DNA from: Cytophagaceae bacterium
GTDB taxonomy: Bacteria > Bacteroidota > Bacteroidia > Cytophagales > Spirosomataceae
Assembly: GCA_027491195.1 (NCBI GenBank)
Contig: JAIXWQ010000009.1
Location: 434,001-498,000 of the forward strand
Direction of reading: 5' to 3'
Length of the DNA: 64,000 nt
Position numbers and translations under genes: made by a program. The notes under the pieces are model-generated. The model was not told where the DNA came from. It saw only the letters and a program-made list of their open reading frames with translations, and did no database searches. Shown here in pieces: positions 1 through 64,000 of this stretch; position 1 is the stretch's first letter; every line of letters begins with the position of its first letter.

Positions 1-29
1 TATTTTCATTTCTATAAATGTCACAAACA

Positions 30-1616
30 ATGAAAGTTAAAAATATCATTTTAGGATTGTTAGGGTTCTCCTTACTTGCTTTAAGCAGTTGCGAGAAGAC
101 CTTCGATCAGTTAGAGAAAGACTCTAACCGTGCGGTACAAGTCCCTGCTTCTTTAGTGTTGCAGTCGATTGAATACAACGTAATGAACGATAATGGTCGT
201 CCATTCTCAGCAGAGATGCGTTGGAATCAGTTCTATTGCTCTAACTATAATTATTATGCAAATAATGAATATAATTTAGGCCAAATGCCCAACCAATATA
301 CTACGTTGAAAAACGTAGTAAAGATGGAAGAAGAAGCGAAGAAATTGGGCTTAGCCGATGTGAATGGTTACTCTGCCTTAGGCAAGTTCTTCCGTGCTTA
401 TTTCTTCGATCAAATGTCGAAGCGTGTGGGTGATTTACCTATGACGGATGCGTTAAAAGGAATTGCTAACACAGCTCCGAAGTACGATTCACAGAAAGTA
501 ATCTACGTTCAAATCTTAAAGTGGTTAGATGATGCAAATGCAGATTTGACTACCTTGATCGCGAAGGGTGAAACAGTTTCAGGAGATTTCTATTTCGGTG
601 GAGATTTGAAGAAATGGCAAAAAGTAGTGAACGCCTACCGTTTACGTGTATTGATCACGTTGTCTAAAAAAGATACAGATGCAGAATTAGGTGTTAAAGC
701 GAAGTTTGCTGAAATGGTAACGAACGCTACTAAATACCCAATAATGGCGTCTAACGCGGAGTCTTTACAATTTGTTTGGAACTCATTCAATAAGTATCCA
801 TCTAACCCGGATAACTTTGGTTTCGATGCGACACGTCAAAACATGGCTTCTACTTATGTAGGGTTCTTAACTTCTATTCAAGATCCACGTGTGATGGTGA
901 CTTGTGAGCCAGCAGGTTCGGATTTGAAAGCAGGAAAATTGCCATCTGATTACACCGCTTACCGTGGTGCTGGTTCAGGTGATAATATTGATGACATGGC
1001 GAAGAATGCAGGTCTTTCGAATGGGGCAGGTTTTGCTCCTGGGATCTATTCTTTCCAAAGTCGTTCACGTTACTACCAAAACTACACAGGTGAAAATACA
1101 TTCATCGTGGGATATCCTGAATTATGTTTCAACATCGCTGAAGGATATGCACGTGGTTGGGCTACAGGTTCTGCCGAGGATTGGTACAAGAAAGGTATCA
1201 AAGCTTCTCATGCATTCTATGGTATCGTAGAAGGAGCAAATACATTCACGTATTCTAAAACGGGTACAAGAGATGCAGCTGACCAAACGAAGTATTCAGT
1301 TAATTTTAACTTCGATACGTATTATGCACAGTCAGCTGTTGCTTATGATGCAACGAATGCTATCCAGAAAATCGTTTCTCAGAAATACGCTGCTTTCTTC
1401 ATGAACTCAGGTATGGAAGCATATTTCAACTGGAGAAGAACAGGTTTCCCAGCATTCTCTTCAGGAGTAGGTAACGGAAACTCAAATCGTATCGCGCAAC
1501 GTTGGATTTATCCAACCACTGAGCGTACGGCAAATGCGACAAACTACACAGCAGCTATTACTAGCCAATACGCTGGGAAAGATGATATCAACGATATCAT
1601 GTGGTTGAACAAATAA
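30..1616 (+). CDS. SusD/RagB-family nutrient-binding outer-membrane lipoprotein
   Basis: SusD-like proteins sit on the outer membrane as lipoproteins and hand glycans or other nutrients to a SusC-type TonB-dependent channel. The N-terminus has a basic start, a hydrophobic run at residues 6-18 and a Leu-Ser-Ser-Cys lipobox with Cys at about residue 21 (signal peptidase II). The body of about 525 residues resembles the SusD-like_2 group, rich in Tyr/Trp/Asn and helical TPR-like in the family. An ATG at 18 would add four residues; the ATG at 30 gives a more typical signal peptide. The SusC partner should lie just left of the window. The substrate cannot be read from the sequence. A strong terminator follows. 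Confidence 0.9.
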   Translation: MKVKNIILGLLGFSLLALSSCEKTFDQLEKDSNRAVQVPASLVLQSIEYNVMNDNGRPFSAEMRWNQFYCSNYNYYANNEYNLGQMPNQYTTLKNVVKMEEEAKKLGLADVNGYSALGKFFRAYFFDQMSKRVGDLPMTDALKGIANTAPKYDSQKVIYVQILKWLDDANADLTTLIAKGETVSGDFYFGGDLKKWQKVVNAYRLRVLITLSKKDTDAELGVKAKFAEMVTNATKYPIMASNAESLQFVWNSFNKYPSNPDNFGFDATRQNMASTYVGFLTSIQDPRVMVTCEPAGSDLKAGKLPSDYTAYRGAGSGDNIDDMAKNAGLSNGAGFAPGIYSFQSRSRYYQNYTGENTFIVGYPELCFNIAEGYARGWATGSAEDWYKKGIKASHAFYGIVEGANTFTYSKTGTRDAADQTKYSVNFNFDTYYAQSAVAYDATNAIQKIVSQKYAAFFMNSGMEAYFNWRRTGFPAFSSGVGNGNSNRIAQRWIYPTTERTANATNYTAAITSQYAGKDDINDIMWLNK

Positions 1617-1632
1617 TTGATGAAGGAGAAAC

Positions 1633-1666
1633 AAAAAAAGGGGAGACAATGTCTCCCCTTTTTTTT
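1633..1666. terminator. Bidirectional rho-independent terminator
   Basis: An 8-bp perfect stem (GGGGAGAC at 1640-1647, GTCTCCCC at 1651-1658) with a 3-nt loop is flanked by seven A on the left and eight T on the right. It can therefore stop transcription from both strands. It lies between the convergent SusD-like gene and the H1-like gene. Confidence 0.93.
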
Positions 1667-1679
1667 ATGTTATCTCAAT

Positions 1680-2081
1680 TTATTTCTTAGCTTTCGGTGC
1701 GCGAGCCTTCGGTTTTGCCGGAGCCTTTGCAGCAGGAGCTTTTGATGCTGTTGTCTTTTTTGCTGCAGCTGGAGCAGCTGGCTTTTCTTTAGCGATCAAG
1801 GAAGCAAGTAATTTAGCTTTAGCTACTTTTTTGCTCTCTTTTGACTTCTTTTTAGCATCTTTTTCTGCTTTTTTTGCGGCTGCTTTTGCTGCTTTTTCTT
1901 TCGATTTAGCCGCTTCTTTCTCTTGTTCAGCGATTAACTTGCTGTATTTTTTTACGATTGAAGAAACAGATTTTGTCGTTTCGTTAAGTACTTTCTTCGC
2001 GTTTTTCTCTGAAAGTCCCTTCAATTTAGGCAAAATAGCCTGTGCTACTTGGTCGATTAATTTTTTGTTATCTTCACTCAT
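1680..2081 (-). CDS. Histone H1-like Lys/Ala-rich DNA-binding protein
   Basis: A 133-residue very basic protein. Residues 1-50 form a helical, mixed-composition domain. Residues 55-95 are a charged Lys/Ala/Glu stretch likely to be helical. The last 40 residues are a Lys/Ala/Pro tail with repeats of the APAKAP and KPKARAPK kind seen in eukaryotic H1 and bacterial Hc1-like proteins. Such proteins bind DNA or RNA without sequence specificity and can compact the nucleoid; that role is inferred from composition. It is a single-gene unit closed on its 3' side by the shared terminator at 1633-1666. A ribosome- or RNA-associated role is an alternative. Confidence 0.75.
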   Translation of the reverse strand: MSEDNKKLIDQVAQAILPKLKGLSEKNAKKVLNETTKSVSSIVKKYSKLIAEQEKEAAKSKEKAAKAAAKKAEKDAKKKSKESKKVAKAKLLASLIAKEKPAAPAAAKKTTASKAPAAKAPAKPKARAPKAKK

Positions 2082-2185
2082 ACTGGTTTTATTTTATGTG
2101 ATGATCAAAACTATGTAAAGAAATTGTTAAATAAAATTAATCTATGTTAACATTTACATAACATTGAAAAATTTAACATTGGAAA

Positions 2186-2563
2186 TTAAGCCGGTGCGCT
2201 GAATTTCAGCCCTACAATCCCGGTAATAATGAGGGTAAGGAAGAAGAATTCGGACAGGTTTGTTGGATTTTTTAAGATAAAAATATCGCACATTTTGATC
2301 AAAATCAGGGAAACGGAGGTCCAGGTAGCTATCGCAATGGTCATGGGGATAGTCTTCATGGATAAGGAGAGGAAATAGATATTAGATCCTCCTAGGCCTA
2401 AATAAAGAAGTAAATAGCCAAATTGTACCCCTACGGCAGAACTAAGTAATGGATTTTCAACAATGGCATTCTTTAGAGCACCTAAATCTAGCTTACGCAA
2501 AGAAAAAGTCCAGGCAGCCTCTAATCCTGAGGCCATTAATAAATAAATCCAAGGTTTAAGCAT
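2186..2563 (-). CDS. SMR-family small multidrug/guanidinium-type exporter
   Basis: A four-helix inner-membrane protein of 125 residues (the family is usually 105-120). The first helix carries the SMR glutamate in a Gly-Leu-Glu-Ala-Ala-Trp context (Glu15, Trp18), the proton/substrate site of EmrE and Gdx/SugE proteins; a Trp three residues after the Glu is more like the Gdx side. A longer reading frame begins upstream, but the ATG at 2563 places helix 1 at the N-terminus as in the family and gives an 8-bp overlap with the stop of the upstream phosphoesterase gene, suggesting translational coupling. Substrate is unknown. Confidence 0.78.
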   Translation of the reverse strand: MLKPWIYLLMASGLEAAWTFSLRKLDLGALKNAIVENPLLSSAVGVQFGYLLLYLGLGGSNIYFLSLSMKTIPMTIAIATWTSVSLILIKMCDIFILKNPTNLSEFFFLTLIITGIVGLKFSAPA

Positions 2564-3476
2564 AAGGGGTATACTGGTTCGTAAAGCGCCCATCGGCATA
2601 AAGATCGATGATCGCATATCCGGGTTTTGTTTGCTGGTAATTTCCAGCCCACCACGCTCCACTTACAGCACCATTACAACAATAGGTGACACCGTTGTAT
2701 TCTACTTTATCTAAGAGGTGAATATGTCCCGAAATAGCTAATTTAACGTTTGGATGCTTAAGGAACAAATTTTTCAACTCATGCGCATCTTCATGCATCC
2801 AGCGTCCTGGCACATTCCACTGGTTATTTTCAAAACGATTACCATCGAAGAAAATACAAGCAGCTAAAATCGGAATATGACTTACGATTAAAACGGGTTT
2901 GAAAGAAGGAATGGAATTTAATTCATTCTTTAGCCAGTGCATTTGGGCTTCATCAATCTTTCCCGTATACCATTTGCCCTCATGATTCGGGCTAATGCTA
3001 TCTAAGCTAATTAAATGCCAGGCCCCAAGGTCTTTTGAATAATAGAAATCGGACTCTTGAATTTTATCTAAAGCAAATTTTTTCCCGTCTAAGATACTCT
3101 CTGGGCTTTCATTTTTCACCCAAATATCGTGGTTGCCTAATGACTGTACGATGGGAATCGAGAGCTCTTTTTCAACCACCTCACTCCACAAGCGCCACTG
3201 TTTTTCTGCTACGGATCTGCCACCTCTGTGTGCATCCATAATGGCATCGCCACTATTGATAATTAAATCGGGTTTATCCGGAAGGGATTGAATATGGTCC
3301 AAACATCTAGAAAAGCCTTTTGCAGCCCCAATTAAAGGCATCATGTGCACGTCTGTAATGTGTGCAATTCGAAAAGGTTTTTCAAGAGAAGAGGGGGTTT
3401 TTGCATTACCTATGAGCGGTAAGCTGACAGCGCCTAGACCTAAGCCTAGTGTTTGAAGAAGTGATCTTCTGTTCAT
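2556..3476 (-). CDS. Tat-exported calcineurin-like metallophosphoesterase
   Basis: A 306-residue phosphoesterase with the dimetal motif series in order: Asp-Val-His near residue 41, Gly-Asp-Ala near 76, Gly-Asn-His-Asp near 115, Ser-His-Ile-Pro near 199 and Gly-His-Ile-His near 250. The N-terminus begins Met-Asn-Arg-Arg-Ser-Leu-Leu followed by a hydrophobic run, a twin-arginine-type signal, so it likely acts in the periplasm. It starts one base after the stop of the upstream glycosyltransferase gene, in the same leftward operon. The natural substrate (nucleotide, phospholipid or other phosphoester) is not determined by the motifs. Confidence 0.85.
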   Translation of the reverse strand: MNRRSLLQTLGLGLGAVSLPLIGNAKTPSSLEKPFRIAHITDVHMMPLIGAAKGFSRCLDHIQSLPDKPDLIINSGDAIMDAHRGGRSVAEKQWRLWSEVVEKELSIPIVQSLGNHDIWVKNESPESILDGKKFALDKIQESDFYYSKDLGAWHLISLDSISPNHEGKWYTGKIDEAQMHWLKNELNSIPSFKPVLIVSHIPILAACIFFDGNRFENNQWNVPGRWMHEDAHELKNLFLKHPNVKLAISGHIHLLDKVEYNGVTYCCNGAVSGAWWAGNYQQTKPGYAIIDLYADGRFTNQYTPYA

Positions 3477-4646
3477 TTATCTAGACCAACGGAATCTTCT
3501 GCGTCCTAACATGCCAGACAAACCCGTTCCTTGATTCTTTTCGAAGTTTGCCACATATACCGGCTGAGCAATTAAATCACGTAAATGGCCTGCCATTAAT
3601 CGCTGCGATTGAGCTACCCACTCTTGGTATTGGTCTTTCACAGAAACGTGTGTAGGTAAGTAGTTTTTGAAGATACTTAAATCGAAAGTGGAAGCACCGA
3701 TACCCGCTCCAGACATCTCGCCGTCGAAAGCGTTAATCATCTGTTCAATATGGTTAGGCACCGGTACCATCATCGCCGGTTTTCCTAAATACATCGCTTC
3801 TGCCACTGACTCAAAACCAGCTGTAGAGATTAGGCCAGCGCATTCCGTCATTTTGGCCAAATAATTCTCTGCATCAATCGGATGAAAAGTTAATGAATCC
3901 GAATAGTGATACGTCTCTTTGCGTGCTGGATTATCCCAAAAACAATCCAATTTCACCTCCGGATTCGCATTAGACCAGTTCATGATATCCTCCGATAAAC
4001 GGAAGTGGGTTAGATAGGCTAACCAACGCTCCCCTGCTTTTGGAACGATATTCTTCACTTGCTGACGCAATAATGGGGGGACAACTTCAATCTTTTCGTC
4101 ATTTTTGATCGGACGGAAAGATAAGCCTAGTAATTTCTTAGAACCGATAGAGGTGATCAACGTATTCATATTCAGCAGGATACGATCGATTTTCTTCTCC
4201 TCAATGCTTTCGAAATTCTTATTTAAAAGTAAGTATTGATGACCCACTGACATCGTCGGGATCTTTGAACCCGATTTCAATTTATATAGACCCGTGATCG
4301 ACTCATAAAAGTTCACAATCCCATCTGGTTGTAACTCGTCAATGAATTCTTCCAGTTGTGTCGCGCTATTCCAAAAAGTCTTGAAATTCGTGAACGCCTG
4401 TGCCGCTGTTTTAAAAAGCTGCACTGATTTTCCATTGCCAAAAATAATGGATGGACTTTCATATTGTAAAATAGGAGTATCACCGATGAAATCTAGGAAG
4501 AATGAAGGAATTTTACGGCCTTGGAATGATCCCACAGCGTAACCAATCACCTCATGTCCTGCCTCGCGTGCGATTTGAGTAAAAGAGATCGCTTGCGTTA
4601 AGTGACCGCGACCTTCACCTTGTACGGTAAATATGAATTTTCCCAT
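3477..4646 (-). CDS. MurG/GT-B-fold glycosyltransferase
   Basis: A 389-residue cytoplasmic protein with GT-B architecture. The N-terminal glycine-rich loop (GEGRGHLTQAIS, residues 10-21) resembles the start of MurG and MGDG-synthase-like enzymes. The C-terminal donor site is marked by a Ser-Thr-Ala-Gly-Phe-Glu-Ser segment and a Pro-Val-Pro-Asn-His-Ile-Glu-Gln segment near residues 280-310. It lies one base downstream of an LpxH-type phosphatase gene and directly before a metallophosphoesterase gene. This suggests a part in envelope glycolipid or lipid A metabolism, but the acceptor and sugar are unknown. The C-terminus is basic (RRRFRWSR). Confidence 0.75.
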   Translation of the reverse strand: MGKFIFTVQGEGRGHLTQAISFTQIAREAGHEVIGYAVGSFQGRKIPSFFLDFIGDTPILQYESPSIIFGNGKSVQLFKTAAQAFTNFKTFWNSATQLEEFIDELQPDGIVNFYESITGLYKLKSGSKIPTMSVGHQYLLLNKNFESIEEKKIDRILLNMNTLITSIGSKKLLGLSFRPIKNDEKIEVVPPLLRQQVKNIVPKAGERWLAYLTHFRLSEDIMNWSNANPEVKLDCFWDNPARKETYHYSDSLTFHPIDAENYLAKMTECAGLISTAGFESVAEAMYLGKPAMMVPVPNHIEQMINAFDGEMSGAGIGASTFDLSIFKNYLPTHVSVKDQYQEWVAQSQRLMAGHLRDLIAQPVYVANFEKNQGTGLSGMLGRRRFRWSR

Positions 4647-4647
4647 C

Positions 4648-5457
4648 TTATTCAGCTTCTACAGCGATTGCCTCGCCTAAAATTTCGTTTAATTCTGCTT
4701 TTAAGTTGTAGTGCGGGAATTCAATGATTTGCCATTCCCCTTGGTGTGTTTCCACTAAAGCTGTCAATGATTCCACCCAGTCTCCTGAATTCATGTAGGC
4801 AATTCCGTCGATCATCTTGATCTCTGCTTTGTGGATATGGCCACAGATGATGCCATCCGCGCCTTTGGCCTTCGCTAATTCCGCTAATTTCTCCTCAAAA
4901 TCCGAGATGAAATTCACCGCCGCCTTCACTTTTTGCTTAATGACCTGCGATAAAGAATAGTAAGGCTTTCCTTGCCAGCTGCGGTATTGATTATACCATT
5001 TATTCAGCCACAACAAGAATGTGTAGCCGATATCGCCTAAATAGGCTAGCCATTTCATTTGGCTCGTAATACTATCGAAAATATCGCCGTGTGTAATGAA
5101 GTATTTTTTGCCAAAACTCTTCAACATATAATCCTGGCGAATCGAGAACTGCTTTCCAATCTTCAACGGAAGTACTTGCTCCAAGAAATCATCATGATTC
5201 CCGCGCAAATAAATCACTTCCGTATCCCACTTATCCATCATCTTCAACACGCAACGGAAAAATGCCGTGTGCTTCTTCTTCCAGCTGCCGCCTTTTTTAA
5301 GCTGCCAGCCGTCGATGATATCGCCGTTTAAGATGAGTTGGTGGCACGAATGTGCACGTAAGAATTCGTTTACCTCGGCTGCTTTAGCTCCCTTGCTACC
5401 TAAATGCAAGTCAGATATAACGATCGTTTTGTAGGTGGGTTGAGAATGATGGCCCAT
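4648..5457 (-). CDS. lpxH: UDP-2,3-diacylglucosamine diphosphatase (LpxH-type)
   Basis: A 269-residue metallophosphoesterase with Ile-Ser-Asp-Leu-His-Leu-Gly at residues 14-20, Asn-Gly-Asp-Ile-Ile-Asp-Gly near 45, Arg-Gly-Asn-His-Asp-Asp near 82, Thr-His-Gly-Asp and a C-terminal Gly-His-Ile-His. This set matches LpxH-like proteins, which cleave UDP-2,3-diacyl-GlcN to lipid X in lipid A synthesis at the inner membrane face. It heads the leftward operon with the glycosyltransferase, phosphoesterase and SMR genes. Close LpxH relatives exist that are not lipid A enzymes, so the exact substrate is inferred from family and envelope context. Confidence 0.75.
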   Translation of the reverse strand: MGHHSQPTYKTIVISDLHLGSKGAKAAEVNEFLRAHSCHQLILNGDIIDGWQLKKGGSWKKKHTAFFRCVLKMMDKWDTEVIYLRGNHDDFLEQVLPLKIGKQFSIRQDYMLKSFGKKYFITHGDIFDSITSQMKWLAYLGDIGYTFLLWLNKWYNQYRSWQGKPYYSLSQVIKQKVKAAVNFISDFEEKLAELAKAKGADGIICGHIHKAEIKMIDGIAYMNSGDWVESLTALVETHQGEWQIIEFPHYNLKAELNEILGEAIAVEAE

Positions 5458-5477
5458 TGGTTACCTATTTGGTTTAC

Positions 5478-5485
5478 CAAAAATA
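5478..5485 (-). promoter_or_regulatory. Bacteroidota-type -7 box for the lpxH operon
   Basis: On the minus strand the bases read TATTTTTG, matching TAnnTTTG, about 20 bp before the lpxH ATG at 5457. No clear -33 TTG is present. The same stretch is part of an imperfect inverted repeat (CCTATTTGG at 5464-5472, CCAAAAATAGG at 5477-5487) that could fold in the 5' UTR or bind a regulator. Confidence 0.5.
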
Positions 5486-5535
5486 GGCCATCCATATAAC
5501 CCCTTTATTAGGAGAATATTACTCTATTGTTAAAT

Positions 5536-6255
5536 CTACCAAACCATAGGCACCTCAATCAACAACACCTTTGTGTCCGTTAACGTCGCCTTCACCTCAA
5601 TGCTTTCCGTCTGTGAAATCCCGATTGCATCGCGTCTGCCTAGCTTTTCGCCAGCCACTTCGATACCGCCCTCAATCACAAACACAAAAGCCCCTTGCTG
5701 AGCCCCGTGTAGCGCATAGCTCAGACTTTCGCCCGCGTTTAATTCCGTGAGATTAAAATAAGTATCTTGATTTACTTGAAGCGAATCGATGTCCGTTCCC
5801 AGTGGCGAAACCACTGTCTTCCATTGCCCCTTAAAATCTGCTGCATTATAGCTACGCTGATCGTAACGCGGCGTGATATTTTTCAATTTAGGCATCACCC
5901 AGATTTGGAAAAGCTCCAAAGCCTCCGTCTGGCTCGCATTAAACTCTGAGTGATAAATCCCAGACCCCGCAGACATTATCTGCACATCCCCTGCATTAAT
6001 AATCCCATTCGTCCCCATCGAATCCTCATGCGCCACCGCACCCTTCATCGGAATGGTCACGATCTCCATATTATCATGTGGATGTTTTCCAAAACCCATC
6101 CCAGCCGCTATATAGTCATCATTCAGCACGCGCAACGCACCAAAATGAATTCTCGCCGGATTATAATAGCCAGCAAAGCTAAAACTAAAGGCGGTCTTCA
6201 ACCAGCCGTGATCGGCTGTTCCGCGGGAGGAGGCAGGGTGTAGTTCGGTTTTCAT
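5536..6255 (-). CDS. Pirin-family cupin protein
   Basis: A 239-residue bicupin of the pirin/YhhW family. The first cupin carries the metal-site pattern His-Pro-His-Asp-Asn-Met-Glu near residues 58-64 and a second His in a Tyr-His-Ser-Glu-Phe context near 101-105, the Fe-binding His/His/His/Glu set. Family members include quercetin 2,3-dioxygenases and redox or transcription cofactors; the cellular role here cannot be assigned. It lies downstream of fba on the same strand but is separated from it by a terminator and repeat DNA, so it is probably its own unit. The start ATG lies near the first heptamer repeats. Confidence 0.88.
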   Translation of the reverse strand: MKTELHPASSRGTADHGWLKTAFSFSFAGYYNPARIHFGALRVLNDDYIAAGMGFGKHPHDNMEIVTIPMKGAVAHEDSMGTNGIINAGDVQIMSAGSGIYHSEFNASQTEALELFQIWVMPKLKNITPRYDQRSYNAADFKGQWKTVVSPLGTDIDSLQVNQDTYFNLTELNAGESLSYALHGAQQGAFVFVIEGGIEVAGEKLGRRDAIGISQTESIEVKATLTDTKVLLIEVPMVW

Positions 6256-6260
6256 ATTCA

Positions 6261-6345
6261 GTCGCTAGTCGCTAGTCTATAATTTTCGGGTACAAAGTTC
6301 GAGATTTTTTATCTCTTATCTATACTCTATAATCTCTAATCTTCT
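6261..6345. repeat. Degenerate 7-nt tandem repeats between pirin and fba
   Basis: Two GTCGCTA units plus GTCTATA occupy 6261-6281 in 7-nt register. A second run of six heptamers (ATCTCTT, ATCTATA and relatives) fills 6304-6345, also in perfect 7-nt register. The second run has the same pyrimidine-rich ACTCTAT-like flavour as the tract at 7834-7854 on the other side of fba. The 6301-6315 segment can also fold (GAGAT/ATCTC). Confidence 0.7.
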
Positions 6346-6351
6346 AAAACC

Positions 6352-6378
6352 AAAAGAGCCAGAACAAAGTTCCAGCTC
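6352..6378 (-). terminator. fba: Probable rho-independent terminator of fba
   Basis: Read on the minus strand, GAGC-TG-GAAC, loop TTT, GTTC-TG-GCTC forms a two-part stem with a symmetric internal mismatch, followed by TTTT. It lies 58-84 bp past the fba stop codon and before the pirin gene. Confidence 0.7.
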
Positions 6379-6383
6379 ATTTG

Positions 6384-6441
6384 ACTCTTGACTAGTGACT
6401 AGCGCGTCTAGTGACTAGCGACTAGTGACTAGTGACTATAG
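6384..6441. repeat. Tandem heptamer tract ACTAG(T/C)G overlapping the fba stop codon
   Basis: Units ACTCTTG, ACTAGTG, ACTAGCG, then a 9-nt variant, then ACTAGCG, ACTAGTG, ACTAGTG and ACTATAG follow each other in 7-nt steps (one 2-nt insertion). The last unit includes the fba stop codon (6436-6438 on the minus strand) and its final Leu codon, so the repeat has been in contact with the end of the coding sequence. Confidence 0.85.
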
Positions 6442-7518
6442 ATACTGATTCGCGTTCGTCGCGTTCAAGTCTTCGAAAGCTGTTTTTAAACGAGCTACTA
6501 AAGTCTCTTCGCCCTTACGTAACCAAACACGTGGGTCATAGTATTTCTTGTTCGGAGAATCGTCACCTGTTGGGTTACCGATTTGGCCTTGTAAATAAGC
6601 CTCATTTGCCTTGTAGAATCCTAAGATACCTTCCCAGAACGCCCATTGCGTATCTGTATCGATGTTCATTTTGATCGCACCATAAGATAATGCCTCACGG
6701 ATTTCCTCGCGAGATGAACCAGAACCACCGTGGAATACGAAGTTGATTGGTTTCTCTGCAGTTAAGCTATATTTCTCTTTGATGAATTCTTGTGAGTTCT
6801 TCAAAATGATGGGTTGTAACTTCACATTACCCGGCTTATAAACTCCGTGTACGTTACCGAATGCCGCAGCGATCGTGAAACGGTGAGAGATTTTGGACAA
6901 TACTTCATAAGCATAAGCCACCTCTTCCGGTTGAGTATATAATTTAGATGAATCAACGTCAGAGTTATCCACGCCATCTTCTTCACCACCTGTAACACCT
7001 AATTCGATTTCTAAAGTCATGCCCATTTTAGACATACGCTCTAAATATTTTGCACAGATTTCTAAGTTTTCTTCCAAAGGCTCCTCAGACAAGTCAATCA
7101 TATGAGAAGAGAACAAAGGTTGTCCCGTCTCAGCGAAGAACTTCTCACCAGCATCCAATAAACCGTCGATCCAAGGCAATAATTTTTTCGCACAGTGGTC
7201 TGTGTGTAAAACTACTTGTACACCGTATGCTTTCGCCATTTGGTGAACGTGGTAAGCACCTGAAATCGAACCTGCGATGGCAGCAGCTTGATTCTCGTTA
7301 GAAAGAGTCTTTCCAGCGTAGAAAATACCACCACCGTTAGAGAATTGAATGATTACTGGAGAATTCACGGCTTTCGCTGCTTCTAATACTGCATTCACAG
7401 TATCTGTACCGGTAACGTTTACAGCCGGTAAAGCGAATTGATTTTTCTTTGCGATCTCAAATAACTCTTGAACCGCATCTCCGTGCAACACTCCTGTTTG
7501 ATTGGTTAAACTTGACAT
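6436..7518 (-). CDS. fba: Class II fructose-bisphosphate aldolase
   Basis: A 360-residue zinc-dependent aldolase of the FbaA type that interconverts fructose 1,6-bisphosphate with glyceraldehyde 3-phosphate and dihydroxyacetone phosphate in glycolysis and gluconeogenesis. Visible marks are His-Thr-Asp-His-Cys-Ala-Lys-Lys-Leu near residue 110 (catalytic Asp and Zn His), a later Val-Phe-His-Gly-Gly-Ser-Gly-Ser-Ser phosphate/Zn segment and Asn-Ile-Asp-Thr-Asp-Thr-Gln. An in-frame ATG 117 bp upstream would add 39 unlike residues, but a -7 promoter box at 7577-7584 lies inside that extension, so the ATG at 7518 is preferred and gives the family length. Repeats flank both ends. Confidence 0.95.
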   Translation of the reverse strand: MSSLTNQTGVLHGDAVQELFEIAKKNQFALPAVNVTGTDTVNAVLEAAKAVNSPVIIQFSNGGGIFYAGKTLSNENQAAAIAGSISGAYHVHQMAKAYGVQVVLHTDHCAKKLLPWIDGLLDAGEKFFAETGQPLFSSHMIDLSEEPLEENLEICAKYLERMSKMGMTLEIELGVTGGEEDGVDNSDVDSSKLYTQPEEVAYAYEVLSKISHRFTIAAAFGNVHGVYKPGNVKLQPIILKNSQEFIKEKYSLTAEKPINFVFHGGSGSSREEIREALSYGAIKMNIDTDTQWAFWEGILGFYKANEAYLQGQIGNPTGDDSPNKKYYDPRVWLRKGEETLVARLKTAFEDLNATNANQYL

Positions 7519-7576
7519 AATGCTTTTTTTTCTTGGGAAATAAATAAAAACTGCCTGATTTTCAGCAACTAAAGCC

Positions 7577-7584
7577 CAAAAATA
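7577..7584 (-). promoter_or_regulatory. fba: -7 box of the fba promoter
   Basis: The minus strand reads TATTTTTG (TAnnTTTG) with its 3' end 59 bp before the fba ATG at 7518. No good -33 TTG is seen. Its position rules against a coding start at 7635. Confidence 0.55.
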
Positions 7585-7614
7585 CAAAAGATTATTCGTT
7601 TTTCGAGGGCTAAA

Positions 7615-7812
7615 CGCGCAAAAGCGCGAAGTCATCGCCTACGGCTTAGTCATCGCTGCGCGATTTAGTCACGACTGTGTCGTTTAGTCGCCACTGCGTG
7701 ACTTAGTCGACTTCGCCTTAGTCGCGACTGCGTCGCTTAGTCGCCTGCGGCCTAGTCGTCACTGTGTGACTTAGTCGACTTCGTCTTAGTCGCCTATGGC
7801 TTAGTCCGTAGG
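7615..7812. repeat. Array of about ten mini-palindromes separated by YTAGTC
   Basis: After a leading CGCGC-AAAA-GCGCG hairpin (7615-7628), the segment 7631-7806 consists of units made of arm, TNY loop, complementary arm and hexamer TTAGTC (once CTAGTC). Arms are 5 bp or 3 bp, giving unit lengths of 19 or 15 (the first unit is 18). Examples are GCGAC-TGC-GTCGC at 7724-7736, GTCAC-TGT-GTGAC at 7758-7770 and GCC-TAT-GGC at 7792-7800. Arm sequences differ between units, yet pairing is perfect in eight and has one mismatch in two (7690-7702, 7709-7717). It fills the gap upstream of fba; no coding frame is evident. Confidence 0.9.
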
Positions 7813-7896
7813 CATTCACCATTCACCATCTCTACTCTCTACTCTATACTCTATACTTTTGACTAGCGACTAGCGACTCCCGACTAGTGACTAATT
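7813..7896. repeat. Twelve consecutive 7-nt units in one register
   Basis: From 7813 the sequence divides into twelve heptamers without a phase break: two CATTCAC, one CATCTCT, then nine units beginning ACT (for example ACTCTAT at 7841 and 7848, ACTAGCG at 7862 and 7869, ACTAGTG at 7883). The unit sequence drifts along the tract while the 7-nt spacing is kept. It starts one base after the mini-palindrome array and ends 32 bp before the -33 element of the ribosomal operon promoter. Confidence 0.85.
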
Positions 7897-7928
7897 GCTT
7901 GATTTTCAAAATATTTTTAACGCACCTC

Positions 7929-7959
7929 TTGTTTGTATTATTTTTTTTCCTACCTTTGC
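7929..7959 (+). promoter_or_regulatory. Promoter of the ribosomal-protein operon
   Basis: TTG at 7929-7931, a 19-bp AT-rich spacer, then TACCTTTGC at 7951-7959, matching the Bacteroidota primary sigma consensus (TTG, N17-23, TAnnTTTG with a following C). Transcription would begin near 7965, about 360 nt before the rplC ATG. Confidence 0.8.
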
Positions 7960-7965
7960 ACTCCC

Positions 7966-8325
7966 GTTCGACAAACGCAGTTTTTTATTCAGAGAGAGGT
8001 TGGCAGAACTTCCCGAATTTATTTAAAACACATAAAATGCATGTCAAACAGGTCTTAAATCGAGGAAAGCTTGATTTTTGTGTTAGAACTGGTATTGATT
8101 GATGACCGTTGAATGCCCAGCCCATTAATTAAATATTAAGCTACACAAGGTGTTTTTTCACTGTTATCCACAGTGGGTTCATCTTGTCGCCTTATACCAA
8201 TTCTGCTTTTTTTTATTGTTTAGATTCCTATATCACGTTCAGTTGAACGATGATTTTGAATAAAAGTCTTACAACAAGCCACGGTAGCCTTGTAAGCATA
8301 TTTATATTTTAAATATTAACATATT
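7966..8325 (+). promoter_or_regulatory. Long structured 5' leader of the rplC operon with attenuator-like element
   Basis: No conserved protein is encoded in these 360 nt. Several pairings are visible. ACAAGGTG (8145-8152) pairs with CATCTTGT (8180-8187), enclosing CACTGT/ACAGTG (8159-8164, 8170-8175). AGAACTGGTAT (8085-8095) pairs with ATACCAATTCT (8194-8204, one mismatch), and eight T follow at 8207-8214, resembling a terminator. CGTTCA/TGAACG lies at 8236-8249. CTTACAA (8268-8274) pairs with TTGTAAG (8290-8296) 29 nt before the start codon. This layout suggests autogenous control by a ribosomal protein, by analogy with L4 control of the E. coli S10 operon; the ligand is unknown. Confidence 0.55.
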
Positions 8326-8943
8326 ATGTCAGGAATTATTGGTAAAAAAGTCGGAATGACTAGCCTATACATGGAAGACGGTAAAGCTGTTCCATGTACG
8401 CTAATCGAAGCCGGTCCTTGTGTGGTTACACAAGTGAAAACTGTAGAGAAAGAAGGCTATAACGCTGTTCAAATCGGCTACGGTGAGAAAAAAGAAAAGC
8501 ACACAACAAAATCTTTGTTGGGTCACTTCAAGAAAGCAAATACTACTCCCAAGAAGAAATTGGTAGAATTTCGCACGTTTGAGCAGCCGCTAGCTTTAGG
8601 GGATGTTTTAACTGTTGAAATGTTACAATTAGATACGTTCGTAGACGTTGTCGGAACATCTAAAGGTAAAGGTTTCCAAGGTGTTGTTAAGCGTCACGGA
8701 TTTGCCGGTGTGGGTGGTCAAACTCACGGTCAGCATAACCGCGGTCGTCACCCAGGTTCAATTGGTGCGTGTTCATTCCCATCTCGTGTATTCAAAGGCT
8801 TACGCATGGCGGGTCGTACAGGTGGTAATCGTGTTAAGGTTCAAAACCTTCAAGTTTTGAGAATCTATCCAGAGAAAAACTTATTAGTAGTTTCTGGATC
8901 AGTACCTGGAGCTAAGAACTCATACGTAATCATTGAAAATTAA
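8326..8943 (+). CDS. rplC: 50S ribosomal protein L3
   Basis: A 205-residue primary 23S rRNA-binding protein that reaches the peptidyl-transferase centre. The N-terminal Ile-Gly-Lys-Lys-Val-Gly-Met-Thr and the C-terminal signature around residues 145-175 (Arg-His-Pro-Gly-Ser-Ile-Gly, then Gly-Arg-Thr-Gly-Gly-Asn-Arg-Val) are typical and length is normal. It is the first gene of the operon here; rpsJ (S10), which usually precedes it, is absent. The ATG follows the leader hairpin by 29 nt and has no Shine-Dalgarno sequence, as is usual in this phylum. Confidence 0.98.
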
Positions 8944-8980
8944 AAATTGGGCCTAGCCTAAACAATAGACATTCTGAAAC

Positions 8981-9610
8981 ATGGAATTATCAGTATATAA
9001 CATAGCAGGAAAAGATACCGGAAAGAAAATTACTCTTTCTGACGAAATCTTTGGTATCGTTCCTAACGAGCATGTGGTTTACTTAGATGTGAAGCAATAT
9101 TTAGCTAACCAACGTCAAGGAACTCACAAAGCAAAAGAGCGTGCAGAAGTTTCTCGCTCGACTCGCAAGATTAAGAAACAAAAAGGTACGGGTGGTGCAC
9201 GTGCAGGTTCAATGAAATCTCCTTTGATGAAAGGTGGTGGACGTATCTTCGGACCACGCCCACGTGATTACCACTTCAAATTGAACAAGAAAGTGAAATC
9301 TTTGGCTCGCCAATCAGCATTAGCTGCTAAAGCTCAAAGTGGAGATATCGCGATCTTAGATTCAGTTTCATTCGCAACGCCACAAACAAAAGCGTATTTA
9401 GCGATGTTGAAAGCACTTCAATTAGATAACACGAAGACATTATTGATCACTCCAGAGGTAGACAAGAATGTAGTATTATCTGGTCGTAATGTTCCTAAGA
9501 CTAAGGTTACAACCGCAGGCGATGTGAACACATACGATTTAGTGAACGCAGGTAAGTTGTTAATCACAACCGCAGCGATTGAAAAAATTGAGTCATCATT
9601 CAGTAACTAA
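8981..9610 (+). CDS. rplD: 50S ribosomal protein L4
   Basis: A 209-residue early-assembly protein lining the exit tunnel. The basic extended loop, rich in Arg/Lys and Gly, lies around residues 45-95 (Gln-Arg-Gln-Gly-Thr-His-Lys, then Lys-Gly-Thr-Gly-Gly-Ala-Arg-Ala-Gly-Ser). L4 is the autogenous repressor of the S10 operon in E. coli, making it a candidate ligand for the leader upstream of rplC, though nothing here proves it. The 37-nt gap after rplC can form a short GGC-CTA-GCC hairpin. Confidence 0.98.
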   Translation: MELSVYNIAGKDTGKKITLSDEIFGIVPNEHVVYLDVKQYLANQRQGTHKAKERAEVSRSTRKIKKQKGTGGARAGSMKSPLMKGGGRIFGPRPRDYHFKLNKKVKSLARQSALAAKAQSGDIAILDSVSFATPQTKAYLAMLKALQLDNTKTLLITPEVDKNVVLSGRNVPKTKVTTAGDVNTYDLVNAGKLLITTAAIEKIESSFSN

Positions 9611-9646
9611 TTGACAGAAGATTTTCTGTTATAAACGAAAATAAAA

Positions 9647-9934
9647 ATGGGCATTATTAAACGTCCGGCCTTGACTGAAAAGTCGCAAGCCATGCAAGAG
9701 AAAGGCCAATACACGTTTGTTGTTGAGTTGACAGCAAACAAGATTGAGATTGCCAAAGAGGTGAAGAAGATGTACGGTGTTGATGTTCAAGATGTGAGAA
9801 CAATGCGTCAGATTGGAAAAGTAAAGTCCAAGTCTACACGTACTAAGGTCACTTCTGGACGTACTTCTACGATCAAGAAAGCAATTGTAACAGTAGCTCC
9901 AGGTGAAGTAATTGACTTCTACCAAGGAATCTAA
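9647..9934 (+). CDS. rplW: 50S ribosomal protein L23
   Basis: A 95-residue protein at the tunnel exit, where trigger factor and SRP dock. The N-terminal Ile-Ile-Lys-Arg-Pro-Ala-Leu-Thr-Glu-Lys-Ser is the family signature and the length is normal. The gap before it contains a hairpin ACAGAA-GATT-TTCTGT at 9614-9629. It lies between rplD and rplB as in the universal order. Confidence 0.97.
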   Translation: MGIIKRPALTEKSQAMQEKGQYTFVVELTANKIEIAKEVKKMYGVDVQDVRTMRQIGKVKSKSTRTKVTSGRTSTIKKAIVTVAPGEVIDFYQGI

Positions 9935-9979
9935 TTAAAAAAACTAAGGGGGTTCATCCCGATAAATTGAACTAATTAA

Positions 9980-10807
9980 ATGGCAGCAATTAAAAAAATT
10001 AAACCAACAACTCCAGGACAACGTCACCGCATCGCGCCGACGTTCGAGGAGATTACTACGGACAAACCGTACAAGCCTTTACTAGAACCGATCAAGAGAA
10101 CGGGTGGTAGAAATGCAGATGGTCGTCGCTCGATGCGTTACATCGGTGGTGGTCACAAGCGTCGTTACCGTGTGATTGATTTCGCTCGTTTGAGATTTGA
10201 TGTTCCTGCAACGGTATTAACAGTAGAATACGATCCAAACCGTACTTCTCGTATCGCTCTTATTGAGTATACAGACGGTCAGAAATCATATATTTTGGCA
10301 CCAGCTGGTATCCAGGTAGGCCAAACAGTTATCTCAGGAGAGAAAGTTGCTCCAGAGGTGGGTAATGCATTGCCTTTGGCAAACATCCCATTAGGTACAT
10401 TAGTGCACGCAATCGAATTACAACCGGGTAAGGGAGCTGAAATGGCTCGTTCTGCTGGAACATACGCTCAATTGTTAGCACGTGATGGAAAATATGCAAC
10501 CTTGAAATTGCCTTCAGGTGAGATGCGTATGGTACTTGCTCGTTGTCTTGCGACAATTGGTACCGTATCTAACTCAGATCACATGAACGTGAACTTAGGT
10601 AAAGCAGGACGTCACCGTTGGTTAGGTCGTCGTCCGCGTGTTCGTGGTGTTGTAATGAACCCAGTTGATCACCCTATGGGTGGTGGTGAGGGTCGCTCTT
10701 CAGGAGGTCACCCACGTTCTCGTAACGGTTTATTGGCTAAGGGTAAGAAAACTCGTAATCCAAAGAAACACACTAATCGTCTTATCATCAGTAGAAGAAA
10801 AAAATAG
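9980..10807 (+). CDS. rplB: 50S ribosomal protein L2
   Basis: A 275-residue protein required for subunit association and peptidyl transfer. The central Gly-Gly-Gly-His-Lys-Arg-Arg-Tyr-Arg segment and the C-terminal [12 protein letters not shown] (containing the conserved functional His) are intact. Length matches the family. rpsS starts 4 bp after its stop codon. Confidence 0.98.
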
Positions 10808-10811
10808 TTAG

Positions 10812-11090
10812 ATGGCACGTTCACTAAAAAAAGGTCCTTACATTGATTACCGCCTTGATAACAAGGTTCAGGCTATGAACGAATCCGGAAAGAAATCCGT
10901 GATTAAAACATGGTCTAGACGTTCAATGATCTCTCCAGATTTCGTAGGTCACACATTCGCAGTACACAACGGGAATAAATTTATCCCGGTTTTTGCAACT
11001 GAAAATATGGTAGGTCACAAATTAGGTGAGTTCTCTCCAACACGTAACTTCCGTGGTCACGTGGCGAAAAAAGACAAAGGTAAAAGGTAA
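10812..11090 (+). CDS. rpsS: 30S ribosomal protein S19
   Basis: A 92-residue small-subunit head protein that works with S13 at the A site. Arg-Ser-Leu-Lys-Lys-Gly-Pro-Tyr near the start and [11 protein letters not shown] near residues 68-78 are diagnostic. It is packed between rplB and rplV. Confidence 0.97.
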
Positions 11091-11125
11091 ATAGATAGAC
11101 TCTCGGGTCTTAATCAATATTGAAA

Positions 11126-11500
11126 ATGGAAGCAATTGCTAAATTAAGAAATGTTCCTACGTCGCCGCAGAAAATGCGTATTGTCGCAGACATGGTACGT
11201 GGACAGAAAGTATCCAAAGCGTTGGGTATCTTAAAATTTGAGCCCAAAGTTGGTGCTAAATCGATAGAGAAATTATTACTCTCTGCGGTTTCTAACTGGC
11301 AAAACAAGCATGTCGATGCTAAAATTGAGGAAGCGGACTTGTTTATCAAGACGATCTTCGTTGATGGAGGTGCTTCGATCAAGCGTTTACGTCCTGCTCC
11401 GCAAGGAAGAGGTCACCGCATCTTGAAGCGTTCAAATCACATCACTTTAGTAGTGGCTTCTTCTGAAGCTCCTGCTTTAGAAACAAGTTCAGCAGAATAA
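11126..11500 (+). CDS. rplV: 50S ribosomal protein L22
   Basis: A 124-residue protein whose beta-hairpin reaches into the exit tunnel and contacts macrolide sites. The frame can be read from a TTG at 11120, but the ATG at 11126 (MEAIAKLRN) is the better start. Conserved segments are Ser-Pro-Gln-Lys-Met-Arg near the N-terminus and [11 protein letters not shown] near residues 90-100. A short Ala/Ser/Glu tail follows. Confidence 0.96.
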
Positions 11501-11523
11501 TAGACTATTAGATAAAACAAGAA

Positions 11524-12342
11524 ATGGGACAAAAAATTAACCCTATTGGATTAAGATTAGGTATCGTGAGAGGTTGGGATTCTAATTGGTACGGAGGAAA
11601 AACTTTCGCTGATAAGCTTGTCGAAGACGAGAAAATCAGAAAGTACGTAGCCGCTCGTATTCCAAAAGGATCTATCTCTAAAGTTATTATCGAGCGTACC
11701 TTAAAACGGATCACTTTAACAATCAACACGGCTCGTGCTGGTGTAGTTATCGGTAAGCAAGGTGCAGAAGTAGATAAGCTTAAAGAAGAATTAAAGAAAA
11801 TCACTGGTAAAGATGTTCAAATCAACATCTTTGAGATTAAGCGTCCAGAAATCGATGCAAAATTAATCGGTGAAGCTATCGCTCAACAATTACAAGCTCG
11901 TATTTCATTCCGTCGTGCGATGAAGCAAGCTATCGCTTCTGCGATGCGTGTGGGTGCACAAGGAATTAAATTAAAATTATCAGGTCGTTTAGGTGGTGCT
12001 GAAATGGCACGTTCTGAAGGATACAAAGAAGGTCGTATTCCTCTTCACACACTTCGTGCGGATGTAGACTACGCAATCTCTGAAGCTTTAACTGTTTACG
12101 GAAAGATCGGTATCAAGGTATGGGTATTCCGTGGAGAAGTTTTCGGTAAGCCAGATTTATCTCCTAATGCAAACATGGGATTACAATCAACTGCTGCGGA
12201 TTCTCGTGGTGGTGATCGTGGACCTCGTGGACGTGGTGATGACCGTGGTCGTGGCCGTCGTCCGGAAGGAGCAGATCAAGGTGGTGACCGTAACAAACCA
12301 GGTGCTGGCGGTGCGAACCGTGGACGTGGTGGAAAGCGATAA
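11524..12342 (+). CDS. rpsC: 30S ribosomal protein S3 with RGG-like C-terminal tail
   Basis: S3 binds mRNA at the entry tunnel and has helicase-related function. The KH domain shows Gly-Val-Val-Ile-Gly-Lys-Gln-Gly-Ala near residues 74-82, and the C-terminal domain includes [10 protein letters not shown] near residue 200. At 272 residues it is about 40 longer than E. coli S3. The extra length (roughly residues 222-272) is a Gly/Arg/Asp tail with repeated Arg-Gly-Asp/Arg and Arg-Gly-Arg-Gly units like RNA-binding RGG tails. rplP follows after 35 nt. Confidence 0.97.
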
Positions 12343-12377
12343 AATATATTTGAATTAGATATTAGACTTATAAGAAG

Positions 12378-12797
12378 ATGTTACAACCAAAAAGAACCAA
12401 ATTTCGTAAGCAACAGAAAGGTCGCGTAAGAGGTGTTGCAACCCGTGGCCACGAGATTGATTTTGGATCATTCGCTATTAAATCTTTAGAGCCAGGTCGT
12501 ATCACTGCTCGTCAAATTGAAGCTGCTCGTATCTCGGTAACCCGTGCTATGAAACGTGAAGGACAAGTTTGGATCCGTGTTTTCCCTGACAAACCTATTA
12601 CTAAGAAGCCTGCAGAGGTTCGTATGGGTAAGGGTAAAGGTGCTCCTGAGTATTGGGTAGCTAATGTTCGCCCAGGAACTATCTTGTTTGAATCGTCAGG
12701 TGTTCCTTTGGCGGTTGCTCAAGAGGCTTTACGTTTAGCAGCACAGAAGTTGCCAATGCGTACGAAGTTTGTTGTTCGTAGAGATTATTCAGAATAG
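12378..12797 (+). CDS. rplP: 50S ribosomal protein L16
   Basis: A 139-residue protein near the tRNA elbow of the A site. The N-terminal [11 protein letters not shown] and the central [10 protein letters not shown] are family signatures. Length is normal. It precedes rpmC as in other bacteria. Confidence 0.97.
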
Positions 12798-12838
12798 GAT
12801 ATTAGACCTACAGTTTAATACATCCAAATAACATTGTT

Positions 12839-13030
12839 ATGAAAAACGCAGAAATACAAAAATTAGGAGTTGAAGAATTGAAGAAGCAGATTGCTGCTGA
12901 GCAAGAGAATATCTCTCGTTTGAAATTAGCTCACGCTATTTCACCGATTGAGAATCCAATGCGCATTCGTCAAAACCGCAAATTGATCGCGAAGTTAGAA
13001 ACTGCTCTAAGCGCGGCAACAAAAGCTTAA
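12839..13030 (+). CDS. rpmC: 50S ribosomal protein L29
   Basis: A 63-residue all-helical protein near the tunnel exit beside L23. It opens with Lys-Asn-Ala-Glu-Ile-Gln-Lys-Leu and contains the typical Pro-Met-Arg-Ile-Arg-Gln-Asn-Arg-Lys segment near residues 40-49. The ATG spans 12839-12841. Position between rplP and rpsQ is conserved. Confidence 0.95.
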   Translation: MKNAEIQKLGVEELKKQIAAEQENISRLKLAHAISPIENPMRIRQNRKLIAKLETALSAATKA

Positions 13031-13099
13031 TTTAATTAATTTTTAATAGGCCGGTTCAAATACGCTATCGGCCAATTGTTTAACATTAATCCAACAACC

Positions 13100-13357
13100 A
13101 TGGAAGAAAGAAATCTAAGAAAAGTTAGAATTGGGAAAGTGGTAAGTAACAAGATGGACAAGTCTATCACGTTAACAGTTGACCGTAAGGTAAAACACCC
13201 ATTGTACGGAAAGTTCGTACAGAAGACTACTAAATTGATGGCTCACGACGAGAATAACGAGTGTGGCATCGGTGATACAGTTAAAGTAATGGAAACACGC
13301 CCTCTTTCGAAGAACAAGTGTTGGAGATTAATAGAAATCGTCGCTAAAGCGAAGTAA
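13100..13357 (+). CDS. rpsQ: 30S ribosomal protein S17
   Basis: An 85-residue OB-fold 16S rRNA-binding protein. The frame extends upstream to a TTG at 13076, but the ATG at 13100 ([10 protein letters not shown]) gives the family length. Core motifs are [11 protein letters not shown] and Val-Lys-His-Pro-Leu-Tyr-Gly-Lys. Confidence 0.96.
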
Positions 13358-13401
13358 TTCTATATTGTTATACAAAATTTAAAATTTAAAGATCAAATAT
13401 A

Positions 13402-13770
13402 ATGTTACAGCAAGAATCAAGATTGGGTGTAGCGGATAATTCTGGAGCAAAAGAAGTTTTAGTCATTCGCGTATTAGGCGGTACTGGCAAAAGATACGCT
13501 TCTATTGGAGATAAAATTGTCGTTTCTGTGAAGTCAGCACTTTCTTCTTCTAACATGAAGAAAGGAACCGTTTCAAGAGCAGTAGTTGTTCGTGTGAAGA
13601 AAGAAATTCGTCGTAAAGATGGTTCTTATATTCGTTTCGAAGATAACGCAGCCGTTTTATTAAACGCAAATGATGAGCCGAGAGGAACTCGTATTTTCGG
13701 GCCAGTTGCGCGTGAGTTGCGTGATGCAGGATTCATGAAAATTGTTTCCCTAGCCCCTGAAGTTTTATAA
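13402..13770 (+). CDS. rplN: 50S ribosomal protein L14
   Basis: A 122-residue protein at the inter-subunit face. It starts [16 protein letters not shown], a near-universal L14 opening, and contains [13 protein letters not shown] close to the C-terminus. Length is exactly standard. It opens the spc-type gene block. Confidence 0.98.
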
Positions 13771-13781
13771 TTAGATGAGAT

Positions 13782-13797
13782 ATTGGGTGAATCCAAT
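13782..13797 (+). other. Intercistronic hairpin between rplN and rplX
   Basis: ATTGGG, loop TGAA, TCCAAT: a 6-bp stem closed by a G-U pair in the 41-nt gap, ending 14 nt before the rplX ATG. No U-run follows, so it is not a terminator. It could influence rplX initiation or RNA processing. Confidence 0.4.
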
Positions 13798-13811
13798 TTA
13801 ATAATCATACA

Positions 13812-14147
13812 ATGGAAAAAAATACAAGTAAACCAGCAAAATTGCACGTTAAAAAAGGAGATACTGTTCAAGTGATCGCAGGTAATGCGAAAGGCAAAAC
13901 AGGTGTAATCACTCAAGTGATCGTTGAAAAATCTCGTGCAATCGTAGAAGGAGCTAACTTGCAAACTAAGCACGTTAAGCCATCTGCAGCTAATCCTCAA
14001 GGAGGAATCGAAAAGCGTGAAGGTTCAATCCACATCTCTAACCTAATGGTTGTAGAAAACGGAAAGCCTGTACGTACAGGTCGTAAATTGAACGAGAAGG
14101 GTAAATTACAACGCTATTCTAAAGCGACTGGTAAATTTATCGCATAA
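13812..14147 (+). CDS. rplX: 50S ribosomal protein L24
   Basis: A 111-residue assembly-initiator protein. The KOW motif lies near residues 14-32 (Lys-Lys-Gly-Asp-Thr-Val-Gln-Val-Ile-Ala-Gly, then Lys-Gly-Lys-Thr-Gly). Later Gly-Ile-Glu-Lys-Arg-Glu-Gly-Ser-Ile-His matches the family. Length is normal. Confidence 0.97.
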   Translation: MEKNTSKPAKLHVKKGDTVQVIAGNAKGKTGVITQVIVEKSRAIVEGANLQTKHVKPSAANPQGGIEKREGSIHISNLMVVENGKPVRTGRKLNEKGKLQRYSKATGKFIA

Positions 14148-14160
14148 TTAGAACTTAACC

Positions 14161-14177
14161 GTGGGTCGGAAATCCAC
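14161..14177 (+). repeat. Intercistronic element copy 1 (before rplE)
   Basis: GTGGGTCGGAAATCCAC can fold as a 6-bp stem (GTGGGT/ATCCAC with one G-U pair) around CGGAA. A 16-of-17 match lies at 16156-16172 before rplR. Both are about 30 nt upstream of an ATG in the same operon. Confidence 0.6.
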
Positions 14178-14190
14178 AAAATATACTACA

Positions 14191-14745
14191 ATGGCAGTAC
14201 CTAGATTAAAAGAACGTTTTGTTAAGGAGGTTGTACCAAGCTTGAAAGAAAAGTTTCAGTACAAGTCTATCATGCAAGTGCCTAAGATTACTAAAATCGT
14301 AATCAACAAAGGCGTAGGAGCCGCAGTGTCGGATAAGAAATTAATCGATATCGCTATCGAAGAAATCACGCAGATCGCTGGTCAAAAAGCGGTAGCAACG
14401 ATCTCTAAGAAAGCTATCTCGAACTTTAAGTTACGTGAAGACATGCCTATCGGTGTGAAAGTAACGTTACGTGGAGATAAAATGTACGAATTCTTAGATC
14501 GTTTGACAACAGTTTCTTTAGCACGTGTTCGTGACTTTAAAGGAATTTCTGAAAAGGGATTTGATGGTCGTGGAAACTACACATTAGGGGTTAAAGAGCA
14601 AATCATCTTCCCTGAAATTTCAATCGATAAAGTAAGCAAGATCTCTGGTATGGACATCACGTTTGTGACGACTGCCGCAACAGATGAAGAAGCTTATGCT
14701 TTATTAGCAGCGGTTGGAATGCCTTTTGCAAATCAAAAAAAATAA
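14191..14745 (+). CDS. rplE: 50S ribosomal protein L5
   Basis: A 184-residue 5S rRNA-binding protein of the central protuberance. A GTG at 14161 lies in frame, but the ATG at 14191 ([10 protein letters not shown]) fits the family; the GTG falls in the conserved hairpin element. Visible motifs are [13 protein letters not shown] and Arg-Val-Arg-Asp-Phe-Lys-Gly. Confidence 0.97.
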
Positions 14746-14788
14746 ATAGCCCTTTAGGCTTTCATAAAAACCTTTAAATTTTTACAAA

Positions 14789-15058
14789 ATGGCTAAAGAG
14801 TCAGTAAAAGCAAGAGAAAGAAAACGCGAAGCAGCAGTTGCAAAATATGCAGTGAAGCGCGCAGCTTTAAAAGCAGCTGGAGATTACGTTGGATTGGATA
14901 AACTTCCAAAAAATGCATCTCCTGTACGTTTACACAACCGTTGTAAATTAACAGGACGTCCTCGTGGATATATGCGTAAGTTCGGTATTAGCCGTGTTAC
15001 GTTCCGTGAAATGGCATCCAATGGTTTGATTCCAGGTGTAACTAAATCAAGCTGGTAA
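14789..15058 (+). CDS. rpsN: 30S ribosomal protein S14 (zinc-free long form)
   Basis: An 89-residue S14 of the long type. The C-terminal half keeps [15 protein letters not shown] and the ending Gly-Val-Thr-Lys-Ser-Ser-Trp. Only one Cys is present, so the CxxC zinc ribbon of the short form is missing. It needs no zinc, like the L36 encoded later in the operon. Confidence 0.96.
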
Positions 15059-15063
15059 TATTA

Positions 15064-15096
15064 TTTGATTAATTAAATTCATTTTTGTAATTTTGC
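15064..15096 (+). promoter_or_regulatory. Internal promoter upstream of rpsH
   Basis: TTTG at 15064-15067, a 20-bp spacer, then TAATTTTGC at 15088-15096: an almost perfect Bacteroidota promoter, placed in the 76-nt gap between rpsN and rpsH. A GCAGG/CCTGC pair (15095-15099, 15114-15118) lies at and just after it. It would let rpsH and all genes downstream, including secY and rpoA, be transcribed separately from rplC. Confidence 0.65.
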
Positions 15097-15134
15097 AGGC
15101 CCATTTTAAAAGACCTGCGGCAAATTTAAAAACA

Positions 15135-15530
15135 ATGACAGATCCAATAGCAGATTATTTAACCCGATTGAGAAATGCCTTGAAGGCACGCCATAGGGTA
15201 GTTGAAATTCCTGCTTCCAACATTAAAAAGGAAATCACGAAAGTACTTTTTGATAAAGGATACATTTCAAACTATAAATTCGATGATTCATCCGTACAGG
15301 GAACCATCAAAATTGCGTTGAAATACAACTCAGTTACGAAGCAACCAGCTATCGTTAACTTAACTCGTATTTCTAAGCCAGGTCTTCGTAAATACAATGG
15401 TGCTGAAGAGTTACCACGCGTATTGAACGGATTGGGTATCGCTATCTTGTCTACTTCTAAAGGAGTAATCACAGATAAAGAAGCTCGTACTTTACACGTA
15501 GGTGGAGAAGTACTTTGTTACGTATATTAA
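15135..15530 (+). CDS. rpsH: 30S ribosomal protein S8
   Basis: A 131-residue 16S rRNA-binding protein; in E. coli it is the autogenous repressor of the spc operon. The frame is open from 15093, but that region is promoter DNA and the ATG at 15135 ([15 protein letters not shown]) is the standard start. The C-terminal [11 protein letters not shown] is the S8 signature. Start reassigned on promoter position and length. Confidence 0.97.
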
Positions 15531-15588
15531 TAATTGTTTCACGCTGAAAGGGGAGCAATCTCGAAATTTAAGCTATAATTAAAGTCTA

Positions 15589-16146
15589 ATGTCAAGAATT
15601 GGAAAGAAGATTATCACTATCCCTGCAGGAGTTACTGTAGAAGTTAGTACTGGTAATTTAGTGACAGTGAAAGGTCCTAAAGGAACTTTGTCACAACAAG
15701 TTGATCAAGATATGATCATTACGATCGAAGAAGGTGTTTTAACTGTGGCTCGTCCGACAGAACAAAAACGTCATAAGGCGATGCACGGTTTATATCGTTC
15801 ATTGATCAACAACATGGTCGTGGGTGTGAGTGAAGGTTACCAAAAAGTTTTGGAGATCATCGGGGTTGGTTACAAGGCCGCAAATCAAGGAAATATTTTA
15901 GAATTAAGCTTGGGTTACTCTCACGCGATTTTCATGTCGATTCCTGCTGAAGTATCTATCGCAACTGCAATGGAGAAAGGTAAGAATCCAATGGTTACAT
16001 TGAACTCGATTGATAAGCAATTAATCGGTCAAGTAGCTGCGAAAATCAAGTCTCTACGTCCAGTTGAACCATACAAAGGTAAAGGTGTTCGTTTCTTAGG
16101 AGAGCAAGTACGTCGTAAAGCTGGTAAAGCAGGCGGTAAAAAATAA
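15589..16146 (+). CDS. rplF: 50S ribosomal protein L6
   Basis: A 185-residue protein near the factor-binding site. Starts Met-Ser-Arg-Ile-Gly-Lys-Lys; the C-terminal Pro-Tyr-Lys-Gly-Lys-Gly-Val-Arg-Phe is the L6 signature. The gap before it holds a small TTTCA-CGC-TGAAA hairpin (15537-15549). Length is normal with a short Lys/Gly tail. Confidence 0.97.
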   Translation: MSRIGKKIITIPAGVTVEVSTGNLVTVKGPKGTLSQQVDQDMIITIEEGVLTVARPTEQKRHKAMHGLYRSLINNMVVGVSEGYQKVLEIIGVGYKAANQGNILELSLGYSHAIFMSIPAEVSIATAMEKGKNPMVTLNSIDKQLIGQVAAKIKSLRPVEPYKGKGVRFLGEQVRRKAGKAGGKK

Positions 16147-16155
16147 ATTATAAGC

Positions 16156-16172
16156 GTGGGCCGGAAATCCAC
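16156..16172 (+). repeat. Intercistronic element copy 2 (before rplR)
   Basis: GTGGGCCGGAAATCCAC differs from the element at 14161-14177 at a single base. The stem is GTGGG/TCCAC (5 bp, one G-U) with loop region CCGGAAA. The rplR ATG is 17 nt downstream. Confidence 0.6.
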
Positions 16173-16188
16173 ACAAACAAGTTAACAA

Positions 16189-16536
16189 ATGGCAACAACC
16201 AAAAATTTACGCAGAACCCGCATTAAACGTGCGATTCGCGCTAAGATTGCAGGAACAGCGGAGCGTCCGCGTTTAACTGTATATCGCTCTAATTCTGCAT
16301 TGTATGCACAATTAGTAGATGATTTAGCTGGTAAGACTATCATGTCAGCTACTTCTTACACAAAAGATAAAGTGAACAACAATATTGAAGCTGCAAAGTC
16401 AGTAGGTTTAGCTATCGCTGCAAAAGCGAAGGCGGCTGGAATTGAGAAGGTAGTTTTTGACCGTAACGGTTATTTGTATCACGGAAGAATTAAATCATTA
16501 GCTGAAGGTGCTCGCGAGGGTGGCTTACAATTTTAA
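16189..16536 (+). CDS. rplR: 50S ribosomal protein L18
   Basis: A 115-residue 5S rRNA-binding protein. The basic N-terminus (Asn-Leu-Arg-Arg-Thr-Arg-Ile-Lys-Arg) is followed by [10 protein letters not shown], and the C-terminus has [11 protein letters not shown]. rpsE starts 9 nt later. Confidence 0.97.
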
Positions 16537-16545
16537 GAAATAGAT

Positions 16546-17064
16546 ATGTCGCATTTACAAGCAAAACCAATAAAGGTTAACGAAGGTGAGTTGAAGGAGA
16601 AAGTAGTAGCCATCAACCGTGTTGCAAAAGTAGTTAAAGGTGGTCGTCGTTTTAGTTTCTCAGCAATCGTTGTCGTAGGTGACGGTGCTGGTATCGTAGG
16701 ATACGGTTTAGGAAAAGCAAACGAGGTAACTGACGCTATCACAAAAGGTATCGAAGACGCTAAGAAAAACTTATTCCAAATTCCTTTGTTGAAGAACACA
16801 GTTCCTCACGAGCAATTAGGTAAATTCTCAGGTGGTTTCGTTTTAATTAAGCCAGCTGCTCCAGGTACAGGATTGATCGCCGGTGGTGCGATGCGTGCCG
16901 TGTTAGAGTCAGTAGGTGTGCATGATGTCTTAGCTAAGTCTAAAGGATCATCTAACCCACACAACGTAGTGAAGGCAACCATCGATGCATTAGTGAAGAT
17001 GAGAGCTCCACACTCAGTAGCATTCCAACGTGGAATCTCTGTTGCTAAAGTATTTAATGGATAA
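16546..17064 (+). CDS. rpsE: 30S ribosomal protein S5
   Basis: A 172-residue accuracy protein. The double-stranded-RNA-binding-like N-terminal domain includes [11 protein letters not shown], and the C-terminal half has [12 protein letters not shown] and Gly-Ser-Ser-Asn-Pro-His-Asn. Length is standard. Confidence 0.97.
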
Positions 17065-17066
17065 TC

Positions 17067-17083
17067 AGAGCGCGTAAGCCTCT
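17067..17083 (+). other. Intercistronic hairpin between rpsE and rpmD (GTAA loop)
   Basis: AGAG, bulged C, GC, loop GTAA (a GNRA-type tetraloop), then GC-CTCT: six base pairs in the 34-nt gap. No U-run follows. It belongs with the hairpins at 17290-17307 and 22951-22993. Confidence 0.4.
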
Positions 17084-17098
17084 CTAATAGAACATACA

Positions 17099-17278
17099 AT
17101 GTCTAAAGTTAAAATTACTCAAGTTAAAAGTGCAATTAAGCGCCCGGAAGTACAGAAGCGTACGATCCAAGCTTTGGGATTAGGTAAAATCCGTAAGAGT
17201 GTTGAGGTTGAATTAAATCCAGCAATTGCAGGTATGATTCGTGCCGTAAACCACTTAATTGTAGTTGAAAATATTTAA
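17099..17278 (+). CDS. rpmD: 50S ribosomal protein L30
   Basis: A 59-residue protein starting MSKVKITQVKSAIKRPEVQ and ending in Leu-Ile-Val-Val-Glu-Asn-Ile. The Thr-Ile-Gln-Ala-Leu-Gly-Leu-Gly-Lys segment is the L30 signature. ATG at 17099, TAA at 17276-17278. It sits in its universal position between rpsE and rplO. Confidence 0.95.
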   Translation: MSKVKITQVKSAIKRPEVQKRTIQALGLGKIRKSVEVELNPAIAGMIRAVNHLIVVENI

Positions 17279-17289
17279 TTAACATGCGA

Positions 17290-17307
17290 GTTGCTGGAAA
17301 CAGCAGC
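17290..17307 (+). other. GNRA-capped hairpin between rpmD and rplO
   Basis: GTTGCTG, loop GAAA, CAGCAGC: a 7-bp stem with one G-U pair and a GAAA tetraloop, ending 17 nt before the rplO ATG. No U-run follows, so it is not a terminator. It could be a processing, stability or translational-control element. Confidence 0.5.
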
Positions 17308-17324
17308 GCTAAGCCCCAATTAGA

Positions 17325-17771
17325 ATGAAATTATCATCATTAAAGCCTGCTGAAGGCTCAGTAAAAGTTAGAAAAAGAGTTGGTCGTGGTCAAGGTTCTG
17401 GATTAGGTGGAACTTCTGCTCGTGGTCACAAAGGTGCTCAATCTCGTTCAGGTTATTCTCGCAAGAGAGGATTTGAAGGTGGTCAGATGCCATTACAACG
17501 TCGCGTTCCTAAGTTTGGTTTCAAGAACCACAACCGTGTAGAATACAAAGCAATCAACTTAGATACCTTACAAGCATTAGCTGATTCAATCGGAACTAAG
17601 GTGATTACATTTGAAACACTTTACACAAATGGTCTTGTTTCTAAGTCTGACTTAGTGAAGATTTTATCACGTGGATCTGTAACAACTGCGTTAGAGGTTA
17701 CTGTAAAAGGTTTCTCAGGTGCTGCTAAAGCTGCGATTGAAGCAGCAGGTGGTAAAGCAATTGTTGGTTAA
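17325..17771 (+). CDS. rplO: 50S ribosomal protein L15
   Basis: A 148-residue late-assembly protein. The extended Gly/Arg-rich N-terminal half (Arg-Val-Gly-Arg-Gly-Gln-Gly-Ser-Gly near residue 19 and Gly-Phe-Glu-Gly-Gly-Gln-Met-Pro-Leu near 51) and the globular C-terminus are typical. secY follows 17 nt later. Confidence 0.97.
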   Translation: MKLSSLKPAEGSVKVRKRVGRGQGSGLGGTSARGHKGAQSRSGYSRKRGFEGGQMPLQRRVPKFGFKNHNRVEYKAINLDTLQALADSIGTKVITFETLYTNGLVSKSDLVKILSRGSVTTALEVTVKGFSGAAKAAIEAAGGKAIVG

Positions 17772-17788
17772 TCCTCTATTCTAATCGA

Positions 17789-19111
17789 ATGAACAAGTTA
17801 ATAACAACTTTCAAGCATATTTTCTCAATCGAGGAGTTAAGAGGCCGTATTCTCAATACGCTTCTTTTCATTGCATTCTTCCGTTTAGGTTCTTACGTAG
17901 CTTTACCAGGTGTAGATGCGACTAAGTTGACTCAAGCTGGAGAAGGTGGTCTTTTCGGTTTGTTAAATATCTTTTCAGGCGGTGCTTTAAGCAATGCTTC
18001 GGTATTTGCTTTAGGTATCATGCCTTACATCTCGGCTTCTATTGCGATTCAGTTATTGACTATTGCGCTTCCGTATTTCCAAAAAATGCAGAAGGACGGA
18101 GAGTCAGGTCGTAAGAAGTTAAACCAAATCACTCGTATCCTAACGATTTTCGTTACAGCGGCTCAAGCGTTTACTTATTTACAAGTAACGATTCCGACTG
18201 AGGCGATTATGGTAGATCCTTGGTTTTTCCGTTTATATGGCGTGGCTATCTTAATCGGTGGTACGATGTTGTGTATGTGGTTAGGAGAGAAGATTACGGA
18301 CAAAGGTATCGGTAACGGTATCTCTATGTTGATCATGATTGGTATCGTATCTCGTTTCCCAGCGTCTATTTTACAAGAAGCAGGTTCTCGCGGGATGTCA
18401 GGTGCTTTAATGTTCATCATTGAAATCATTGCTTTATTCTTTGTGGTAATGGGTGCCATCATGGTGACTCAAGCGGTTCGCCGTATTCCAGTTCAATATG
18501 CTAAGCAAGTGGTAGGTTCGAAAGCAACGGCAGTAGGTGGTGAGCGTCAATACATTCCTTTGAAGTTAAATGCTTCAGGTGTAATGCCGATCATCTTTGC
18601 TCAAGCTTTAATGTTTATTCCAGGCTTAGTGGCACAGTCGTTTGCTGAGAAATCAGAATTTGCTTCTTCGGTAGCGTCTGCTTTCGGAGATTTCACGACT
18701 TGGCAATACAACGTATTATTTGCTTTCTTAATCATTGTGTTCACATTCTTCTACACAGCGATCTCAATTAACCCGACTCAAATCTCTGATGATATGAAGC
18801 GTGGTGGAGGTTTTGTGCCAGGAGTGAAGCCAGGTGAAGAGACGGCAGGTTTTATTGCAACGATTTTAGATCGTATTACCTTACCAGGTGCTGTGATGTT
18901 ATCGCTTATTGCGGTTCTTCCAGCGGTAGCTAACTTGTTTGGTGTAACAAGAGGATTTGCTTCTTTCTTCGGAGGGACGTCTCTTCTTATCTTGGTAGGT
19001 GTAGTATTAGATACATTGCAACAAATAGAAAGTTATTTGTTGATGCGTAAGTACGAAGGTTTAATGCAATCAGGAAGAGTGAAAGGTCGCTCGGAACTGA
19101 TTAACCGTTAA
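17789..19111 (+). CDS. secY: Preprotein translocase subunit SecY
   Basis: A 440-residue inner-membrane channel protein with ten predicted membrane segments. The second contains the plug region (Gly-Gly-Leu-Phe-Gly-Leu-Leu-Asn-Ile-Phe-Ser-Gly-Gly-Ala-Leu), and the cytosolic loops around residues 230-250 and 350 carry the basic ribosome/SecA contacts. Length matches the bacterial family. It is co-transcribed with ribosomal genes, as in nearly all bacteria, and map begins 1 nt after its stop. Confidence 0.98.
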   Translation: MNKLITTFKHIFSIEELRGRILNTLLFIAFFRLGSYVALPGVDATKLTQAGEGGLFGLLNIFSGGALSNASVFALGIMPYISASIAIQLLTIALPYFQKMQKDGESGRKKLNQITRILTIFVTAAQAFTYLQVTIPTEAIMVDPWFFRLYGVAILIGGTMLCMWLGEKITDKGIGNGISMLIMIGIVSRFPASILQEAGSRGMSGALMFIIEIIALFFVVMGAIMVTQAVRRIPVQYAKQVVGSKATAVGGERQYIPLKLNASGVMPIIFAQALMFIPGLVAQSFAEKSEFASSVASAFGDFTTWQYNVLFAFLIIVFTFFYTAISINPTQISDDMKRGGGFVPGVKPGEETAGFIATILDRITLPGAVMLSLIAVLPAVANLFGVTRGFASFFGGTSLLILVGVVLDTLQQIESYLLMRKYEGLMQSGRVKGRSELINR

Positions 19112-19112
19112 G

Positions 19113-19919
19113 ATGATCTATTTAAAGACACCCGCGGAATTAGCATTCATTCAACAGAATGGCGAAATCCTTGGAAAATGTCATGCTGAAGTAGCGAAGG
19201 CGATACAGCCGGGAGTGAGTACTTTAGCCTTAGATAAAATCGCTTACGAATACATTAAAGATAATGGAGCGCATCCATCCTTTTTGAACTACCAAGTAGG
19301 AAGCCAAAAATACGCCTATTCGTTGTGTATCTCGGTGAATGATGTGGTGGTTCACGGTTTACCTGGAGAATTGATCCTGAAAGAAGGAGATATTATCTCG
19401 ATAGATGGAGGAGTTTATAAAAATGGCTACCACGCAGATAGCGCCTATACTTATGGTATCGGAAATGTGTCTGAGGAGGTAGTTCAATTGTTACAACGGA
19501 CGAAAGAGTCCTTGTATTTAGGTTTGAATCAAGCCGCACCAGGCAAACGAGTTGGCGACATTGGTTTCGCTGTTCAATCTTACACGGAATCATTTGGTTA
19601 CGGTGTAGTGAGAGAGCTAGTTGGTCACGGAGTAGGTAAGAAGCTTCACGAAAGCCCAGAGGTACCTAATTATGGTCGCCGCGGGGAAGGAGCTAAGTTG
19701 AAAGAAGGAATGGTCATTGCGATCGAACCGATGATTAACTTAGGTAAGCGTCAAATCTCAGTAGATAAGGATGGTTGGACTATCCGCACACAAGATCGCA
19801 AACCAAGTGCTCACTTTGAACACACGGTGGCGGTAGGAAAAGAAGGCCCGATCATTTTGACGACCTTTGCTCCGATTGAAGAAGTGATTAAAACATCAAC
19901 AGTATTGTTGAATATATAA
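19113..19919 (+). CDS. map: Type I methionine aminopeptidase
   Basis: A 268-residue dimetal peptidase that removes the initiator Met. Ligand context is visible: Asp-Gly-Gly near residue 96, Asp-Ser-Ala-Tyr-Thr-Tyr near 108, [12 protein letters not shown] near 171-182, Glu-Pro-Met near 205 and a final His-Phe-Glu-His-Thr near 235. The secY-map-infA order is standard for this operon. Confidence 0.97.
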
Positions 19920-19929
19920 ATTAATAATT

Positions 19930-20148
19930 ATGGCCAAACAGTCCTCGATAGAAGTAGACGGAATTATTTTGGAAGCTCTTTCGAACGCCATGTTTCGGGT
20001 AGAATTGGAAAATACGCACCAAGTCATTGCACACATTTCGGGCAAGATGCGGATGCACTACATCAAGATTTTACCAGGTGATAAGGTGAAGTTAGAGATG
20101 TCTCCTTATGATTTAAGTAAGGCGAGAATTGTTTACAGATACAAGTAA
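19930..20148 (+). CDS. infA: Translation initiation factor IF-1
   Basis: A 72-residue OB-fold factor that blocks the A site during initiation. The [14 protein letters not shown] segment and the C-terminal Ala-Arg-Ile-Val-Tyr-Arg are family hallmarks. It lies between map and rpmJ. Confidence 0.97.
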
Positions 20149-20179
20149 TTTAAGGTTTGATTTTATAAATACAGTTAAT

Positions 20180-20296
20180 ATGAAAGTTAAAGCATCTATC
20201 AAGAAACGTAGTGCAGATTGCAAAGTAATCCGTCGTCACGGAAAGCTTTACGTAATCAACAAGAAGAATCCTAAGTTCAAACAAAGACAAGGATAA
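20180..20296 (+). CDS. rpmJ: 50S ribosomal protein L36 (Cys-poor, zinc-free form)
   Basis: A 38-residue protein starting [20 protein letters not shown] and ending Phe-Lys-Gln-Arg-Gln-Gly. Canonical L36 binds zinc through three Cys and one His; here only Cys14 remains and the other ligand positions are Ser/Asp/Asn. This is a zinc-independent form. ATG at 20180, TAA at 20294-20296. Confidence 0.93.
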
Positions 20297-20342
20297 TTCG
20301 ACAGAATTTTAAATTGATTAATAACAACAATTAATTACCTAT

Positions 20343-20720
20343 ATGGCTCGTATTGCAGGGGTTGATATTCCCGACAAAAAAAGAGGAGAAATTGCGTTGA
20401 CTTATATTTTCGGTATTGGTCGTAGCACTGCTCAAAAAATTTTAACGAAAGCTGCGGTTTCGTTTGACAAGAAAGCTGGTGAGTGGAACGATACGGAGGC
20501 TAGCGCTATCCGTGCGATCATCGCTGCTGAATTCAAAACGGAAGGTCAGTTGAAATCTGAGGTTCAATTGAACATCAAGCGTTTGATGGACATCGGTTGC
20601 TACCGTGGATTACGTCACCGTAAAGGTTTACCATTACGTGGTCAGCGTACTAAGAACAACTCACGTACTCGTAAGGGTCGTAGAAAAACAGTTGCTAACA
20701 AGAAAAAAGTAACTAAATAA
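20343..20720 (+). CDS. rpsM: 30S ribosomal protein S13
   Basis: A 125-residue head protein contacting the P-site tRNA and L5. Arg-Ile-Ala-Gly-Val-Asp-Ile-Pro opens it and the H2TH-like segment is followed by [16 protein letters not shown]. It heads the alpha-type gene block. Confidence 0.97.
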
Positions 20721-20760
20721 TAACTAGAGGGTAACACCTCTTCGTATTTCATTTCAAATT

Positions 20761-21156
20761 ATGGCACAAGCAAAAAGAAAAGATAAAGCGAAGAAGAGAG
20801 TAGTTGTCGTTGAACAAAACGGACAAGTACATATCAAAGCTTCCTTTAACAACATTATTATCTCCATTACTAACTCAGCAGGTCAAGTGATCTCTTGGGC
20901 ATCAGCAGGAAAGATGGGTTTCCGTGGTTCTAAGAAAAACACACCTTACGCAGCTCAGATGGCAGCATCTAACTGTGCAGCAGTAGCTGTTGAAGCAGGA
21001 ATGAAGAAAGCGGAGGTTTTTGTAAAAGGACCAGGAGCAGGACGTGAGTCAGCTATCCGTACTATCCAAAACTCTGGAATTGAAGTTTCTATCATCAAAG
21101 ATATTACTCCAATGCCTCACAATGGATGTCGTCCTCCAAAACGTCGTCGCGTTTAA
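20761..21156 (+). CDS. rpsK: 30S ribosomal protein S11
   Basis: A 131-residue platform protein. The C-terminal [14 protein letters not shown] is diagnostic, as is the Gly-Pro-Gly-Ala-Gly-Arg-Glu-Ser-Ala segment. The gap before it can form AGAGG/CCTCT (20726-20730, 20737-20741). Confidence 0.97.
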
Positions 21157-21221
21157 TAATTTTTTATGCAGGAGTAATTAGTAATTATTTTCTCCCGCTT
21201 TTATTCACAATTTAATTACTT

Positions 21222-21244
21222 CATTGGGCATAAGAGGTCCAATG
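21222..21244 (+). promoter_or_regulatory. Hairpin just upstream of rpsD
   Basis: CATTGG (21222-21227) and CCAATG (21239-21244) pair around an 11-nt loop, 13 nt before the rpsD ATG, in the longest gap (101 nt) of this block. S4 controls its own operon in E. coli, so a translational operator is possible; this is inference. Confidence 0.35.
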
Positions 21245-21257
21245 ACTTTTAAGAAAA

Positions 21258-21863
21258 ATGGCTAGATACACAGGTCCCAAATCCAAGATTGCACGTCGTT
21301 TCGGTGAAGCAATTCTAGGTCCGAGCAAAGCATTAGCTCGTAAAAACTATGCACCAGGTATGCACGGTAAAGGAAAGCGTTCAAAGGTTTCTGAATACGC
21401 AGTGCAATTGAAAGAAAAGCAAAAAGTAAAATACACATACGGTATTTTAGAACGCCAATTCGAAAACTTGTTCCACAAGGCTGCTGTAAAGGCAGGGATC
21501 ACAGGTGAAAACTTGATCAAATTATGTGAAGCTCGTTTAGATAACACGGTTTATCGTTTAGGTATTGCTCCTACACGTCGTGCAGCGCGTCAATTAGTTA
21601 TTCACAAACACATCATTGTAGACGGCGAAGTAGTAAATGTGCCATCTTACTCTCTACGTCCAGGTCAATTAGTAGGTGTTCGTGCTAAATCAAAATCTCT
21701 AGAAGTAGTATCTAACTCACTAGCTGCTCGTTCTCCAAAGAACTTCAACTGGTTAGAGTGGGATGGTGTTGAATTGGTTGGTAAGTTTGTTGCTATGCCA
21801 GAAAGAGATCAGATTCCTGAAAACTTCAACGAACAAGCAATTGTCGAATTATACTCTAAGTAA
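21258..21863 (+). CDS. rpsD: 30S ribosomal protein S4
   Basis: A 201-residue primary 16S rRNA-binding protein. The S4 domain runs from about residue 92 ([13 protein letters not shown], then [10 protein letters not shown]). The N-terminus lacks a zinc Cys cluster. Length is standard; rpoA follows after 74 nt. Confidence 0.97.
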
Positions 21864-21937
21864 TCTCCTAACTGGGATTAAAGAGTTTATTAAGAGTACC
21901 AATAACGTTTTTTCAGTATCATTTTAAGCTACGAAAT

Positions 21938-22927
21938 ATGTCAATATTAGCATTCCAAATGCCCGAAAAAGTTGTGATGGAAAAAGCCACAGACTTCCAC
22001 GGGTTATTTGAGTTCAAGCCACTCGAAAAAGGTTACGGTGTTACCATTGGTAACGCACTTCGTAGAATCTTACTTTCTTCTCTAGAAGGATATGCTATCA
22101 CAAGCGTTAAGATTTCTGGTGTGTTACACGAATTTTCTGCCATTGAAGGCGTTCACGAAGATGTATCTGAGATCATCTTGAACTTGAAAAAAATTCGTTT
22201 CAAGAAGACACAAGAAATTTTGGATAACAAAGTTTCTATGAAAATTAAAGGACAAACAGCTATCACTGCAGGTGACATCGCTAAGTTTACTCCTTATTTC
22301 CAAGTATTAAACCCTGAATTGGTTATTTGCAATTTAGATTCTTCGAAAGAAGTTGAAATTGATTTAGTAATCGAAAAAGGTCGTGGTTATGTACCAGCTG
22401 ATGAGCCTCGTGCAAACGAGTTGCCATTCGGTCACATCGCTATCGATGCCATCTACACGCCAATCAAAAATGTAAAGTTCAGCATTGAGAACACACGTGT
22501 GGAGCAAAAGACGGATTATGAGAAATTAGTTTTAGATATCGAGACGGATGGTTCTATCCACCCAGAAGATGCATTGAAAGGTGCTGCCTATATCTTGATC
22601 CAACACTTTATGTTGTTCTCTGATCAAACAATGACATTTGAAACTCCTAAAGCAGAAGAAGATAATGTAGTAGATGAGGAATTACTTCACATGCGCAAGT
22701 TATTGAAGACTTCATTAGCTGACTTAGATTTATCTGTACGTGCTTACAACTGCTTAAAATCAGCTGACGTTCGCACTTTAGGTGAATTAGCGAAATTAGA
22801 AATCTCTGATATGATGAAGTTCCGTAACTTCGGAAAGAAATCATTGACTGAATTAGAACAATTGATCGAGGAAAAAGGGTTAACCTTTGGAATGGATGTT
22901 TCTAAATATCGTTTAGACGAAGATTAA
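21938..22927 (+). CDS. rpoA: RNA polymerase subunit alpha
   Basis: A 329-residue subunit. Residues 1-230 form the dimerisation and assembly domain ([12 protein letters not shown] near residue 36). A linker with acidic residues leads to the C-terminal domain (Val-Arg-Ala-Tyr-Asn-Cys-Leu-Lys near 268), which contacts upstream DNA and activators. Its place between rpsD and rplQ is conserved. Confidence 0.98.
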
Positions 22928-22950
22928 TTAATAATTTAAACAAAGTAATA

Positions 22951-22993
22951 GGTGGTTTGCCGAGAGGTAAACTAACCGCAGCTCGCAAGAGCT
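22951..22993 (+). other. Tandem GNRA-capped hairpins between rpoA and rplQ
   Basis: First hairpin: 22951-22961 pairs with 22966-22977 (11 bp with two G-U pairs and one bulged A) around loop GAGA. Second: AGCTC-GCAA-GAGCT at 22980-22993. Two stacked hairpins with GNRA loops fill the 87-nt gap before rplQ. Four U follow the second, too few for a convincing terminator, but partial attenuation or RNase processing is possible. Confidence 0.55.
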
Positions 22994-23014
22994 TTTAACT
23001 TACGAAATAACACA

Positions 23015-23620
23015 ATGAGACACGGTAAAAAATTTAATCACCTAGGAAGAACAGCCTCTCACAGAGCAGCGTTGTTATCAAACATGGCTTCATCTTTGAT
23101 CTTACACAAGCGTATCCAAACGACTGTAGCTAAGGCAAAGGAATTACGTAAATACGTAGAGCCAATGATCACAAAGTCTAAAACAGATAGCACGAACAAT
23201 CGTCGTGTGGTATTCTCTTATTTACAAAATAAGGATGCGATCAAAGAATTGTTCTCTATCGTTTCTGAGAAAGTAGCGAATCGTCCAGGTGGATATACAC
23301 GTATTATCAAGTTAGGTAATCGTTTAGGTGATAACGCGGAAATCTGCTTCATTGAATTAGTTGACTTCAACGAAACAATGTTAGCTGCATCAGCGGAGAA
23401 AGCGGGTAAAACTCGTCGTAGCCGTCGTGGTGGCGCTGCAAAAGCAACTGAAGCTGCGGCTCCAGTAGCAGCTGCTGAAGCACCATCTGCAGAAGTTGTT
23501 GAGGAAGCTCCAGCAGCTGAGGTTGTAGCTGAAGAGGCTGCACCAGAAGTAGCTGAAGAAGCTGCTCCAGAAGCACCAGCAACTGAGGAGTCCACAGAAG
23601 AAAAAGGAGAAGACGCTTAA
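23015..23620 (+). CDS. rplQ: 50S ribosomal protein L17 with Ala/Glu-rich tail
   Basis: Residues 1-125 are a normal L17 ([20 protein letters not shown] at the start, Thr-Arg-Ile-Ile-Lys-Leu-Gly-Asn-Arg near residue 92). Residues 126-201 are an added tail, first basic then Ala/Glu/Pro/Val-rich with imperfect repeats (Ala-Pro-Ala-Ala-Glu-Val-Val style). The tail is low-complexity and acidic, unlike the basic body. The gene closes the operon and is followed by a strong terminator. Confidence 0.96.
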
Positions 23621-23644
23621 TCTTTCTCTTTCTATTTTTTTAAA

Positions 23645-23676
23645 GGGCTTCAACTTTCCGTTGAAGCCCTTTTTTT
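23645..23676 (+). terminator. Terminator of the ribosomal-protein operon
   Basis: A perfect 10-bp stem (GGGCTTCAAC at 23645-23654, GTTGAAGCCC at 23660-23669) with a 5-nt loop and seven T. Confidence 0.95.
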
Positions 23677-23716
23677 AGGTAATGAAGTTTAGACCCCTAT
23701 TTTACAACAGCATTTT

Positions 23717-24817
23717 ATGAGATTTACCGAGTCCACACCAGCGGTTTTATTATTACAAGATGGAACTATCTTCCACGGGAAAGCACTAGGGAAAATAGGT
23801 ACTCACGGCGGTGAGATCTGTTTTAACACCGGTATGACGGGTTATCAAGAAATTTACACGGATCCGTCTTACGCGGGTCAAGTGATTATCAATACAACGG
23901 CACACATCGGAAATTACGGGGTGATGCAAGAGAAAGAGGCGGAATCGAATAAGGTCCAAATCGCCGGTATGGTTTGTAACGAGTTTGCTAGCGTTCACTC
24001 ACGTGAAACAGCGGACGGATCCTTACAAGATTATTTAGCTAACGCTGGTATCGTAGGTATTTCTGGTATTGATACGCGGGCATTAGTTCGCCACATCCGT
24101 ACGAAAGGGGTGATGAACTGCTTGATTTCTTCGGAGATTTTTGATGAGGCTGAATTAAAGGCGGCTTTGGACAAAATTCCATCGATGGAGGGTTTAGAAT
24201 TATCTTCTCAAGTATGTACGCAAGAAGCCTATTTCTTAGGGGAGGAGAAAGCAGAACGCAAAGTAGCTGTATTAGACTTAGGCGTGAAAAGAAGCATCTT
24301 ATCTAATATTGCTGAGCGCGGATGTTACTTGAAAGTATTTCCAGCGAAGACCTCTTTTGCGGAAATCGCAGCTTGGAATCCAGATGGCTATTTCGTTTCG
24401 AATGGCCCGGGTGATCCAGCGGTGATGTCGTATGCGATTGAAACGGTGACGCAATTCTTGAATAGCGATAAACCCGTTTTCGGTATTTGTTTAGGTCACC
24501 AAATCCTGGCGCAAGTAGTGGGTTTAAGTACCTACAAAATGCACAACGGTCACCGTGGCTTAAATCACCCGGTGAAGAATTTAGTGACTGGTTTGTCTGA
24601 GATTACTTCTCAAAACCATGGTTTTGCGGTTCAGCTGGATGAATTGAAAGCTTCAGATAAAGCGGAATTGACGCACATTAACTTGAACGATCAAACGGTG
24701 GAAGGTTTACGCGTGAAAGGTCGCAAGGCCTTCTCGGTGCAACATCACCCAGAAGCTAGTCCGGGGCCACATGATTCTCGTTACTTATTTGATCAGTTTA
24801 TCGATCTAATGAAATAA
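23717..24817 (+). CDS. carA: Carbamoyl-phosphate synthase small subunit
   Basis: A 366-residue glutaminase subunit that supplies ammonia to CarB for arginine and pyrimidine synthesis. The C-terminal class I amidotransferase domain shows the nucleophile motif Phe-Gly-Ile-Cys-Leu-Gly-His-Gln near residue 256 and the catalytic His-His-Pro-Glu near 343. The N-terminal domain has Phe-Asn-Thr-Gly-Met-Thr-Gly-Tyr-Gln. carB is not in this window. The gene stands alone between two terminators. Confidence 0.97.
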   Translation: MRFTESTPAVLLLQDGTIFHGKALGKIGTHGGEICFNTGMTGYQEIYTDPSYAGQVIINTTAHIGNYGVMQEKEAESNKVQIAGMVCNEFASVHSRETADGSLQDYLANAGIVGISGIDTRALVRHIRTKGVMNCLISSEIFDEAELKAALDKIPSMEGLELSSQVCTQEAYFLGEEKAERKVAVLDLGVKRSILSNIAERGCYLKVFPAKTSFAEIAAWNPDGYFVSNGPGDPAVMSYAIETVTQFLNSDKPVFGICLGHQILAQVVGLSTYKMHNGHRGLNHPVKNLVTGLSEITSQNHGFAVQLDELKASDKAELTHINLNDQTVEGLRVKGRKAFSVQHHPEASPGPHDSRYLFDQFIDLMK

Positions 24818-24847
24818 AAAAAAGCCCTGAGAGATCAGGGCTTTTTT
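24817..24847. terminator. Bidirectional terminator between carA and the 469-aa gene
   Basis: Eight-bp stem AGCCCTGA (24823-24830) / TCAGGGCT (24835-24842) with GAGA loop, A-run on the left and T-run on the right, serving both convergent genes. Confidence 0.9.
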
Positions 24848-24848
24848 G

Positions 24849-26258
24849 TTAGGCTTTATATCCAAAGAGCGAGTGCTCTTTGATTAATTTGGCGACTGAT
24901 TTTGGTACATATTGTGCCCACTCATCAGTACCGCTTTGAATCAGTTCAAGTACCTGATCCGTACGGATATTCATGAGCTTTTCATCATAGTTTTTAATCT
25001 CCGCTAACTTCTCGTTATCCAATAAGTATTGGAATAGACCTTTCAGATGCGCATCTGGTTCAAAATTTTTCAGTTGAATAATTTCACCCGTGGCAGAAAC
25101 GGTGGGGTAGAGGTAGAGTTTGATTTTTTGGCCGAATAAACAGCCAAAAGCACTCATAATTCCTCCCGGCACATCTGCATAATGCTTCTCCTCAAAAATA
25201 TATTCCAAGTTAGGCATACCCATCACCAGCGCCATTTTTAGCTTAGAGAACTGGCTTAAAAAGTCGACTAGTTTGAAGTATTCGTGGAAATTAGAGATTA
25301 ATACCGTTTGGCCTAAAGAACATAAAATATCTACGCGATCTAGGAAATCCTTTTCGTCAATCTTATGCGTCTCATTTTCTAAACTTTTCAGCGTTAACTC
25401 AGAAAGCACACAGATTTTATCATCATCGACATCCGGCTCTTGCTCAAACTGAGCCACACCCTTCTTTAACATATCAGAGAAGATATTGGTCACTGGACGG
25501 AAACGACCGCGAACGGCTACGATGTGTTTCTTTGCCAAAGCATCATAAGGCTGCATCACCTTGCCGTCTGGACCAAAAACCGCCGCTTGTGTGTACCCGT
25601 GCTTCACTAAATAAAGTGACATCAATCGATTGTCCACCTCTTTGAAATCAGGACCTTCGAAACGGATCATATCGATTTCGATGCGGTCCTTCGATAAATC
25701 ATCGAGTAAGGACAATAACAACTTCTCTGGATCCTCGTGGTAGTGGTAGCAACCGAACAATAAATTAACTCCGATGACACCTAAAGCCTGCTGTTGTAAG
25801 ATGTTGTCATTATCTAACATGTTGACGTGAATCACGACATCGTTAAAACCGCCATTGGGGGTTAATTGAAAACGAAGGCCGATCCAGCCGTGGGCGTCAT
25901 TGGTTTTTTGGAAATTTAAGGCGGAAACGGTGTCTGCGAAGGCGAAGAACCGCTTTTCTGAAGCGGATTCCGTTAAGCGAACATTCAATAACTTGAATTC
26001 GCGATTTAACATCTTCATTAAACGCGGCTCGCAAACATATTTTCCCGAGGCCTCTTCACCATAAATGGCATCAGAAAAAGCCATATCGTAGGCTGAAATC
26101 GTTTTTGCGATGGTACCAGAAGCACCGCCCGCTTTAAAGAAATTAGCCGCCACATCTTGACCTGCCCCGATTTCTGCGAATGATCCGTAGATACTGCGGT
26201 CTAGGTTAATTTGAAGTGCTTTTTGCTTTGTTCCTATGGATTTAATGTGTGATGTCAT
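24849..26258 (-). CDS. Conserved protein of unknown function, about 470 aa
   Basis: A soluble 469-residue protein with no signal peptide and no membrane segment. It opens MTSHIKSIGTKQKALQINLD and has a Gly-rich stretch near residues 32-48 (Ile-Gly-Ala-Gly-Gln-Asp-Val-Ala, then Gly-Gly-Ala-Ser-Gly-Thr-Ile-Ala-Lys). A Tyr-His-Tyr-His segment lies near residue 190. I do not recognise a catalytic motif; no nucleotidyltransferase HxGH and no beta-barrel features are present. An ATG at 26282 would add eight residues. Upstream on the same strand, 50 bp away, is a GlcNAc-kinase-like gene. Function is open. Confidence 0.8.
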   Translation of the reverse strand: MTSHIKSIGTKQKALQINLDRSIYGSFAEIGAGQDVAANFFKAGGASGTIAKTISAYDMAFSDAIYGEEASGKYVCEPRLMKMLNREFKLLNVRLTESASEKRFFAFADTVSALNFQKTNDAHGWIGLRFQLTPNGGFNDVVIHVNMLDNDNILQQQALGVIGVNLLFGCYHYHEDPEKLLLSLLDDLSKDRIEIDMIRFEGPDFKEVDNRLMSLYLVKHGYTQAAVFGPDGKVMQPYDALAKKHIVAVRGRFRPVTNIFSDMLKKGVAQFEQEPDVDDDKICVLSELTLKSLENETHKIDEKDFLDRVDILCSLGQTVLISNFHEYFKLVDFLSQFSKLKMALVMGMPNLEYIFEEKHYADVPGGIMSAFGCLFGQKIKLYLYPTVSATGEIIQLKNFEPDAHLKGLFQYLLDNEKLAEIKNYDEKLMNIRTDQVLELIQSGTDEWAQYVPKSVAKLIKEHSLFGYKA

Positions 26259-26308
26259 AGGGTATATCTTTTTCTTAGGCATTTAGTTTGTTGCCGCAAT
26301 TTACGAAT

Positions 26309-27160
26309 TTATGGCCAAAATTCCCCCTTGTGATATAGGCAAAGACCCGCCATAGGTCCCTCGCTTATATGTCCAGTAGTTAAACCATTTTTTTTCATCA
26401 CTTGTTTCAAGATATCCGAGTAATAAAAGGCTACAGAACCCGTGAAATGAAAGGTAGTATCCACCGTGTAGCGTTTTAAATAAAGTCGAATATAGGCCTC
26501 AAAAGACTGCTCGATCAAGCTATAACAAAAGGCATCTCGGCGGTGGTCAAAGAGGAACTTCGAAAAGCTAGCAAACCAACGATTTGGGAAAGCCTGTTTG
26601 TAAGCCTTATCTAAAATCGTCAAGCGATTTAACACTCCAAACCGTTTCTCAAAAACCGCCCTCAATTCCGCCGGCATTTGATCATGCAGATAACTTAAAA
26701 CTAAGCTCTTGCCTAAATGACCGCCGCTTCCTTCATCCCCTAACCAGAATCCCAATGGGGGTATTTGTTCCGATATACGTGTACCATCCCAATACCCCGA
26801 ATTAGACCCAGTTCCTAAAATACAGGCGATGCCAGCTGTTTTCCCACACAACGAGCGAGCTGCGGCGATGAGGTCATTTTGAATTTCTAATGAACAAGTT
26901 GGTGGGAAAAACGGTCGAAAGGCTGCTGCAATTATTTCGCATTGTGCCTCGCCGGTAACACCTGTACCATAATAATAAACGGCAGAAATGGGAAGTTCAG
27001 AAAAGCCTGCTAGGACGGTCGCCTGTGCGGTCTTGATTTCTTCCGCTGTTTGGTAATAGGGATTGATCCCCAGACTAGTGAAACTCTCATAAGGTGCCGA
27101 AGGGTCTTTTATTAATCTCCAGGCTGTTTTAGTCGAACCACTCTCAACGATTAAAATCAT
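26309..27160 (-). CDS. BadF/BadG-type ATPase, N-acetylglucosamine kinase-like
   Basis: A 283-residue ASKHA-fold kinase. The phosphate-1 motif is at the N-terminus (Ile-Val-Glu-Ser-Gly-Ser-Thr-Lys-Thr-Ala-Trp), and Ile-Leu-Gly-Thr-Gly-Ser-Asn-Ser-Gly near residue 115 with Trp-Leu-Gly-Asp-Glu-Gly-Ser-Gly-Gly near 140 form the phosphate-2 and sugar region. Eukaryotic and bacterial GlcNAc kinases share this Gly-Asp-Glu-Gly-Ser-Gly segment, so recycling of cell-wall amino sugars is likely but not certain. It follows the cytochrome-b5-like gene by one base, so the two are coupled. Confidence 0.75.
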   Translation of the reverse strand: MILIVESGSTKTAWRLIKDPSAPYESFTSLGINPYYQTAEEIKTAQATVLAGFSELPISAVYYYGTGVTGEAQCEIIAAAFRPFFPPTCSLEIQNDLIAAARSLCGKTAGIACILGTGSNSGYWDGTRISEQIPPLGFWLGDEGSGGHLGKSLVLSYLHDQMPAELRAVFEKRFGVLNRLTILDKAYKQAFPNRWFASFSKFLFDHRRDAFCYSLIEQSFEAYIRLYLKRYTVDTTFHFTGSVAFYYSDILKQVMKKNGLTTGHISEGPMAGLCLYHKGEFWP

Positions 27161-27161
27161 G

Positions 27162-27389
27162 TTATTCTAGGATCCCAATGGGCGTAAATTTCTCAAATAC
27201 CTTTTCACTATGCGGAGCGTCGGCTAGTTCTGGCGTTAAATCTTGGCCTGCCCAATGCTCATAATGTTTACCATTTTTCCACAATTTGGAATCTGTCATA
27301 TCATAAATGAGCCCCTGAAAGGCCACCCAAATCTCAGGCTTATCCTGCCCATTTCGTAGGGCTAACTGTCCGCGTGTATAGGTCTTCAT
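27162..27389 (-). CDS. Small cytochrome-b5-like domain protein
   Basis: A 75-residue single-domain protein resembling the cytochrome b5 fold: Thr-Arg-Gly-Gln-Leu-Ala-Leu-Arg-Asn-Gly at the start, Val-Ala-Phe-Gln-Gly-Leu-Ile-Tyr-Asp-Met-Thr, then His residues in Lys-His-Tyr-Glu-His-Trp-Ala-Gly-Gln-Asp-Leu-Thr and Ala-Pro-His-Ser. These could be haem ligands, although the canonical His-Pro-Gly-Gly is replaced. No signal peptide. The partner and electron donor are unknown. It is first in the leftward unit with the kinase gene. Confidence 0.75.
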   Translation of the reverse strand: MKTYTRGQLALRNGQDKPEIWVAFQGLIYDMTDSKLWKNGKHYEHWAGQDLTPELADAPHSEKVFEKFTPIGILE

Positions 27390-27472
27390 ATTTTACACGA
27401 AGCTAAATAAAAAGGGTCAAAGACCATTTTTTTCAGAAAGATTTTTAATTTTACATCGCAATATAATTTCCT

Positions 27473-27955
27473 ATGAAACAATTCTTTGTCTTATTATTCG
27501 CTATCTCTGTGATGGCATGCAGTGGCGGAGGGGATCCAGCTCCTACTCCGACTCCTACGCCTCCTACTCCGACGGTGAGTGTGGCTACTTTAGTCAAGAA
27601 AGTGTGGTCGGCTAGCTCCGTTCAATGGGACGGCGTGACTAAATACGATAAATCGAGTACTTCGAATGTCGTTCAGGGTTATTCTCAATACAAATTAGAT
27701 CTATCAACCGCAGGTTCTGTGACATTAACGGAGTTTGATGGGAAAATATTTACAGGTACTTACACGGTTGCGACGGATGGCAATAGCCTGACGTTAAGTG
27801 GATTGACGAGTGCAGAAGGAGCTCCTACGGGAACCGGAGGAACGATCATTTATTCTATTTTATCCACGCCTACGGCGACTGGATTAAGCTTACAACAATC
27901 GACAGCTTACGTAAAAGCGAGCAGCGCTATTGTGAAGTTAGCTTTAGTTAATTAA
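27473..27955 (+). CDS. Small lipoprotein of unknown function
   Basis: A 160-residue exported lipoprotein. The signal peptide ends in Val-Met-Ala-Cys (Cys16), followed by Ser-Gly-Gly-Gly-Asp, a pattern that in Bacteroidota often directs surface exposure, then a Pro/Thr linker (residues 22-36). The remaining 120 residues are Thr/Ser/Gly-rich beta-type sequence, possibly a lipocalin-like barrel (Val-Trp-Ser-Ala-Ser-Ser-Val at the start, internal Leu-Thr-Glu-Phe-Asp-Gly). No family was recognised. A weak -7 box (TAATTTTAC at 27446-27454) precedes it and a terminator follows. Confidence 0.82.
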   Translation: MKQFFVLLFAISVMACSGGGDPAPTPTPTPPTPTVSVATLVKKVWSASSVQWDGVTKYDKSSTSNVVQGYSQYKLDLSTAGSVTLTEFDGKIFTGTYTVATDGNSLTLSGLTSAEGAPTGTGGTIIYSILSTPTATGLSLQQSTAYVKASSAIVKLALVN

Positions 27956-27973
27956 GTAGATTTTTAAAAATAA

Positions 27974-27997
27974 AAGCCGTCCTTGTGGCGGCTTTTT
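27974..27997 (+). terminator. Terminator after the lipoprotein gene
   Basis: AAGCCGTC (27974-27981) pairs with GGCGGCTT (27987-27994), 8 bp with one G-U, 5-nt loop, then T-run to 27997. It ends only 7 nt before the thiL ATG. Confidence 0.85.
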
Positions 27998-28004
27998 GTG
28001 TTAT

Positions 28005-29030
28005 ATGGAAAAGAGAACAGAAATTGGTGAGATTGGTGAGTTTGGTTTAATTAATCATATCGCGTCTCAATTGACAGAGAAGCAAGCCTGGACGGAACTG
28101 GGAATAGGCGATGATACGGCCGTTTTGGACCCGAAAGGGAATAAAGTCGTGACCACCACAGAGCTTTTAATCGAAGGTGTACATTTCGATTTAGCCTACA
28201 CGCCATTGCAGCATCTAGGTTTCAAAGCTGTTTCTGTCGTTCTTTCCGATATCGCAGCGATGAATGCGATTCCGACCCAACTAATCATTGGATTAGGATT
28301 ATCTAATCGTTTCTCAGTGGAATCTGTGGATGCTTTATACGAAGGCATTCGATTAGCTTGCGAAGAATACAAAGTGGATGTCGTGGGTGGTGATACCACT
28401 TCTAGTCCGCAAGGTTTGATTTTATCGATGACTGCCACGGGTGTGGTAGAGGACGAGAAATTAGTAAAGCGCGGAACGGCGAAGCCGAACGATGTGCTTT
28501 GCGTGTCTGGTGATCTAGGTGCCGCACTGATGGGTTTGCATTCGTTAGAAAGAGAAAAGCAGGTCTTTTTGGCAAATCCAGACATGCAACCGGAATTAGA
28601 GGGTAAGAGTTATGTGGTGCTACGCCAGTTAAAACCAATGGCTCGCTTTGATATTATACACGAATTACGCGAATTAGGGGTGGTTCCTACCTCGATGATT
28701 GATTGCTCGGACGGTTTGGCCTCTGAGATCATTCACCTGTGCAACGCATCTGGTTTAGGCGCGCGAATTTTTGAGAAGAATATTCCGATTGATGACGAGA
28801 CCTATTTAGCTGCGACTGAATTTAGTTTGAGTCCTTTGACTGCGGCATTGAATGGTGGCGAGGATTATGAGTTGTTGTTCACCGTTTCTCAGGAGGATTT
28901 CCCCAAAGTAGAAAAGATCGCAGACGTGACCGCTATTGGATACATGACGAATATCGCAAAAGAGCGCGTTATGGTGATGAAATCGGACGCAATTGTCGAT
29001 TTAACGGCTCCAGGCTTCGGGAAAGCGTAG
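28005..29030 (+). CDS. thiL: Thiamine-monophosphate kinase
   Basis: A 341-residue ATP-dependent enzyme making thiamine diphosphate from thiamine monophosphate, an AIR-synthase/PurM-fold protein. Characteristic motifs are Gly-Glu-Phe-Gly-Leu-Ile at the start, Ile-Gly-Asp-Asp-Thr-Ala-Val near residue 36, Val-Val-Gly-Gly-Asp-Thr-Thr near 123, and Ile-Asp-Cys-Ser-Asp-Gly-Leu near 230. The frame can be read from a TTG at 27996 inside the terminator, so the ATG at 28005 is chosen. No promoter is visible between the terminator and this start, so readthrough from the lipoprotein gene is probably used. Confidence 0.95.
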   Translation: MEKRTEIGEIGEFGLINHIASQLTEKQAWTELGIGDDTAVLDPKGNKVVTTTELLIEGVHFDLAYTPLQHLGFKAVSVVLSDIAAMNAIPTQLIIGLGLSNRFSVESVDALYEGIRLACEEYKVDVVGGDTTSSPQGLILSMTATGVVEDEKLVKRGTAKPNDVLCVSGDLGAALMGLHSLEREKQVFLANPDMQPELEGKSYVVLRQLKPMARFDIIHELRELGVVPTSMIDCSDGLASEIIHLCNASGLGARIFEKNIPIDDETYLAATEFSLSPLTAALNGGEDYELLFTVSQEDFPKVEKIADVTAIGYMTNIAKERVMVMKSDAIVDLTAPGFGKA

Positions 29031-29091
29031 ACCATTCGTCGACAAAATTAGCCGTTTGATAAATTTAGGATTAGAATCGGATTAAAATGGG

Positions 29092-29099
29092 TATTTTTG
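29092..29099 (+). promoter_or_regulatory. -7 box upstream of the CapD-type gene
   Basis: TATTTTTG matches TAnnTTTG and ends 37 bp before the ATG at 29137. A -33 element is not clear. Confidence 0.4.
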
Positions 29100-29136
29100 T
29101 ATGGAATTCTACCCCGTTTTATAGAAGATCCTACTT

Positions 29137-31056
29137 ATGACAAAGTCTTCCTTCATCCGGAAATACTCTAATCGCTTCCTTTCAAGGTGGTTAGTTTTGG
29201 TATTTGACTCTTTGATAGTCGTATTTTCTTTTTCTATTGCGACCTTGTTGCGCATGAATTTCCAGGTGACGGAAATTGACTTCAACATTTTCTTTTCCCA
29301 GCTTATTTTTATCGTCGGCTTACGTCTATTAGCTTTTTTGTATTTCCAGTCCTATGCTGGGATCATTCGACATACGAGTATTGAGGACGCCATTCTGATC
29401 CTGAAGGCGGTTTTCACAGGTTCATTGGGTGCCGTTGCAGTTTCTGGAGTTATCCGAAATACCTTGGGTTTTGAGCACGTATTCAATCTGTCTGCGGCCA
29501 TATTAATCATTGACTTCTTCATTTGTCTTTTTTGGATGGTGATTTTGCGCTTCTTTGTGAAGAGCTTTTACGAATCCTTTGTGAATCAGTTCAAGCCTAC
29601 GATCGGCGTATTGATCTATGGAGCTGGTTATACGGGTATGTTGACGAAGAATGTGTTCCAAACAGACCGCAGCACAAACTATAAAATTCTCGGTTTTATT
29701 GATGACAATGAGTCTAAAATAGGCAAGACCATCGAGGGGATCAAAGTATACAGTTTGCCAGAGGTATTAGATAAGTTTGTAGGTTCTAATGACGGCATGG
29801 AGGTTATTATGGCCATTAATAACATGTCAGCTAAGTCTAAGCGTAAAATTTCTGACATTTTCTTGGATAGAGGCGTGGTCGTGAAGGCCCTACCTCCAGT
29901 AGATAAATGGGTAGAGGGAGAGTTTGCGATGAATCAAATTCACAATGTGAAGATTGAGGACTTATTGGGTCGCGAAGTGATCCAAATGAATAACAAGCGC
30001 ATCGGCGAGGAGATTTCAGGCAAAATCATTTTAGTGACAGGTGCGGCGGGATCTATCGGTAGTGAGATTGTTCGTCAGTTGATTGCTTATTTCCCTGCGA
30101 AGTTAGTTTTAGTCGATCAAGCAGAATCGGCTTTATACGATTTAGAATATGAATTAGCTGGTAAAGTTCCGACGAACGTTCAACTCATCGTGAATGTGGC
30201 GGATGTATCGGATACCAGACGTATTAGCAAGATTTTTAAAAGCCACCGACCTGATATCGTTTTCCATGCGGCTGCGTACAAGCATGTGCCATTAATGGAA
30301 AATAATCCGTACGAGGCGATCAAGACGAACGTAATTGGTACACGTATTTTGGCGGAATTATCGTCTGAAGTAGGGGTTGAAAAATTCGTGATGGTGTCTA
30401 CGGATAAAGCCGTTAATCCGACAAATGTGATGGGTGCGACGAAGCGTTTAGCGGAGATGTATACCCAGTCGATGAACCAAATCGAAGGGGTGAAGACGAA
30501 GTTTATTGCCACTCGTTTTGGGAATGTGTTAGGTTCAAATGGGTCTGTGATTCCGTTGTTCAAGAAACAAATTGAGCGTGGTGGTCCCGTAACGGTGACG
30601 CACCCGGAGATTACGCGTTATTTTATGACGATTCCGGAAGCCTGTGAGCTTGTTTTAGAAGCGGCGACAATGGGTCAAGGTGGTGAAGTGTTTGTCTTCG
30701 ATATGGGCGAGTCTGTGAAGATTATTGACCTAGCGAAGAAGATGATTACCTTAAGTGGTCTACGTGTGGATAAGGATATCGAGATCCGGTATACGGGATT
30801 ACGTCCAGGTGAAAAGTTATACGAAGAGCTGTTAAACAACGACGAAAATACCTTGCCTACGCACCATCCTAAGATCTTGATCGCGGAAGTAAATACGCCT
30901 TCTTATGCGTACATGGAAGTAGCTACGAATGATTTGAATCACTTGCTATCGAGTGGAAACAACAATTCAATTGTGGCGAAAATCAAGGAGATTATTCCAG
31001 AGTATAAATCAAACAATTCCGTGTTTGAGACCTTAGACAAGAAATCGTCTAAATAA
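29137..31056 (+). CDS. CapD/WbpM-type nucleoside-diphosphate-sugar dehydratase
   Basis: A 639-residue inner-membrane enzyme. Four N-terminal membrane helices (residues 15-140) are followed by a CoA-binding-like Rossmann domain (Gly-Ala-Gly-Tyr-Thr-Gly near 164) and a C-terminal extended SDR domain with Thr-Gly-Ala-Ala-Gly-Ser-Ile-Gly near 300 and the Ser-Thr-Asp-Lys segment near 429. The usual catalytic Tyr is replaced by Met in Met-Gly-Ala-Thr-Lys-Arg, as in WbpM/FlaA1-like UDP-GlcNAc 4,6-dehydratases. It likely makes a deoxy-amino sugar for capsule, exopolysaccharide or O-antigen. Its 3' end overlaps the convergent PAP2 gene by 8 bp. Confidence 0.92.
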   Translation: MTKSSFIRKYSNRFLSRWLVLVFDSLIVVFSFSIATLLRMNFQVTEIDFNIFFSQLIFIVGLRLLAFLYFQSYAGIIRHTSIEDAILILKAVFTGSLGAVAVSGVIRNTLGFEHVFNLSAAILIIDFFICLFWMVILRFFVKSFYESFVNQFKPTIGVLIYGAGYTGMLTKNVFQTDRSTNYKILGFIDDNESKIGKTIEGIKVYSLPEVLDKFVGSNDGMEVIMAINNMSAKSKRKISDIFLDRGVVVKALPPVDKWVEGEFAMNQIHNVKIEDLLGREVIQMNNKRIGEEISGKIILVTGAAGSIGSEIVRQLIAYFPAKLVLVDQAESALYDLEYELAGKVPTNVQLIVNVADVSDTRRISKIFKSHRPDIVFHAAAYKHVPLMENNPYEAIKTNVIGTRILAELSSEVGVEKFVMVSTDKAVNPTNVMGATKRLAEMYTQSMNQIEGVKTKFIATRFGNVLGSNGSVIPLFKKQIERGGPVTVTHPEITRYFMTIPEACELVLEAATMGQGGEVFVFDMGESVKIIDLAKKMITLSGLRVDKDIEIRYTGLRPGEKLYEELLNNDENTLPTHHPKILIAEVNTPSYAYMEVATNDLNHLLSSGNNNSIVAKIKEIIPEYKSNNSVFETLDKKSSK

Positions 31057-31768
31057 CCCTGATTCTTTTTATGATCCAGATAGCCGCTAACGTAAAGAGC
31101 GGAGCAGCTACTACGTCCAAGCTATAATGCACGTGCTGAACTAGGAGCAAGCCCACTAAAAGGAGGCTAAGTCCGATCGCTATTCGTCTTTCTCTAGTCG
31201 TAGGCAGGAAGTAACAAACAAAAACCATCGTGGCCGTATGACCAGAAAAGAAGAGGTCTTTCGTGATGGCCATGTTCTCCCCATAAATGAACATCTCCGC
31301 TAAAGGATCATGCAAATCCACTAATCGAGCCGGAGGATCCAGGGCAACGAAGTAAATACAAATAAAGCGGAATAGGGTTTCTACATTGAAGGCCCATGCA
31401 AACCAGACGAATCGTTTCGGGTTCTGTAAAAGGCGATATAAGAGGTAAATGACCGAGAGGTAGATGATCCCAAAAATAGGGTAGGAAACATTTAGGGCTG
31501 GAAGCGCGTTAAGTATAGGATCGTTCCACTGGATGCCATCACGTAATTGGATCCATTGAAAATAATCATCTGCCTTGAAGGGGAAAATAGAGAACACAGC
31601 TAAGGCTCCCAGGAAGGAGATTGTAAAGCTTCGATCTGCAAAGGCGGTTTTCCAGGTTTGTTTCAAGTTTGAACGAAAATTAGGTAATTTGGGAAGCGAA
31701 ATTAGTGCTAAAAAATAAAATAAGATGAAAAAGATCTCGAAAATTACGGTAATAGTGTTGAGCATCAT
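31049..31768 (-). CDS. PAP2_C / sphingomyelin-synthase-like membrane phosphotransferase
   Basis: A 239-residue protein with about six membrane segments. The catalytic pair is visible: Asp-Leu-Phe-Phe-Ser-Gly-His-Thr-Ala-Thr near residue 175 and His-Val-His-Tyr-Ser-Leu-Asp-Val-Val-Ala near 214. Ser-Gly-His-Thr with His-Tyr-Ser-x-Asp-Val is the signature of the PAP2_C group, which includes sphingomyelin and ceramide phosphoethanolamine synthases, rather than of ordinary PAP2 phosphatases. Many Bacteroidota make sphingolipids, so a head-group transferase is plausible. The first 44 bp overlap the divergent msrA gene; no later Met gives a complete first helix. Confidence 0.78.
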   Translation of the reverse strand: MMLNTITVIFEIFFILFYFLALISLPKLPNFRSNLKQTWKTAFADRSFTISFLGALAVFSIFPFKADDYFQWIQLRDGIQWNDPILNALPALNVSYPIFGIIYLSVIYLLYRLLQNPKRFVWFAWAFNVETLFRFICIYFVALDPPARLVDLHDPLAEMFIYGENMAITKDLFFSGHTATMVFVCYFLPTTRERRIAIGLSLLLVGLLLVQHVHYSLDVVAAPLFTLAAIWIIKRIRVI

Positions 31769-32369
31769 TACGAGCGCTTTTCATTTTTCCTGCGGTAGCG
31801 CGGCAGAAAAAACTAAACAGACAACTAAAATGGATCAGAAATTAGAGAAAATTACATTCGGAGCAGGGTGTTTTTGGTGTGTGGAGGCGGTATTTCAGCG
31901 CGTGAAAGGAGTAAAAACGGTCACTTCAGGCTATATGGGTGGGAAGATTAAGAATCCAACCTACCGCGAAGTTTGCTCTGGACTAACAGGGCACGCAGAA
32001 GTTTGTCAGTTAAGTTATGATCCGGCTGAGGTGAGTGTGGCGACTTTGTTGGAGATTTTTTGGCAAACACATGATCCCACGACTTTGAATAGACAAGGGG
32101 CAGATACCGGGACTCAGTACCGCAGTGCCGTATTTTTCCATACAGCGGAGCAGCAAAATGAGGCGGAGGCTTGGAAGAAAAAGTTAAATGACTCCCACGT
32201 TTTCCCTAATCCGATTGTGACGGAAATTACCCCGGCATCCGAGTTTTACGTGGCGGAAGATTACCACCAGAACTATTTTAATGAGAATGGGACGGAGCCT
32301 TATTGCCAAATCGTCATCAAACCTAAAATGGACAAGTTCTTAAAGGCATTTAAGTCTAAGCTAAACTAG
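31725..32369 (+). CDS. msrA: Peptide methionine sulfoxide reductase MsrA, exported
   Basis: A 214-residue enzyme that reduces methionine-S-sulfoxide in damaged proteins. The catalytic Cys lies in Gly-Cys-Phe-Trp-Cys-Val-Glu-Ala near residue 49, followed by Gly-Tyr-Met-Gly-Gly, Gly-His-Ala-Glu-Val and Asp-Tyr-His-Gln-Asn-Tyr. The first 23 residues are a basic-hydrophobic signal ending near Phe-Ser-Cys, so it is probably a periplasmic lipoprotein. Starting instead at the Met at 31830 would give a cytoplasmic enzyme and remove the overlap with the PAP2 gene. The 3' end overlaps lptD by 4 bp. Confidence 0.93.
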   Translation: MKKISKITVIVLSIITSAFHFSCGSAAEKTKQTTKMDQKLEKITFGAGCFWCVEAVFQRVKGVKTVTSGYMGGKIKNPTYREVCSGLTGHAEVCQLSYDPAEVSVATLLEIFWQTHDPTTLNRQGADTGTQYRSAVFFHTAEQQNEAEAWKKKLNDSHVFPNPIVTEITPASEFYVAEDYHQNYFNENGTEPYCQIVIKPKMDKFLKAFKSKLN

Positions 32370-35071
32370 AATCCTCCTTTGTCATAAAAGCTGCGCCTAC
32401 GGGATAATTTCAAATCCTGTAGCAGCGTCGATTTCACGCGAAGATCGAAGGAATAATTACTCGCGCGGCCGTAGAATGGACTTGCGATAGGCGTCCAGTT
32501 AAAGTTCATTTCCCAGCAATGTAGATCGCGGTGCACGGACATGTTCGTGTAGGTCAGGCCTTTGTATTTAAAGTCAAAGCCAGAGGTTACTGAGAATTTC
32601 CATTTTTCGGAAAGACTTAAGTCGCCTTGGAAGCTAAGACCACTGATGTTTTGCGGAGAGGCTAAACCTGTCTTATTCATACTGTATTGGTACGAAAAGG
32701 AGAAGTTCCAAGGCACATTCCAGTCGACATAGTCGTCTAGGTTTCGGTTAATTTGATTCATTTGTGCCTCGCTGGCATTCTTATTCTCTTTTGGCTTAGG
32801 TTTGCCTGCCGAGAATCGACGGCCTATCGAGAAGTTGAATCCTTGTAAACGAGCTAATCCAGCACCAGAACTGAACATATAGTCTGGAGTTCTGCGACCG
32901 ATATCAAAAAACAAAGGATCCTCTACATACAAATAGGGGTCAAAACTTCCACCTAAGTTGATATCAAATTCCTTTACACGGGATGCGAGGTTAAACCCAA
33001 TATTCGAAAGGGCATATTCTTTTGCCAATAAATTATAACTTCCGTTGATCCCGAAGTTGTCTAAAATGCGGACCTTCTCCGTTAAAACGCTCGCCGTATC
33101 AGATTTCGTTTTCAGTTTAGCCTCTAAGGTGTTTTGGAACCCAAAAGAAACCGCCCCAGTTGCGCCCCCATAACTCATCGTTCGTGGGTCAAACGTGCTA
33201 ATCCGGCGAATATCCCCTATCTGCTCTTTTCCTTCAGAATTAATAAATTTCCGGTTATTGATTCTAACATCTTGGAAAAATCCGTAAGTCGGATCGGAAA
33301 TATCGGGTGTATAGCTTAGGCCTACAGATGGGACTAAGGTATGTCGAATGGCCTCTAGGCGCCCCTTCTTAAAGCGCAAAGTTCCGAACAAACGCGTATT
33401 CATACTCGCCGAAAAGGCTACCTGTGAGCTAAATTTAGGCAAGCCGCCCACCGTATCGATGCGCACGGTAGAATCCGCTGGCACGTAGGTATACTTGTAA
33501 GAACGCGTGTACATATTTCCTGACCAAGACACTCCAGGAGTTAAATTGATGTGCTTCGTTATCTTCAGGTTAGGCAGGGCGAGCGGAATGCTATAATTGA
33601 ATTTGGTCTGCGCCTTTTCCCATAAGATCGGCAAGGTGCTCGCATCTACTGGAATTACGCCTGGCGGAACATCATCCACGCCAGTCGGTATAAAAGGCCG
33701 TTGAATAGTACCTCTTAGCGAATTAGAAGCACGTGGATACACATCAAATTCATAACGCGTGTAGGGATCGCCTACTTGGTTTGTCATCGAGATGCCTCCT
33801 GAAAAGTCTAAACCGATACGGAATTGATCGATGAAACGATCGCCTATGGAGTTCTTCTTTTTGAAGGGCTGTATCTGGTTTAGGCCAAAGTTAAAGTCCG
33901 TTCCCGCATCAAACACACGCGTACTCGTGTTCTGATTGATGCGTAGGTTGATGCTCGTGCGAATGCTTTGGCCAAAATTCTTGGAATACTGCACGGATGA
34001 TCCAATCGTATTAGACAGGTATTGCTGGGTATTGAAAGAATTGTATTGGTTGTAGGAGTTCGAGGCGATATTCACGGAGGCCGAGAAGCTAGAATTGCCT
34101 ACACTACGTGGCGCATGCGACCATTGCAGGGCGAAATCGGTTCTTTTCGTCGGGTCAAACTCATCGCCATTACTATTGCGGTTGAACGCTAAATTAAAGC
34201 TACCCGTATAGCGATAACGCTTGTTGTATTGGGAGTTTGCGCCCAGACCCCAGCCACCTTTGGAGTAGATTTGGCCGGTAAAACGGATGCCTATGTTTTC
34301 GCTAGCCGCCCAATAATAACCGCCTTCACGCAGGTAAAACCCACGTCCATTCGGTTCCTCGCCATAGGTGGGCATAATAATTCCTGACTTTCCTGCCTCT
34401 TTCGGTTGTGAATAGGGGAAAAAGCCAAAAGGTAAGCCGATAGGCAAGGGAATGTCATTCAATTCAAAGTGAAAGGGTCCAGAGATGATCTCTTTTTTAC
34501 CTACGACTTTGATTTTATTTGCCTTGATGTGGAAGTGTGGATGCGTTAAATTACAGGTCGTGTAAATGGCATTTCGGATGTAGAGGTTCTCCTCCTCGTC
34601 TTTTTTGACGTTTTTCCCCTGAACAAAACCCTCACCTTGCTGGGTCACAATTCCCTTAATGATAGCCCGTTTCGTCTTGAAATTATAACGAATCTCATCG
34701 GAATCGTATTTATCACTTCCTTGGAGAAAAACAGGGAGACCGACGATCTTCTGAGTGAGCGTATCTTTTGTTCCGATGGCATAGACCTCGTTTTTCGCCC
34801 AGTCTAAGCGGATATAGTTCGCTTCGAGGGAGATGTCGCCGTATTTGACTTTGGCATTGCCGTACAAATTAACGATTTGCTTGTCCGCGTCTAAAATCGT
34901 GGAGTCTACGGCAGAATAGTAAACGGTGGTCTGTAAATCCGCCGCCGTGTCTTTAGGGATCGATTTCTGTAAAGTATCCGTCGAGATTACTCGCTGCGCT
35001 TTCGCCTCTGAAAAAGAAGCAAATAGGAGCAGCAGGGTAACAAAAAGGTAATATGTGGATTTCTTTACCAA
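32366..35071 (-). CDS. lptD: LPS-assembly protein LptD-like outer-membrane protein
   Basis: A 901-residue outer-membrane protein. A signal peptide (cleavage near Ala-Lys-Ala-Gln) is followed by an OstA/LptA-like jellyroll (residues 45-200, with Val-Asn-Leu-Tyr-Gly-Asn-Ala-Lys-Val-Lys-Tyr-Gly and Tyr-Asn-Phe-Lys-Thr-Lys-Arg-Ala) and a long beta-barrel region with alternating aromatic strands. Bacteroidota LptD homologues have this length and order. LptD inserts LPS into the outer leaflet. It is divergent from the amidase gene and ends overlapping msrA by 4 bp on the opposite strand. Confidence 0.88.
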   Translation of the reverse strand: MVKKSTYYLFVTLLLLFASFSEAKAQRVISTDTLQKSIPKDTAADLQTTVYYSAVDSTILDADKQIVNLYGNAKVKYGDISLEANYIRLDWAKNEVYAIGTKDTLTQKIVGLPVFLQGSDKYDSDEIRYNFKTKRAIIKGIVTQQGEGFVQGKNVKKDEEENLYIRNAIYTTCNLTHPHFHIKANKIKVVGKKEIISGPFHFELNDIPLPIGLPFGFFPYSQPKEAGKSGIIMPTYGEEPNGRGFYLREGGYYWAASENIGIRFTGQIYSKGGWGLGANSQYNKRYRYTGSFNLAFNRNSNGDEFDPTKRTDFALQWSHAPRSVGNSSFSASVNIASNSYNQYNSFNTQQYLSNTIGSSVQYSKNFGQSIRTSINLRINQNTSTRVFDAGTDFNFGLNQIQPFKKKNSIGDRFIDQFRIGLDFSGGISMTNQVGDPYTRYEFDVYPRASNSLRGTIQRPFIPTGVDDVPPGVIPVDASTLPILWEKAQTKFNYSIPLALPNLKITKHINLTPGVSWSGNMYTRSYKYTYVPADSTVRIDTVGGLPKFSSQVAFSASMNTRLFGTLRFKKGRLEAIRHTLVPSVGLSYTPDISDPTYGFFQDVRINNRKFINSEGKEQIGDIRRISTFDPRTMSYGGATGAVSFGFQNTLEAKLKTKSDTASVLTEKVRILDNFGINGSYNLLAKEYALSNIGFNLASRVKEFDINLGGSFDPYLYVEDPLFFDIGRRTPDYMFSSGAGLARLQGFNFSIGRRFSAGKPKPKENKNASEAQMNQINRNLDDYVDWNVPWNFSFSYQYSMNKTGLASPQNISGLSFQGDLSLSEKWKFSVTSGFDFKYKGLTYTNMSVHRDLHCWEMNFNWTPIASPFYGRASNYSFDLRVKSTLLQDLKLSRRRSFYDKGGF

Positions 35072-35086
35072 ATGGAATTTAAAAAT

Positions 35087-35094
35087 TATCTTTG
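35087..35094 (+). promoter_or_regulatory. Promoter box of the amidase-mlaD-prmA run
   Basis: TATCTTTG (TAnnTTTG) with TTTA at 35064-35067, 19 bp upstream as a degenerate -33. The amidase ATG is 66 bp further on. Confidence 0.55.
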
Positions 35095-35113
35095 TAACAT
35101 TAATACAAGCCTA

Positions 35114-35121
35114 CAAAATTA
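35114..35121 (-). promoter_or_regulatory. Promoter box of lptD
   Basis: On the minus strand TAATTTTG, with a TTG about 16 bp further upstream on that strand. It lies 43 bp before the lptD ATG. It crosses the rightward promoter, so the two divergent promoters overlap within 35 bp. Confidence 0.5.
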
Positions 35122-35159
35122 CATCTTTGCTTGTTATCAACGTGTACAATTAGAAAATA

Positions 35160-35957
35160 ATGTTTAATCAGATAAAATCTATCGGTTTATTTTTCTCGCT
35201 GGGTTTATTGCTGACAGCTTGGACGCCTAGCGGCTTTCAGAAAACGGACATTAAAAACAAAATCAAAGTGGTTTGCTTGGATGCAGGTCACGGAGGAAAA
35301 GACCCAGGCTGTTCGGGCCCTAAAGGTTCTCACGAGGGCATTGTGACTTTGAAAATTATCTTGGAAGTGGGAAAAAAGCTGAAAGCAGCTCATCCTGATT
35401 TGAAGATTATCTATACCCGAGATACGGACACCTTTATTGAGTTAAACGAGCGCGCAAATATTGCGAATCGAAATAAAGCCGACTTATTTATCTCTGTGCA
35501 TTGCAATGCGGCGGTGAATAAAAATGCTTATGGAACAGAAACCTATACCATGGGTCTGCACAAAACGGATGGCAACTTGAACGTAGCGAAGCGTGAAAAC
35601 TCCGTTATTTTGCAAGAGAAGGATTACCAAAAGACCTACGATGGTTTTGATCCTAATTCTCCATTAGCCCATATTATGATGGCGAATTACCAAAGTGCGT
35701 TCATGGCTAGTTCCGTGAAATTCGCTTCTAAGGTAGAGGAGCAGTTTACAAAAACATACCAGCGGAAGAGTTTTGGGGTGAAGCAAGCGGGATTCTTAGT
35801 GATCTGGCGGACCGCGATGCCCAGTGTTCTCGTAGAAACGGGATTTTTAACGAACCCAGACGAAGAGGCATATTTAGCTTCGGAAAAGGGACAGTCAGAG
35901 GTGGCCACGGCCATTGCGACGGCATTTAAGCATTACAAAGAAGAAATCGAAAAATAG
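35160..35957 (+). CDS. N-acetylmuramoyl-L-alanine amidase (AmiC type)
   Basis: A 265-residue zinc amidase that cuts peptide stems from peptidoglycan glycan strands. An N-terminal signal (residues 1-24) precedes an Amidase_3 domain with Leu-Asp-Ala-Gly-His-Gly-Gly-Lys-Asp-Pro-Gly near 40 (Zn His), His-Glu-Gly near 57 (Zn Glu), Ser-Val-His-Cys-Asn-Ala near 115 (Zn His) and Val-Glu-Thr-Gly-Phe-Leu near 223 (catalytic Glu). No regulatory AMIN domain is present. mlaD begins 5 nt after its stop, so the two form a unit. Confidence 0.94.
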   Translation: MFNQIKSIGLFFSLGLLLTAWTPSGFQKTDIKNKIKVVCLDAGHGGKDPGCSGPKGSHEGIVTLKIILEVGKKLKAAHPDLKIIYTRDTDTFIELNERANIANRNKADLFISVHCNAAVNKNAYGTETYTMGLHKTDGNLNVAKRENSVILQEKDYQKTYDGFDPNSPLAHIMMANYQSAFMASSVKFASKVEEQFTKTYQRKSFGVKQAGFLVIWRTAMPSVLVETGFLTNPDEEAYLASEKGQSEVATAIATAFKHYKEEIEK

Positions 35958-35962
35958 AAACG

Positions 35963-36910
35963 ATGTTCAAAAGCAATGAATTAAAAGTAGGGTTTTTGGC
36001 ATTGTTAGCCTTCTTAATCCTCTATTTCGGGTTTAATTTTCTGAAAGGGAATGACGTATTCTCGACAGCGCGCGTCTATTATGTAGAGTATGACAACGTC
36101 GATGGGCTCATGGTTTCTAACCAAGTGATGGTGAATGGCATCGAGGTCGGAAAAGTAAAGAAAGTGGAGATTCTGCCTGAAAAGGCCAATAAAATCTTAG
36201 TCACTTTACGATTAAGCCAAGACATCCTCATTCCAGATAAAACGGTAGCAGTGCTCTCAGACGGGGCCTTGTTAGGTGGTAAAATCATTCGTTTACGCTT
36301 AGAGGGCAAAGGAAATTTAGCCGAGGATTCTTTCTTAAAAGGGGAGACGGAAGTGGGCGTCACTGCCTTATTAAAAGAACGGGCTATTCCAGTGATCGCG
36401 AACGCAGATTCCTTACTGGTTTCTTTCCGCCAAATCTCCAATAAATTTGATCACACCGGCACGTATTTGAATACTTTGTTGAAGACTTCAAATGAGACCG
36501 TTTCTAATATCAATGGCTCGGTAAACGGTATCGTTGCAGATAACAAAGCGAACATCGCACAGATTTCATCGAACATGAAGACTTTGTCGACGGATTTGAT
36601 TGAAACCGAAAAGCAGTTGCGTCCTTTGCTGACGAAGTTTAATACGGTAGCGGATTCCTTGAATGCATTGAAAATCGGTAAGACCTTGAAAGAGGTGGAT
36701 GCGACTGTGATTTCGTTAAAGAAAATCGTGCAGGGCCTAGAGCGCGGCGAGGGTACTGCAGGTAAACTGATTAAGAACGATAGCCTATACTTAGGATTAA
36801 ATAAAACCATTGTTGATCTAGATAAGCTTTTGCTTGACTTTAGATTACAGCCGAAACGATATATCGGTATTTCTGTTTTTGGTAAGAAAAACACTCCTCC
36901 TTCAAATTAA
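35963..36910 (+). CDS. MlaD/MCE-family lipid-transport protein
   Basis: A 315-residue periplasmic protein with one N-terminal membrane anchor (residues 9-28) and an MCE domain at about residues 36-115 (Tyr-Asp-Asn-Val-Asp-Gly-Leu, Val-Asn-Gly-Ile-Glu-Val-Gly-Lys-Val). A coiled-coil-like helical stretch follows to about residue 270. MCE proteins form hexameric rings that carry phospholipids between the two membranes. The ABC-transporter partners MlaE and MlaF are not adjacent. Context with an amidase and divergent lptD fits envelope maintenance. Confidence 0.9.
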   Translation: MFKSNELKVGFLALLAFLILYFGFNFLKGNDVFSTARVYYVEYDNVDGLMVSNQVMVNGIEVGKVKKVEILPEKANKILVTLRLSQDILIPDKTVAVLSDGALLGGKIIRLRLEGKGNLAEDSFLKGETEVGVTALLKERAIPVIANADSLLVSFRQISNKFDHTGTYLNTLLKTSNETVSNINGSVNGIVADNKANIAQISSNMKTLSTDLIETEKQLRPLLTKFNTVADSLNALKIGKTLKEVDATVISLKKIVQGLERGEGTAGKLIKNDSLYLGLNKTIVDLDKLLLDFRLQPKRYIGISVFGKKNTPPSN

Positions 36911-36913
36911 TTT

Positions 36914-37735
36914 ATGTCTACGATTCAAGTGAAAATTACAGCCAGTCCTGAGCTGTCTGATATTTTAGTCGCTGAGCTAGGCGAAATTCAGTTCGATATT
37001 TTTGAGGATTCCGATACGGGAGTCATCGCGTATTGCCCGGAGGTAGATTTCTCGAAGGAAGCATTGTCGGAAATTATGTCGCGCTACGGTTTGACGACTT
37101 TTGAGACGAATCGCATCGAGAAGCAAAACTGGAATGAGGTATGGGAGAGTAATTACGATCCTATTCGCATTGATGACTTGGTGTTAATACGCGCTAGTTT
37201 CCACCCTTCGGAGCCAGGGTTTCAGATGGAGGTGGTGATTAATCCCAAAATGTCCTTTGGTACTGGCCACCACGAAACGACTTCCCTGATGACGAAAGCC
37301 CTTTTCGATGTGGATTTAACGGGTAAGACCGTTTTAGATGCAGGAACGGGCACAGGGCTTTTAGCTTTTGTGGCAAAGAAACGTGGTGCTAGTTTCGTCA
37401 GAGGATTCGATATCGATGAATGGTCGGTAGAGAATTCGATTGAAAATGCAGGGCTGAACGATTGTGCTAAGATTCCTTTTGGGCTAGGTACGATAGCTGA
37501 TGAGGATGACACGGCTTATGATGTGCTTTTAGCCAATATTAACCGAAATATATTACTCGCAGAAATGGCGGAATACGCCGCTCGAATTAAGCCCGGTGGA
37601 CTACTTTTCTTAAGTGGTTTCTATACCGAAGACATTCCACTTTTATTGGAATCGGCTGATAAGCAGCAACTTAATTTTATCGCGCAAGCATCAAAAAACA
37701 ACTGGGCTTGCTTGCAATTGAGAAAAAAACCTTAA
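36914..37735 (+). CDS. prmA: Ribosomal protein L11 methyltransferase
   Basis: A 273-residue SAM-dependent enzyme that trimethylates L11. The N-terminal substrate domain is followed by Phe-Gly-Thr-Gly-His-His-Glu-Thr-Thr near residue 115, the SAM motif Val-Leu-Asp-Ala-Gly-Thr-Gly-Thr-Gly-Leu-Leu near 142 and Leu-Ala-Asn-Ile-Asn-Arg-Asn near 207. All are typical of PrmA. It begins 3 nt after the mlaD stop codon. Confidence 0.95.
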   Translation: MSTIQVKITASPELSDILVAELGEIQFDIFEDSDTGVIAYCPEVDFSKEALSEIMSRYGLTTFETNRIEKQNWNEVWESNYDPIRIDDLVLIRASFHPSEPGFQMEVVINPKMSFGTGHHETTSLMTKALFDVDLTGKTVLDAGTGTGLLAFVAKKRGASFVRGFDIDEWSVENSIENAGLNDCAKIPFGLGTIADEDDTAYDVLLANINRNILLAEMAEYAARIKPGGLLFLSGFYTEDIPLLLESADKQQLNFIAQASKNNWACLQLRKKP

Positions 37736-37782
37736 TTTTAAAGGTTTGACTCTTGTAATCCGAGAAATCGGGTGTTTTTAAA

Positions 37783-40719
37783 ATGAAAATCTCCCCTAAC
37801 AAACCTTTCCAGGTTGTTTATTCTTTATTGTCTCATGAATGCCTTGGATATTTATTCGAAGTCTTTGTGGTGCAATTAAATGAGAAAGGTCAATTGACCT
37901 GGGAGTACCAAACACTTACTTCCCGGAATTTCCACGAATTTGAACATGCACTAGATGACCGCGACCGTACGGCCGTGGGTCTGATCGAGAGCATGAAACC
38001 GGTAGCCGTTTTTGAAAAGTTCAATACTTCGAAGCGCAAGACGATGGAGGAATTCTTCTTGAAGACTTGGGATGCAGAGAAAGGGGAGAAAGATATTCAG
38101 GAGGCAGTGATGTCGGTGATCGAGAAAAAGAGGGGTCAAATATTTGGACTCATTTGTCCCGATAAGACGCTCTTCATCATGGGCAATGATGGAAACCCAA
38201 TGCGTCAATCTGTGCAAATCGAAGCGGAGGCCGTGGATGTGTTGTTCCATTTCATGCGCAATGAGGAGAATACACATTACTTCCCTACCTTAAAATACCA
38301 AGGCAATAAGTTAGAGTTCCAGTACAAAGACGCGGTCGTTTTATGCGATGAGCCGGCTTGGATGCTGATGAACCAGAAATTATACCACTTCAATCCAGAA
38401 TTAGAGGGTAAGAAATTACGCCCTTTCTTGAATAAGAAGTTCGTCGCGATTCCGAAGAATATGGAGGAAGATTACTTCCGTAAATTCGTGAAGGCGATGG
38501 TGGCTCGTTATCCGGTGCATGCCAAGGGATTCGAGATTACGAATACCGAGAAGCCAGTTCAATTCTTGCTTTCCTATGGCCCTACAGCGCCTAAAATAGA
38601 GGAGGAAGAGACCTTAAAAAAGAAGGCAGCTTTAGAAGCAGCGGATCGCTGGAACTTCGTGCTATCCTTTCAATACGGCAATAACCGCTTCCCTTGGGAC
38701 GGTTTATCGTCTGAGGCAAACGTTCTTTTTGAAAAGAAAGGCGATAGTTATGCCTTCCAAAAAATTATGCGTTCCCACGTCAAGGAAAAGCGGGCCTTCC
38801 AACAACTGAAGACTTTAGGTCTTAAGATGGAGAGCGACGGACGCGCCTTTATGCAACGTGGCGAGGCGGTTCAGTGGTTAACGGCCAATAAAGAAGCCTT
38901 GGATCAGGCCGCATTTGTGGTGCAGTTCAAAGGTGACGGACAGGCGCCGCGTTATTTCTTAGGTAAGCCTGAGATTAAGATTCGCATCGGAGAAAAACTA
39001 GATTGGTTTGATATTCAGGCGGTGATTTCGTTTGGGGAATTCCAAATTCCATTCCTGAAAATTCGCCAGCTCATCCTGCAAAAGAAGAAAGAATTCCATT
39101 TGCCAGATGGGTCTATCGCGATGATACCAGATAACTGGTTCCACGATTACCAAGATTTATTCTATTTCTCCGAAACCCGTCCCGGCGAGGAGGGTGTTTT
39201 CTTACGCCGTCAGCATTACCAATTAGTGCAGGAGTGGGAGAATCAAGATTTAGTGAAAACAGCGCTACGTGCGAAGACCGTGAACGATCTTGCGCTTGAA
39301 GCGAAAGAATATCCCGTGCCGAAGAACTTCAAAGGCACCTTGCGTCCTTATCAATTAGAGGGGTATCGTTGGATGCGCACGCGTCAGGCCGCGGGCCTAG
39401 GCGCTTGTTTAGCGGATGACATGGGTCTTGGTAAAACGGTGCAGACGCTGTGTCTATTGCAAAGTTTAAAGGAGCAGGGCGAGACCTTGCCTACCTTGCT
39501 CGTGATGCCTACCTCCCTGTTGTATAACTGGGAGATGGAGGCGAAGAAATTTACGCCGCAATTGCGCGTTTTAGTCTATAGCGGGCCGCAGCGAGAGAAA
39601 TTGCAAGCCCAAATCGGGAAAATTGATTTGATACTTTGCTCTTTCGGGATGGTGCGTTCGGATATTGACTGGTTCGAAAAGCAAGCCTTCTCGTATGTGA
39701 TTTTAGATGAGTCGCAGGCGATTAAGAATCCTTTGGCGAATATTACCAAAGCCGTTCAGAAGTTGAATGCGAAATTCCGCCTCGTGATGACGGGAACTCC
39801 GCTAGAGAATTCGACGATGGATCTTTGGTCGCAAATGAACTTCGTTAACACCGGACTCCTAGGTACTCAGCGTTATTTCAAAGACCATTTCCAATTGCCG
39901 ATTGAGAAGAAGGCGGATATGGAGAAGAAAAAGCGCCTCTATTTCTTAATTAAGCCTTACTTATTGCGTCGTGAAAAACGTCAAGTGGCTGCGGATTTAC
40001 CAGAGAAGATGGAATCGGTGACCTATTGCTCGATGACTGAGGAACAGGAGCGCTTGTACGATAAGACGAAATCATTCTACCGCGATGTGCTTTTAAAGCA
40101 GATCAAGGACGAGGGTTTACAGAAATCCCGTTTCTCTGTCTTGCAGGGCTTAACGAAATTGCGTCAACTCGCAAACCATCCATCGCTTTGCGAGGAAGGT
40201 TATACGGGCGACTCTGGAAAAATGGAGGCCGTTCTAGAGAAATTAGAAACGGTATTAGAACAACACCACAAGGTCTTGATCTTTAGCCAATTCGTTCAGC
40301 ACTTGAACTTGATTAAAACGGCTTTGGAAGAGCGAGGTATCGCCTATGCGTACTTAGATGGTAGTACATTGGATCGGAAGGGACAAGTGGAAAGCTTCCA
40401 AAAAGACGACGGGCAATCCGTTTTCTTAATCTCTTTAAAAGCCGGTGGAGTAGGTTTGAACTTAACCGCGGCAGATTACGTGTTCTTGCTAGACCCTTGG
40501 TGGAATCCAGCAGCGGAAGCTCAAGCGATCGACCGCGCGCACCGCATCGGTCAAAAGAAAACAGTCTTCACCTATAAGTTCATCTCGAAAGAAACCGTGG
40601 AGGAGAAAATCTTGGCCTTGCAGCAACGCAAGAAGGATTTAGCTTCAGAGCTGGTGACGTCAGACGAGAGCATCTTACGTGCTTTGAGCGAAGACGAGGT
40701 ACTCGATTTATTAAGCTAG
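37783..40719 (+). CDS. SNF2-family DNA translocase/helicase
   Basis: A 978-residue Swi2/Snf2 ATPase. The N-terminal half (residues 1-510) has no motif I recognise. The motor then shows Asp-Asp-Met-Gly-Leu-Gly-Lys-Thr near residue 546 (Walker A), Asp-Glu-Ser-Gln near 643 (motif II with Ser in place of the usual Ala/Asp), Met-Thr-Gly-Thr-Pro-Leu-Glu-Asn near 671, and the second lobe with Gly-Gly-Val-Gly-Leu-Asn-Leu and Arg-Ala-His-Arg-Ile-Gly-Gln near 930. Bacterial relatives (RapA/HepA-like) remodel stalled RNA polymerase or protein-DNA complexes; the specific target is unknown. The end overlaps the convergent dtxR gene by 9 bp. Confidence 0.93.
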   Translation: MKISPNKPFQVVYSLLSHECLGYLFEVFVVQLNEKGQLTWEYQTLTSRNFHEFEHALDDRDRTAVGLIESMKPVAVFEKFNTSKRKTMEEFFLKTWDAEKGEKDIQEAVMSVIEKKRGQIFGLICPDKTLFIMGNDGNPMRQSVQIEAEAVDVLFHFMRNEENTHYFPTLKYQGNKLEFQYKDAVVLCDEPAWMLMNQKLYHFNPELEGKKLRPFLNKKFVAIPKNMEEDYFRKFVKAMVARYPVHAKGFEITNTEKPVQFLLSYGPTAPKIEEEETLKKKAALEAADRWNFVLSFQYGNNRFPWDGLSSEANVLFEKKGDSYAFQKIMRSHVKEKRAFQQLKTLGLKMESDGRAFMQRGEAVQWLTANKEALDQAAFVVQFKGDGQAPRYFLGKPEIKIRIGEKLDWFDIQAVISFGEFQIPFLKIRQLILQKKKEFHLPDGSIAMIPDNWFHDYQDLFYFSETRPGEEGVFLRRQHYQLVQEWENQDLVKTALRAKTVNDLALEAKEYPVPKNFKGTLRPYQLEGYRWMRTRQAAGLGACLADDMGLGKTVQTLCLLQSLKEQGETLPTLLVMPTSLLYNWEMEAKKFTPQLRVLVYSGPQREKLQAQIGKIDLILCSFGMVRSDIDWFEKQAFSYVILDESQAIKNPLANITKAVQKLNAKFRLVMTGTPLENSTMDLWSQMNFVNTGLLGTQRYFKDHFQLPIEKKADMEKKKRLYFLIKPYLLRREKRQVAADLPEKMESVTYCSMTEEQERLYDKTKSFYRDVLLKQIKDEGLQKSRFSVLQGLTKLRQLANHPSLCEEGYTGDSGKMEAVLEKLETVLEQHHKVLIFSQFVQHLNLIKTALEERGIAYAYLDGSTLDRKGQVESFQKDDGQSVFLISLKAGGVGLNLTAADYVFLLDPWWNPAAEAQAIDRAHRIGQKKTVFTYKFISKETVEEKILALQQRKKDLASELVTSDESILRALSEDEVLDLLS

Positions 40720-41376
40720 AATTTTAACAAGGATGTTTTTTGCCACTTCATGACTGATGAAGATGGGCTCTGCGTCGTTAATCGAGACGAAAAAGGATCG
40801 ATCGAATTCGTTGATCTCCATGATCGCTAATTTAGCTCCCAGACTTAAGTTTAGTTTCGTTAATAACTGCAAGAAGACCGCTGAATCTTGCGCCACTCCC
40901 ATTAATATACAGTTTTTTCCGGCCTTGATATCCGACAGGTGTAGGTAGGCTAATTCAGGTAAGATGCCTTCTTTGTTCGGAATTGGGTCGCCGTGGGGGT
41001 CGGTTTTAGGGAATCCGAGGTAGGCGTCTAATTTTTGAACTAATTCGTCAGACTCGATGTGCTCTAATTGTTCGGCGATTTCGTGCACCTCATCCCAGTT
41101 GAAACCCATTTTGTCGACTAAGAATACCTCCCAAAGTCGGTGCTTTCGCACAATCGACAACGCAATTTTTTCGCCTGCCGGACTTAAGCGCACCCCTTGG
41201 TATTTCTGGTAATTTACCCAACCCTTGTCCGCTAATTTGCGTAACATGTCCGTCACAGACGCCGCTTTTGTTTGCATTAATTCAGCGACAGCGTTTGTCG
41301 AAATATCTTCTGAAGTAGCCTCAGAGAGACGGTGAATGACCTTTAAGTAGTTTTCTTCTGTGAATGAAATCGCCAT
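40711..41376 (-). CDS. DtxR/MntR-family metal-dependent repressor
   Basis: A 221-residue iron- or manganese-responsive repressor. The N-terminal winged helix (residues 1-65, Ala-Ala-Ser-Val-Thr-Asp-Met-Leu-Arg-Lys-Leu in the recognition region) precedes the dimerisation/metal domain with His-Arg-Leu-Trp-Glu-Val-Phe near 80 and Glu-Gln-Leu-Glu-His-Ile near 105. An SH3-like FeoA-type domain occupies residues 150-221. It faces away from mntH, and the shared 72-bp gap contains a palindromic operator, so it very probably controls both mntH and itself. Which metal it senses cannot be fixed from sequence alone. Confidence 0.92.
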   Translation of the reverse strand: MAISFTEENYLKVIHRLSEATSEDISTNAVAELMQTKAASVTDMLRKLADKGWVNYQKYQGVRLSPAGEKIALSIVRKHRLWEVFLVDKMGFNWDEVHEIAEQLEHIESDELVQKLDAYLGFPKTDPHGDPIPNKEGILPELAYLHLSDIKAGKNCILMGVAQDSAVFLQLLTKLNLSLGAKLAIMEINEFDRSFFVSINDAEPIFISHEVAKNILVKILA

Positions 41377-41380
41377 GTTG

Positions 41381-41388
41381 TAAAGATA
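41381..41388 (-). promoter_or_regulatory. -7 box of the dtxR-family gene
   Basis: TATCTTTA on the minus strand, one base off TAnnTTTG, 5 nt before the ATG at 41376. The DtxR operator covers the spacer and -33 region just upstream. Confidence 0.4.
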
Positions 41389-41396
41389 GTAAATTT

Positions 41397-41420
41397 ATTT
41401 TTTAGGTTAATCTAAAAAAT
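41397..41420. promoter_or_regulatory. DtxR/MntR-type operator in the dtxR-mntH gap
   Basis: A near-perfect 24-bp dyad with arms ATTTTTTAG and CTAAAAAAT around a 6-bp centre containing TTAA. Its core, TTAGG then four bases then CTAA, resembles known DtxR/IdeR/MntR operators. It lies just upstream of a degenerate mntH -7 region (41426-41434) and over the upstream part of the dtxR-family promoter. Confidence 0.8.
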
Positions 41421-41448
41421 ATTTTTAAATTGTGCAAAATTCTATTGT

Positions 41449-42771
41449 ATGTCGAGTCCATGGCGTTCTAGTCCTAAAATGAAATCCCTCTCCGAAGTGT
41501 TTGGGACGATACCTGTGCCTGCGGGCTCCGGTTTTTGGAAGAATTTGCGGGCCTTCATGGGTCCCGGTTTTTTAGTGGCAGTAGGCTACATGGACCCGGG
41601 TAACTGGGCCACCGACCTTGCTGGAGGAGCCTCTTTCGGGTATACGCTTTTATCGGTTATTCTTGTTTCTAGCATTTTTGCCATCATTTTACAGCACCTA
41701 GCCTTGAAATTAGGCGTGGCTTCGGGGCGCGATTTAGCCCAGGCCTGTGGAGATGCATTCTCAAAACCGGTAGCCATCTTTCTATGGATTGTCTGCGAAC
41801 TGGCAATAGCTGCCTGTGATTTAGCGGAGGTAATCGGTTCTGCGTTAGCGTTACAATTGCTCTTCGGAATCCCAATTCTTGCCGGGATTGTCATCACGAT
41901 TTTTGATGTTTTCTTGATTTTATACTTCCAAAACAAGGGCTTCAAAGTCATCGAATCTATCGTTTTATCCCTGCTCATTGTTATCGTTTGCTGCTTTGCC
42001 TATGAGTTGTTTATTTCACAACCATCGATCGCAGGAATTCTCGGAGGCCTCGTTCCACAAACCTCAGTAGTGATGAATCCAAGTCAGCTTTACGTGGCGA
42101 TTGGTATTTTAGGTGCGACGGTGATGCCCCATAATCTATATTTACACTCTAGTATCGTCCAGACGCGTGCCATCAAAGACACAGAGGAGGACAAGGAAAA
42201 AGCGATTAAATATGCTACCTGGGATTCGACGATTTCCTTAGGCTTGGCCTTTTTTATTAATGCCGGGATTCTAATTCTAGCCGCCGCTGCTTTCCATGGC
42301 AATAATCTAAAACACGTGGCTGATATTCGAGATGCTTATCAATTATTGGATCCAGTCTTAGGTAGTCAACTAGCTAGTATCCTATTTGCTGTGGCCCTCT
42401 TAGCTTCTGGCCAAAACGCCACCTTAACCGGAACTCTTGCCGGTCAAATCGTCATGGAAGGTTTTCTGGATTTACGGATTGCCCCTTGGTTAAGACGTTT
42501 GATTACGCGTTTGATTGCCATCATTCCGGCTTTTTTCATTACTTGGATCTATGGGGAATCGAAGATAGGAGAGTTGCTGGTCTTTTCACAAGTCGTCTTG
42601 TCCATGCAGTTGAGTTTCGCCGTGATTCCGCTGGTACTATTTACGGGGGATAAACAGAAGATGGGTAAGTTTGCGAACTCGCCGCTATTACAAGGGATCG
42701 TTTGGGTAATTACTGCGATTATTCTGGGCTTGAATATGTACCTCTTAGCTCAGGTTTTAGGATTCCTTTAA
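41449..42771 (+). CDS. mntH: Nramp-family divalent metal transporter
   Basis: A 440-residue inner-membrane proton-coupled Mn2+/Fe2+ importer with eleven predicted helices. Helix 1 carries the metal-site motif Asp-Pro-Gly-Asn near residue 49 and helix 6 carries Met-Pro-His-Asn near 225, the two diagnostic Nramp segments. Divergent from a DtxR-family repressor with an operator between them, so metal-dependent repression is expected. An alternative ATG at 41479 would shorten the N-terminus by ten residues. The last 53 bp overlap the convergent ribD gene. Confidence 0.95.
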   Translation: MSSPWRSSPKMKSLSEVFGTIPVPAGSGFWKNLRAFMGPGFLVAVGYMDPGNWATDLAGGASFGYTLLSVILVSSIFAIILQHLALKLGVASGRDLAQACGDAFSKPVAIFLWIVCELAIAACDLAEVIGSALALQLLFGIPILAGIVITIFDVFLILYFQNKGFKVIESIVLSLLIVIVCCFAYELFISQPSIAGILGGLVPQTSVVMNPSQLYVAIGILGATVMPHNLYLHSSIVQTRAIKDTEEDKEKAIKYATWDSTISLGLAFFINAGILILAAAAFHGNNLKHVADIRDAYQLLDPVLGSQLASILFAVALLASGQNATLTGTLAGQIVMEGFLDLRIAPWLRRLITRLIAIIPAFFITWIYGESKIGELLVFSQVVLSMQLSFAVIPLVLFTGDKQKMGKFANSPLLQGIVWVITAIILGLNMYLLAQVLGFL

Positions 42772-43702
42772 ACCAGGTGTCGTCACCTAGGTAGTCGATT
42801 GCTCGCCATTTCACCGCCAGTTTCGGTTCAGAAATGCCCTCTTGTAAGTTTTTAGGAGATCGTATTTTCCAAACCTCATCCACCAAACCCTCCGCAAACA
42901 ATCTTTCCATCGTTTGAGCGCCGCCCTCGACTAAGATCGATTGAATACCCAGCTGTAGAATTTCTGAAGCCGATTTTAAAACCACCGTTTCTCCACCGTC
43001 TGTTAGCACTTTCGCATCGGCTGGAATTCTTCCCTGCGGATCTAGGACGATTCGGAGGGGATTTTTGCCTGGGACTAATCGAGTGTTAAGTGTGGGATTA
43101 TCGTTGATGATGGTTGTGACGCCTACTAAAATTCCTTGATGTTCTGCGCGCATTTGATGCACGCGAATGGCGGAAAGTTCAGACGAGATTTGGGTGGGCT
43201 CACCACCTGCTAAAGCGATAAATCCATCAGCTGAACACGCGTATTTGAAAGTAATGTAGGGTCGTTTCAGTCGGTGAAAGGTAAAGAAGTGGCGATTAAT
43301 CCATTCTCCTTTTTCTGCCAGCAATCCCACGTGACAGGTAATACCAGCCGCTTCTAGTTTCGCAATCCCTTTTCCAGCTACCAGTGGATTAGGGTCTAAG
43401 TTTGCGACATAGACTTCTTTGATTCCGGATTCAATTAGTAAATCGGCGCAAGGAGGGGTTTTGCCAAAATGCGAACACGGCTCTAAGGTCACAAAGGCTG
43501 TGGCGCCAGTAACGGATTCAGAGGCATTACGGATAGCATTGACTTCCGCATGTGGCCCACCGTATTGTTGGTGGTAACCTTCGCCGATAAGACGGTCATT
43601 TTTAACTATCAAACAACCGACAAGAGGATTAGGGGCAACGCGCCCTGATCCTAACAAGGCTAGGTCGAAAGCGCGTTGCATCCAAATTTCTTTATTCAGC
43701 AT
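42719..43702 (-). CDS. ribD: Bifunctional riboflavin biosynthesis deaminase/reductase RibD
   Basis: A 327-residue fusion. Residues 1-145 are a zinc cytidine-deaminase-like domain (Pro-Asn-Pro-Leu-Val-Gly-Cys near 25, His-Ala-Glu-Val-Asn near 50, Pro-Cys-Ser-His-Phe-Gly-Lys-Thr-Pro-Pro-Cys near 75). Residues 150-327 are the reductase domain (Thr-Phe-Lys-Tyr-Ala-Cys-Ser-Ala-Asp-Gly near 150, Leu-Val-Glu-Gly-Gly-Ala near 260). It catalyses the second and third steps after GTP cyclohydrolase II. It is about 40 residues shorter than E. coli RibD at the C-terminus. The start overlaps the efflux pump stop by 11 bp; the end runs 53 bp into mntH. Confidence 0.94.
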   Translation of the reverse strand: MLNKEIWMQRAFDLALLGSGRVAPNPLVGCLIVKNDRLIGEGYHQQYGGPHAEVNAIRNASESVTGATAFVTLEPCSHFGKTPPCADLLIESGIKEVYVANLDPNPLVAGKGIAKLEAAGITCHVGLLAEKGEWINRHFFTFHRLKRPYITFKYACSADGFIALAGGEPTQISSELSAIRVHQMRAEHQGILVGVTTIINDNPTLNTRLVPGKNPLRIVLDPQGRIPADAKVLTDGGETVVLKSASEILQLGIQSILVEGGAQTMERLFAEGLVDEVWKIRSPKNLQEGISEPKLAVKWRAIDYLGDDTWFKGILKPELRGTYSSPE

Positions 43703-46700
43703 GTACTGGTTTGCGGTTACTAGATAAATAACTGTAAATCGCAGGAATAATATACAGGGTTAAGGTAGTGGAGAATAACATACCACCCACTACAGCGATA
43801 CCCATCGAAACCCTACTTTGAGAACCTGAACCCAAAGCTAAGGCGATCGGTAAAATACCTAAAATCGTACAAAGCGAGGTCATAATGATAGGGCGGAAAC
43901 GAGCTACTGCCGCTTCTTGAACTGCTTTGATTTTCTCTGATCCAGATTCCTTCCGTTGGTTGGCAAATTCCACAATCAAGATACCGTTTTTCGTTACGAG
44001 ACCGATGAGGACGATGATACCGATTTGGGAGAAGATATTCAGGGTTTGGCTGAAATCCCACAAAGTTAAAAGGGCACCTGCTACCGCTAAAGGAACCGTG
44101 AATAAGATGATAAACGGGTCGACGAAGCTTTCGAATTGAGCAGAAAGGATCAAGTAGATCAATAAAATGGCAAGAGCAAAGGCGAAAAGAAGGGAAGAGC
44201 TAGACTCTTTGAATTCCTTACTTTGGCCATCATAAGCAGTCGAGAAGGATACATCGAAGGTTTCTTTCGCTAATTTGTCCATCTCATTCAATGCTTCTCC
44301 TAACGTAACTCCTTTCGCCATCTGCGCAGTGACCGTAGCCGCCACGTAGCGGTTGTAACGGAAGAGTTGTGGAGGAGTACTTTGCTCAGTGATCTTCACG
44401 AGGTTATCTAATTGAATCAAATCGCCGCGGTTGTTTTTCACATAAAGTGACTTCAAGTCAGATACGTCATTACGCATCGGACGATCGATTTGACCGATGA
44501 TTTGGTATTGTTTCCCGTCCATCACGAAATAGCCAAAACGTCTACCGGATAGGCCTAATTGCAAAGTAGTGGCCACATCTTGGATGGAAACGCCTAGGTT
44601 TTGGGCTTTATCACGGTTGATTTCCAAACGCAATTCTGGTTTCGTAAACTTCAAGTTCACGTCTGCTGTTTCGAATTTCGAGCTCTCGCGAACTTTAGCC
44701 ATAAACAGCGGAATATTCTTTTTTAAGCTTTCAAAAGTCGAAGCTTGAATGACAAAAGCGACCGGTAGGCCCCCACCTCCACGCTGTCCAGTAGACAAGG
44801 TAGGTTCTTGAATCAAGGTCGCTCGTGCTCCGGTGAATTTCTTAATCTTCGGCTGAAGCTGCTCCGCAATTTGTTGTTGCGTTCTACGGCCTTCTGGATC
44901 GGATAAAATAATCCGCATAGTTCCTGTATTCGAACCGCCATTCCCAAAAGGAGGGGAAGTAATCGAGTAGACTGCATAGCGTTCCTTAGCTGGAATATCA
45001 GTCATTAGAAACTTTGCCATCTCATCGGTATAATTCAACATGTATTCGAAAGTTGCTCCTTCTGGAGCCACGGCGCTTACTCGTAGACCTCCTCTATCCT
45101 CTAAAGGAGCTAATTCTGATGGAATCGCCTCGAATTTAAACAGGGCATAAATGATCCCAAACAAGGTAATCATGATCACCCAAGCCATCCAACGAATCTT
45201 AATAAAAGCGGCTAAGGAATCCTCATAGCCTTTTGTCAAGGCCACAAAGAAGGGTTCCGTTACCGTATAGAACCAAGGTTTTGAATGACTCCCCTTCAAT
45301 AAGCGAGAACTCAACATTGGCGTTAAGGTCAACGAAACAAAGGCCGAAATAATCACCGATCCAGCTACCACAATTCCGAATTCGCGGAACAAGCGTCCCG
45401 TGATACCTTGCAAGAAAATCACCGGCAAGAACACCGCCGCTAAAGTAACTGTCGTGGAAATAACGGCGAAATAGATTTCTTTCGAGCCTTCTACGGCCGC
45501 CTCCCAAGGACTTAAGCCTTCCTCGATTTTGGTATAAATATTCTCTAAAACCACAATCGCATCATCCACCACGAGACCAATAGAAAGTACGATTCCTAAC
45601 AAGGTCAATACGTTAATGGAGAACCCGGCTAAATACATGAAGAAGAACACCCCGATTAAACTGACTGGAATGGCCGTTAATGGAATGATGGTCGATCTCC
45701 AGTCACGTAAGAACAAGAAGATGATAATTGTTACTAATAAAATGGCCGTAAAGATGGTTTCTTCCACCTCCTCGATGGATTTACGCACATATTTCGTATT
45801 GTCAAAACCTTCTTGTAATTCGACGTCTGCTGGAAGTGTTAAACGTATTTGCTCTACTTTTTTGTGAATGGCATCTACGATTTGAATTTGATTAGATCCT
45901 GGTTGCGGTATAACGGCAATGGAGATCATCGGCTTCATATCACGTTTAAAGAAAGTCTTATTGTTTTCAGGGGAAAGCTCTGCTCTTCCCACATCCGAAA
46001 ATTTCACAGATCGATCGCCCTCTTCTTTGATGATCAAATTATTGAAATCATCTTCCGTCGTTAAACGACCTTGTGTACGAACCGTTAATTCCGTTGTCGC
46101 TCCTTCGATACTTCCGGAAGGTAACTCAATATTTTGCTTGGCTAAAGCCGAAACAATATCTGGTGCCGTTAATCGAAAGGAGGCTAAGCGCTCAGGATCG
46201 ATGTGCAAACGCATCGCGTATTTCTGCTCGCCCCACATTTGTACGGAGCTAACCCCAGGAATTGTTTGAAATTTCTCCTTTACGTTACGTGTAGCTAGTT
46301 CGTTTAAAGAAAGTAAGTTTCTAGTGGAGGAGAAAATATTAATATTATAAATGGGGCTCGCGTCTGCGTCTGCCTTTGCTACGATCGGGGGATCCACGTC
46401 TTTGGGTAACTGACCCATGGTACGGGATACGCGGTCTCGAACGTCATTTGCGGCATCCTCAATATTCACGGAAAGATCAAATTCTACCGTGATACTCGAA
46501 CGGCCATCGCGACTTGAGCTGGAAAGGGTACGAATACCGGCTATACCATTAATGGATTCTTCTAAGGGTTCCGTGATTTGGGATTCGATGATGTCTGCGT
46601 TCGCTCCCGTATAGGAAGTTTGCACGTTCACCACCGGCGGATCCACGGAGGGGTATTCCCGGACACCTAAGTAGGTGTACCCGATGATACCGAATACAAT

Positions 46701-46766
46701 GATCGTGATTGACATTACAATCGCAAGTACCGGTCTTTTTATGCTAATCTCTGAGAAAGATGCCAT
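43692..46766 (-). CDS. RND-family efflux pump, inner-membrane permease (AcrB type)
   Basis: A 1024-residue proton-driven exporter with the expected twelve helices and two large periplasmic domains. Helix 4 holds the proton-relay Asp-Asp pair (Gly-Leu-Val-Val-Asp-Asp-Ala-Ile-Val-Val-Leu-Glu-Asn near residue 405). Residues 1-30 and 520-545 are the first helices of each half. It follows the adaptor gene by 6 nt, forming an adaptor-pump pair. No TolC-like outer-membrane channel gene is adjacent, so that part must be elsewhere. Substrates cannot be predicted. Confidence 0.95.
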   Translation of the reverse strand: MASFSEISIKRPVLAIVMSITIIVFGIIGYTYLGVREYPSVDPPVVNVQTSYTGANADIIESQITEPLEESINGIAGIRTLSSSSRDGRSSITVEFDLSVNIEDAANDVRDRVSRTMGQLPKDVDPPIVAKADADASPIYNINIFSSTRNLLSLNELATRNVKEKFQTIPGVSSVQMWGEQKYAMRLHIDPERLASFRLTAPDIVSALAKQNIELPSGSIEGATTELTVRTQGRLTTEDDFNNLIIKEEGDRSVKFSDVGRAELSPENNKTFFKRDMKPMISIAVIPQPGSNQIQIVDAIHKKVEQIRLTLPADVELQEGFDNTKYVRKSIEEVEETIFTAILLVTIIIFLFLRDWRSTIIPLTAIPVSLIGVFFFMYLAGFSINVLTLLGIVLSIGLVVDDAIVVLENIYTKIEEGLSPWEAAVEGSKEIYFAVISTTVTLAAVFLPVIFLQGITGRLFREFGIVVAGSVIISAFVSLTLTPMLSSRLLKGSHSKPWFYTVTEPFFVALTKGYEDSLAAFIKIRWMAWVIMITLFGIIYALFKFEAIPSELAPLEDRGGLRVSAVAPEGATFEYMLNYTDEMAKFLMTDIPAKERYAVYSITSPPFGNGGSNTGTMRIILSDPEGRRTQQQIAEQLQPKIKKFTGARATLIQEPTLSTGQRGGGGLPVAFVIQASTFESLKKNIPLFMAKVRESSKFETADVNLKFTKPELRLEINRDKAQNLGVSIQDVATTLQLGLSGRRFGYFVMDGKQYQIIGQIDRPMRNDVSDLKSLYVKNNRGDLIQLDNLVKITEQSTPPQLFRYNRYVAATVTAQMAKGVTLGEALNEMDKLAKETFDVSFSTAYDGQSKEFKESSSSLLFAFALAILLIYLILSAQFESFVDPFIILFTVPLAVAGALLTLWDFSQTLNIFSQIGIIVLIGLVTKNGILIVEFANQRKESGSEKIKAVQEAAVARFRPIIMTSLCTILGILPIALALGSGSQSRVSMGIAVVGGMLFSTTLTLYIIPAIYSYLSSNRKPVHAE

Positions 46767-46772
46767 TTGGAT

Positions 46773-47864
46773 TTATTTTACGACTTCTTTAATTTCTACT
46801 TCGCCATCCGGTTTCACTTGAATGATACCGTTCGTAATTAGGGTATCTCCGATCGCCAGACCGTCTATAATTTCTACCGTTTTATCGCTACGAGTTCCCA
46901 AAGTCACCTTCGTCGATATGGATTTGCCATTTTTCACCACATACACCTTGTTTCCTTTTGCTTCTGGAATAACGGCTTCCGTTGGAATCATAATCGCAGA
47001 TCCTTTCGTCTTCAGAATCAAATTCACCTTTGCAAATGCTCCAGGAACTAATTCATTACCTGGGTTAGGTGCTTGAGCTCTGATCTGCAAGGTTCTTGTT
47101 TGAGGATCGATCTTCGGGTCGATTGCATACACCCGACCGATGTAATTCTTTTCTTCATTCTCCGTAGTAAATTCAATTGTACCACCATTTCTAACTTGAG
47201 TGGCATATTTTGCTGGAATAGCGAATTCGATTTTCGCTGGATTCGTGTTCGTCAACGTCGCAATTTGCGTGCTAGGTGAAATGTAACTTCCTAAACTCAC
47301 ATAACGGAAACCAATTTTTCCCGCAAATGGAGCCCGCAAGGTAGTTTTTAGAATTTGTGCTTTTAAATCTTCAATGTCTGCAGAAATCGTGTTCACCGAG
47401 TTCACCGCAATGTCATACTCGCGTTGCGAGATGGCTTCTTTCTGTAATAAGACTTTTTGGCGAGCTTCATTATCTTCCGCTAGCTTCTTGTTGAAGCCTA
47501 ATTTGCGTAGTCTAGCCTGCAAATCATCATCGTTAATGCGAAATAAAACCGTGCCTTTCGCTACGACATCTCCCTCCTTAATGTTCAAGGCAATGATACG
47601 GCCAGCAATTTCTGAACGAATTTCGACTTCTTCGTTTGGCAAAATAGAACCCGTCGAACTAATCATATCGTCCAAACGCGTCGATTTTACCACCGTCACA
47701 ATGACAGCCGTCTTTCCGCCCTTTCCACCAGGACCGCCCTTCTCTTTCCCTTTCTCCTTGGTTTCAGCAGAGAAAAAAGTCTTCTTGATTTTAGGGTAAA
47801 AGGCTAAGCCCAGAACGAGGGTAATAACCAAAAGGGACAAAAATGTCTTCGTTATTTTATTCAT
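46773..47864 (-). CDS. RND efflux periplasmic adaptor (membrane fusion protein)
   Basis: A 363-residue HlyD/AcrA-type adaptor. The N-terminal helix (residues 7-24) may be a membrane anchor or signal; no lipobox Cys is present. A Gly/Lys-rich segment (residues 38-51) leads into the barrel-sandwich domain (Val-Glu-Ile-Arg-Ser-Glu-Ile-Ala-Gly-Arg-Ile near 82), a short alpha-hairpin (residues 115-165) and beta-barrel and proximal domains. It links the RND pump to an outer-membrane channel. A regulator of the Lrp/AsnC family is encoded just upstream. Confidence 0.93.
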   Translation of the reverse strand: MNKITKTFLSLLVITLVLGLAFYPKIKKTFFSAETKEKGKEKGGPGGKGGKTAVIVTVVKSTRLDDMISSTGSILPNEEVEIRSEIAGRIIALNIKEGDVVAKGTVLFRINDDDLQARLRKLGFNKKLAEDNEARQKVLLQKEAISQREYDIAVNSVNTISADIEDLKAQILKTTLRAPFAGKIGFRYVSLGSYISPSTQIATLTNTNPAKIEFAIPAKYATQVRNGGTIEFTTENEEKNYIGRVYAIDPKIDPQTRTLQIRAQAPNPGNELVPGAFAKVNLILKTKGSAIMIPTEAVIPEAKGNKVYVVKNGKSISTKVTLGTRSDKTVEIIDGLAIGDTLITNGIIQVKPDGEVEIKEVVK

Positions 47865-47925
47865 GATAATAGGTTTAACACTAAAGTAATCAAATTCAAA
47901 GAAAGGATTACCCTAACTTATAGGC

Positions 47926-48408
47926 TTAATTGGTTAAAGAATTCGAAATCCAAGGCATAAAATGCTCATTCTCCACTTCGTTCATAACGAAATGGCTTTG
48001 GGCGTTGCCTATATTTTTTATACTTGCTAGTTTATGCAAAATAAATTCGCGGTACTCATCCATATCCGCAACAACGATCTTCAATAAAAAATCACTGTGC
48101 CCAGAAACGCAATAACATTCGGCGACTTCAGCTAAATTCATCACATCCTTTTCGAACTGATTCAAGTATTCTGCCGCATGCTCTTTTAAGGAAATATCAC
48201 AGAAAACGGTTAGGGTCTTGCCCAGTTTTGCCGGATTGATCATCGCCCGGTAACCGGTAATGACCCCTTCTTTTTCCATGCGCTTAATACGTTCATGGAT
48301 CGGCGTGGCGCTCATGCCTAAACGTTGGGCCATTTCTTTGTTTGAAAGGAAGGCATCTTCGTGTAGAAATGCGAGAATCTTTTTATCGATGTCGTCTATT
48401 TTTGCCAT
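47926..48408 (-). CDS. Lrp/AsnC-family transcriptional regulator
   Basis: A 160-residue regulator. The N-terminal helix-turn-helix (residues 1-60: Ile-Asp-Asp-Ile-Asp-Lys-Lys-Ile-Leu, then Ala-Gln-Arg-Leu-Gly-Met-Ser-Ala-Thr-Pro-Ile-His-Glu-Arg-Ile-Lys) is followed by a RAM ligand-binding domain with Val-Ser-Gly-His-Ser-Asp-Phe-Leu-Leu near 105. The gene lies one base after gldH and 62 bp before the efflux adaptor gene on the same strand. Effector and targets are unknown; control of the efflux genes is only suggested by position. Confidence 0.93.
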   Translation of the reverse strand: MAKIDDIDKKILAFLHEDAFLSNKEMAQRLGMSATPIHERIKRMEKEGVITGYRAMINPAKLGKTLTVFCDISLKEHAAEYLNQFEKDVMNLAEVAECYCVSGHSDFLLKIVVADMDEYREFILHKLASIKNIGNAQSHFVMNEVENEHFMPWISNSLTN

Positions 48409-48409
48409 G

Positions 48410-48898
48410 CTATTTTTTCTCTAAACGAAGCCCGATCGACACCATCCCCGCCAGCGTATCTACCCGCATGGATTGATCTAATTGAATTTTATACTTCCCA
48501 TTTTTGGGGAATTTCAGTGAGGGATAGACTAGAAAGTTTTTCTCATAGATATCGCCAAAACCCGCACCTTTCGGCTTCCCTGTCGTAGGATCATACAAAA
48601 TAGCTTCGGCTAAACCTCTTTGAACAATCTTCCCTTGCCCATCCATGATACTCGGGCTGAAATAAAGGTTATAGAAGGGGTAGGCATTATTTTGACGAAC
48701 CACTACATACAAAGCGTAGTTCACCAACGAATCTTCCACCGTCACCTCGAATTGAACCGGCTGCTTTTGAATCCAACCTGATTCAGGAAAACTAGAGGTC
48801 TCATCAATGGCCACATTCGTATTTCCGCAAGCAATGAAAAGTAGCTCTAGAAGGAAAATGCATCCAAGGCTAAGCTTCAGGGGTAGGCGCTGCACCAT
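48410..48898 (-). CDS. gldH: Gliding motility lipoprotein GldH
   Basis: A 162-residue lipoprotein with a hydrophobic signal (residues 7-21) and a lipobox ending Phe-Ile-Ala-Cys. The mature part resembles GldH: early Ser-Gly-Trp, Tyr-Ala-Leu-Tyr-Val-Val-Val-Arg-Gln-Asn-Asn-Ala-Tyr-Pro-Phe-Tyr-Asn-Leu near residue 65, and Gly-Lys-Tyr-Lys-Ile-Gln-Leu-Asp-Gln near 138. GldH is required for Bacteroidota gliding and stabilises the SprB-related machinery in Flavobacterium. The frame opens 63 bp earlier, but the ATG at 48898 puts the signal peptide first. It overlaps the ricT 3' end by 29 bp. Confidence 0.88.
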   Translation of the reverse strand: MVQRLPLKLSLGCIFLLELLFIACGNTNVAIDETSSFPESGWIQKQPVQFEVTVEDSLVNYALYVVVRQNNAYPFYNLYFSPSIMDGQGKIVQRGLAEAILYDPTTGKPKGAGFGDIYEKNFLVYPSLKFPKNGKYKIQLDQSMRVDTLAGMVSIGLRLEKK

Positions 48899-50444
48899 CT
48901 CTCGGAGGTCTTGGTTTGAACTTCTTTTTCTTCTTAAATGGCTTCGGTGTAGCCGTACCATCGGCTAAAGGAGCAGCTGCGTCTGGACGGTTCTCGCCCT
49001 CTGGACGTGGAGGACGTGGTCCTCTTTCTTGCCCTTCCGGTCTCGGTCCGCGCTCCGGTCTCGGCCCACGACTCTCGCCTTCCGGTCTTGGAGGACGAGG
49101 TCCTCTGTCTTGTCCTTCCGGTCTCGGCCCGCGCTCTGGTCTTGGCCCGCGGTTCTCGCCTTCTGGTCTTGGAGGACGTGGTCCTCTGTCTTGCCCTTCC
49201 GGTCTCGGTCCGCGCTCCGGTCTAGGACCTCGGTTTTCACCTTCTGGCCTTGGAGGGCGTGGTCCACGATCTGAACGAGGTCCGCCCTCGCGATTGCCCC
49301 GGTTATTTCTGTTATTGCGATTACCTGATTTCGCAGAGCCACCGTATTTCTTATCCATCCGCTCTAAATCAGAGTTCAATTCGGATAAGGTAGGTTTTTC
49401 TACCGCTGGAGCATCTGGATTCAGATCCTCGAACGACTCAGGAATAATTCCTTTTTTATTTAATTCAACGATTTCCGCTACGCGATCACAGCTCACCGGG
49501 ATCCAAATCGCCTCTTCACCCACAATCCCAAACCACATCATCCGCTTGAAGATATCGGTCTTCTGTAAGATTGCATCTCCACGCTTCGTTTTAAGGCGAC
49601 CCTCAATCGTCGGAATGCTTTTTAGGGCATCCATATAGGTCTCTAATTCGTAGTTCAAGCAGCATTTCAAACGTCCACATTGTCCGCTTAATTTGACTGG
49701 ATTCAGGGATAGGTTTTGATACCGAGCCGCTGAGGTAGTGACGTTTTTGAAATCTGATAACCAGGTAGAGCAGCATAATTCACGGCCACAAACCCCGATT
49801 CCGCCTAATCTGCCGGCTTCTTGGCGAAGGGAAATCTGTTTCATCTCGACACGAATCTTGAATTCAGTCGCGAGTAATTTGATCAGTTCACGGAAATCGA
49901 CACGGTCTTCTGAAGAATAGTAGAAGATGGCTTTAGACCCATCTGACTGGAATTCCACATCAGATAATTTCATGTTTAGCTTCAAATCACTGATGATTTG
50001 ACGTCCACGGTACATCGTAGGCAGGTCGCGCGCCATCGCTTGCTCGTGCTTCTCGATGTCCTTCTCGGTGGCTAAACGGAAGATAGTCTTGATTTTATCG
50101 TCGTCTTTAATGTTCTTCTTCAATAATTGAAGTCGAACTAATTCTCCCTGAAGGGAAACAACGCCTAATTGGGTTCCGCTGCTGGAATCGACCATCACGG
50201 AATCCCCCGTGTGCAATTCTAGTTGATCTGCATTGCGGAAATACTCTTTTCTGCCTCCTTTGAACTTCACTTCCACGATGTGGTAGCGTTGAAAAGAAGG
50301 GACGTCTAGGTCGGATAACCAGTCGAAGACGTTCATTTTATTGCAACCACCTGAGCCACAACCGCCATTGCTTTGGCAGCCTTTTACCTCTCCGCTAGTG
50401 CTGGTAGAGCCACATGACCCACTGGAACACGATTTACATGCCAT
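48870..50444 (-). CDS. ricT: RicT/PSP1-domain protein with Pro/Arg/Gly repeat tail
   Basis: A 524-residue protein. Residues 1-36 form a Cys-rich head (nine Cys in CxxC-like spacings). The PSP1/YaaT domain spans about residues 50-330, with Cys-rich motifs Gly-Val-Cys-Gly-Arg-Glu-Leu-Cys-Cys near 218 and Gln-Cys-Gly-Arg-Leu-Lys-Cys-Cys near 254, ligands for the Fe-S clusters of the B. subtilis RicAFT complex that affects RNA maturation. Residues 372-524 are a disordered Pro/Arg/Gly/Glu tail containing three 27-residue repeats. The gene overlaps purD by 11 bp and gldH by 29 bp. The role in Bacteroidota is not established. Confidence 0.88.
   Translation of the reverse strand: MACKSCSSGSCGSTSTSGEVKGCQSNGGCGSGGCNKMNVFDWLSDLDVPSFQRYHIVEVKFKGGRKEYFRNADQLELHTGDSVMVDSSSGTQLGVVSLQGELVRLQLLKKNIKDDDKIKTIFRLATEKDIEKHEQAMARDLPTMYRGRQIISDLKLNMKLSDVEFQSDGSKAIFYYSSEDRVDFRELIKLLATEFKIRVEMKQISLRQEAGRLGGIGVCGRELCCSTWLSDFKNVTTSAARYQNLSLNPVKLSGQCGRLKCCLNYELETYMDALKSIPTIEGRLKTKRGDAILQKTDIFKRMMWFGIVGEEAIWIPVSCDRVAEIVELNKKGIIPESFEDLNPDAPAVEKPTLSELNSDLERMDKKYGGSAKSGNRNNRNNRGNREGGPRSDRGPRPPRPEGENRGPRPERGPRPEGQDRGPRPPRPEGENRGPRPERGPRPEGQDRGPRPPRPEGESRGPRPERGPRPEGQERGPRPPRPEGENRPDAAAPLADGTATPKPFKKKKKFKPRPPRDGAAPTPEA
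48991..49272 (-). repeat. ricT: 81-bp tandem repeat in the ricT tail
   Basis: Units begin at 48991, 49072 and 49153, with a partial fourth at 49234, each 81 bp and so encoding a 27-residue block rich in Arg-Gly-Pro-Arg-Pro and Arg-Pro-Glu-Gly. The period is a multiple of three, so copy-number changes keep the frame. Antisense open frames here are by-products of the biased composition. Confidence 0.9.
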
Positions 50445-51720
50445 ATCTTAATACATCTAATCCGATGTCTCTTCTAAAGTTTTTGCCTTCGAATTGAATG
50501 GTTTGGGCGGCCTTTTGAGATTTCTGGATCGCCTTTTCCAAGGTATTCGAAGTGCCAGTCAGCGCCATTACGCGGCCACCACTGGTTAAAATTTCACCGT
50601 CTTTCGAGGTGGTTCCTGCGTGGAAAACGATCGCGTCTTCCACTTTGTCTAGACCCGTTAACACATCGCCTTTGCGGTATTCCTCTGGATATCCACCGGC
50701 CACTAACATGGTTGTAACAGCGTATTGGTCCAAAATGGAAATTTTTTGTTCGCTCAGCGTGCCATTCGAGGCTGCAATCAACAAAGATAGGAAATCTGAT
50801 TCGATTCTAGGTAAAACCACCTCCGTTTCCGGATCACCCATTCTTGCATTGTATTCGATGACATAGGGCTCGCCCTCGTGGTTCATTAAACCGATGAAGA
50901 TGAAACCTTTGTAGTCAATATTTTCTGCTTTTAAACCTTTCACAGTCGGTTCGATCACTTTCACGCGAACTGCCTCCATGAATTTCTCATTCGCAAACGG
51001 AACCGGTGAAACCGCTCCCATACCACCGGTGTTTAAGCCTTCGTCATTTTCGCCAATGCGCTTGTAATCTTTCGCTTCAGGAAGCACGACGTAATTTTCT
51101 CCGTCCGAAAGAACGAAAACGGATAGTTCTATTCCGCGAAGGAATTGTTCGATCACGACTTTGGAACTCGCATCACCAAACTTTGCATCCAATAGCATTT
51201 CGTTCAAAGCCGTTTCAGCCTCTTCTAAAGTCAAGGCGATAATCACGCCTTTTCCCGCTGCTAAGCCGTCTGCCTTTAATACGATAGGTAAAGATTGCGT
51301 CTGTAGATAGGCTAAGCCTTCTGAAATCGTATCCTTTGTGAAAGTTTGTGATGCGGCCGTTGGAATGCCGTATTTGTGCATGAAGTTCTTCGAGAAGTCC
51401 TTGCTGCCTTCGATTTGGGCTCCATCTGCGCCTGGCCCTACGATACCTACATGTTGTAGGTCAGCTTGCGATTCGATAAAATCGCGCACGCCTTTTACTA
51501 AGGGCTCTTCAGGTCCTACGACCACTAATCCGATATCGTGTGTGCGAATCGCCGTGGCGATTCCTTCAAAATCCGTTACGCTAATTGCTAAATTCGTTCC
51601 GCATTGTGCGGTGCCTGGATTACCAGGTGCAATGTATAAGTTACCTAGGATAGGGCTTTGGCTAATCTTCCAAGAAAATGCGTGTTCACGGCCTCCAGCA
51701 CCTAATATTAAAACGTTCAT
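50434..51720 (-). CDS. purD: Phosphoribosylamine-glycine ligase
   Basis: A 428-residue ATP-grasp enzyme for the second step of purine synthesis. The N-terminal Asn-Val-Leu-Ile-Leu-Gly-Ala-Gly-Gly-Arg-Glu-His-Ala, the central Lys-Ala-Asp-Gly-Leu-Ala-Ala-Gly-Lys-Gly-Val near residue 148 and Glu-Tyr-Asn-Ala-Arg-Met-Gly-Asp-Pro-Glu-Thr near 285 are diagnostic. Length is standard. It lies 7 nt downstream of recQ and overlaps ricT, part of a compact leftward gene chain. Confidence 0.97.
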   Translation of the reverse strand: MNVLILGAGGREHAFSWKISQSPILGNLYIAPGNPGTAQCGTNLAISVTDFEGIATAIRTHDIGLVVVGPEEPLVKGVRDFIESQADLQHVGIVGPGADGAQIEGSKDFSKNFMHKYGIPTAASQTFTKDTISEGLAYLQTQSLPIVLKADGLAAGKGVIIALTLEEAETALNEMLLDAKFGDASSKVVIEQFLRGIELSVFVLSDGENYVVLPEAKDYKRIGENDEGLNTGGMGAVSPVPFANEKFMEAVRVKVIEPTVKGLKAENIDYKGFIFIGLMNHEGEPYVIEYNARMGDPETEVVLPRIESDFLSLLIAASNGTLSEQKISILDQYAVTTMLVAGGYPEEYRKGDVLTGLDKVEDAIVFHAGTTSKDGEILTSGGRVMALTGTSNTLEKAIQKSQKAAQTIQFEGKNFRRDIGLDVLRYGM

Positions 51721-51727
51721 ATGATGA

Positions 51728-54043
51728 TTAATTGGCTAATTCACTTAAAAATTTAATACGCATTAAGCGAAGTTCTTCCTCGCTCACGTCCTCGATATCA
51801 CAGGTTTCTAGCGCCTCAGCGATATCATCTGAGTCTGCAGACATGAAATATTCGTAAATCTCATCCTGCTTATCAGGTTCGATCACTTGATTGATATAAT
51901 AATCTAAATTTAACTTGGTGCCCGAGAAGCAAATCGTCTCGATTTCCTCGATCAATTCCGCCATGCTGACCTCTTTTTGCTCAGCAATCAGGTCTAAATC
52001 GATTTTGCGATCGACTTGTTGGATGATGTAAATCTTGATTTTGGATTTATTCACCGTGGATTTCACCACCACCTCTTTCGCCGTTTCGATCTCGTTTTCC
52101 TCTACGTAACGATTGATCACATCCAGGAATGGCTTACCGAATTTCACGACTTTACCCATTCCCACGCCGTTGATTTGGGCCATTTCATCCTGAGTAGTCG
52201 GATAAGTGGTCGCCATTTCTTCCAAAGAAGGATCTTGGAAAATCACATACGGAGGTAAATTCTTCTCCTTCGCTATCTTCTTGCGGAGGGTTTTGAGGAT
52301 GTCAAAGAGGGCGTCATCGTAGGCTTTTGCCCCTAAAGCAGCTCCCTCATCCTCGCTCTCAGTCGGTTCAGCTTCTTTTTCGTAATCGTGGTCTTTGTAG
52401 AAAGTCACCGGGAAAGATGCCTGTAGGAAGGCCGCGCCTGCCTCAGAAATCTTCAATACCCCGTAATTCTCAATGTCCTTATCTAATAGCCCAAAAATCG
52501 CCATCTGCTTGATGAACGAAATCCAAGGGGATTTTTCGTCCTCAATAGGGACAGGTTTCGAAGCCGTTTTGCGAATTTTTGACTTCTTCGGTGCGTCCTC
52601 ATCTACCTCATCATCGTCCTCCTCTTCGTCGTCCTCATCTACCTCCGGGGCAATCCATGAAACCGTTTTTCCTGCACCGAACAAGGCTAGTTTCTCTTGT
52701 TCGTGGCTCTGAATGAAGGAATTTGATTTGCCTTCTAGGAAGTCTGCGATGTGTTCTGCGTCGAATTGTTCGCCGGTTTGCTGCACCGCTTTCAAGACTA
52801 AACTAACTTCCTCCTCCGCTTTAAAAGTCGGCGTCGGGTGCATACAGTTATCGCAGAATCCGCAGTTCTCCGCCATATGCTCCCCAAAATAATGGAGCAA
52901 TTGCTTGCGGCGACAAACACCAATATTTGTATAATAGACCATCTCAGACAGGAGGATTTTGGCATTCTCCTTCTCCGTAACAGCCTTATCTTTATTAAAC
53001 TTGTCTAATTTCAGGATATCATCGTAGGTGTAAAATAAGATACACGTACCATCCAAACCATCGCGACCCGCGCGGCCCGTCTCCTGATAATAGCCCTCCA
53101 GTGACTTAGGGGCATCATAGTGGATGACAAAACGTACATCCGGTTTGTCGATTCCCATTCCGAAGGCGATCGTCGCGACCATCACATCTACTTCCTCATT
53201 TAAGAAAGCTTCCTGGTTCGCCATACGCACCTGCGGCTCTAAACCAGCATGGTAAGGAAGGGCTTTCACGCTATTCACGTGCAATAATTCCGCAATTTCC
53301 TCCACTCGCTTTCTCGAAAGGCAATAAATAATTCCCGCCTTGCCATTGTGTGACTTAATGAAACGGATGAGTTGCTTATCGATATCTTTCTTCGAACGAA
53401 TCTCATAATAGAGGTTCTTGCGGTTGAATGAGGATTTGAAAACCGTTGCATCTTCCAGATTTAGGGTCTTTTGGATGTCGATTTGCACCTTAGGAGTAGC
53501 CGTTGCGGTTAAAGCGATGATAGGCATTTTCTCATCGATCGTCTCGATGATCGTGCGGATCTTGCGGTACTCTGGTCTAAAATCGTGGCCCCATTCGGAG
53601 ATACAGTGTGCCTCATCGATGGCCACAAAGGATATTTTCGCCTGCTTTAAAAAGTTCAGGTTCTCTTGCTTATTTAGGGATTCTGGGGCGATGTACAATA
53701 ATTTAACGGCTCCAGAGATGACCTCCGCTTTCACCCGATTGATTTCAGCGCGGGTTAGGGAGGAATTTAAGAATTGGGCATTAATGCCAAAAGCGACCAT
53801 TTGGTCCACCTGATTCTTCATCAAAGCGATCAAAGGCGAGATTACAATCGCCGTCCCCTCCATCACAATTGCCGGTAATTGGTAGCAAAGCGATTTTCCT
53901 GCACCCGTTGGCATTAAAACAAAGCTGTTTTTACCTTGAACCGTATTTAGGATAATAGCTTCTTGCTCCCCGCGAAATTGGCTAAATCCAAAGGTCTTTT
54001 TCAGCTGTTCCTTTAAGCTATCGATGGTTATTGGATGGGGCAT
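51728..54043 (-). CDS. recQ: ATP-dependent DNA helicase RecQ
   Basis: A 771-residue 3'-5' helicase for recombination and repair. Motifs in order: Pro-Thr-Gly-Ala-Gly-Lys-Ser near residue 40, Asp-Glu-Ala-His near 137, Leu-Thr-Ala-Thr-Ala near 176, Gly-Arg-Ala-Gly-Arg-Asp-Gly near 315, then the RecQ-type Zn site (Cys-Arg-Arg near 362, Cys-Gly-Phe-Cys-Asp-Asn-Cys near 380) and an HRDC domain near 575-655. An acidic insertion of Asp/Glu followed by basic residues (about 455-485) and an extra C-terminal helical segment make it longer than E. coli RecQ (about 610). Confidence 0.95.
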   Translation of the reverse strand: MPHPITIDSLKEQLKKTFGFSQFRGEQEAIILNTVQGKNSFVLMPTGAGKSLCYQLPAIVMEGTAIVISPLIALMKNQVDQMVAFGINAQFLNSSLTRAEINRVKAEVISGAVKLLYIAPESLNKQENLNFLKQAKISFVAIDEAHCISEWGHDFRPEYRKIRTIIETIDEKMPIIALTATATPKVQIDIQKTLNLEDATVFKSSFNRKNLYYEIRSKKDIDKQLIRFIKSHNGKAGIIYCLSRKRVEEIAELLHVNSVKALPYHAGLEPQVRMANQEAFLNEEVDVMVATIAFGMGIDKPDVRFVIHYDAPKSLEGYYQETGRAGRDGLDGTCILFYTYDDILKLDKFNKDKAVTEKENAKILLSEMVYYTNIGVCRRKQLLHYFGEHMAENCGFCDNCMHPTPTFKAEEEVSLVLKAVQQTGEQFDAEHIADFLEGKSNSFIQSHEQEKLALFGAGKTVSWIAPEVDEDDEEEDDDEVDEDAPKKSKIRKTASKPVPIEDEKSPWISFIKQMAIFGLLDKDIENYGVLKISEAGAAFLQASFPVTFYKDHDYEKEAEPTESEDEGAALGAKAYDDALFDILKTLRKKIAKEKNLPPYVIFQDPSLEEMATTYPTTQDEMAQINGVGMGKVVKFGKPFLDVINRYVEENEIETAKEVVVKSTVNKSKIKIYIIQQVDRKIDLDLIAEQKEVSMAELIEEIETICFSGTKLNLDYYINQVIEPDKQDEIYEYFMSADSDDIAEALETCDIEDVSEEELRLMRIKFLSELAN

Positions 54044-54095
54044 AATTTGATTAATGGGTTGTTTCGGCGATGATAAGATTCTGCGGGCTTCTACT

Positions 54096-54104
54096 TATCT
54101 TTGC
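54096..54104 (+). promoter_or_regulatory. -7 box of the kdsD promoter
   Basis: TATCTTTGC, a full match to TAnnTTTG with the favoured following C. It lies 26 bp downstream of an in-frame ATG at 54070 and 19 bp before a TTG at 54124, and so argues for the TTG as translation start. No clear -33 element. Confidence 0.55.
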
Positions 54105-54123
54105 CCTACAAATTCTTCTAACA

Positions 54124-55092
54124 TTGAAATTAAGCAAAAATATCCAATCCACAGCAAAAAAAGTTTTAACACAGGAAGCAGAGGCAATTCTTCAGGTGAG
54201 CGCTGGAATTAATTCAGATTTTGAAGCTTGTGTGGAACATTTGTTGAGCATTCCGGGGCGCATTGTGTTCACAGGAATAGGGAAATCGGCCATCATTGCC
54301 CAGAAAATTGTGGCTACGATGAATTCGACTGGAACGCCTGCCTTGTTTATGCATGCGGCGGATGCGATTCACGGGGATTTAGGCATGATTCAAGAAGGAG
54401 ATGCCGTGGTGTGTATTTCGAAGTCAGGGGATACGCCGGAAATCAAGGTGTTGGTGCCTTTGATTAAGCGTTTACAAGTGAAATTGATTGCGATGGTGTC
54501 CAATACGAATTCGTATTTAGGCCAGCAATCGGATTATATATTACATGCTTTGGCGGAGCAGGAGGCTGATTTGATGAACCTCGCACCTACGACCTCTACG
54601 ACGGTGGCGCTTGCATTAGGCGATGCCTTAGCGGTTTGTTTGTTAGAATGTAAAGGATTTACGGCGCAGGATTTTGCCAAATACCATCCAGGCGGCGCAC
54701 TAGGTAAACGCCTGTATTTAAAAGTGGGCGATATTTACCCTTCTCACGATTTTCCAGCCATTTTAGAAACGGCCACCATTCAAGAAGCCATTCACGAAAT
54801 CTCCTCGAAGCGTTTAGGCGCGACGGCGGTGCTAGATTCGAAAGGGGATTTAGTGGGAATCATCACGGACGGTGACGTTCGCCGTACCTTAGAGAATTCG
54901 AAAGATTGGTCTGCGATTTCGCTAGATCAGATGATGAACAAGACGCCGAAGACCATCGAGGCGGAGGCATTTGCCACGGAGGCTTTGGCGATTATGCAAA
55001 GTAAAAATATCACACAACTGGTCGTGACCGCAAATAAAAAGGCCGTGGGATTTGTACATCTCCACGACCTATTGAAAGAGGGTATCGTCTAA
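54124..55092 (+). CDS. kdsD: Arabinose-5-phosphate isomerase (KdsD/KpsF family)
   Basis: A 322-residue enzyme converting ribulose 5-phosphate to arabinose 5-phosphate for Kdo synthesis in LPS. The SIS domain has Gly-Ile-Gly-Lys-Ser-Ala-Ile-Ile-Ala-Gln-Lys near residue 43 and His-Gly-Asp-Leu-Gly-Met near 77, and the C-terminal half has two CBS domains. The frame is open from an ATG at 54070, but that adds an 18-residue hydrophobic segment not expected in this cytosolic enzyme, and the promoter -7 box lies inside it. TTG at 54124 gives LKLSKNIQSTAKK at the start and the usual length (about 325). Confidence 0.9.
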   Translation: MKLSKNIQSTAKKVLTQEAEAILQVSAGINSDFEACVEHLLSIPGRIVFTGIGKSAIIAQKIVATMNSTGTPALFMHAADAIHGDLGMIQEGDAVVCISKSGDTPEIKVLVPLIKRLQVKLIAMVSNTNSYLGQQSDYILHALAEQEADLMNLAPTTSTTVALALGDALAVCLLECKGFTAQDFAKYHPGGALGKRLYLKVGDIYPSHDFPAILETATIQEAIHEISSKRLGATAVLDSKGDLVGIITDGDVRRTLENSKDWSAISLDQMMNKTPKTIEAEAFATEALAIMQSKNITQLVVTANKKAVGFVHLHDLLKEGIV

Positions 55093-55100
55093 AATCTAGC

Positions 55101-55577
55101 TTAGCGCATTCTGTTCGACGATTGCACCAGCATCTCGTCCTTGCGGATCAAGCGGTTCGCAATCATATTCGCTAAAAGTGAAACCACTAAGGCATAGAAT
55201 CCGTAGCCATATTTGCCTTGCGTTTCCGGCTCAAAAGTAGGCACCGCCTCTTTGAAAATCACCCAAAAAGCATAGCCCATCGCTCCCGCTAAGACCAGGG
55301 AATTGATCAAGCCTAACATCATTTGACGGATGCGGTTCTTGTAAGAGAAAACGGTTACTAAGGTGATAATGGTGGATACGGTCACCAAAAGCGCGATCGC
55401 AATCGTACTGTGCGCCGCCACTTCTTTTTCGTTTTGGAATAATAGCCATTGGTTTGAGAAAAGCTCTGCTTTTTGGCCGGATGAGCCTATTTTTTGCCAA
55501 ATAGAAATGCCCGATGTCGCGATACTATTCGCTATCATGACGAGGGCTAAGAATAGGGATTGTGGTCTTTGAATCAT
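55101..55577 (-). CDS. DUF4293-family small membrane protein
   Basis: A 158-residue protein with four predicted membrane helices (about residues 7-24, 56-78, 86-106 and 120-146). The opening Met-Ile-Gln-Arg-Pro-Gln-Ser-Leu-Phe-Leu is the typical start of the Bacteroidota DUF4293 family. Function is unknown. It lies 27 bp downstream of the CrtI-type gene on the same strand and is convergent with kdsD. Confidence 0.85.
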   Translation of the reverse strand: MIQRPQSLFLALVMIANSIATSGISIWQKIGSSGQKAELFSNQWLLFQNEKEVAAHSTIAIALLVTVSTIITLVTVFSYKNRIRQMMLGLINSLVLAGAMGYAFWVIFKEAVPTFEPETQGKYGYGFYALVVSLLANMIANRLIRKDEMLVQSSNRMR

Positions 55578-55604
55578 AATTTTTTATCTATTGAATGGGC
55601 GAAA

Positions 55605-57074
55605 TTACGCATTTTCTTCAAAAAGCTTCGCCGCAATTTTTGCCGACGATAAACAAAGCGGAATTCCTCCGCCCGGGTGCACACTTCCACCCACCCAGTA
55701 CAGGTTTTTGATGGCCTTGCGGTAATTCGGGTGGCGTAAAAAAGCAGCAAAACGGTTATTCGATGCATTTCCGTACAAAGCTCCTCCAGAGGAAGAGGTT
55801 CTTTCTTCGATGCGTCGGGGGTCTAAATAATCTTCTGCGACGATATGTTTCTCGATGTCTAGGCCTAAGTTGCGCGATAATTTTGCCATCACATTCTTGC
55901 GCATCTTCGCGACAAGAGCATCCCAGTCCTGCCCCTCATTCGCTGGAACATTCATTAGAATGAACCAGTTTTCTCCACCCTCAGGGGCATCGCTTTTCTC
56001 CACTTTCGAAGAGATGTGCAGATAAATAGTTGGGTCCTCGTTGATGGTTTTGTCTTCGAAAATGGCCTTGAATTCGCCTTGGTAATCGTCCGAAAAGAAG
56101 ATATTGTGCACCCCTAATTCGTCGAAACTGCGGTCCATTCCCCAGTAGAAAATGATGCCGGAGCTGGATTTGGGCTGGTTTAATAGTTTCTTCGGTGCCG
56201 GTTCTTGGCTTAGTAATTTCTCGTAACTCGGTCGAATGTCCGCGTTGCTGGCGATGTAATCGAAGGCATAGGAGCCTTTATCGGTCACAAGACCTGTGGC
56301 GGTATTATTTGATGTCGTGATTTGAGATACTTTTTCCTCTAACTGAAACTTCACGCCTAATTCCGTTGCCAGGCGATGCAAAGCTCGCGGAATGCTGATG
56401 ATGCCACCTTTTGGGAAAAAGGCCCCGATGTTATATTCTAAATGAGGAATGATCGATAAAGTCGCAGGCGTTTGGTAAGGATCCGAGCCGTTGTAGGTCG
56501 CATAACGGTCGAATAATTGCACCGTTTTCGGATTTTTAAAACGCTTTTCGTGCGAGCGGTGCATCGTGCTGAATAAGCCCAATCGGTGCAGATTCGCATA
56601 GCCTTTCAGGGCTTTTGGCCCTGTCCAGGTGGACAAGGAGTGCAACGAGTTATCTAAAAATAGTTCGCTGATGATATGGTAATTCTCCTCAATTCCGCGT
56701 AAAAAGGCGGACACGTTTTCGGCTGATTCGCCTAATTCAGCGGCAATCGCTGCGGCCGTTTCTGCTGGTTCCGCATTTGTCTGCAATCGGGTGCCATCCT
56801 CCCAAAAGTAGCGGCAAATCTCCGGTAAACGTTCGTAAGAGAAATAGTCGCGGGGATTTTTGCCCGCTAGAGTGAACAATTCATCTACTAAATGTGGCAT
56901 GGTGAAGAGGGAAGGGCCCGCATCAAAACGGAAGCCGTCCTTTTCAATCTGAGCAAGCTTGCCGCCCACGTAAGGATTTGCCTCGAAGACAATGACTTTA
57001 TGGCCCGCCACGGCGCTGCGAATCGCTAGACCTAAGCCACCCATTCCTGAACCTACAATTCCGATTTTGCTCAT
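55605..57074 (-). CDS. CrtI/CrtD-type carotenoid desaturase
   Basis: A 489-residue FAD oxidoreductase of the phytoene-desaturase family. The dinucleotide motif is at the start (Ile-Gly-Ile-Val-Gly-Ser-Gly-Met-Gly-Gly-Leu-Gly) followed by Val-Phe-Glu-Ala-Asn near residue 32. The C-terminal bacterial-type signature is present (Gly-Gly-Ser-Val-His-Pro-Gly-Gly-Gly-Ile-Pro near 467). It could be a phytoene desaturase or a hydroxycarotenoid 3,4-desaturase; the carotenoid cluster is not adjacent. The ATG at 57074 was chosen over one at 57146 because the Rossmann motif belongs at the N-terminus. Confidence 0.88.
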   Translation of the reverse strand: MSKIGIVGSGMGGLGLAIRSAVAGHKVIVFEANPYVGGKLAQIEKDGFRFDAGPSLFTMPHLVDELFTLAGKNPRDYFSYERLPEICRYFWEDGTRLQTNAEPAETAAAIAAELGESAENVSAFLRGIEENYHIISELFLDNSLHSLSTWTGPKALKGYANLHRLGLFSTMHRSHEKRFKNPKTVQLFDRYATYNGSDPYQTPATLSIIPHLEYNIGAFFPKGGIISIPRALHRLATELGVKFQLEEKVSQITTSNNTATGLVTDKGSYAFDYIASNADIRPSYEKLLSQEPAPKKLLNQPKSSSGIIFYWGMDRSFDELGVHNIFFSDDYQGEFKAIFEDKTINEDPTIYLHISSKVEKSDAPEGGENWFILMNVPANEGQDWDALVAKMRKNVMAKLSRNLGLDIEKHIVAEDYLDPRRIEERTSSSGGALYGNASNNRFAAFLRHPNYRKAIKNLYWVGGSVHPGGGIPLCLSSAKIAAKLFEENA

Positions 57075-57135
57075 CTTCAAAATTAAGTAAAAAAGAATAA
57101 AAGGGTAAATGTTTTTCACTCCCTGACCTTTTCCG

Positions 57136-57144
57136 TAATTTTGC
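57136..57144 (+). promoter_or_regulatory. aspS: -7 box of the aspS promoter
   Basis: TAATTTTGC, a full TAnnTTTGC match 19 bp before the aspS ATG. No clear -33 TTG. Confidence 0.6.
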
Positions 57145-57163
57145 ACGAATTTTAATATTTACT

Positions 57164-58927
57164 ATGCTACGTACACATACAAATGGCGAATTGCGCATTG
57201 AACATACAGGCACCGAGGTAACACTTTGTGGCTGGGTTCAGCGTTCACGTGATAAAGGAGGGATGATTTGGGTGGATCTTCGGGATCGTTATGGTGTCAC
57301 TCAATTGATGTTAGAGGAGGGAAAATCGTCTGCGGAGGCTTTAACATTAGCTCGCGGATTAGGTCGTGAATTCGTTGTAGAAGCGAAAGGTACAGTCGTA
57401 GAGCGTTTGTCCAAAAACGACAAAATGCCTACCGGTGATATTGAAATTAAAGTAAAAGAATTACGCGTATTGAATCCTGCTAAATTGCCTCCTTTCTTAA
57501 TTGAAGACGAGACAGATGGCGGTGATGATATCCGCATGAAATACCGCTATTTAGACTTGCGTCGTAACCCGATTCGCGAGAGTTTGCAGTTGCGTCACCA
57601 CGTAGGTCGTGAAGTGCGTAACTACTTAGATAAGCAAGATTTTATCGAGGTGGAAACTCCCGTTTTGATTAAATCAACGCCAGAAGGTGCGCGCGATTTC
57701 GTGGTGCCTTCACGTATGAATCCAGGCGAATTTTATGCCTTGCCTCAGTCGCCACAGACATTCAAGCAATTATTGATGGTATCCGGTTTTGACCGTTACT
57801 ACCAAATTGTGAAGTGTTTCCGTGACGAAGATTTACGCGCAGATCGCCAGCCAGAATTTACGCAGATCGACTGTGAAATGTCCTTCGTGGAGCAAGAAGA
57901 TATCCTGAACATGTTCGAGGGATTGATTCGCCATTTGTTCCAAAACGTAAAAGGCCTTGACATCGGTGAAGTGCCTCGCATGACCTACGCGGATGCGATG
58001 AAATATTATGGTTCAGACAAGCCAGATATTCGTTTTGACATGAAATTCGTGGAATTGAAAGGCGAAGGTGTTGACTTGACTTCTGGAAAAGATTTCCAAG
58101 TTTTTGATGCGGCGAATACGGTGGTAGGAATCTGCGTCAAAGGTGCAGCGGAGTACACACGCAAGCAAATCGATGAATTAACAGACTTCGTTCGCCGTCC
58201 ACAAATCGGCGCGAAAGGCTTGATTTACGCTCGCGTTCAACCGGACGGAGTGGTGAAATCATCGGTGGATAAATTCTATTCGGAAGAAGATTTAGCGAAA
58301 TGGGCTGCGGCATTTAATGCAGAACCAGGCGACTTGATCCTTGTGCTTTCTGGTGACGGAGACAAAGTGCGCAAGCAATTGAATGAATTACGTTTAGAGA
58401 TGGGAACACGTATGGGATTACGTGATCCGAACAATTATAAAGTACACTGGGTAGTGGATTTCCCACTATTAGAATACGGTGAGGAAGAGGATCGCTGGTT
58501 TGCGATGCACCACCCGTTCACTAGCCCTAAGCCGGAGGATATTCCGTTGATGTTAGCAGGGGAATTCGGTAAGGTGCGTGCAAACGCTTATGATTTAGTC
58601 GTGAATGGGGTGGAAGTAGGAGGAGGTTCGATTCGTATCTTCCAAAAAGACCTACAATCGAAAATGTTCGAAGTCCTTGGATTCACTCCAGAGGAGGCTC
58701 AAGCTCAATTTGGTTTCTTATTAGATGCCTTTGAATATGGAGCGCCGCCACACGGTGGATTGGCCTTTGGGTTTGACCGTCTTTGCTCGTTATTCGGAGG
58801 AACAGATTCGATCCGTGATTACATCGCTTTCCCTAAGAATAACGCGGGGCGCGATGTGATGATCGATTCACCATCTCCACTGGCGCAAGCGCAGTTAGAT
58901 GAATTGAAAATCAAGACGACTGTCTAG
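57164..58927 (+). CDS. aspS: Aspartate-tRNA ligase
   Basis: A 587-residue class IIb synthetase. The N-terminal OB-fold anticodon domain ([12 protein letters not shown] near residue 20), motif 2 ([15 protein letters not shown] near 219) and motif 3 (Gly-Leu-Ala-Phe-Gly-Phe-Asp-Arg near 533) are all present, with the bacterial GAD insertion between. Length is the bacterial standard. A very strong terminator follows. Confidence 0.98.
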
Positions 58928-58941
58928 CTTTTTAGAGCAGG

Positions 58942-58979
58942 AAAAAAAAGAGGGGCCGCGCAGCGGCCCCTCTTTTTTT
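58942..58979. terminator. Strong bidirectional terminator between aspS and the carbonic anhydrase gene
   Basis: An 11-bp perfect GC-rich stem (58949-58959 with 58963-58973) with loop GCA, A-run before and T-run after. It serves both convergent genes. Confidence 0.95.
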
Positions 58980-58980
58980 G

Positions 58981-59610
58981 TTAAAAATCGTAATGAAAAA
59001 CGGGACTGGTCCATTCGCCGGCGTTGATATTCAACACCTCTTTAATTTCACCTTTGTGAATGTCAAATACCCATCCGTGAAGGTGAGGGAATTGACGTTT
59101 TTCCCAGGCCTTTTGGACGATGGTTGTTTTTGCTAAGTTTTGGATCTGCTCTGCTACGTTCAACTCAACTAATTTATTGAATCGTGCCGTTTCATCTGTA
59201 ATATCATGCAGATCTTCATAGTGCTTTTCATAAACCTCCTTGATATTACGCAACCATTTATTAATTAAGCCAAAATCATGGTTCGTCATCGCCGCCTTCA
59301 CCCCACCACAATTATAGTGGCCACATACGATGATGTGCTTTACCTCCAAAACTTCCACTGCATATTGCAATACAGACAATAAGTTAATATCGGTATGCAC
59401 GACCATGTTCGCCACATTTCGGTGGACGAAAATGTCACCTGGATCCGCGTGCGTGATTTCCTCTGCGGGCACTCGGCTGTCTGCACAACCTATCCATAAA
59501 AACAAAGGATTCTGTTCCTTGGATAAATTGTCGAAATAGGTAGGGTCAAGCTCTAAACGTTCGCTTGCCCAAGCCTTATTACTCAAGAGTAATTTTTTAT
59601 ATTCTTTCAT
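58981..59610 (-). CDS. can: Beta-class carbonic anhydrase
   Basis: A 209-residue zinc enzyme interconverting CO2 and bicarbonate. Zinc ligands and catalytic pair are visible: Cys-Ala-Asp-Ser-Arg-Val-Pro near residue 42 and His-Tyr-Asn-Cys-Gly-Gly-Val near 98. No signal peptide, so cytoplasmic. It overlaps the SulP transporter gene by 4 bp (translationally coupled), a pairing that suggests bicarbonate uptake and use. Confidence 0.96.
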   Translation of the reverse strand: MKEYKKLLLSNKAWASERLELDPTYFDNLSKEQNPLFLWIGCADSRVPAEEITHADPGDIFVHRNVANMVVHTDINLLSVLQYAVEVLEVKHIIVCGHYNCGGVKAAMTNHDFGLINKWLRNIKEVYEKHYEDLHDITDETARFNKLVELNVAEQIQNLAKTTIVQKAWEKRQFPHLHGWVFDIHKGEIKEVLNINAGEWTSPVFHYDF

Positions 59611-61139
59611 ATTTTTTTCATTTTAAGGTCCGCCTCAATCCCTCTTTCACTTGCTGTGGCGATGAATTCGTCAATGATAAGTTTGATGTCGTGATCCATG
59701 AAGTGCACTTTGGAAATATCAATAAACACTTCAGAACCCGCAGGGATCTTTCTTAAGGTCTCCTTTAGCGACATCTTGTGCAAGAAAGTTACGTCCTTTT
59801 GGAACTTAATCAATACTTCATTCCCGTTTTTAAATACCGAGAATACCGAAGTGAAATTCGTGATCATCACAAAAACTAATCCGACCAGGGTCCCGACAAA
59901 TATTCCCCACAATAAATCTACTCCCACGACAACCGCCACCGTAACCAAAAATGGAACCCATTGTTTCCAGCCTTCAGAAATTACCTTTTTGAACTCCTTC
60001 GGATGAGCTAGTTTATAGCCCGTGTACAATAATATACTGGCTAAGCAGGCTAAAGGGATTTTATTTAAATAGAGTGGAAGTAAAAGTACCGCTACCAATA
60101 AGAGAATTCCATGGAAGAATCCCGACATCCGCGTCTTACCACCTGCATAAATATTCGTAGAGGATCGAACGATAACGGATGTGATTGGTAAACCACCCAG
60201 TAAACCACTCACTATATTACCAGTTCCTTGGGCTAATAGCTCTCTATCAGGAGAAGAAATTCGCTTTAATGGGTCCAATGAATCACTCGCTTCTAATGAA
60301 AGTAGAGATTCTAAGGTAGCCACGATGGCTAAGGTAAAGGCGATGGAGTAGACTTTTGGATTTGAAAAAAATGTCCAATCGGGGGATACCAATCCGCTCC
60401 AAATTTCGCTACTTGATGCGAAAATAGGTAGATTTACCATGTGGTCTTTTGAATTTCCTAGGAACCAATCTGACGCCCAAAATGGGAAGCTTTCATTGAT
60501 CGCCACACCCGTTAATACCACGAATAAGGAAGCAGGTAATGCATTCATCCACTTGATTGTCTCTCCTAATTTTGTCCATGAAAACAGAATAACAAGACCA
60601 ATCAACGAGATCAATAAGGCCCCTATTTTAATGTCCGCTAGGGATTTTAGGATTTCTGAGAAGGTATTTTCTCCATCTTTTTGGTCAAATTCAAACTCGC
60701 CTATAAAGTCCAAATCATCCCCGATGGCATGTGGAATCTGTTTCAAAATAATCACAATTCCGATGGCAACGAGCATTCCTCGAATGACAGAGGAGGGGAA
60801 GAAACCACCTATTTTTCCGAGTTTTAGTAAACCTAAAATAATTTGAATTCCACCCGCGAGAATGACAGCTACTAAAAAGCCGGGGAATGAACCTAAATCT
60901 GTGATGGCGTTTGCCACAATAATGGTTAAACCTGCAGCGGGTCCACTCACGGATAATTCAGATCCGGATAAAAGAGAGACTACGGTACCTCCTATGATAC
61001 CAGCCACTAGGCCAGCTAATAAGGGCGCTCCTGAGGCTAGGGCGATGCCTAAGCAAAGCGGCAATGCGACTAAAAAGACCGCAATGCCTGATTTCCAATC
61101 CCCTTTCAAGAAGGATTGAATGTATGCTGATTGATTCAT
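59607..61139 (-). CDS. SulP-family anion (probably bicarbonate) transporter
   Basis: A 510-residue inner-membrane transporter with 10-14 helices. The N-terminal segment (Ser-Gly-Ile-Ala-Val-Phe-Leu-Val-Ala-Leu-Pro-Leu-Cys-Leu-Gly) and Ser-Gly-Pro-Ala-Ala-Gly-Leu near residue 65 are SulP hallmarks. A short STAS-like end (residues 450-510, Val-Phe-Ile-Asp-Ile-Ser-Lys-Val) replaces the usual full STAS domain. Coupled with carbonic anhydrase, the likely substrate is bicarbonate, as in BicA-like proteins; sulfate is an alternative. Confidence 0.92.
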   Translation of the reverse strand: MNQSAYIQSFLKGDWKSGIAVFLVALPLCLGIALASGAPLLAGLVAGIIGGTVVSLLSGSELSVSGPAAGLTIIVANAITDLGSFPGFLVAVILAGGIQIILGLLKLGKIGGFFPSSVIRGMLVAIGIVIILKQIPHAIGDDLDFIGEFEFDQKDGENTFSEILKSLADIKIGALLISLIGLVILFSWTKLGETIKWMNALPASLFVVLTGVAINESFPFWASDWFLGNSKDHMVNLPIFASSSEIWSGLVSPDWTFFSNPKVYSIAFTLAIVATLESLLSLEASDSLDPLKRISSPDRELLAQGTGNIVSGLLGGLPITSVIVRSSTNIYAGGKTRMSGFFHGILLLVAVLLLPLYLNKIPLACLASILLYTGYKLAHPKEFKKVISEGWKQWVPFLVTVAVVVGVDLLWGIFVGTLVGLVFVMITNFTSVFSVFKNGNEVLIKFQKDVTFLHKMSLKETLRKIPAGSEVFIDISKVHFMDHDIKLIIDEFIATASERGIEADLKMKKI

Positions 61140-61173
61140 GATGTTGTTTAATTAATGAAAAAATGGGTCAGAA

Positions 61174-62313
61174 TTAAACAATTAAATCAGGAGGGGTTTG
61201 TGGGGTATTTCGAACACCTTTGGTCAGTTGAAGACACATATCTGCTCTGGTTTTTAAATTTAATTCGGGAATGAAAAGGCAAAGGATTGCAAAATGAATA
61301 AGGTCGCCCTCCTCTGACGCATCATCTTCTTCGGAATCTTCGTCATCATCTGAGTCCATCGGAGGAAGATTCGTCGGTTTGTGTTGAGAGATCGGTTCTT
61401 TCGTTTGAAAAATAATCTTCGATTGCTGATCACGCTCCTGAATTAAGAGGGGTTCAGTCGTATCAAACTTATCCTTACCGTATCTCCATTCTTTCTTTAA
61501 ACGACCTCCACTTCCTACTTCGTGGTATTCTCTCCAACGACCTACCTTCACACTATCGTCCAATCGGCCATCCTCTTTCAAACTCCCATTCGGGTAGAAA
61601 GCATAATAGGTGCCTCTGATTTTACCATAAAAACGGGGAATGACTTCTTGGATTTTTTTCTTCGAAGCATCGTAATAATGTATGATGGAACCCGCGGTGA
61701 AGCCCTTTTCGTAATACACCTTGTTCTCGAGTTCATTCTCTGAACTATAATTTTCCCAACGCCCATCTTTCACTCCCATGTAATAAAAACCCTCTTCGAT
61801 CAGTTTTTGGTTGACGTATTTTTTAAAGGGTCCATGGCAGATTTGTGCATTTTTTGCGTCCTTCAAAGGGATTGTGACAACCCGCGATTGTGCTGGATCG
61901 AAGATGCTTATTTCTTGCGAATAAGGACTTATGGCCTCATCCTCGACATATTTCACCACATTTACCTCTTCCACCGTCATCCGAACTCCGCTACCATAAT
62001 TCCCTAACTTGTGCTCTGTTTTGATGCCGGCGTATTCGTCGCGTGGTTGCAGTTTTTTCTTAGCGGTCTTGACTATTTTTTTGCCTAAATCCTTTACGCC
62101 TAGACTCTCAATAAATGCCTTGCTATCTTCTTTGAATTTCTTCGCCTCTTCCACCTTGCCTTCTAATCCTGACGAAAATCGACCATTAAATAAGCCTTTT
62201 TCGTGAACGGAGGTGTCTATCAAAGGTTTGTTTGTTGTAATAGCGCGATTCTGTGCTTGAGTGGGAAGGTTCAAACAAAGTAGTAGGCCGAAAAGAAGGA
62301 CGCGCAAAATCAT
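61174..62313 (-). CDS. Secreted MORN/YwqK-like repeat protein with odd C-terminus
   Basis: A 379-residue exported protein (signal peptide residues 1-20, cleavage near Thr-Gln-Ala-Gln). The middle (residues 160-290) contains Tyr/Gly-rich repeats such as Gly-Phe-Tyr-Tyr-Met-Gly-Val-Lys-Asp-Gly-Arg-Trp-Glu and Tyr-Pro-Asn-Gly-Ser-Leu-Lys-Glu-Asp-Gly-Arg, matching MORN/YwqK-type motifs. Then a run of Asp/Glu (about 318-335) is followed by a 45-residue hydrophobic-to-polar tail that resembles nothing around it. The tail may be natural or reflect an altered reading frame near the acidic run; neither alternative frame looks convincing. Role unknown. Confidence 0.72.
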   Translation of the reverse strand: MILRVLLFGLLLCLNLPTQAQNRAITTNKPLIDTSVHEKGLFNGRFSSGLEGKVEEAKKFKEDSKAFIESLGVKDLGKKIVKTAKKKLQPRDEYAGIKTEHKLGNYGSGVRMTVEEVNVVKYVEDEAISPYSQEISIFDPAQSRVVTIPLKDAKNAQICHGPFKKYVNQKLIEEGFYYMGVKDGRWENYSSENELENKVYYEKGFTAGSIIHYYDASKKKIQEVIPRFYGKIRGTYYAFYPNGSLKEDGRLDDSVKVGRWREYHEVGSGGRLKKEWRYGKDKFDTTEPLLIQERDQQSKIIFQTKEPISQHKPTNLPPMDSDDDEDSEEDDASEEGDLIHFAILCLFIPELNLKTRADMCLQLTKGVRNTPQTPPDLIV

Positions 62314-62376
62314 AGGTGAGACCTAAAAATATTTCCCAAAACTACGAATTAAACTTATTACCTGACGGACTTTGTG

Positions 62377-62385
62377 TATTTTTGC
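62377..62385 (+). promoter_or_regulatory. -7 box of the GDP-fucose synthase promoter
   Basis: TATTTTTGC, a full TAnnTTTGC match ending 34 bp before the TTG start of the gene. Confidence 0.55.
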
Positions 62386-62419
62386 AAGGATTTTTTAGAG
62401 TCTTAAGTCGATTAATTCA

Positions 62420-63358
62420 TTGGAAAAAGAAGCAAAAATATACGTAGCAGGTCACCGCGGAATGGTGGGCTCCGCGATCGTTCGAAAATTACAGAGCCTA
62501 GGTTACACGAATTTGTTGTTAAAAACCTCAGCGGAATTAGATTTACGTGATCAGGTAAAAGTAGCCGAATTCTTCGCTACTGAAAAACCAGATTATGTGT
62601 TTTTAGCCGCAGCAAAAGTAGGTGGAATCGTTGCAAACAACACCTACCGCGCTGATTTCTTGTATGAGAATTTGGCCATCCAAAACAACATCATCCACGC
62701 TTCCTTCATCCATAAAGTGAAGAAACTACAGTTCTTAGGTTCTTCCTGCATTTACCCTAAATTAGCTCCTCAGCCGTTAAAAGAGTCTTATTTATTAAGT
62801 GGCTATTTAGAGGAAACGAACGAGCCGTATGCCATAGCTAAAATTGCCGGCATTAAAATGTGTGAGGCCTACCGCGCACAATATGGCTGTGATTTCATCT
62901 CCGTGATGCCTACGAATTTGTATGGCCCTAACGATAATTATGATTTAGAAAATTCACACGTTTTGCCTGCGATGATTCGTAAGTTTCATGAGGCCAAAGA
63001 ACGTGGGGATGCCTCCATGACGCTTTGGGGATCAGGATCACCTATGCGTGAATTTTTACACGCCGATGACCTAGCGGAGGCATGTGTCTATTTGATGGAG
63101 ACCTATAGTGATTCAGAATTAGTCAATATCGGAACTGGAATCGACGTTACTATTAAAGAATTAGCTGAGACAGTGAAAGGAATCGTCGGATTTGAAGGAA
63201 GCATTCAATGGGATACCAATCGTCCTGACGGAACTCCTCGCAAGTTAATGGACGTTTCTAAATTACATGGCCTAGGCTGGAAACATAAAATTGAGTTGAA
63301 AGAGGGTATTGCCTTAGCCTACCAAGATTTCTTAACGAATGTAAGCATTCGCAAATAA
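62420..63358 (+). CDS. fcl: GDP-L-fucose synthase
   Basis: A 312-residue SDR enzyme making GDP-L-fucose from GDP-4-keto-6-deoxymannose for surface glycans. Val-Ala-Gly-His-Arg-Gly-Met-Val-Gly near residue 10 (NADP site), Gly-Ser-Ser-Cys-Ile-Tyr-Pro near 107 and the catalytic Tyr-Ala-Ile-Ala-Lys near 136 are present. No ATG precedes the beta-1 strand in frame; the start appears to be TTG at 62420, 34 bp after a good -7 box. The gmd dehydratase that should supply its substrate is not in the window. A methyltransferase gene overlaps its stop by one base. Confidence 0.93.
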
Positions 63359-64000
63359 TGGAGGATAAAGAGTGGTTTAGTGCCTGGTTTGATTCTCCTT
63401 ATTACCATATTCTGTATGCAAAACGGGATGAAACTGAAGCTGCGCGCTTTATTTCCTCCCTGCAAGAAAAGCTACAATTATCCCCTGGTTCTCGCGTATT
63501 AGACGCCGCCTGTGGGAAAGGTCGCCACGCAATTACCCTACAAAGTCTAGGTTTTGTGGTGGACGCTTTTGATTTATCTCCGTCTAACATTGAAGCCGCT
63601 CAGGCCTTTGAAAACAAGGATCTCCTCTTCTTTGTCCACGATTTGCGCGAGCCCTTGCCTTTGCAAAATCAGTACGATGCGATCTTTAATTTCTTCACGA
63701 GTTTTGGCTATTTTGATGATCAACAAGATAACCAAAAAGCCTTCGACACCTTTTCTGGCGGTTTAAAAGACGGCGGCATTTTAGTCTTGGATTTCTTTAA
63801 TCCGACCTACGTGTTAGCGAATTTAGTTCCAGTGGAAACAATTGAGCGAGAGGGGATTTCCTTTCACATCAAACGCTGGTCTGAAAAGGGGTATTTGTAT
63901 AAGTCCATTGACTTTAGCGATCAAGGGAAAACTTATTCGTTTGTGGAGAAGGTGGAATTAGTCGCAAAGAATGATTTTATCTCTTACGCTACAAAAGCGG
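63358..64000 (+). CDS. Class I SAM-dependent methyltransferase (3' end outside window)
   Basis: The first 214 codons of a gene that runs off the right edge. ATG at 63358-63360 overlaps the fcl stop as TAATG, so it is translationally coupled. The SAM motif is Val-Leu-Asp-Ala-Ala-Cys-Gly-Lys-Gly-Arg-His-Ala near residue 47, with the acidic end of strand 2 at Val-Asp-Ala-Phe-Asp-Leu-Ser near 67 and Tyr-Asp-Ala-Ile-Phe-Asn-Phe-Phe near 105. The target is not predictable; position after fcl fits modification of a small molecule or a sugar, but this is weak inference. Confidence 0.88.
   Translation, partial: MEDKEWFSAWFDSPYYHILYAKRDETEAARFISSLQEKLQLSPGSRVLDAACGKGRHAITLQSLGFVVDAFDLSPSNIEAAQAFENKDLLFFVHDLREPLPLQNQYDAIFNFFTSFGYFDDQQDNQKAFDTFSGGLKDGGILVLDFFNPTYVLANLVPVETIEREGISFHIKRWSEKGYLYKSIDFSDQGKTYSFVEKVELVAKNDFISYATKA

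Follow-up and report, generated by a model that had tools for sequence, protein, structure and literature searches.

Among described repeats, the GTAG REPs come near in architecture to the elements reported here: they are dispersed extragenic palindromes that occur in opposed orientations, use alternative complementary residues in their stems and can supply a TAG stop (PMC3733652, in excerpt). Intergenic heptamer repeats (TAACTGA and others) have been described from Beggiatoaceae, Cyanobacteria and Bacteroidetes, where they stand in tandem near gene ends (PMC4679880, in excerpt), and short-loop palindromic repeats fill intergenic DNA in Volvox organelles, in which they were deemed selfish (PMC2670323, in excerpt). 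The Volvox repeats have stems of 4-37 nt, TAAA or TTTA loops and nested insertions, and the excerpted account does not list a tandem array with a constant spacer among their features.

We describe a tandem array of mini-hairpins in a 64,000-nucleotide stretch of bacterial DNA (the window) and the family to which it belongs. Like REP and BIME elements, as far as the excerpted source describes them, the arrays are short, dispersed, extragenic, palindromic, variable in stem sequence and opposed in orientation, and sometimes provide a stop codon. Unlike them, the arrays have stems of only 3-5 bp that vary from unit to unit in tandem, a YTAGTC spacer, carriers in which no RAYT gene was detected, and no G-T excess on the strand that reads TAGTC. 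The arrays share tandem, intergenic placement with the heptamer repeats, and TAGTC heptamers lie beside and inside them, but heptamer repeats keep a fixed 7-nt period and lack hairpin units, whereas array units measure 15, 17 or 19 nt. We found such arrays described in none of the titles and abstract openings surveyed, although this does not prove that no description exists. Our best reading, to which we assign a probability of roughly one half, is that they are a REP-like, RAYT-free extragenic tandem repeat that would arise by slippage and be kept palindromic by hairpin-templated correction.

The array in the window and its family

Direct reading bore out the preliminary description of ten units composed of an arm, a TNY loop (10/10), a complementary arm and YTAGTC (Table 1), with lengths of 19 or 15 nt except for the first, which is a 15-nt hairpin unit with three additional bases in front. 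Pairing is perfect in eight of the ten, the exceptions (GCCAC/GTGAC at 7690 and GAC/GCC at 7709) having one mismatch each. The setting is also as first described, between the divergent fba (ATG 7518, minus strand) and rplC of the ribosomal operon (ATG 8326), with GACTAG heptamer tracts nearby. Perfect units averaged 0.155 and never exceeded 2 in 200 first-order Markov resamples of the 64 kb, and averaged 0.0015 with a maximum of 1 in 2000 resamples of 7515-7912, against 8 observed; the array is thus not a chance product. The genome that carries it (G000) measures 2.49 Mb, and its fba protein is 89% identical over the best segment to that of Sandaracinomonas limnophila, with MAGs labelled Cytophagaceae bacterium also among the best matches.

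Table 1. Features of the array locus and of the adjoining heptamer tracts (window coordinates)
Feature	Position	Strand	Length (nt)	Spacer end	Remark
Mini-hairpin array, ten units each followed by YTAGTC	7634..7806	+			Read directly
Unit 1, ATC then GCC-TAC-GGC-TTAGTC	7634..7651	+	18	7651	
Unit 2, ATCGC-TGC-GCGAT-TTAGTC	7652..7670	+	19	7670	
Unit 3, ACGAC-TGT-GTCGT-TTAGTC	7671..7689	+	19	7689	
Unit 4, GCCAC-TGC-GTGAC-TTAGTC	7690..7708	+	19	7708	Single C-A mismatch
Unit 5, GAC-TTC-GCC-TTAGTC	7709..7723	+	15	7723	Single A-C mismatch
Unit 6, GCGAC-TGC-GTCGC-TTAGTC	7724..7742	+	19	7742	
Unit 7, GCC-TGC-GGC-CTAGTC	7743..7757	+	15	7757	
Unit 8, GTCAC-TGT-GTGAC-TTAGTC	7758..7776	+	19	7776	
Unit 9, GAC-TTC-GTC-TTAGTC	7777..7791	+	15	7791	
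Unit 10, GCC-TAT-GGC-TTAGTC	7792..7806	+	15	7806	
Leading hairpin CGCGC-AAAA-GCGCG	7615..7628	.			Distinct from array units
7-nt tract TCTATAC	7829..7857	+			Possible relative, in the array's intergenic region
7-nt tract GACTAGC	7861..7893	-			Counterpart of the TAGTC array on the right-hand side, pointing inward
7-nt tract TGACTAG	6389..6438	-			Minus-strand reading starts with the fba TAG stop codon

The array in the window belongs to an extragenic tandem repeat family that is restricted to one lineage and dispersed in ten species. The initial observation is confirmed and widened from one locus to a family. A 601-base segment around it (7400-8000) has 70 matches in its own genome, its own site and heptamer tracts included. 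The pattern for 19-nt units, TAGTC-N5-TNY-G-N4-YTAGTC, matches 59 times in that genome and 11-63 times per genome in ten of the 38 genomes of the genus; one further genome (G031) has a single match and 27 have none, and the reversed pattern gave 0 or 1 match per strand and genome across all 38. Beyond the genus, single matches occur in six of 184 family genomes, and among 390 genomes sampled from the order multiple matches are confined to G000 and G001; the single matches elsewhere in the family and order are chance-level.

Several other origins could be set aside. Orthologous arrays recur in several distinct assemblies, including one that is a single contig, which excludes an assembly artefact. 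Blastn found no match in phage and plasmid collections, and the nine viral contigs with a pattern match hold one each, with no further paired unit in the 150 bases around it, so that we reject a phage or plasmid origin. The view that the locus fits neither a CRISPR nor a terminator pattern held: in a CRISPR, unique spacers alternate with an unchanging repeat of at least about 20 bp, whereas here 6 nt stay constant and the part that varies is a palindrome from a limited set, and the GC-rich stem with a T run that marks an intrinsic terminator is absent from the window array, the two terminator-like sites found both lying in the rplC leader. Rfam gave no match in the window at the gathering score, which argues against a known structured RNA family; the array's sub-threshold match, to COG2908 RNA, reached 15.8 bits against the 58.7 required.

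Arm covariation and possible selection on RNA

Covariation of paired positions is generally read as strong evidence for functional RNA. We pooled the stretches between successive TAGTC motifs in the window and 60 loci, mostly around known matches, a set ascertained for TAGTC and not for pairing. Unit lengths cluster at 15 nt (92 units), 17 nt (49) and 19 nt (272), equivalent to arms of 3, 4 and 5, and pairing is perfect in 88, 40 and 246 of these, respectively. Re-dealing the 3' arms of the 19-nt units in 5000 trials produced at most 58 perfect units, and 24 of the 47 distinct 19-nt arm pairs are perfect against a shuffle maximum of 7; a random 400 kb of G012 gave six perfect units of nine (shuffle mean 1.5, maximum 6), too few when taken alone. 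Between species, each represented by one genome, we made 35 comparisons across 24 locus pairs and nine G000 loci by heuristic unit alignment, in which one G000 unit may count in several comparisons. Of 106 aligned units, 40 were identical and 17 differed in the loop only; in the rest, 71 pairs had changed in both arms and 11 in one, as in ATTGC/GCAAT versus ATCGC/GCGAT or GTCGC/GCGAC versus ATCGC/GCGAT, while 121 units had been gained or lost. (An earlier, looser set of 42 comparisons, with 76 two-sided and 17 one-sided changes, contained array-to-array matches and is superseded.) The proposed covariation of the arms is strongly supported by these counts, and orthologous loci differ both by unit gain and loss and by arm changes that are mostly compensated.

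Two causes had been suggested for this covariation, selection for structure and a copying mechanism such as template switching, and the second fits somewhat better. Were selection acting on RNA, the arrays would lie in 3' untranslated regions or leaders and form transcript hairpins that serve in end protection, termination or translation, with pairing maintained by compensatory mutation. Covariation within and between genomes agrees with this, as do the gene 3' ends that lie behind most arrays (101/152), the over-representation of convergent gene regions and the 16 arrays whose start is the TAG stop codon that ends the gene behind. Compensatory evolution in RNA is, however, expected to pass through G-U. 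In the 407 units that carry no more than one mismatch, 7 mismatches are G-T, 15 are A-C and 11 are of other kinds on the TAGTC strand, the sense strand for most adjoining gene 3' ends; the G-T and A-C mismatches, 22 in all, lie in distinct units (122 distinct units, 565 pairs). The stems of 13 of the 14 distinct tRNAs at array loci (156 pairs) show 16 G-U-type and 2 A-C mismatches, a significant difference from the arrays (Fisher p = 0.0004). Since G-T does not exceed A-C, selection for an RNA read from the TAGTC strand is disfavoured. For RNA from the opposite strand the exclusion is less clear: G-U then exceeds A-C by 15 to 7 (p = 0.13 against equality, p = 0.15 against tRNA), at a G-U rate below that of tRNA (15/565 versus 16/156, p = 0.0002).

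Predicted folding likewise speaks against transcript hairpins. In 42 rebuilt arrays, the minimum-energy fold contained 19% of the intended pairs with RNA parameters and 53% with DNA parameters. Natural and permuted unit orders gave 0.194 and 0.169 with RNA parameters (natural higher in 17 and lower in 22 of 42) and 0.528 and 0.504 with DNA parameters (24 higher, 16 lower), so the natural order folds no better than permuted orders as RNA and hardly better as DNA. Together with the lack of an Rfam family at the gathering score and of a terminator-like site inside the window array, these results make RNA-structure selection an unlikely explanation.

The loop reads GNA opposite the TAGTC strand in 326 of 407 units and, in flipped form, on that strand in 12 (other loops, 69); 110 of the 122 distinct units close with a C-G pair. 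On G-C stems, GNA loops form exceptionally stable DNA mini-hairpins, with GCGAAGC melting at 78 degrees (PMC4686876, in excerpt), and this heptamer occurs on the opposite strand in 73 of 407 units, including the second commonest, ATCGC-TTC-GCGAT. The folding parameter sets, which include no C-GNA-G bonus, gave equal energies for both strands, and the argument from C-GNA-G stability thus rests on the literature.

Spacers, neighbours and placement

TNY hairpins collected without a TAGTC requirement stand six bases from their neighbour in 314 of 365 cases, and those six bases read TTAGTC in 264, TTGGTC in 19, CTAGTC in 12 and GTAGTC in one. Adjacent units rarely resemble each other: 2 of 297 share an arm against 26.7 expected, a count reached in 0 of 3000 permutations, and 4 differ by one base against 10.0 expected (permutation range 3-20), whereas units two apart are alike in 33 cases against 21.2 expected (range 9-33). 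By genome, identical neighbours numbered 0/70 in G000 (5.2 expected), 1/58 in G001 (10.2), 0/54 in G009 (4.4), 0/39 in G012 (2.5), 0/19 in G017 (1.8) and 1/30 in G037 (2.4), with counts in G025, G027 and G029 too small to use. This dearth disfavours growth by duplication of single units alone. At one G012 locus (L257, contig 1, ~1018755-1018930) a four-unit block of different hairpins occurs twice in succession, which indicates that arrays also grow by multi-unit duplication.

The preliminary description also proposed a shared origin with the neighbouring 7-nt tracts, and this is partly upheld: the two repeat types have TAGTC and inward orientation in common, and 9 of 60 seven-base TAGTC steps directly adjoin a hairpin step. 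Seven-nucleotide tracts of the AGTCNNT, CATTCAC, AGAGTAT and CTTTGTG types compose many intergenic regions (in the window and at L160-L179 and L128-L147), often with a stop codon as their starting point and the reverse-complement type occupying the other edge.

With genes taken as longest ORFs, not annotations, we classified 167 arrays, of which 152 lie between ORFs, 1 within an ORF and 14 at locus edges (these 15 were dropped); in these counts, arrays that share a locus or lie at orthologous loci do not represent independent observations. Of 79 arrays on the TAGTC strand, 65 lie closer to the left end of the intergenic region, and of 73 on the opposite strand, 64 lie closer to its right end, so that 129 of 152 point inward, a rule that is true for each gene configuration. 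Convergent gene regions hold 76/152 arrays against 35/252 regions in random samples, and divergent regions 20/152 against 83/252, which makes the divergent setting of the window array a minority case. In the random samples the inward bias is present by sites in both G000 and G012; by regions it is present in G000 (17 versus 4) and absent in G012 (12 versus 9), with G005 and G016 too small. Clustered hairpins in those samples numbered 10 triplets in G000 (shuffle maximum 7) and 8 in G012 (shuffle maximum 11), the latter within chance by this crude count. Ten hand-chosen neighbour proteins of G000 arrays were all ordinary or housekeeping proteins (GidB, LytTR, YcsF, E1 dehydrogenase, RecF-like, AMP-binding, Iso_dh, iPGM, outer membrane efflux and ADH_zinc).

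These regularities could reflect a selected DNA element, in which the arrays would be protein-binding or cruciform sites concerned with the nucleoid, supercoiling or transcription-unit boundaries and the spacer would be the recognised word. The near-invariant AGTC of the spacer, the inward orientation from both edges, the position kept between species and the enrichment between convergent genes are consistent with such a role. Units turn over fast, however, with gains and losses outnumbering aligned units, and the family is missing from 28 of the 38 genus genomes; we therefore regard this explanation as quite unlikely.

Transposition of a REP-like mobile element by a RAYT or another transposase is, in our assessment, very improbable: the arrays are dispersed, multicopy extragenic palindromes in opposed orientations, some with stop codons, as the excerpted source has it for GTAG REPs (PMC3733652), but their spacer is mostly TTAGTC in place of an unpaired GTAG or CGTC end tag, PF01797 (Y1_Tnp, RAYT) matched in 0 of 10 array-rich against 12 of 28 array-poor genomes of the genus (several of them incomplete; RAYT genes are common, not universal, in REP carriers), and arrays occupy orthologous places at the four loci compared by eye. 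Since the tag is missing and no RAYT was detected, we do not file the family as REP despite its REP-like architecture, and the view that it fits no REP or BIME pattern stands for tag and transposase and falls for the extragenic, dispersed, palindromic, stem-variable and stop-supplying architecture.

Proposed hairpin copying and its genetic setting

In quasipalindrome correction by template switching, one arm is rewritten from the other and loops can flip. This is a mutational process and not a repeat family, and it is not known to build tandem arrays. Slippage with hairpin-templated correction, the reading we prefer, would extend it as follows. The unit would be a 3-5 bp palindrome, usually C-GNA-G opposite TAGTC, followed by the nearly invariant YTAGTC; slippage across whole hairpins would add and remove units, and a mutated arm would be rewritten from its partner by a template switch within the hairpin, as for quasipalindromes, which would restore pairing and could flip the loop. 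Slippage over one extruded hairpin with its loss would leave identical neighbours rare and lag-2 repeats common, although selection against cross-pairing could equally produce the dearth of identical neighbours. Given the near-invariant spacer and the strict inward rule, drift alone is insufficient, and spacer constancy, inward placement and the avoidance of like neighbours are explained only in part. The arrays would be tolerated outside genes, perhaps the more readily in a genus in which neither SbcD nor XseA was detected; a host function would not be required, and transcript ends might be affected as a by-product.

The SbcD model (TIGR00619) matched in none of the 38 genus genomes against 161 of 184 other family genomes (150 over the cut-off), and the XseA model (TIGR00237) in none of the 38 against 50 of 184; both match in most of 14 control genomes. 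Neither SbcD nor the array family was found in 28 genus genomes, and four SbcD-less genomes of other genera (three G174 stretches, each under 1 kb, excluded) gave 4 hairpin triplets against a shuffle mean of 2.8 and a maximum of 7, in a small sample and by a crude count. SbcD absence is thus rejected as a sufficient cause, and since it extends more widely than the arrays its role would be permissive at most.

We raise only tentatively, and hold to be somewhat unlikely, the claim that the arrays constitute a type of bacterial repeat not described before, in which tandem mini-hairpins would stay palindromic through a DNA process, either hairpin-templated rewriting or a novel hairpin-copying enzyme of the clade, with inward orientation from intergenic edges, a near-invariant spacer and exclusion of identical neighbours as its own rules. 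The family shows very strong covariation at many loci in ten species, yet a G-U signature is missing from the strand that would appear in transcripts of neighbouring genes. Should DNA copying be the cause, these genomes hold a natural record of hairpin template switching and counsel caution in covariation-based RNA discovery. The apparent genus-wide lack of SbcD offers a genetic setting in which to test this. Should the arrays be functional instead, they represent an unrecognised class of extragenic elements.

Arrays upstream of fba vary in unit number and kind among G000, G001, G029, G037 and L009, and in G012 heptamers stand in place of the array. The fba-rplC flank distance is ~4 kb in G029, ~8 kb in G001 and ~9 kb in G037, with other reading frames between, and in these genomes (L110, L108 and L109, respectively) this stretch of 4-9 kb is flanked by arrays. 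Between the window array and rplC, positions 7920-8325 look conserved by eye in L016, include a terminator-like hairpin at 8157-8177 and have no Rfam match at the gathering score; this segment may be a ribosomal-protein leader. Elsewhere in the window, an 81-nt tandem repeat at 48987-49265 lies within a 524-aa reading frame (48870-50444, minus strand), in which it encodes an Arg-, Pro-, Gly- and Glu-rich segment.
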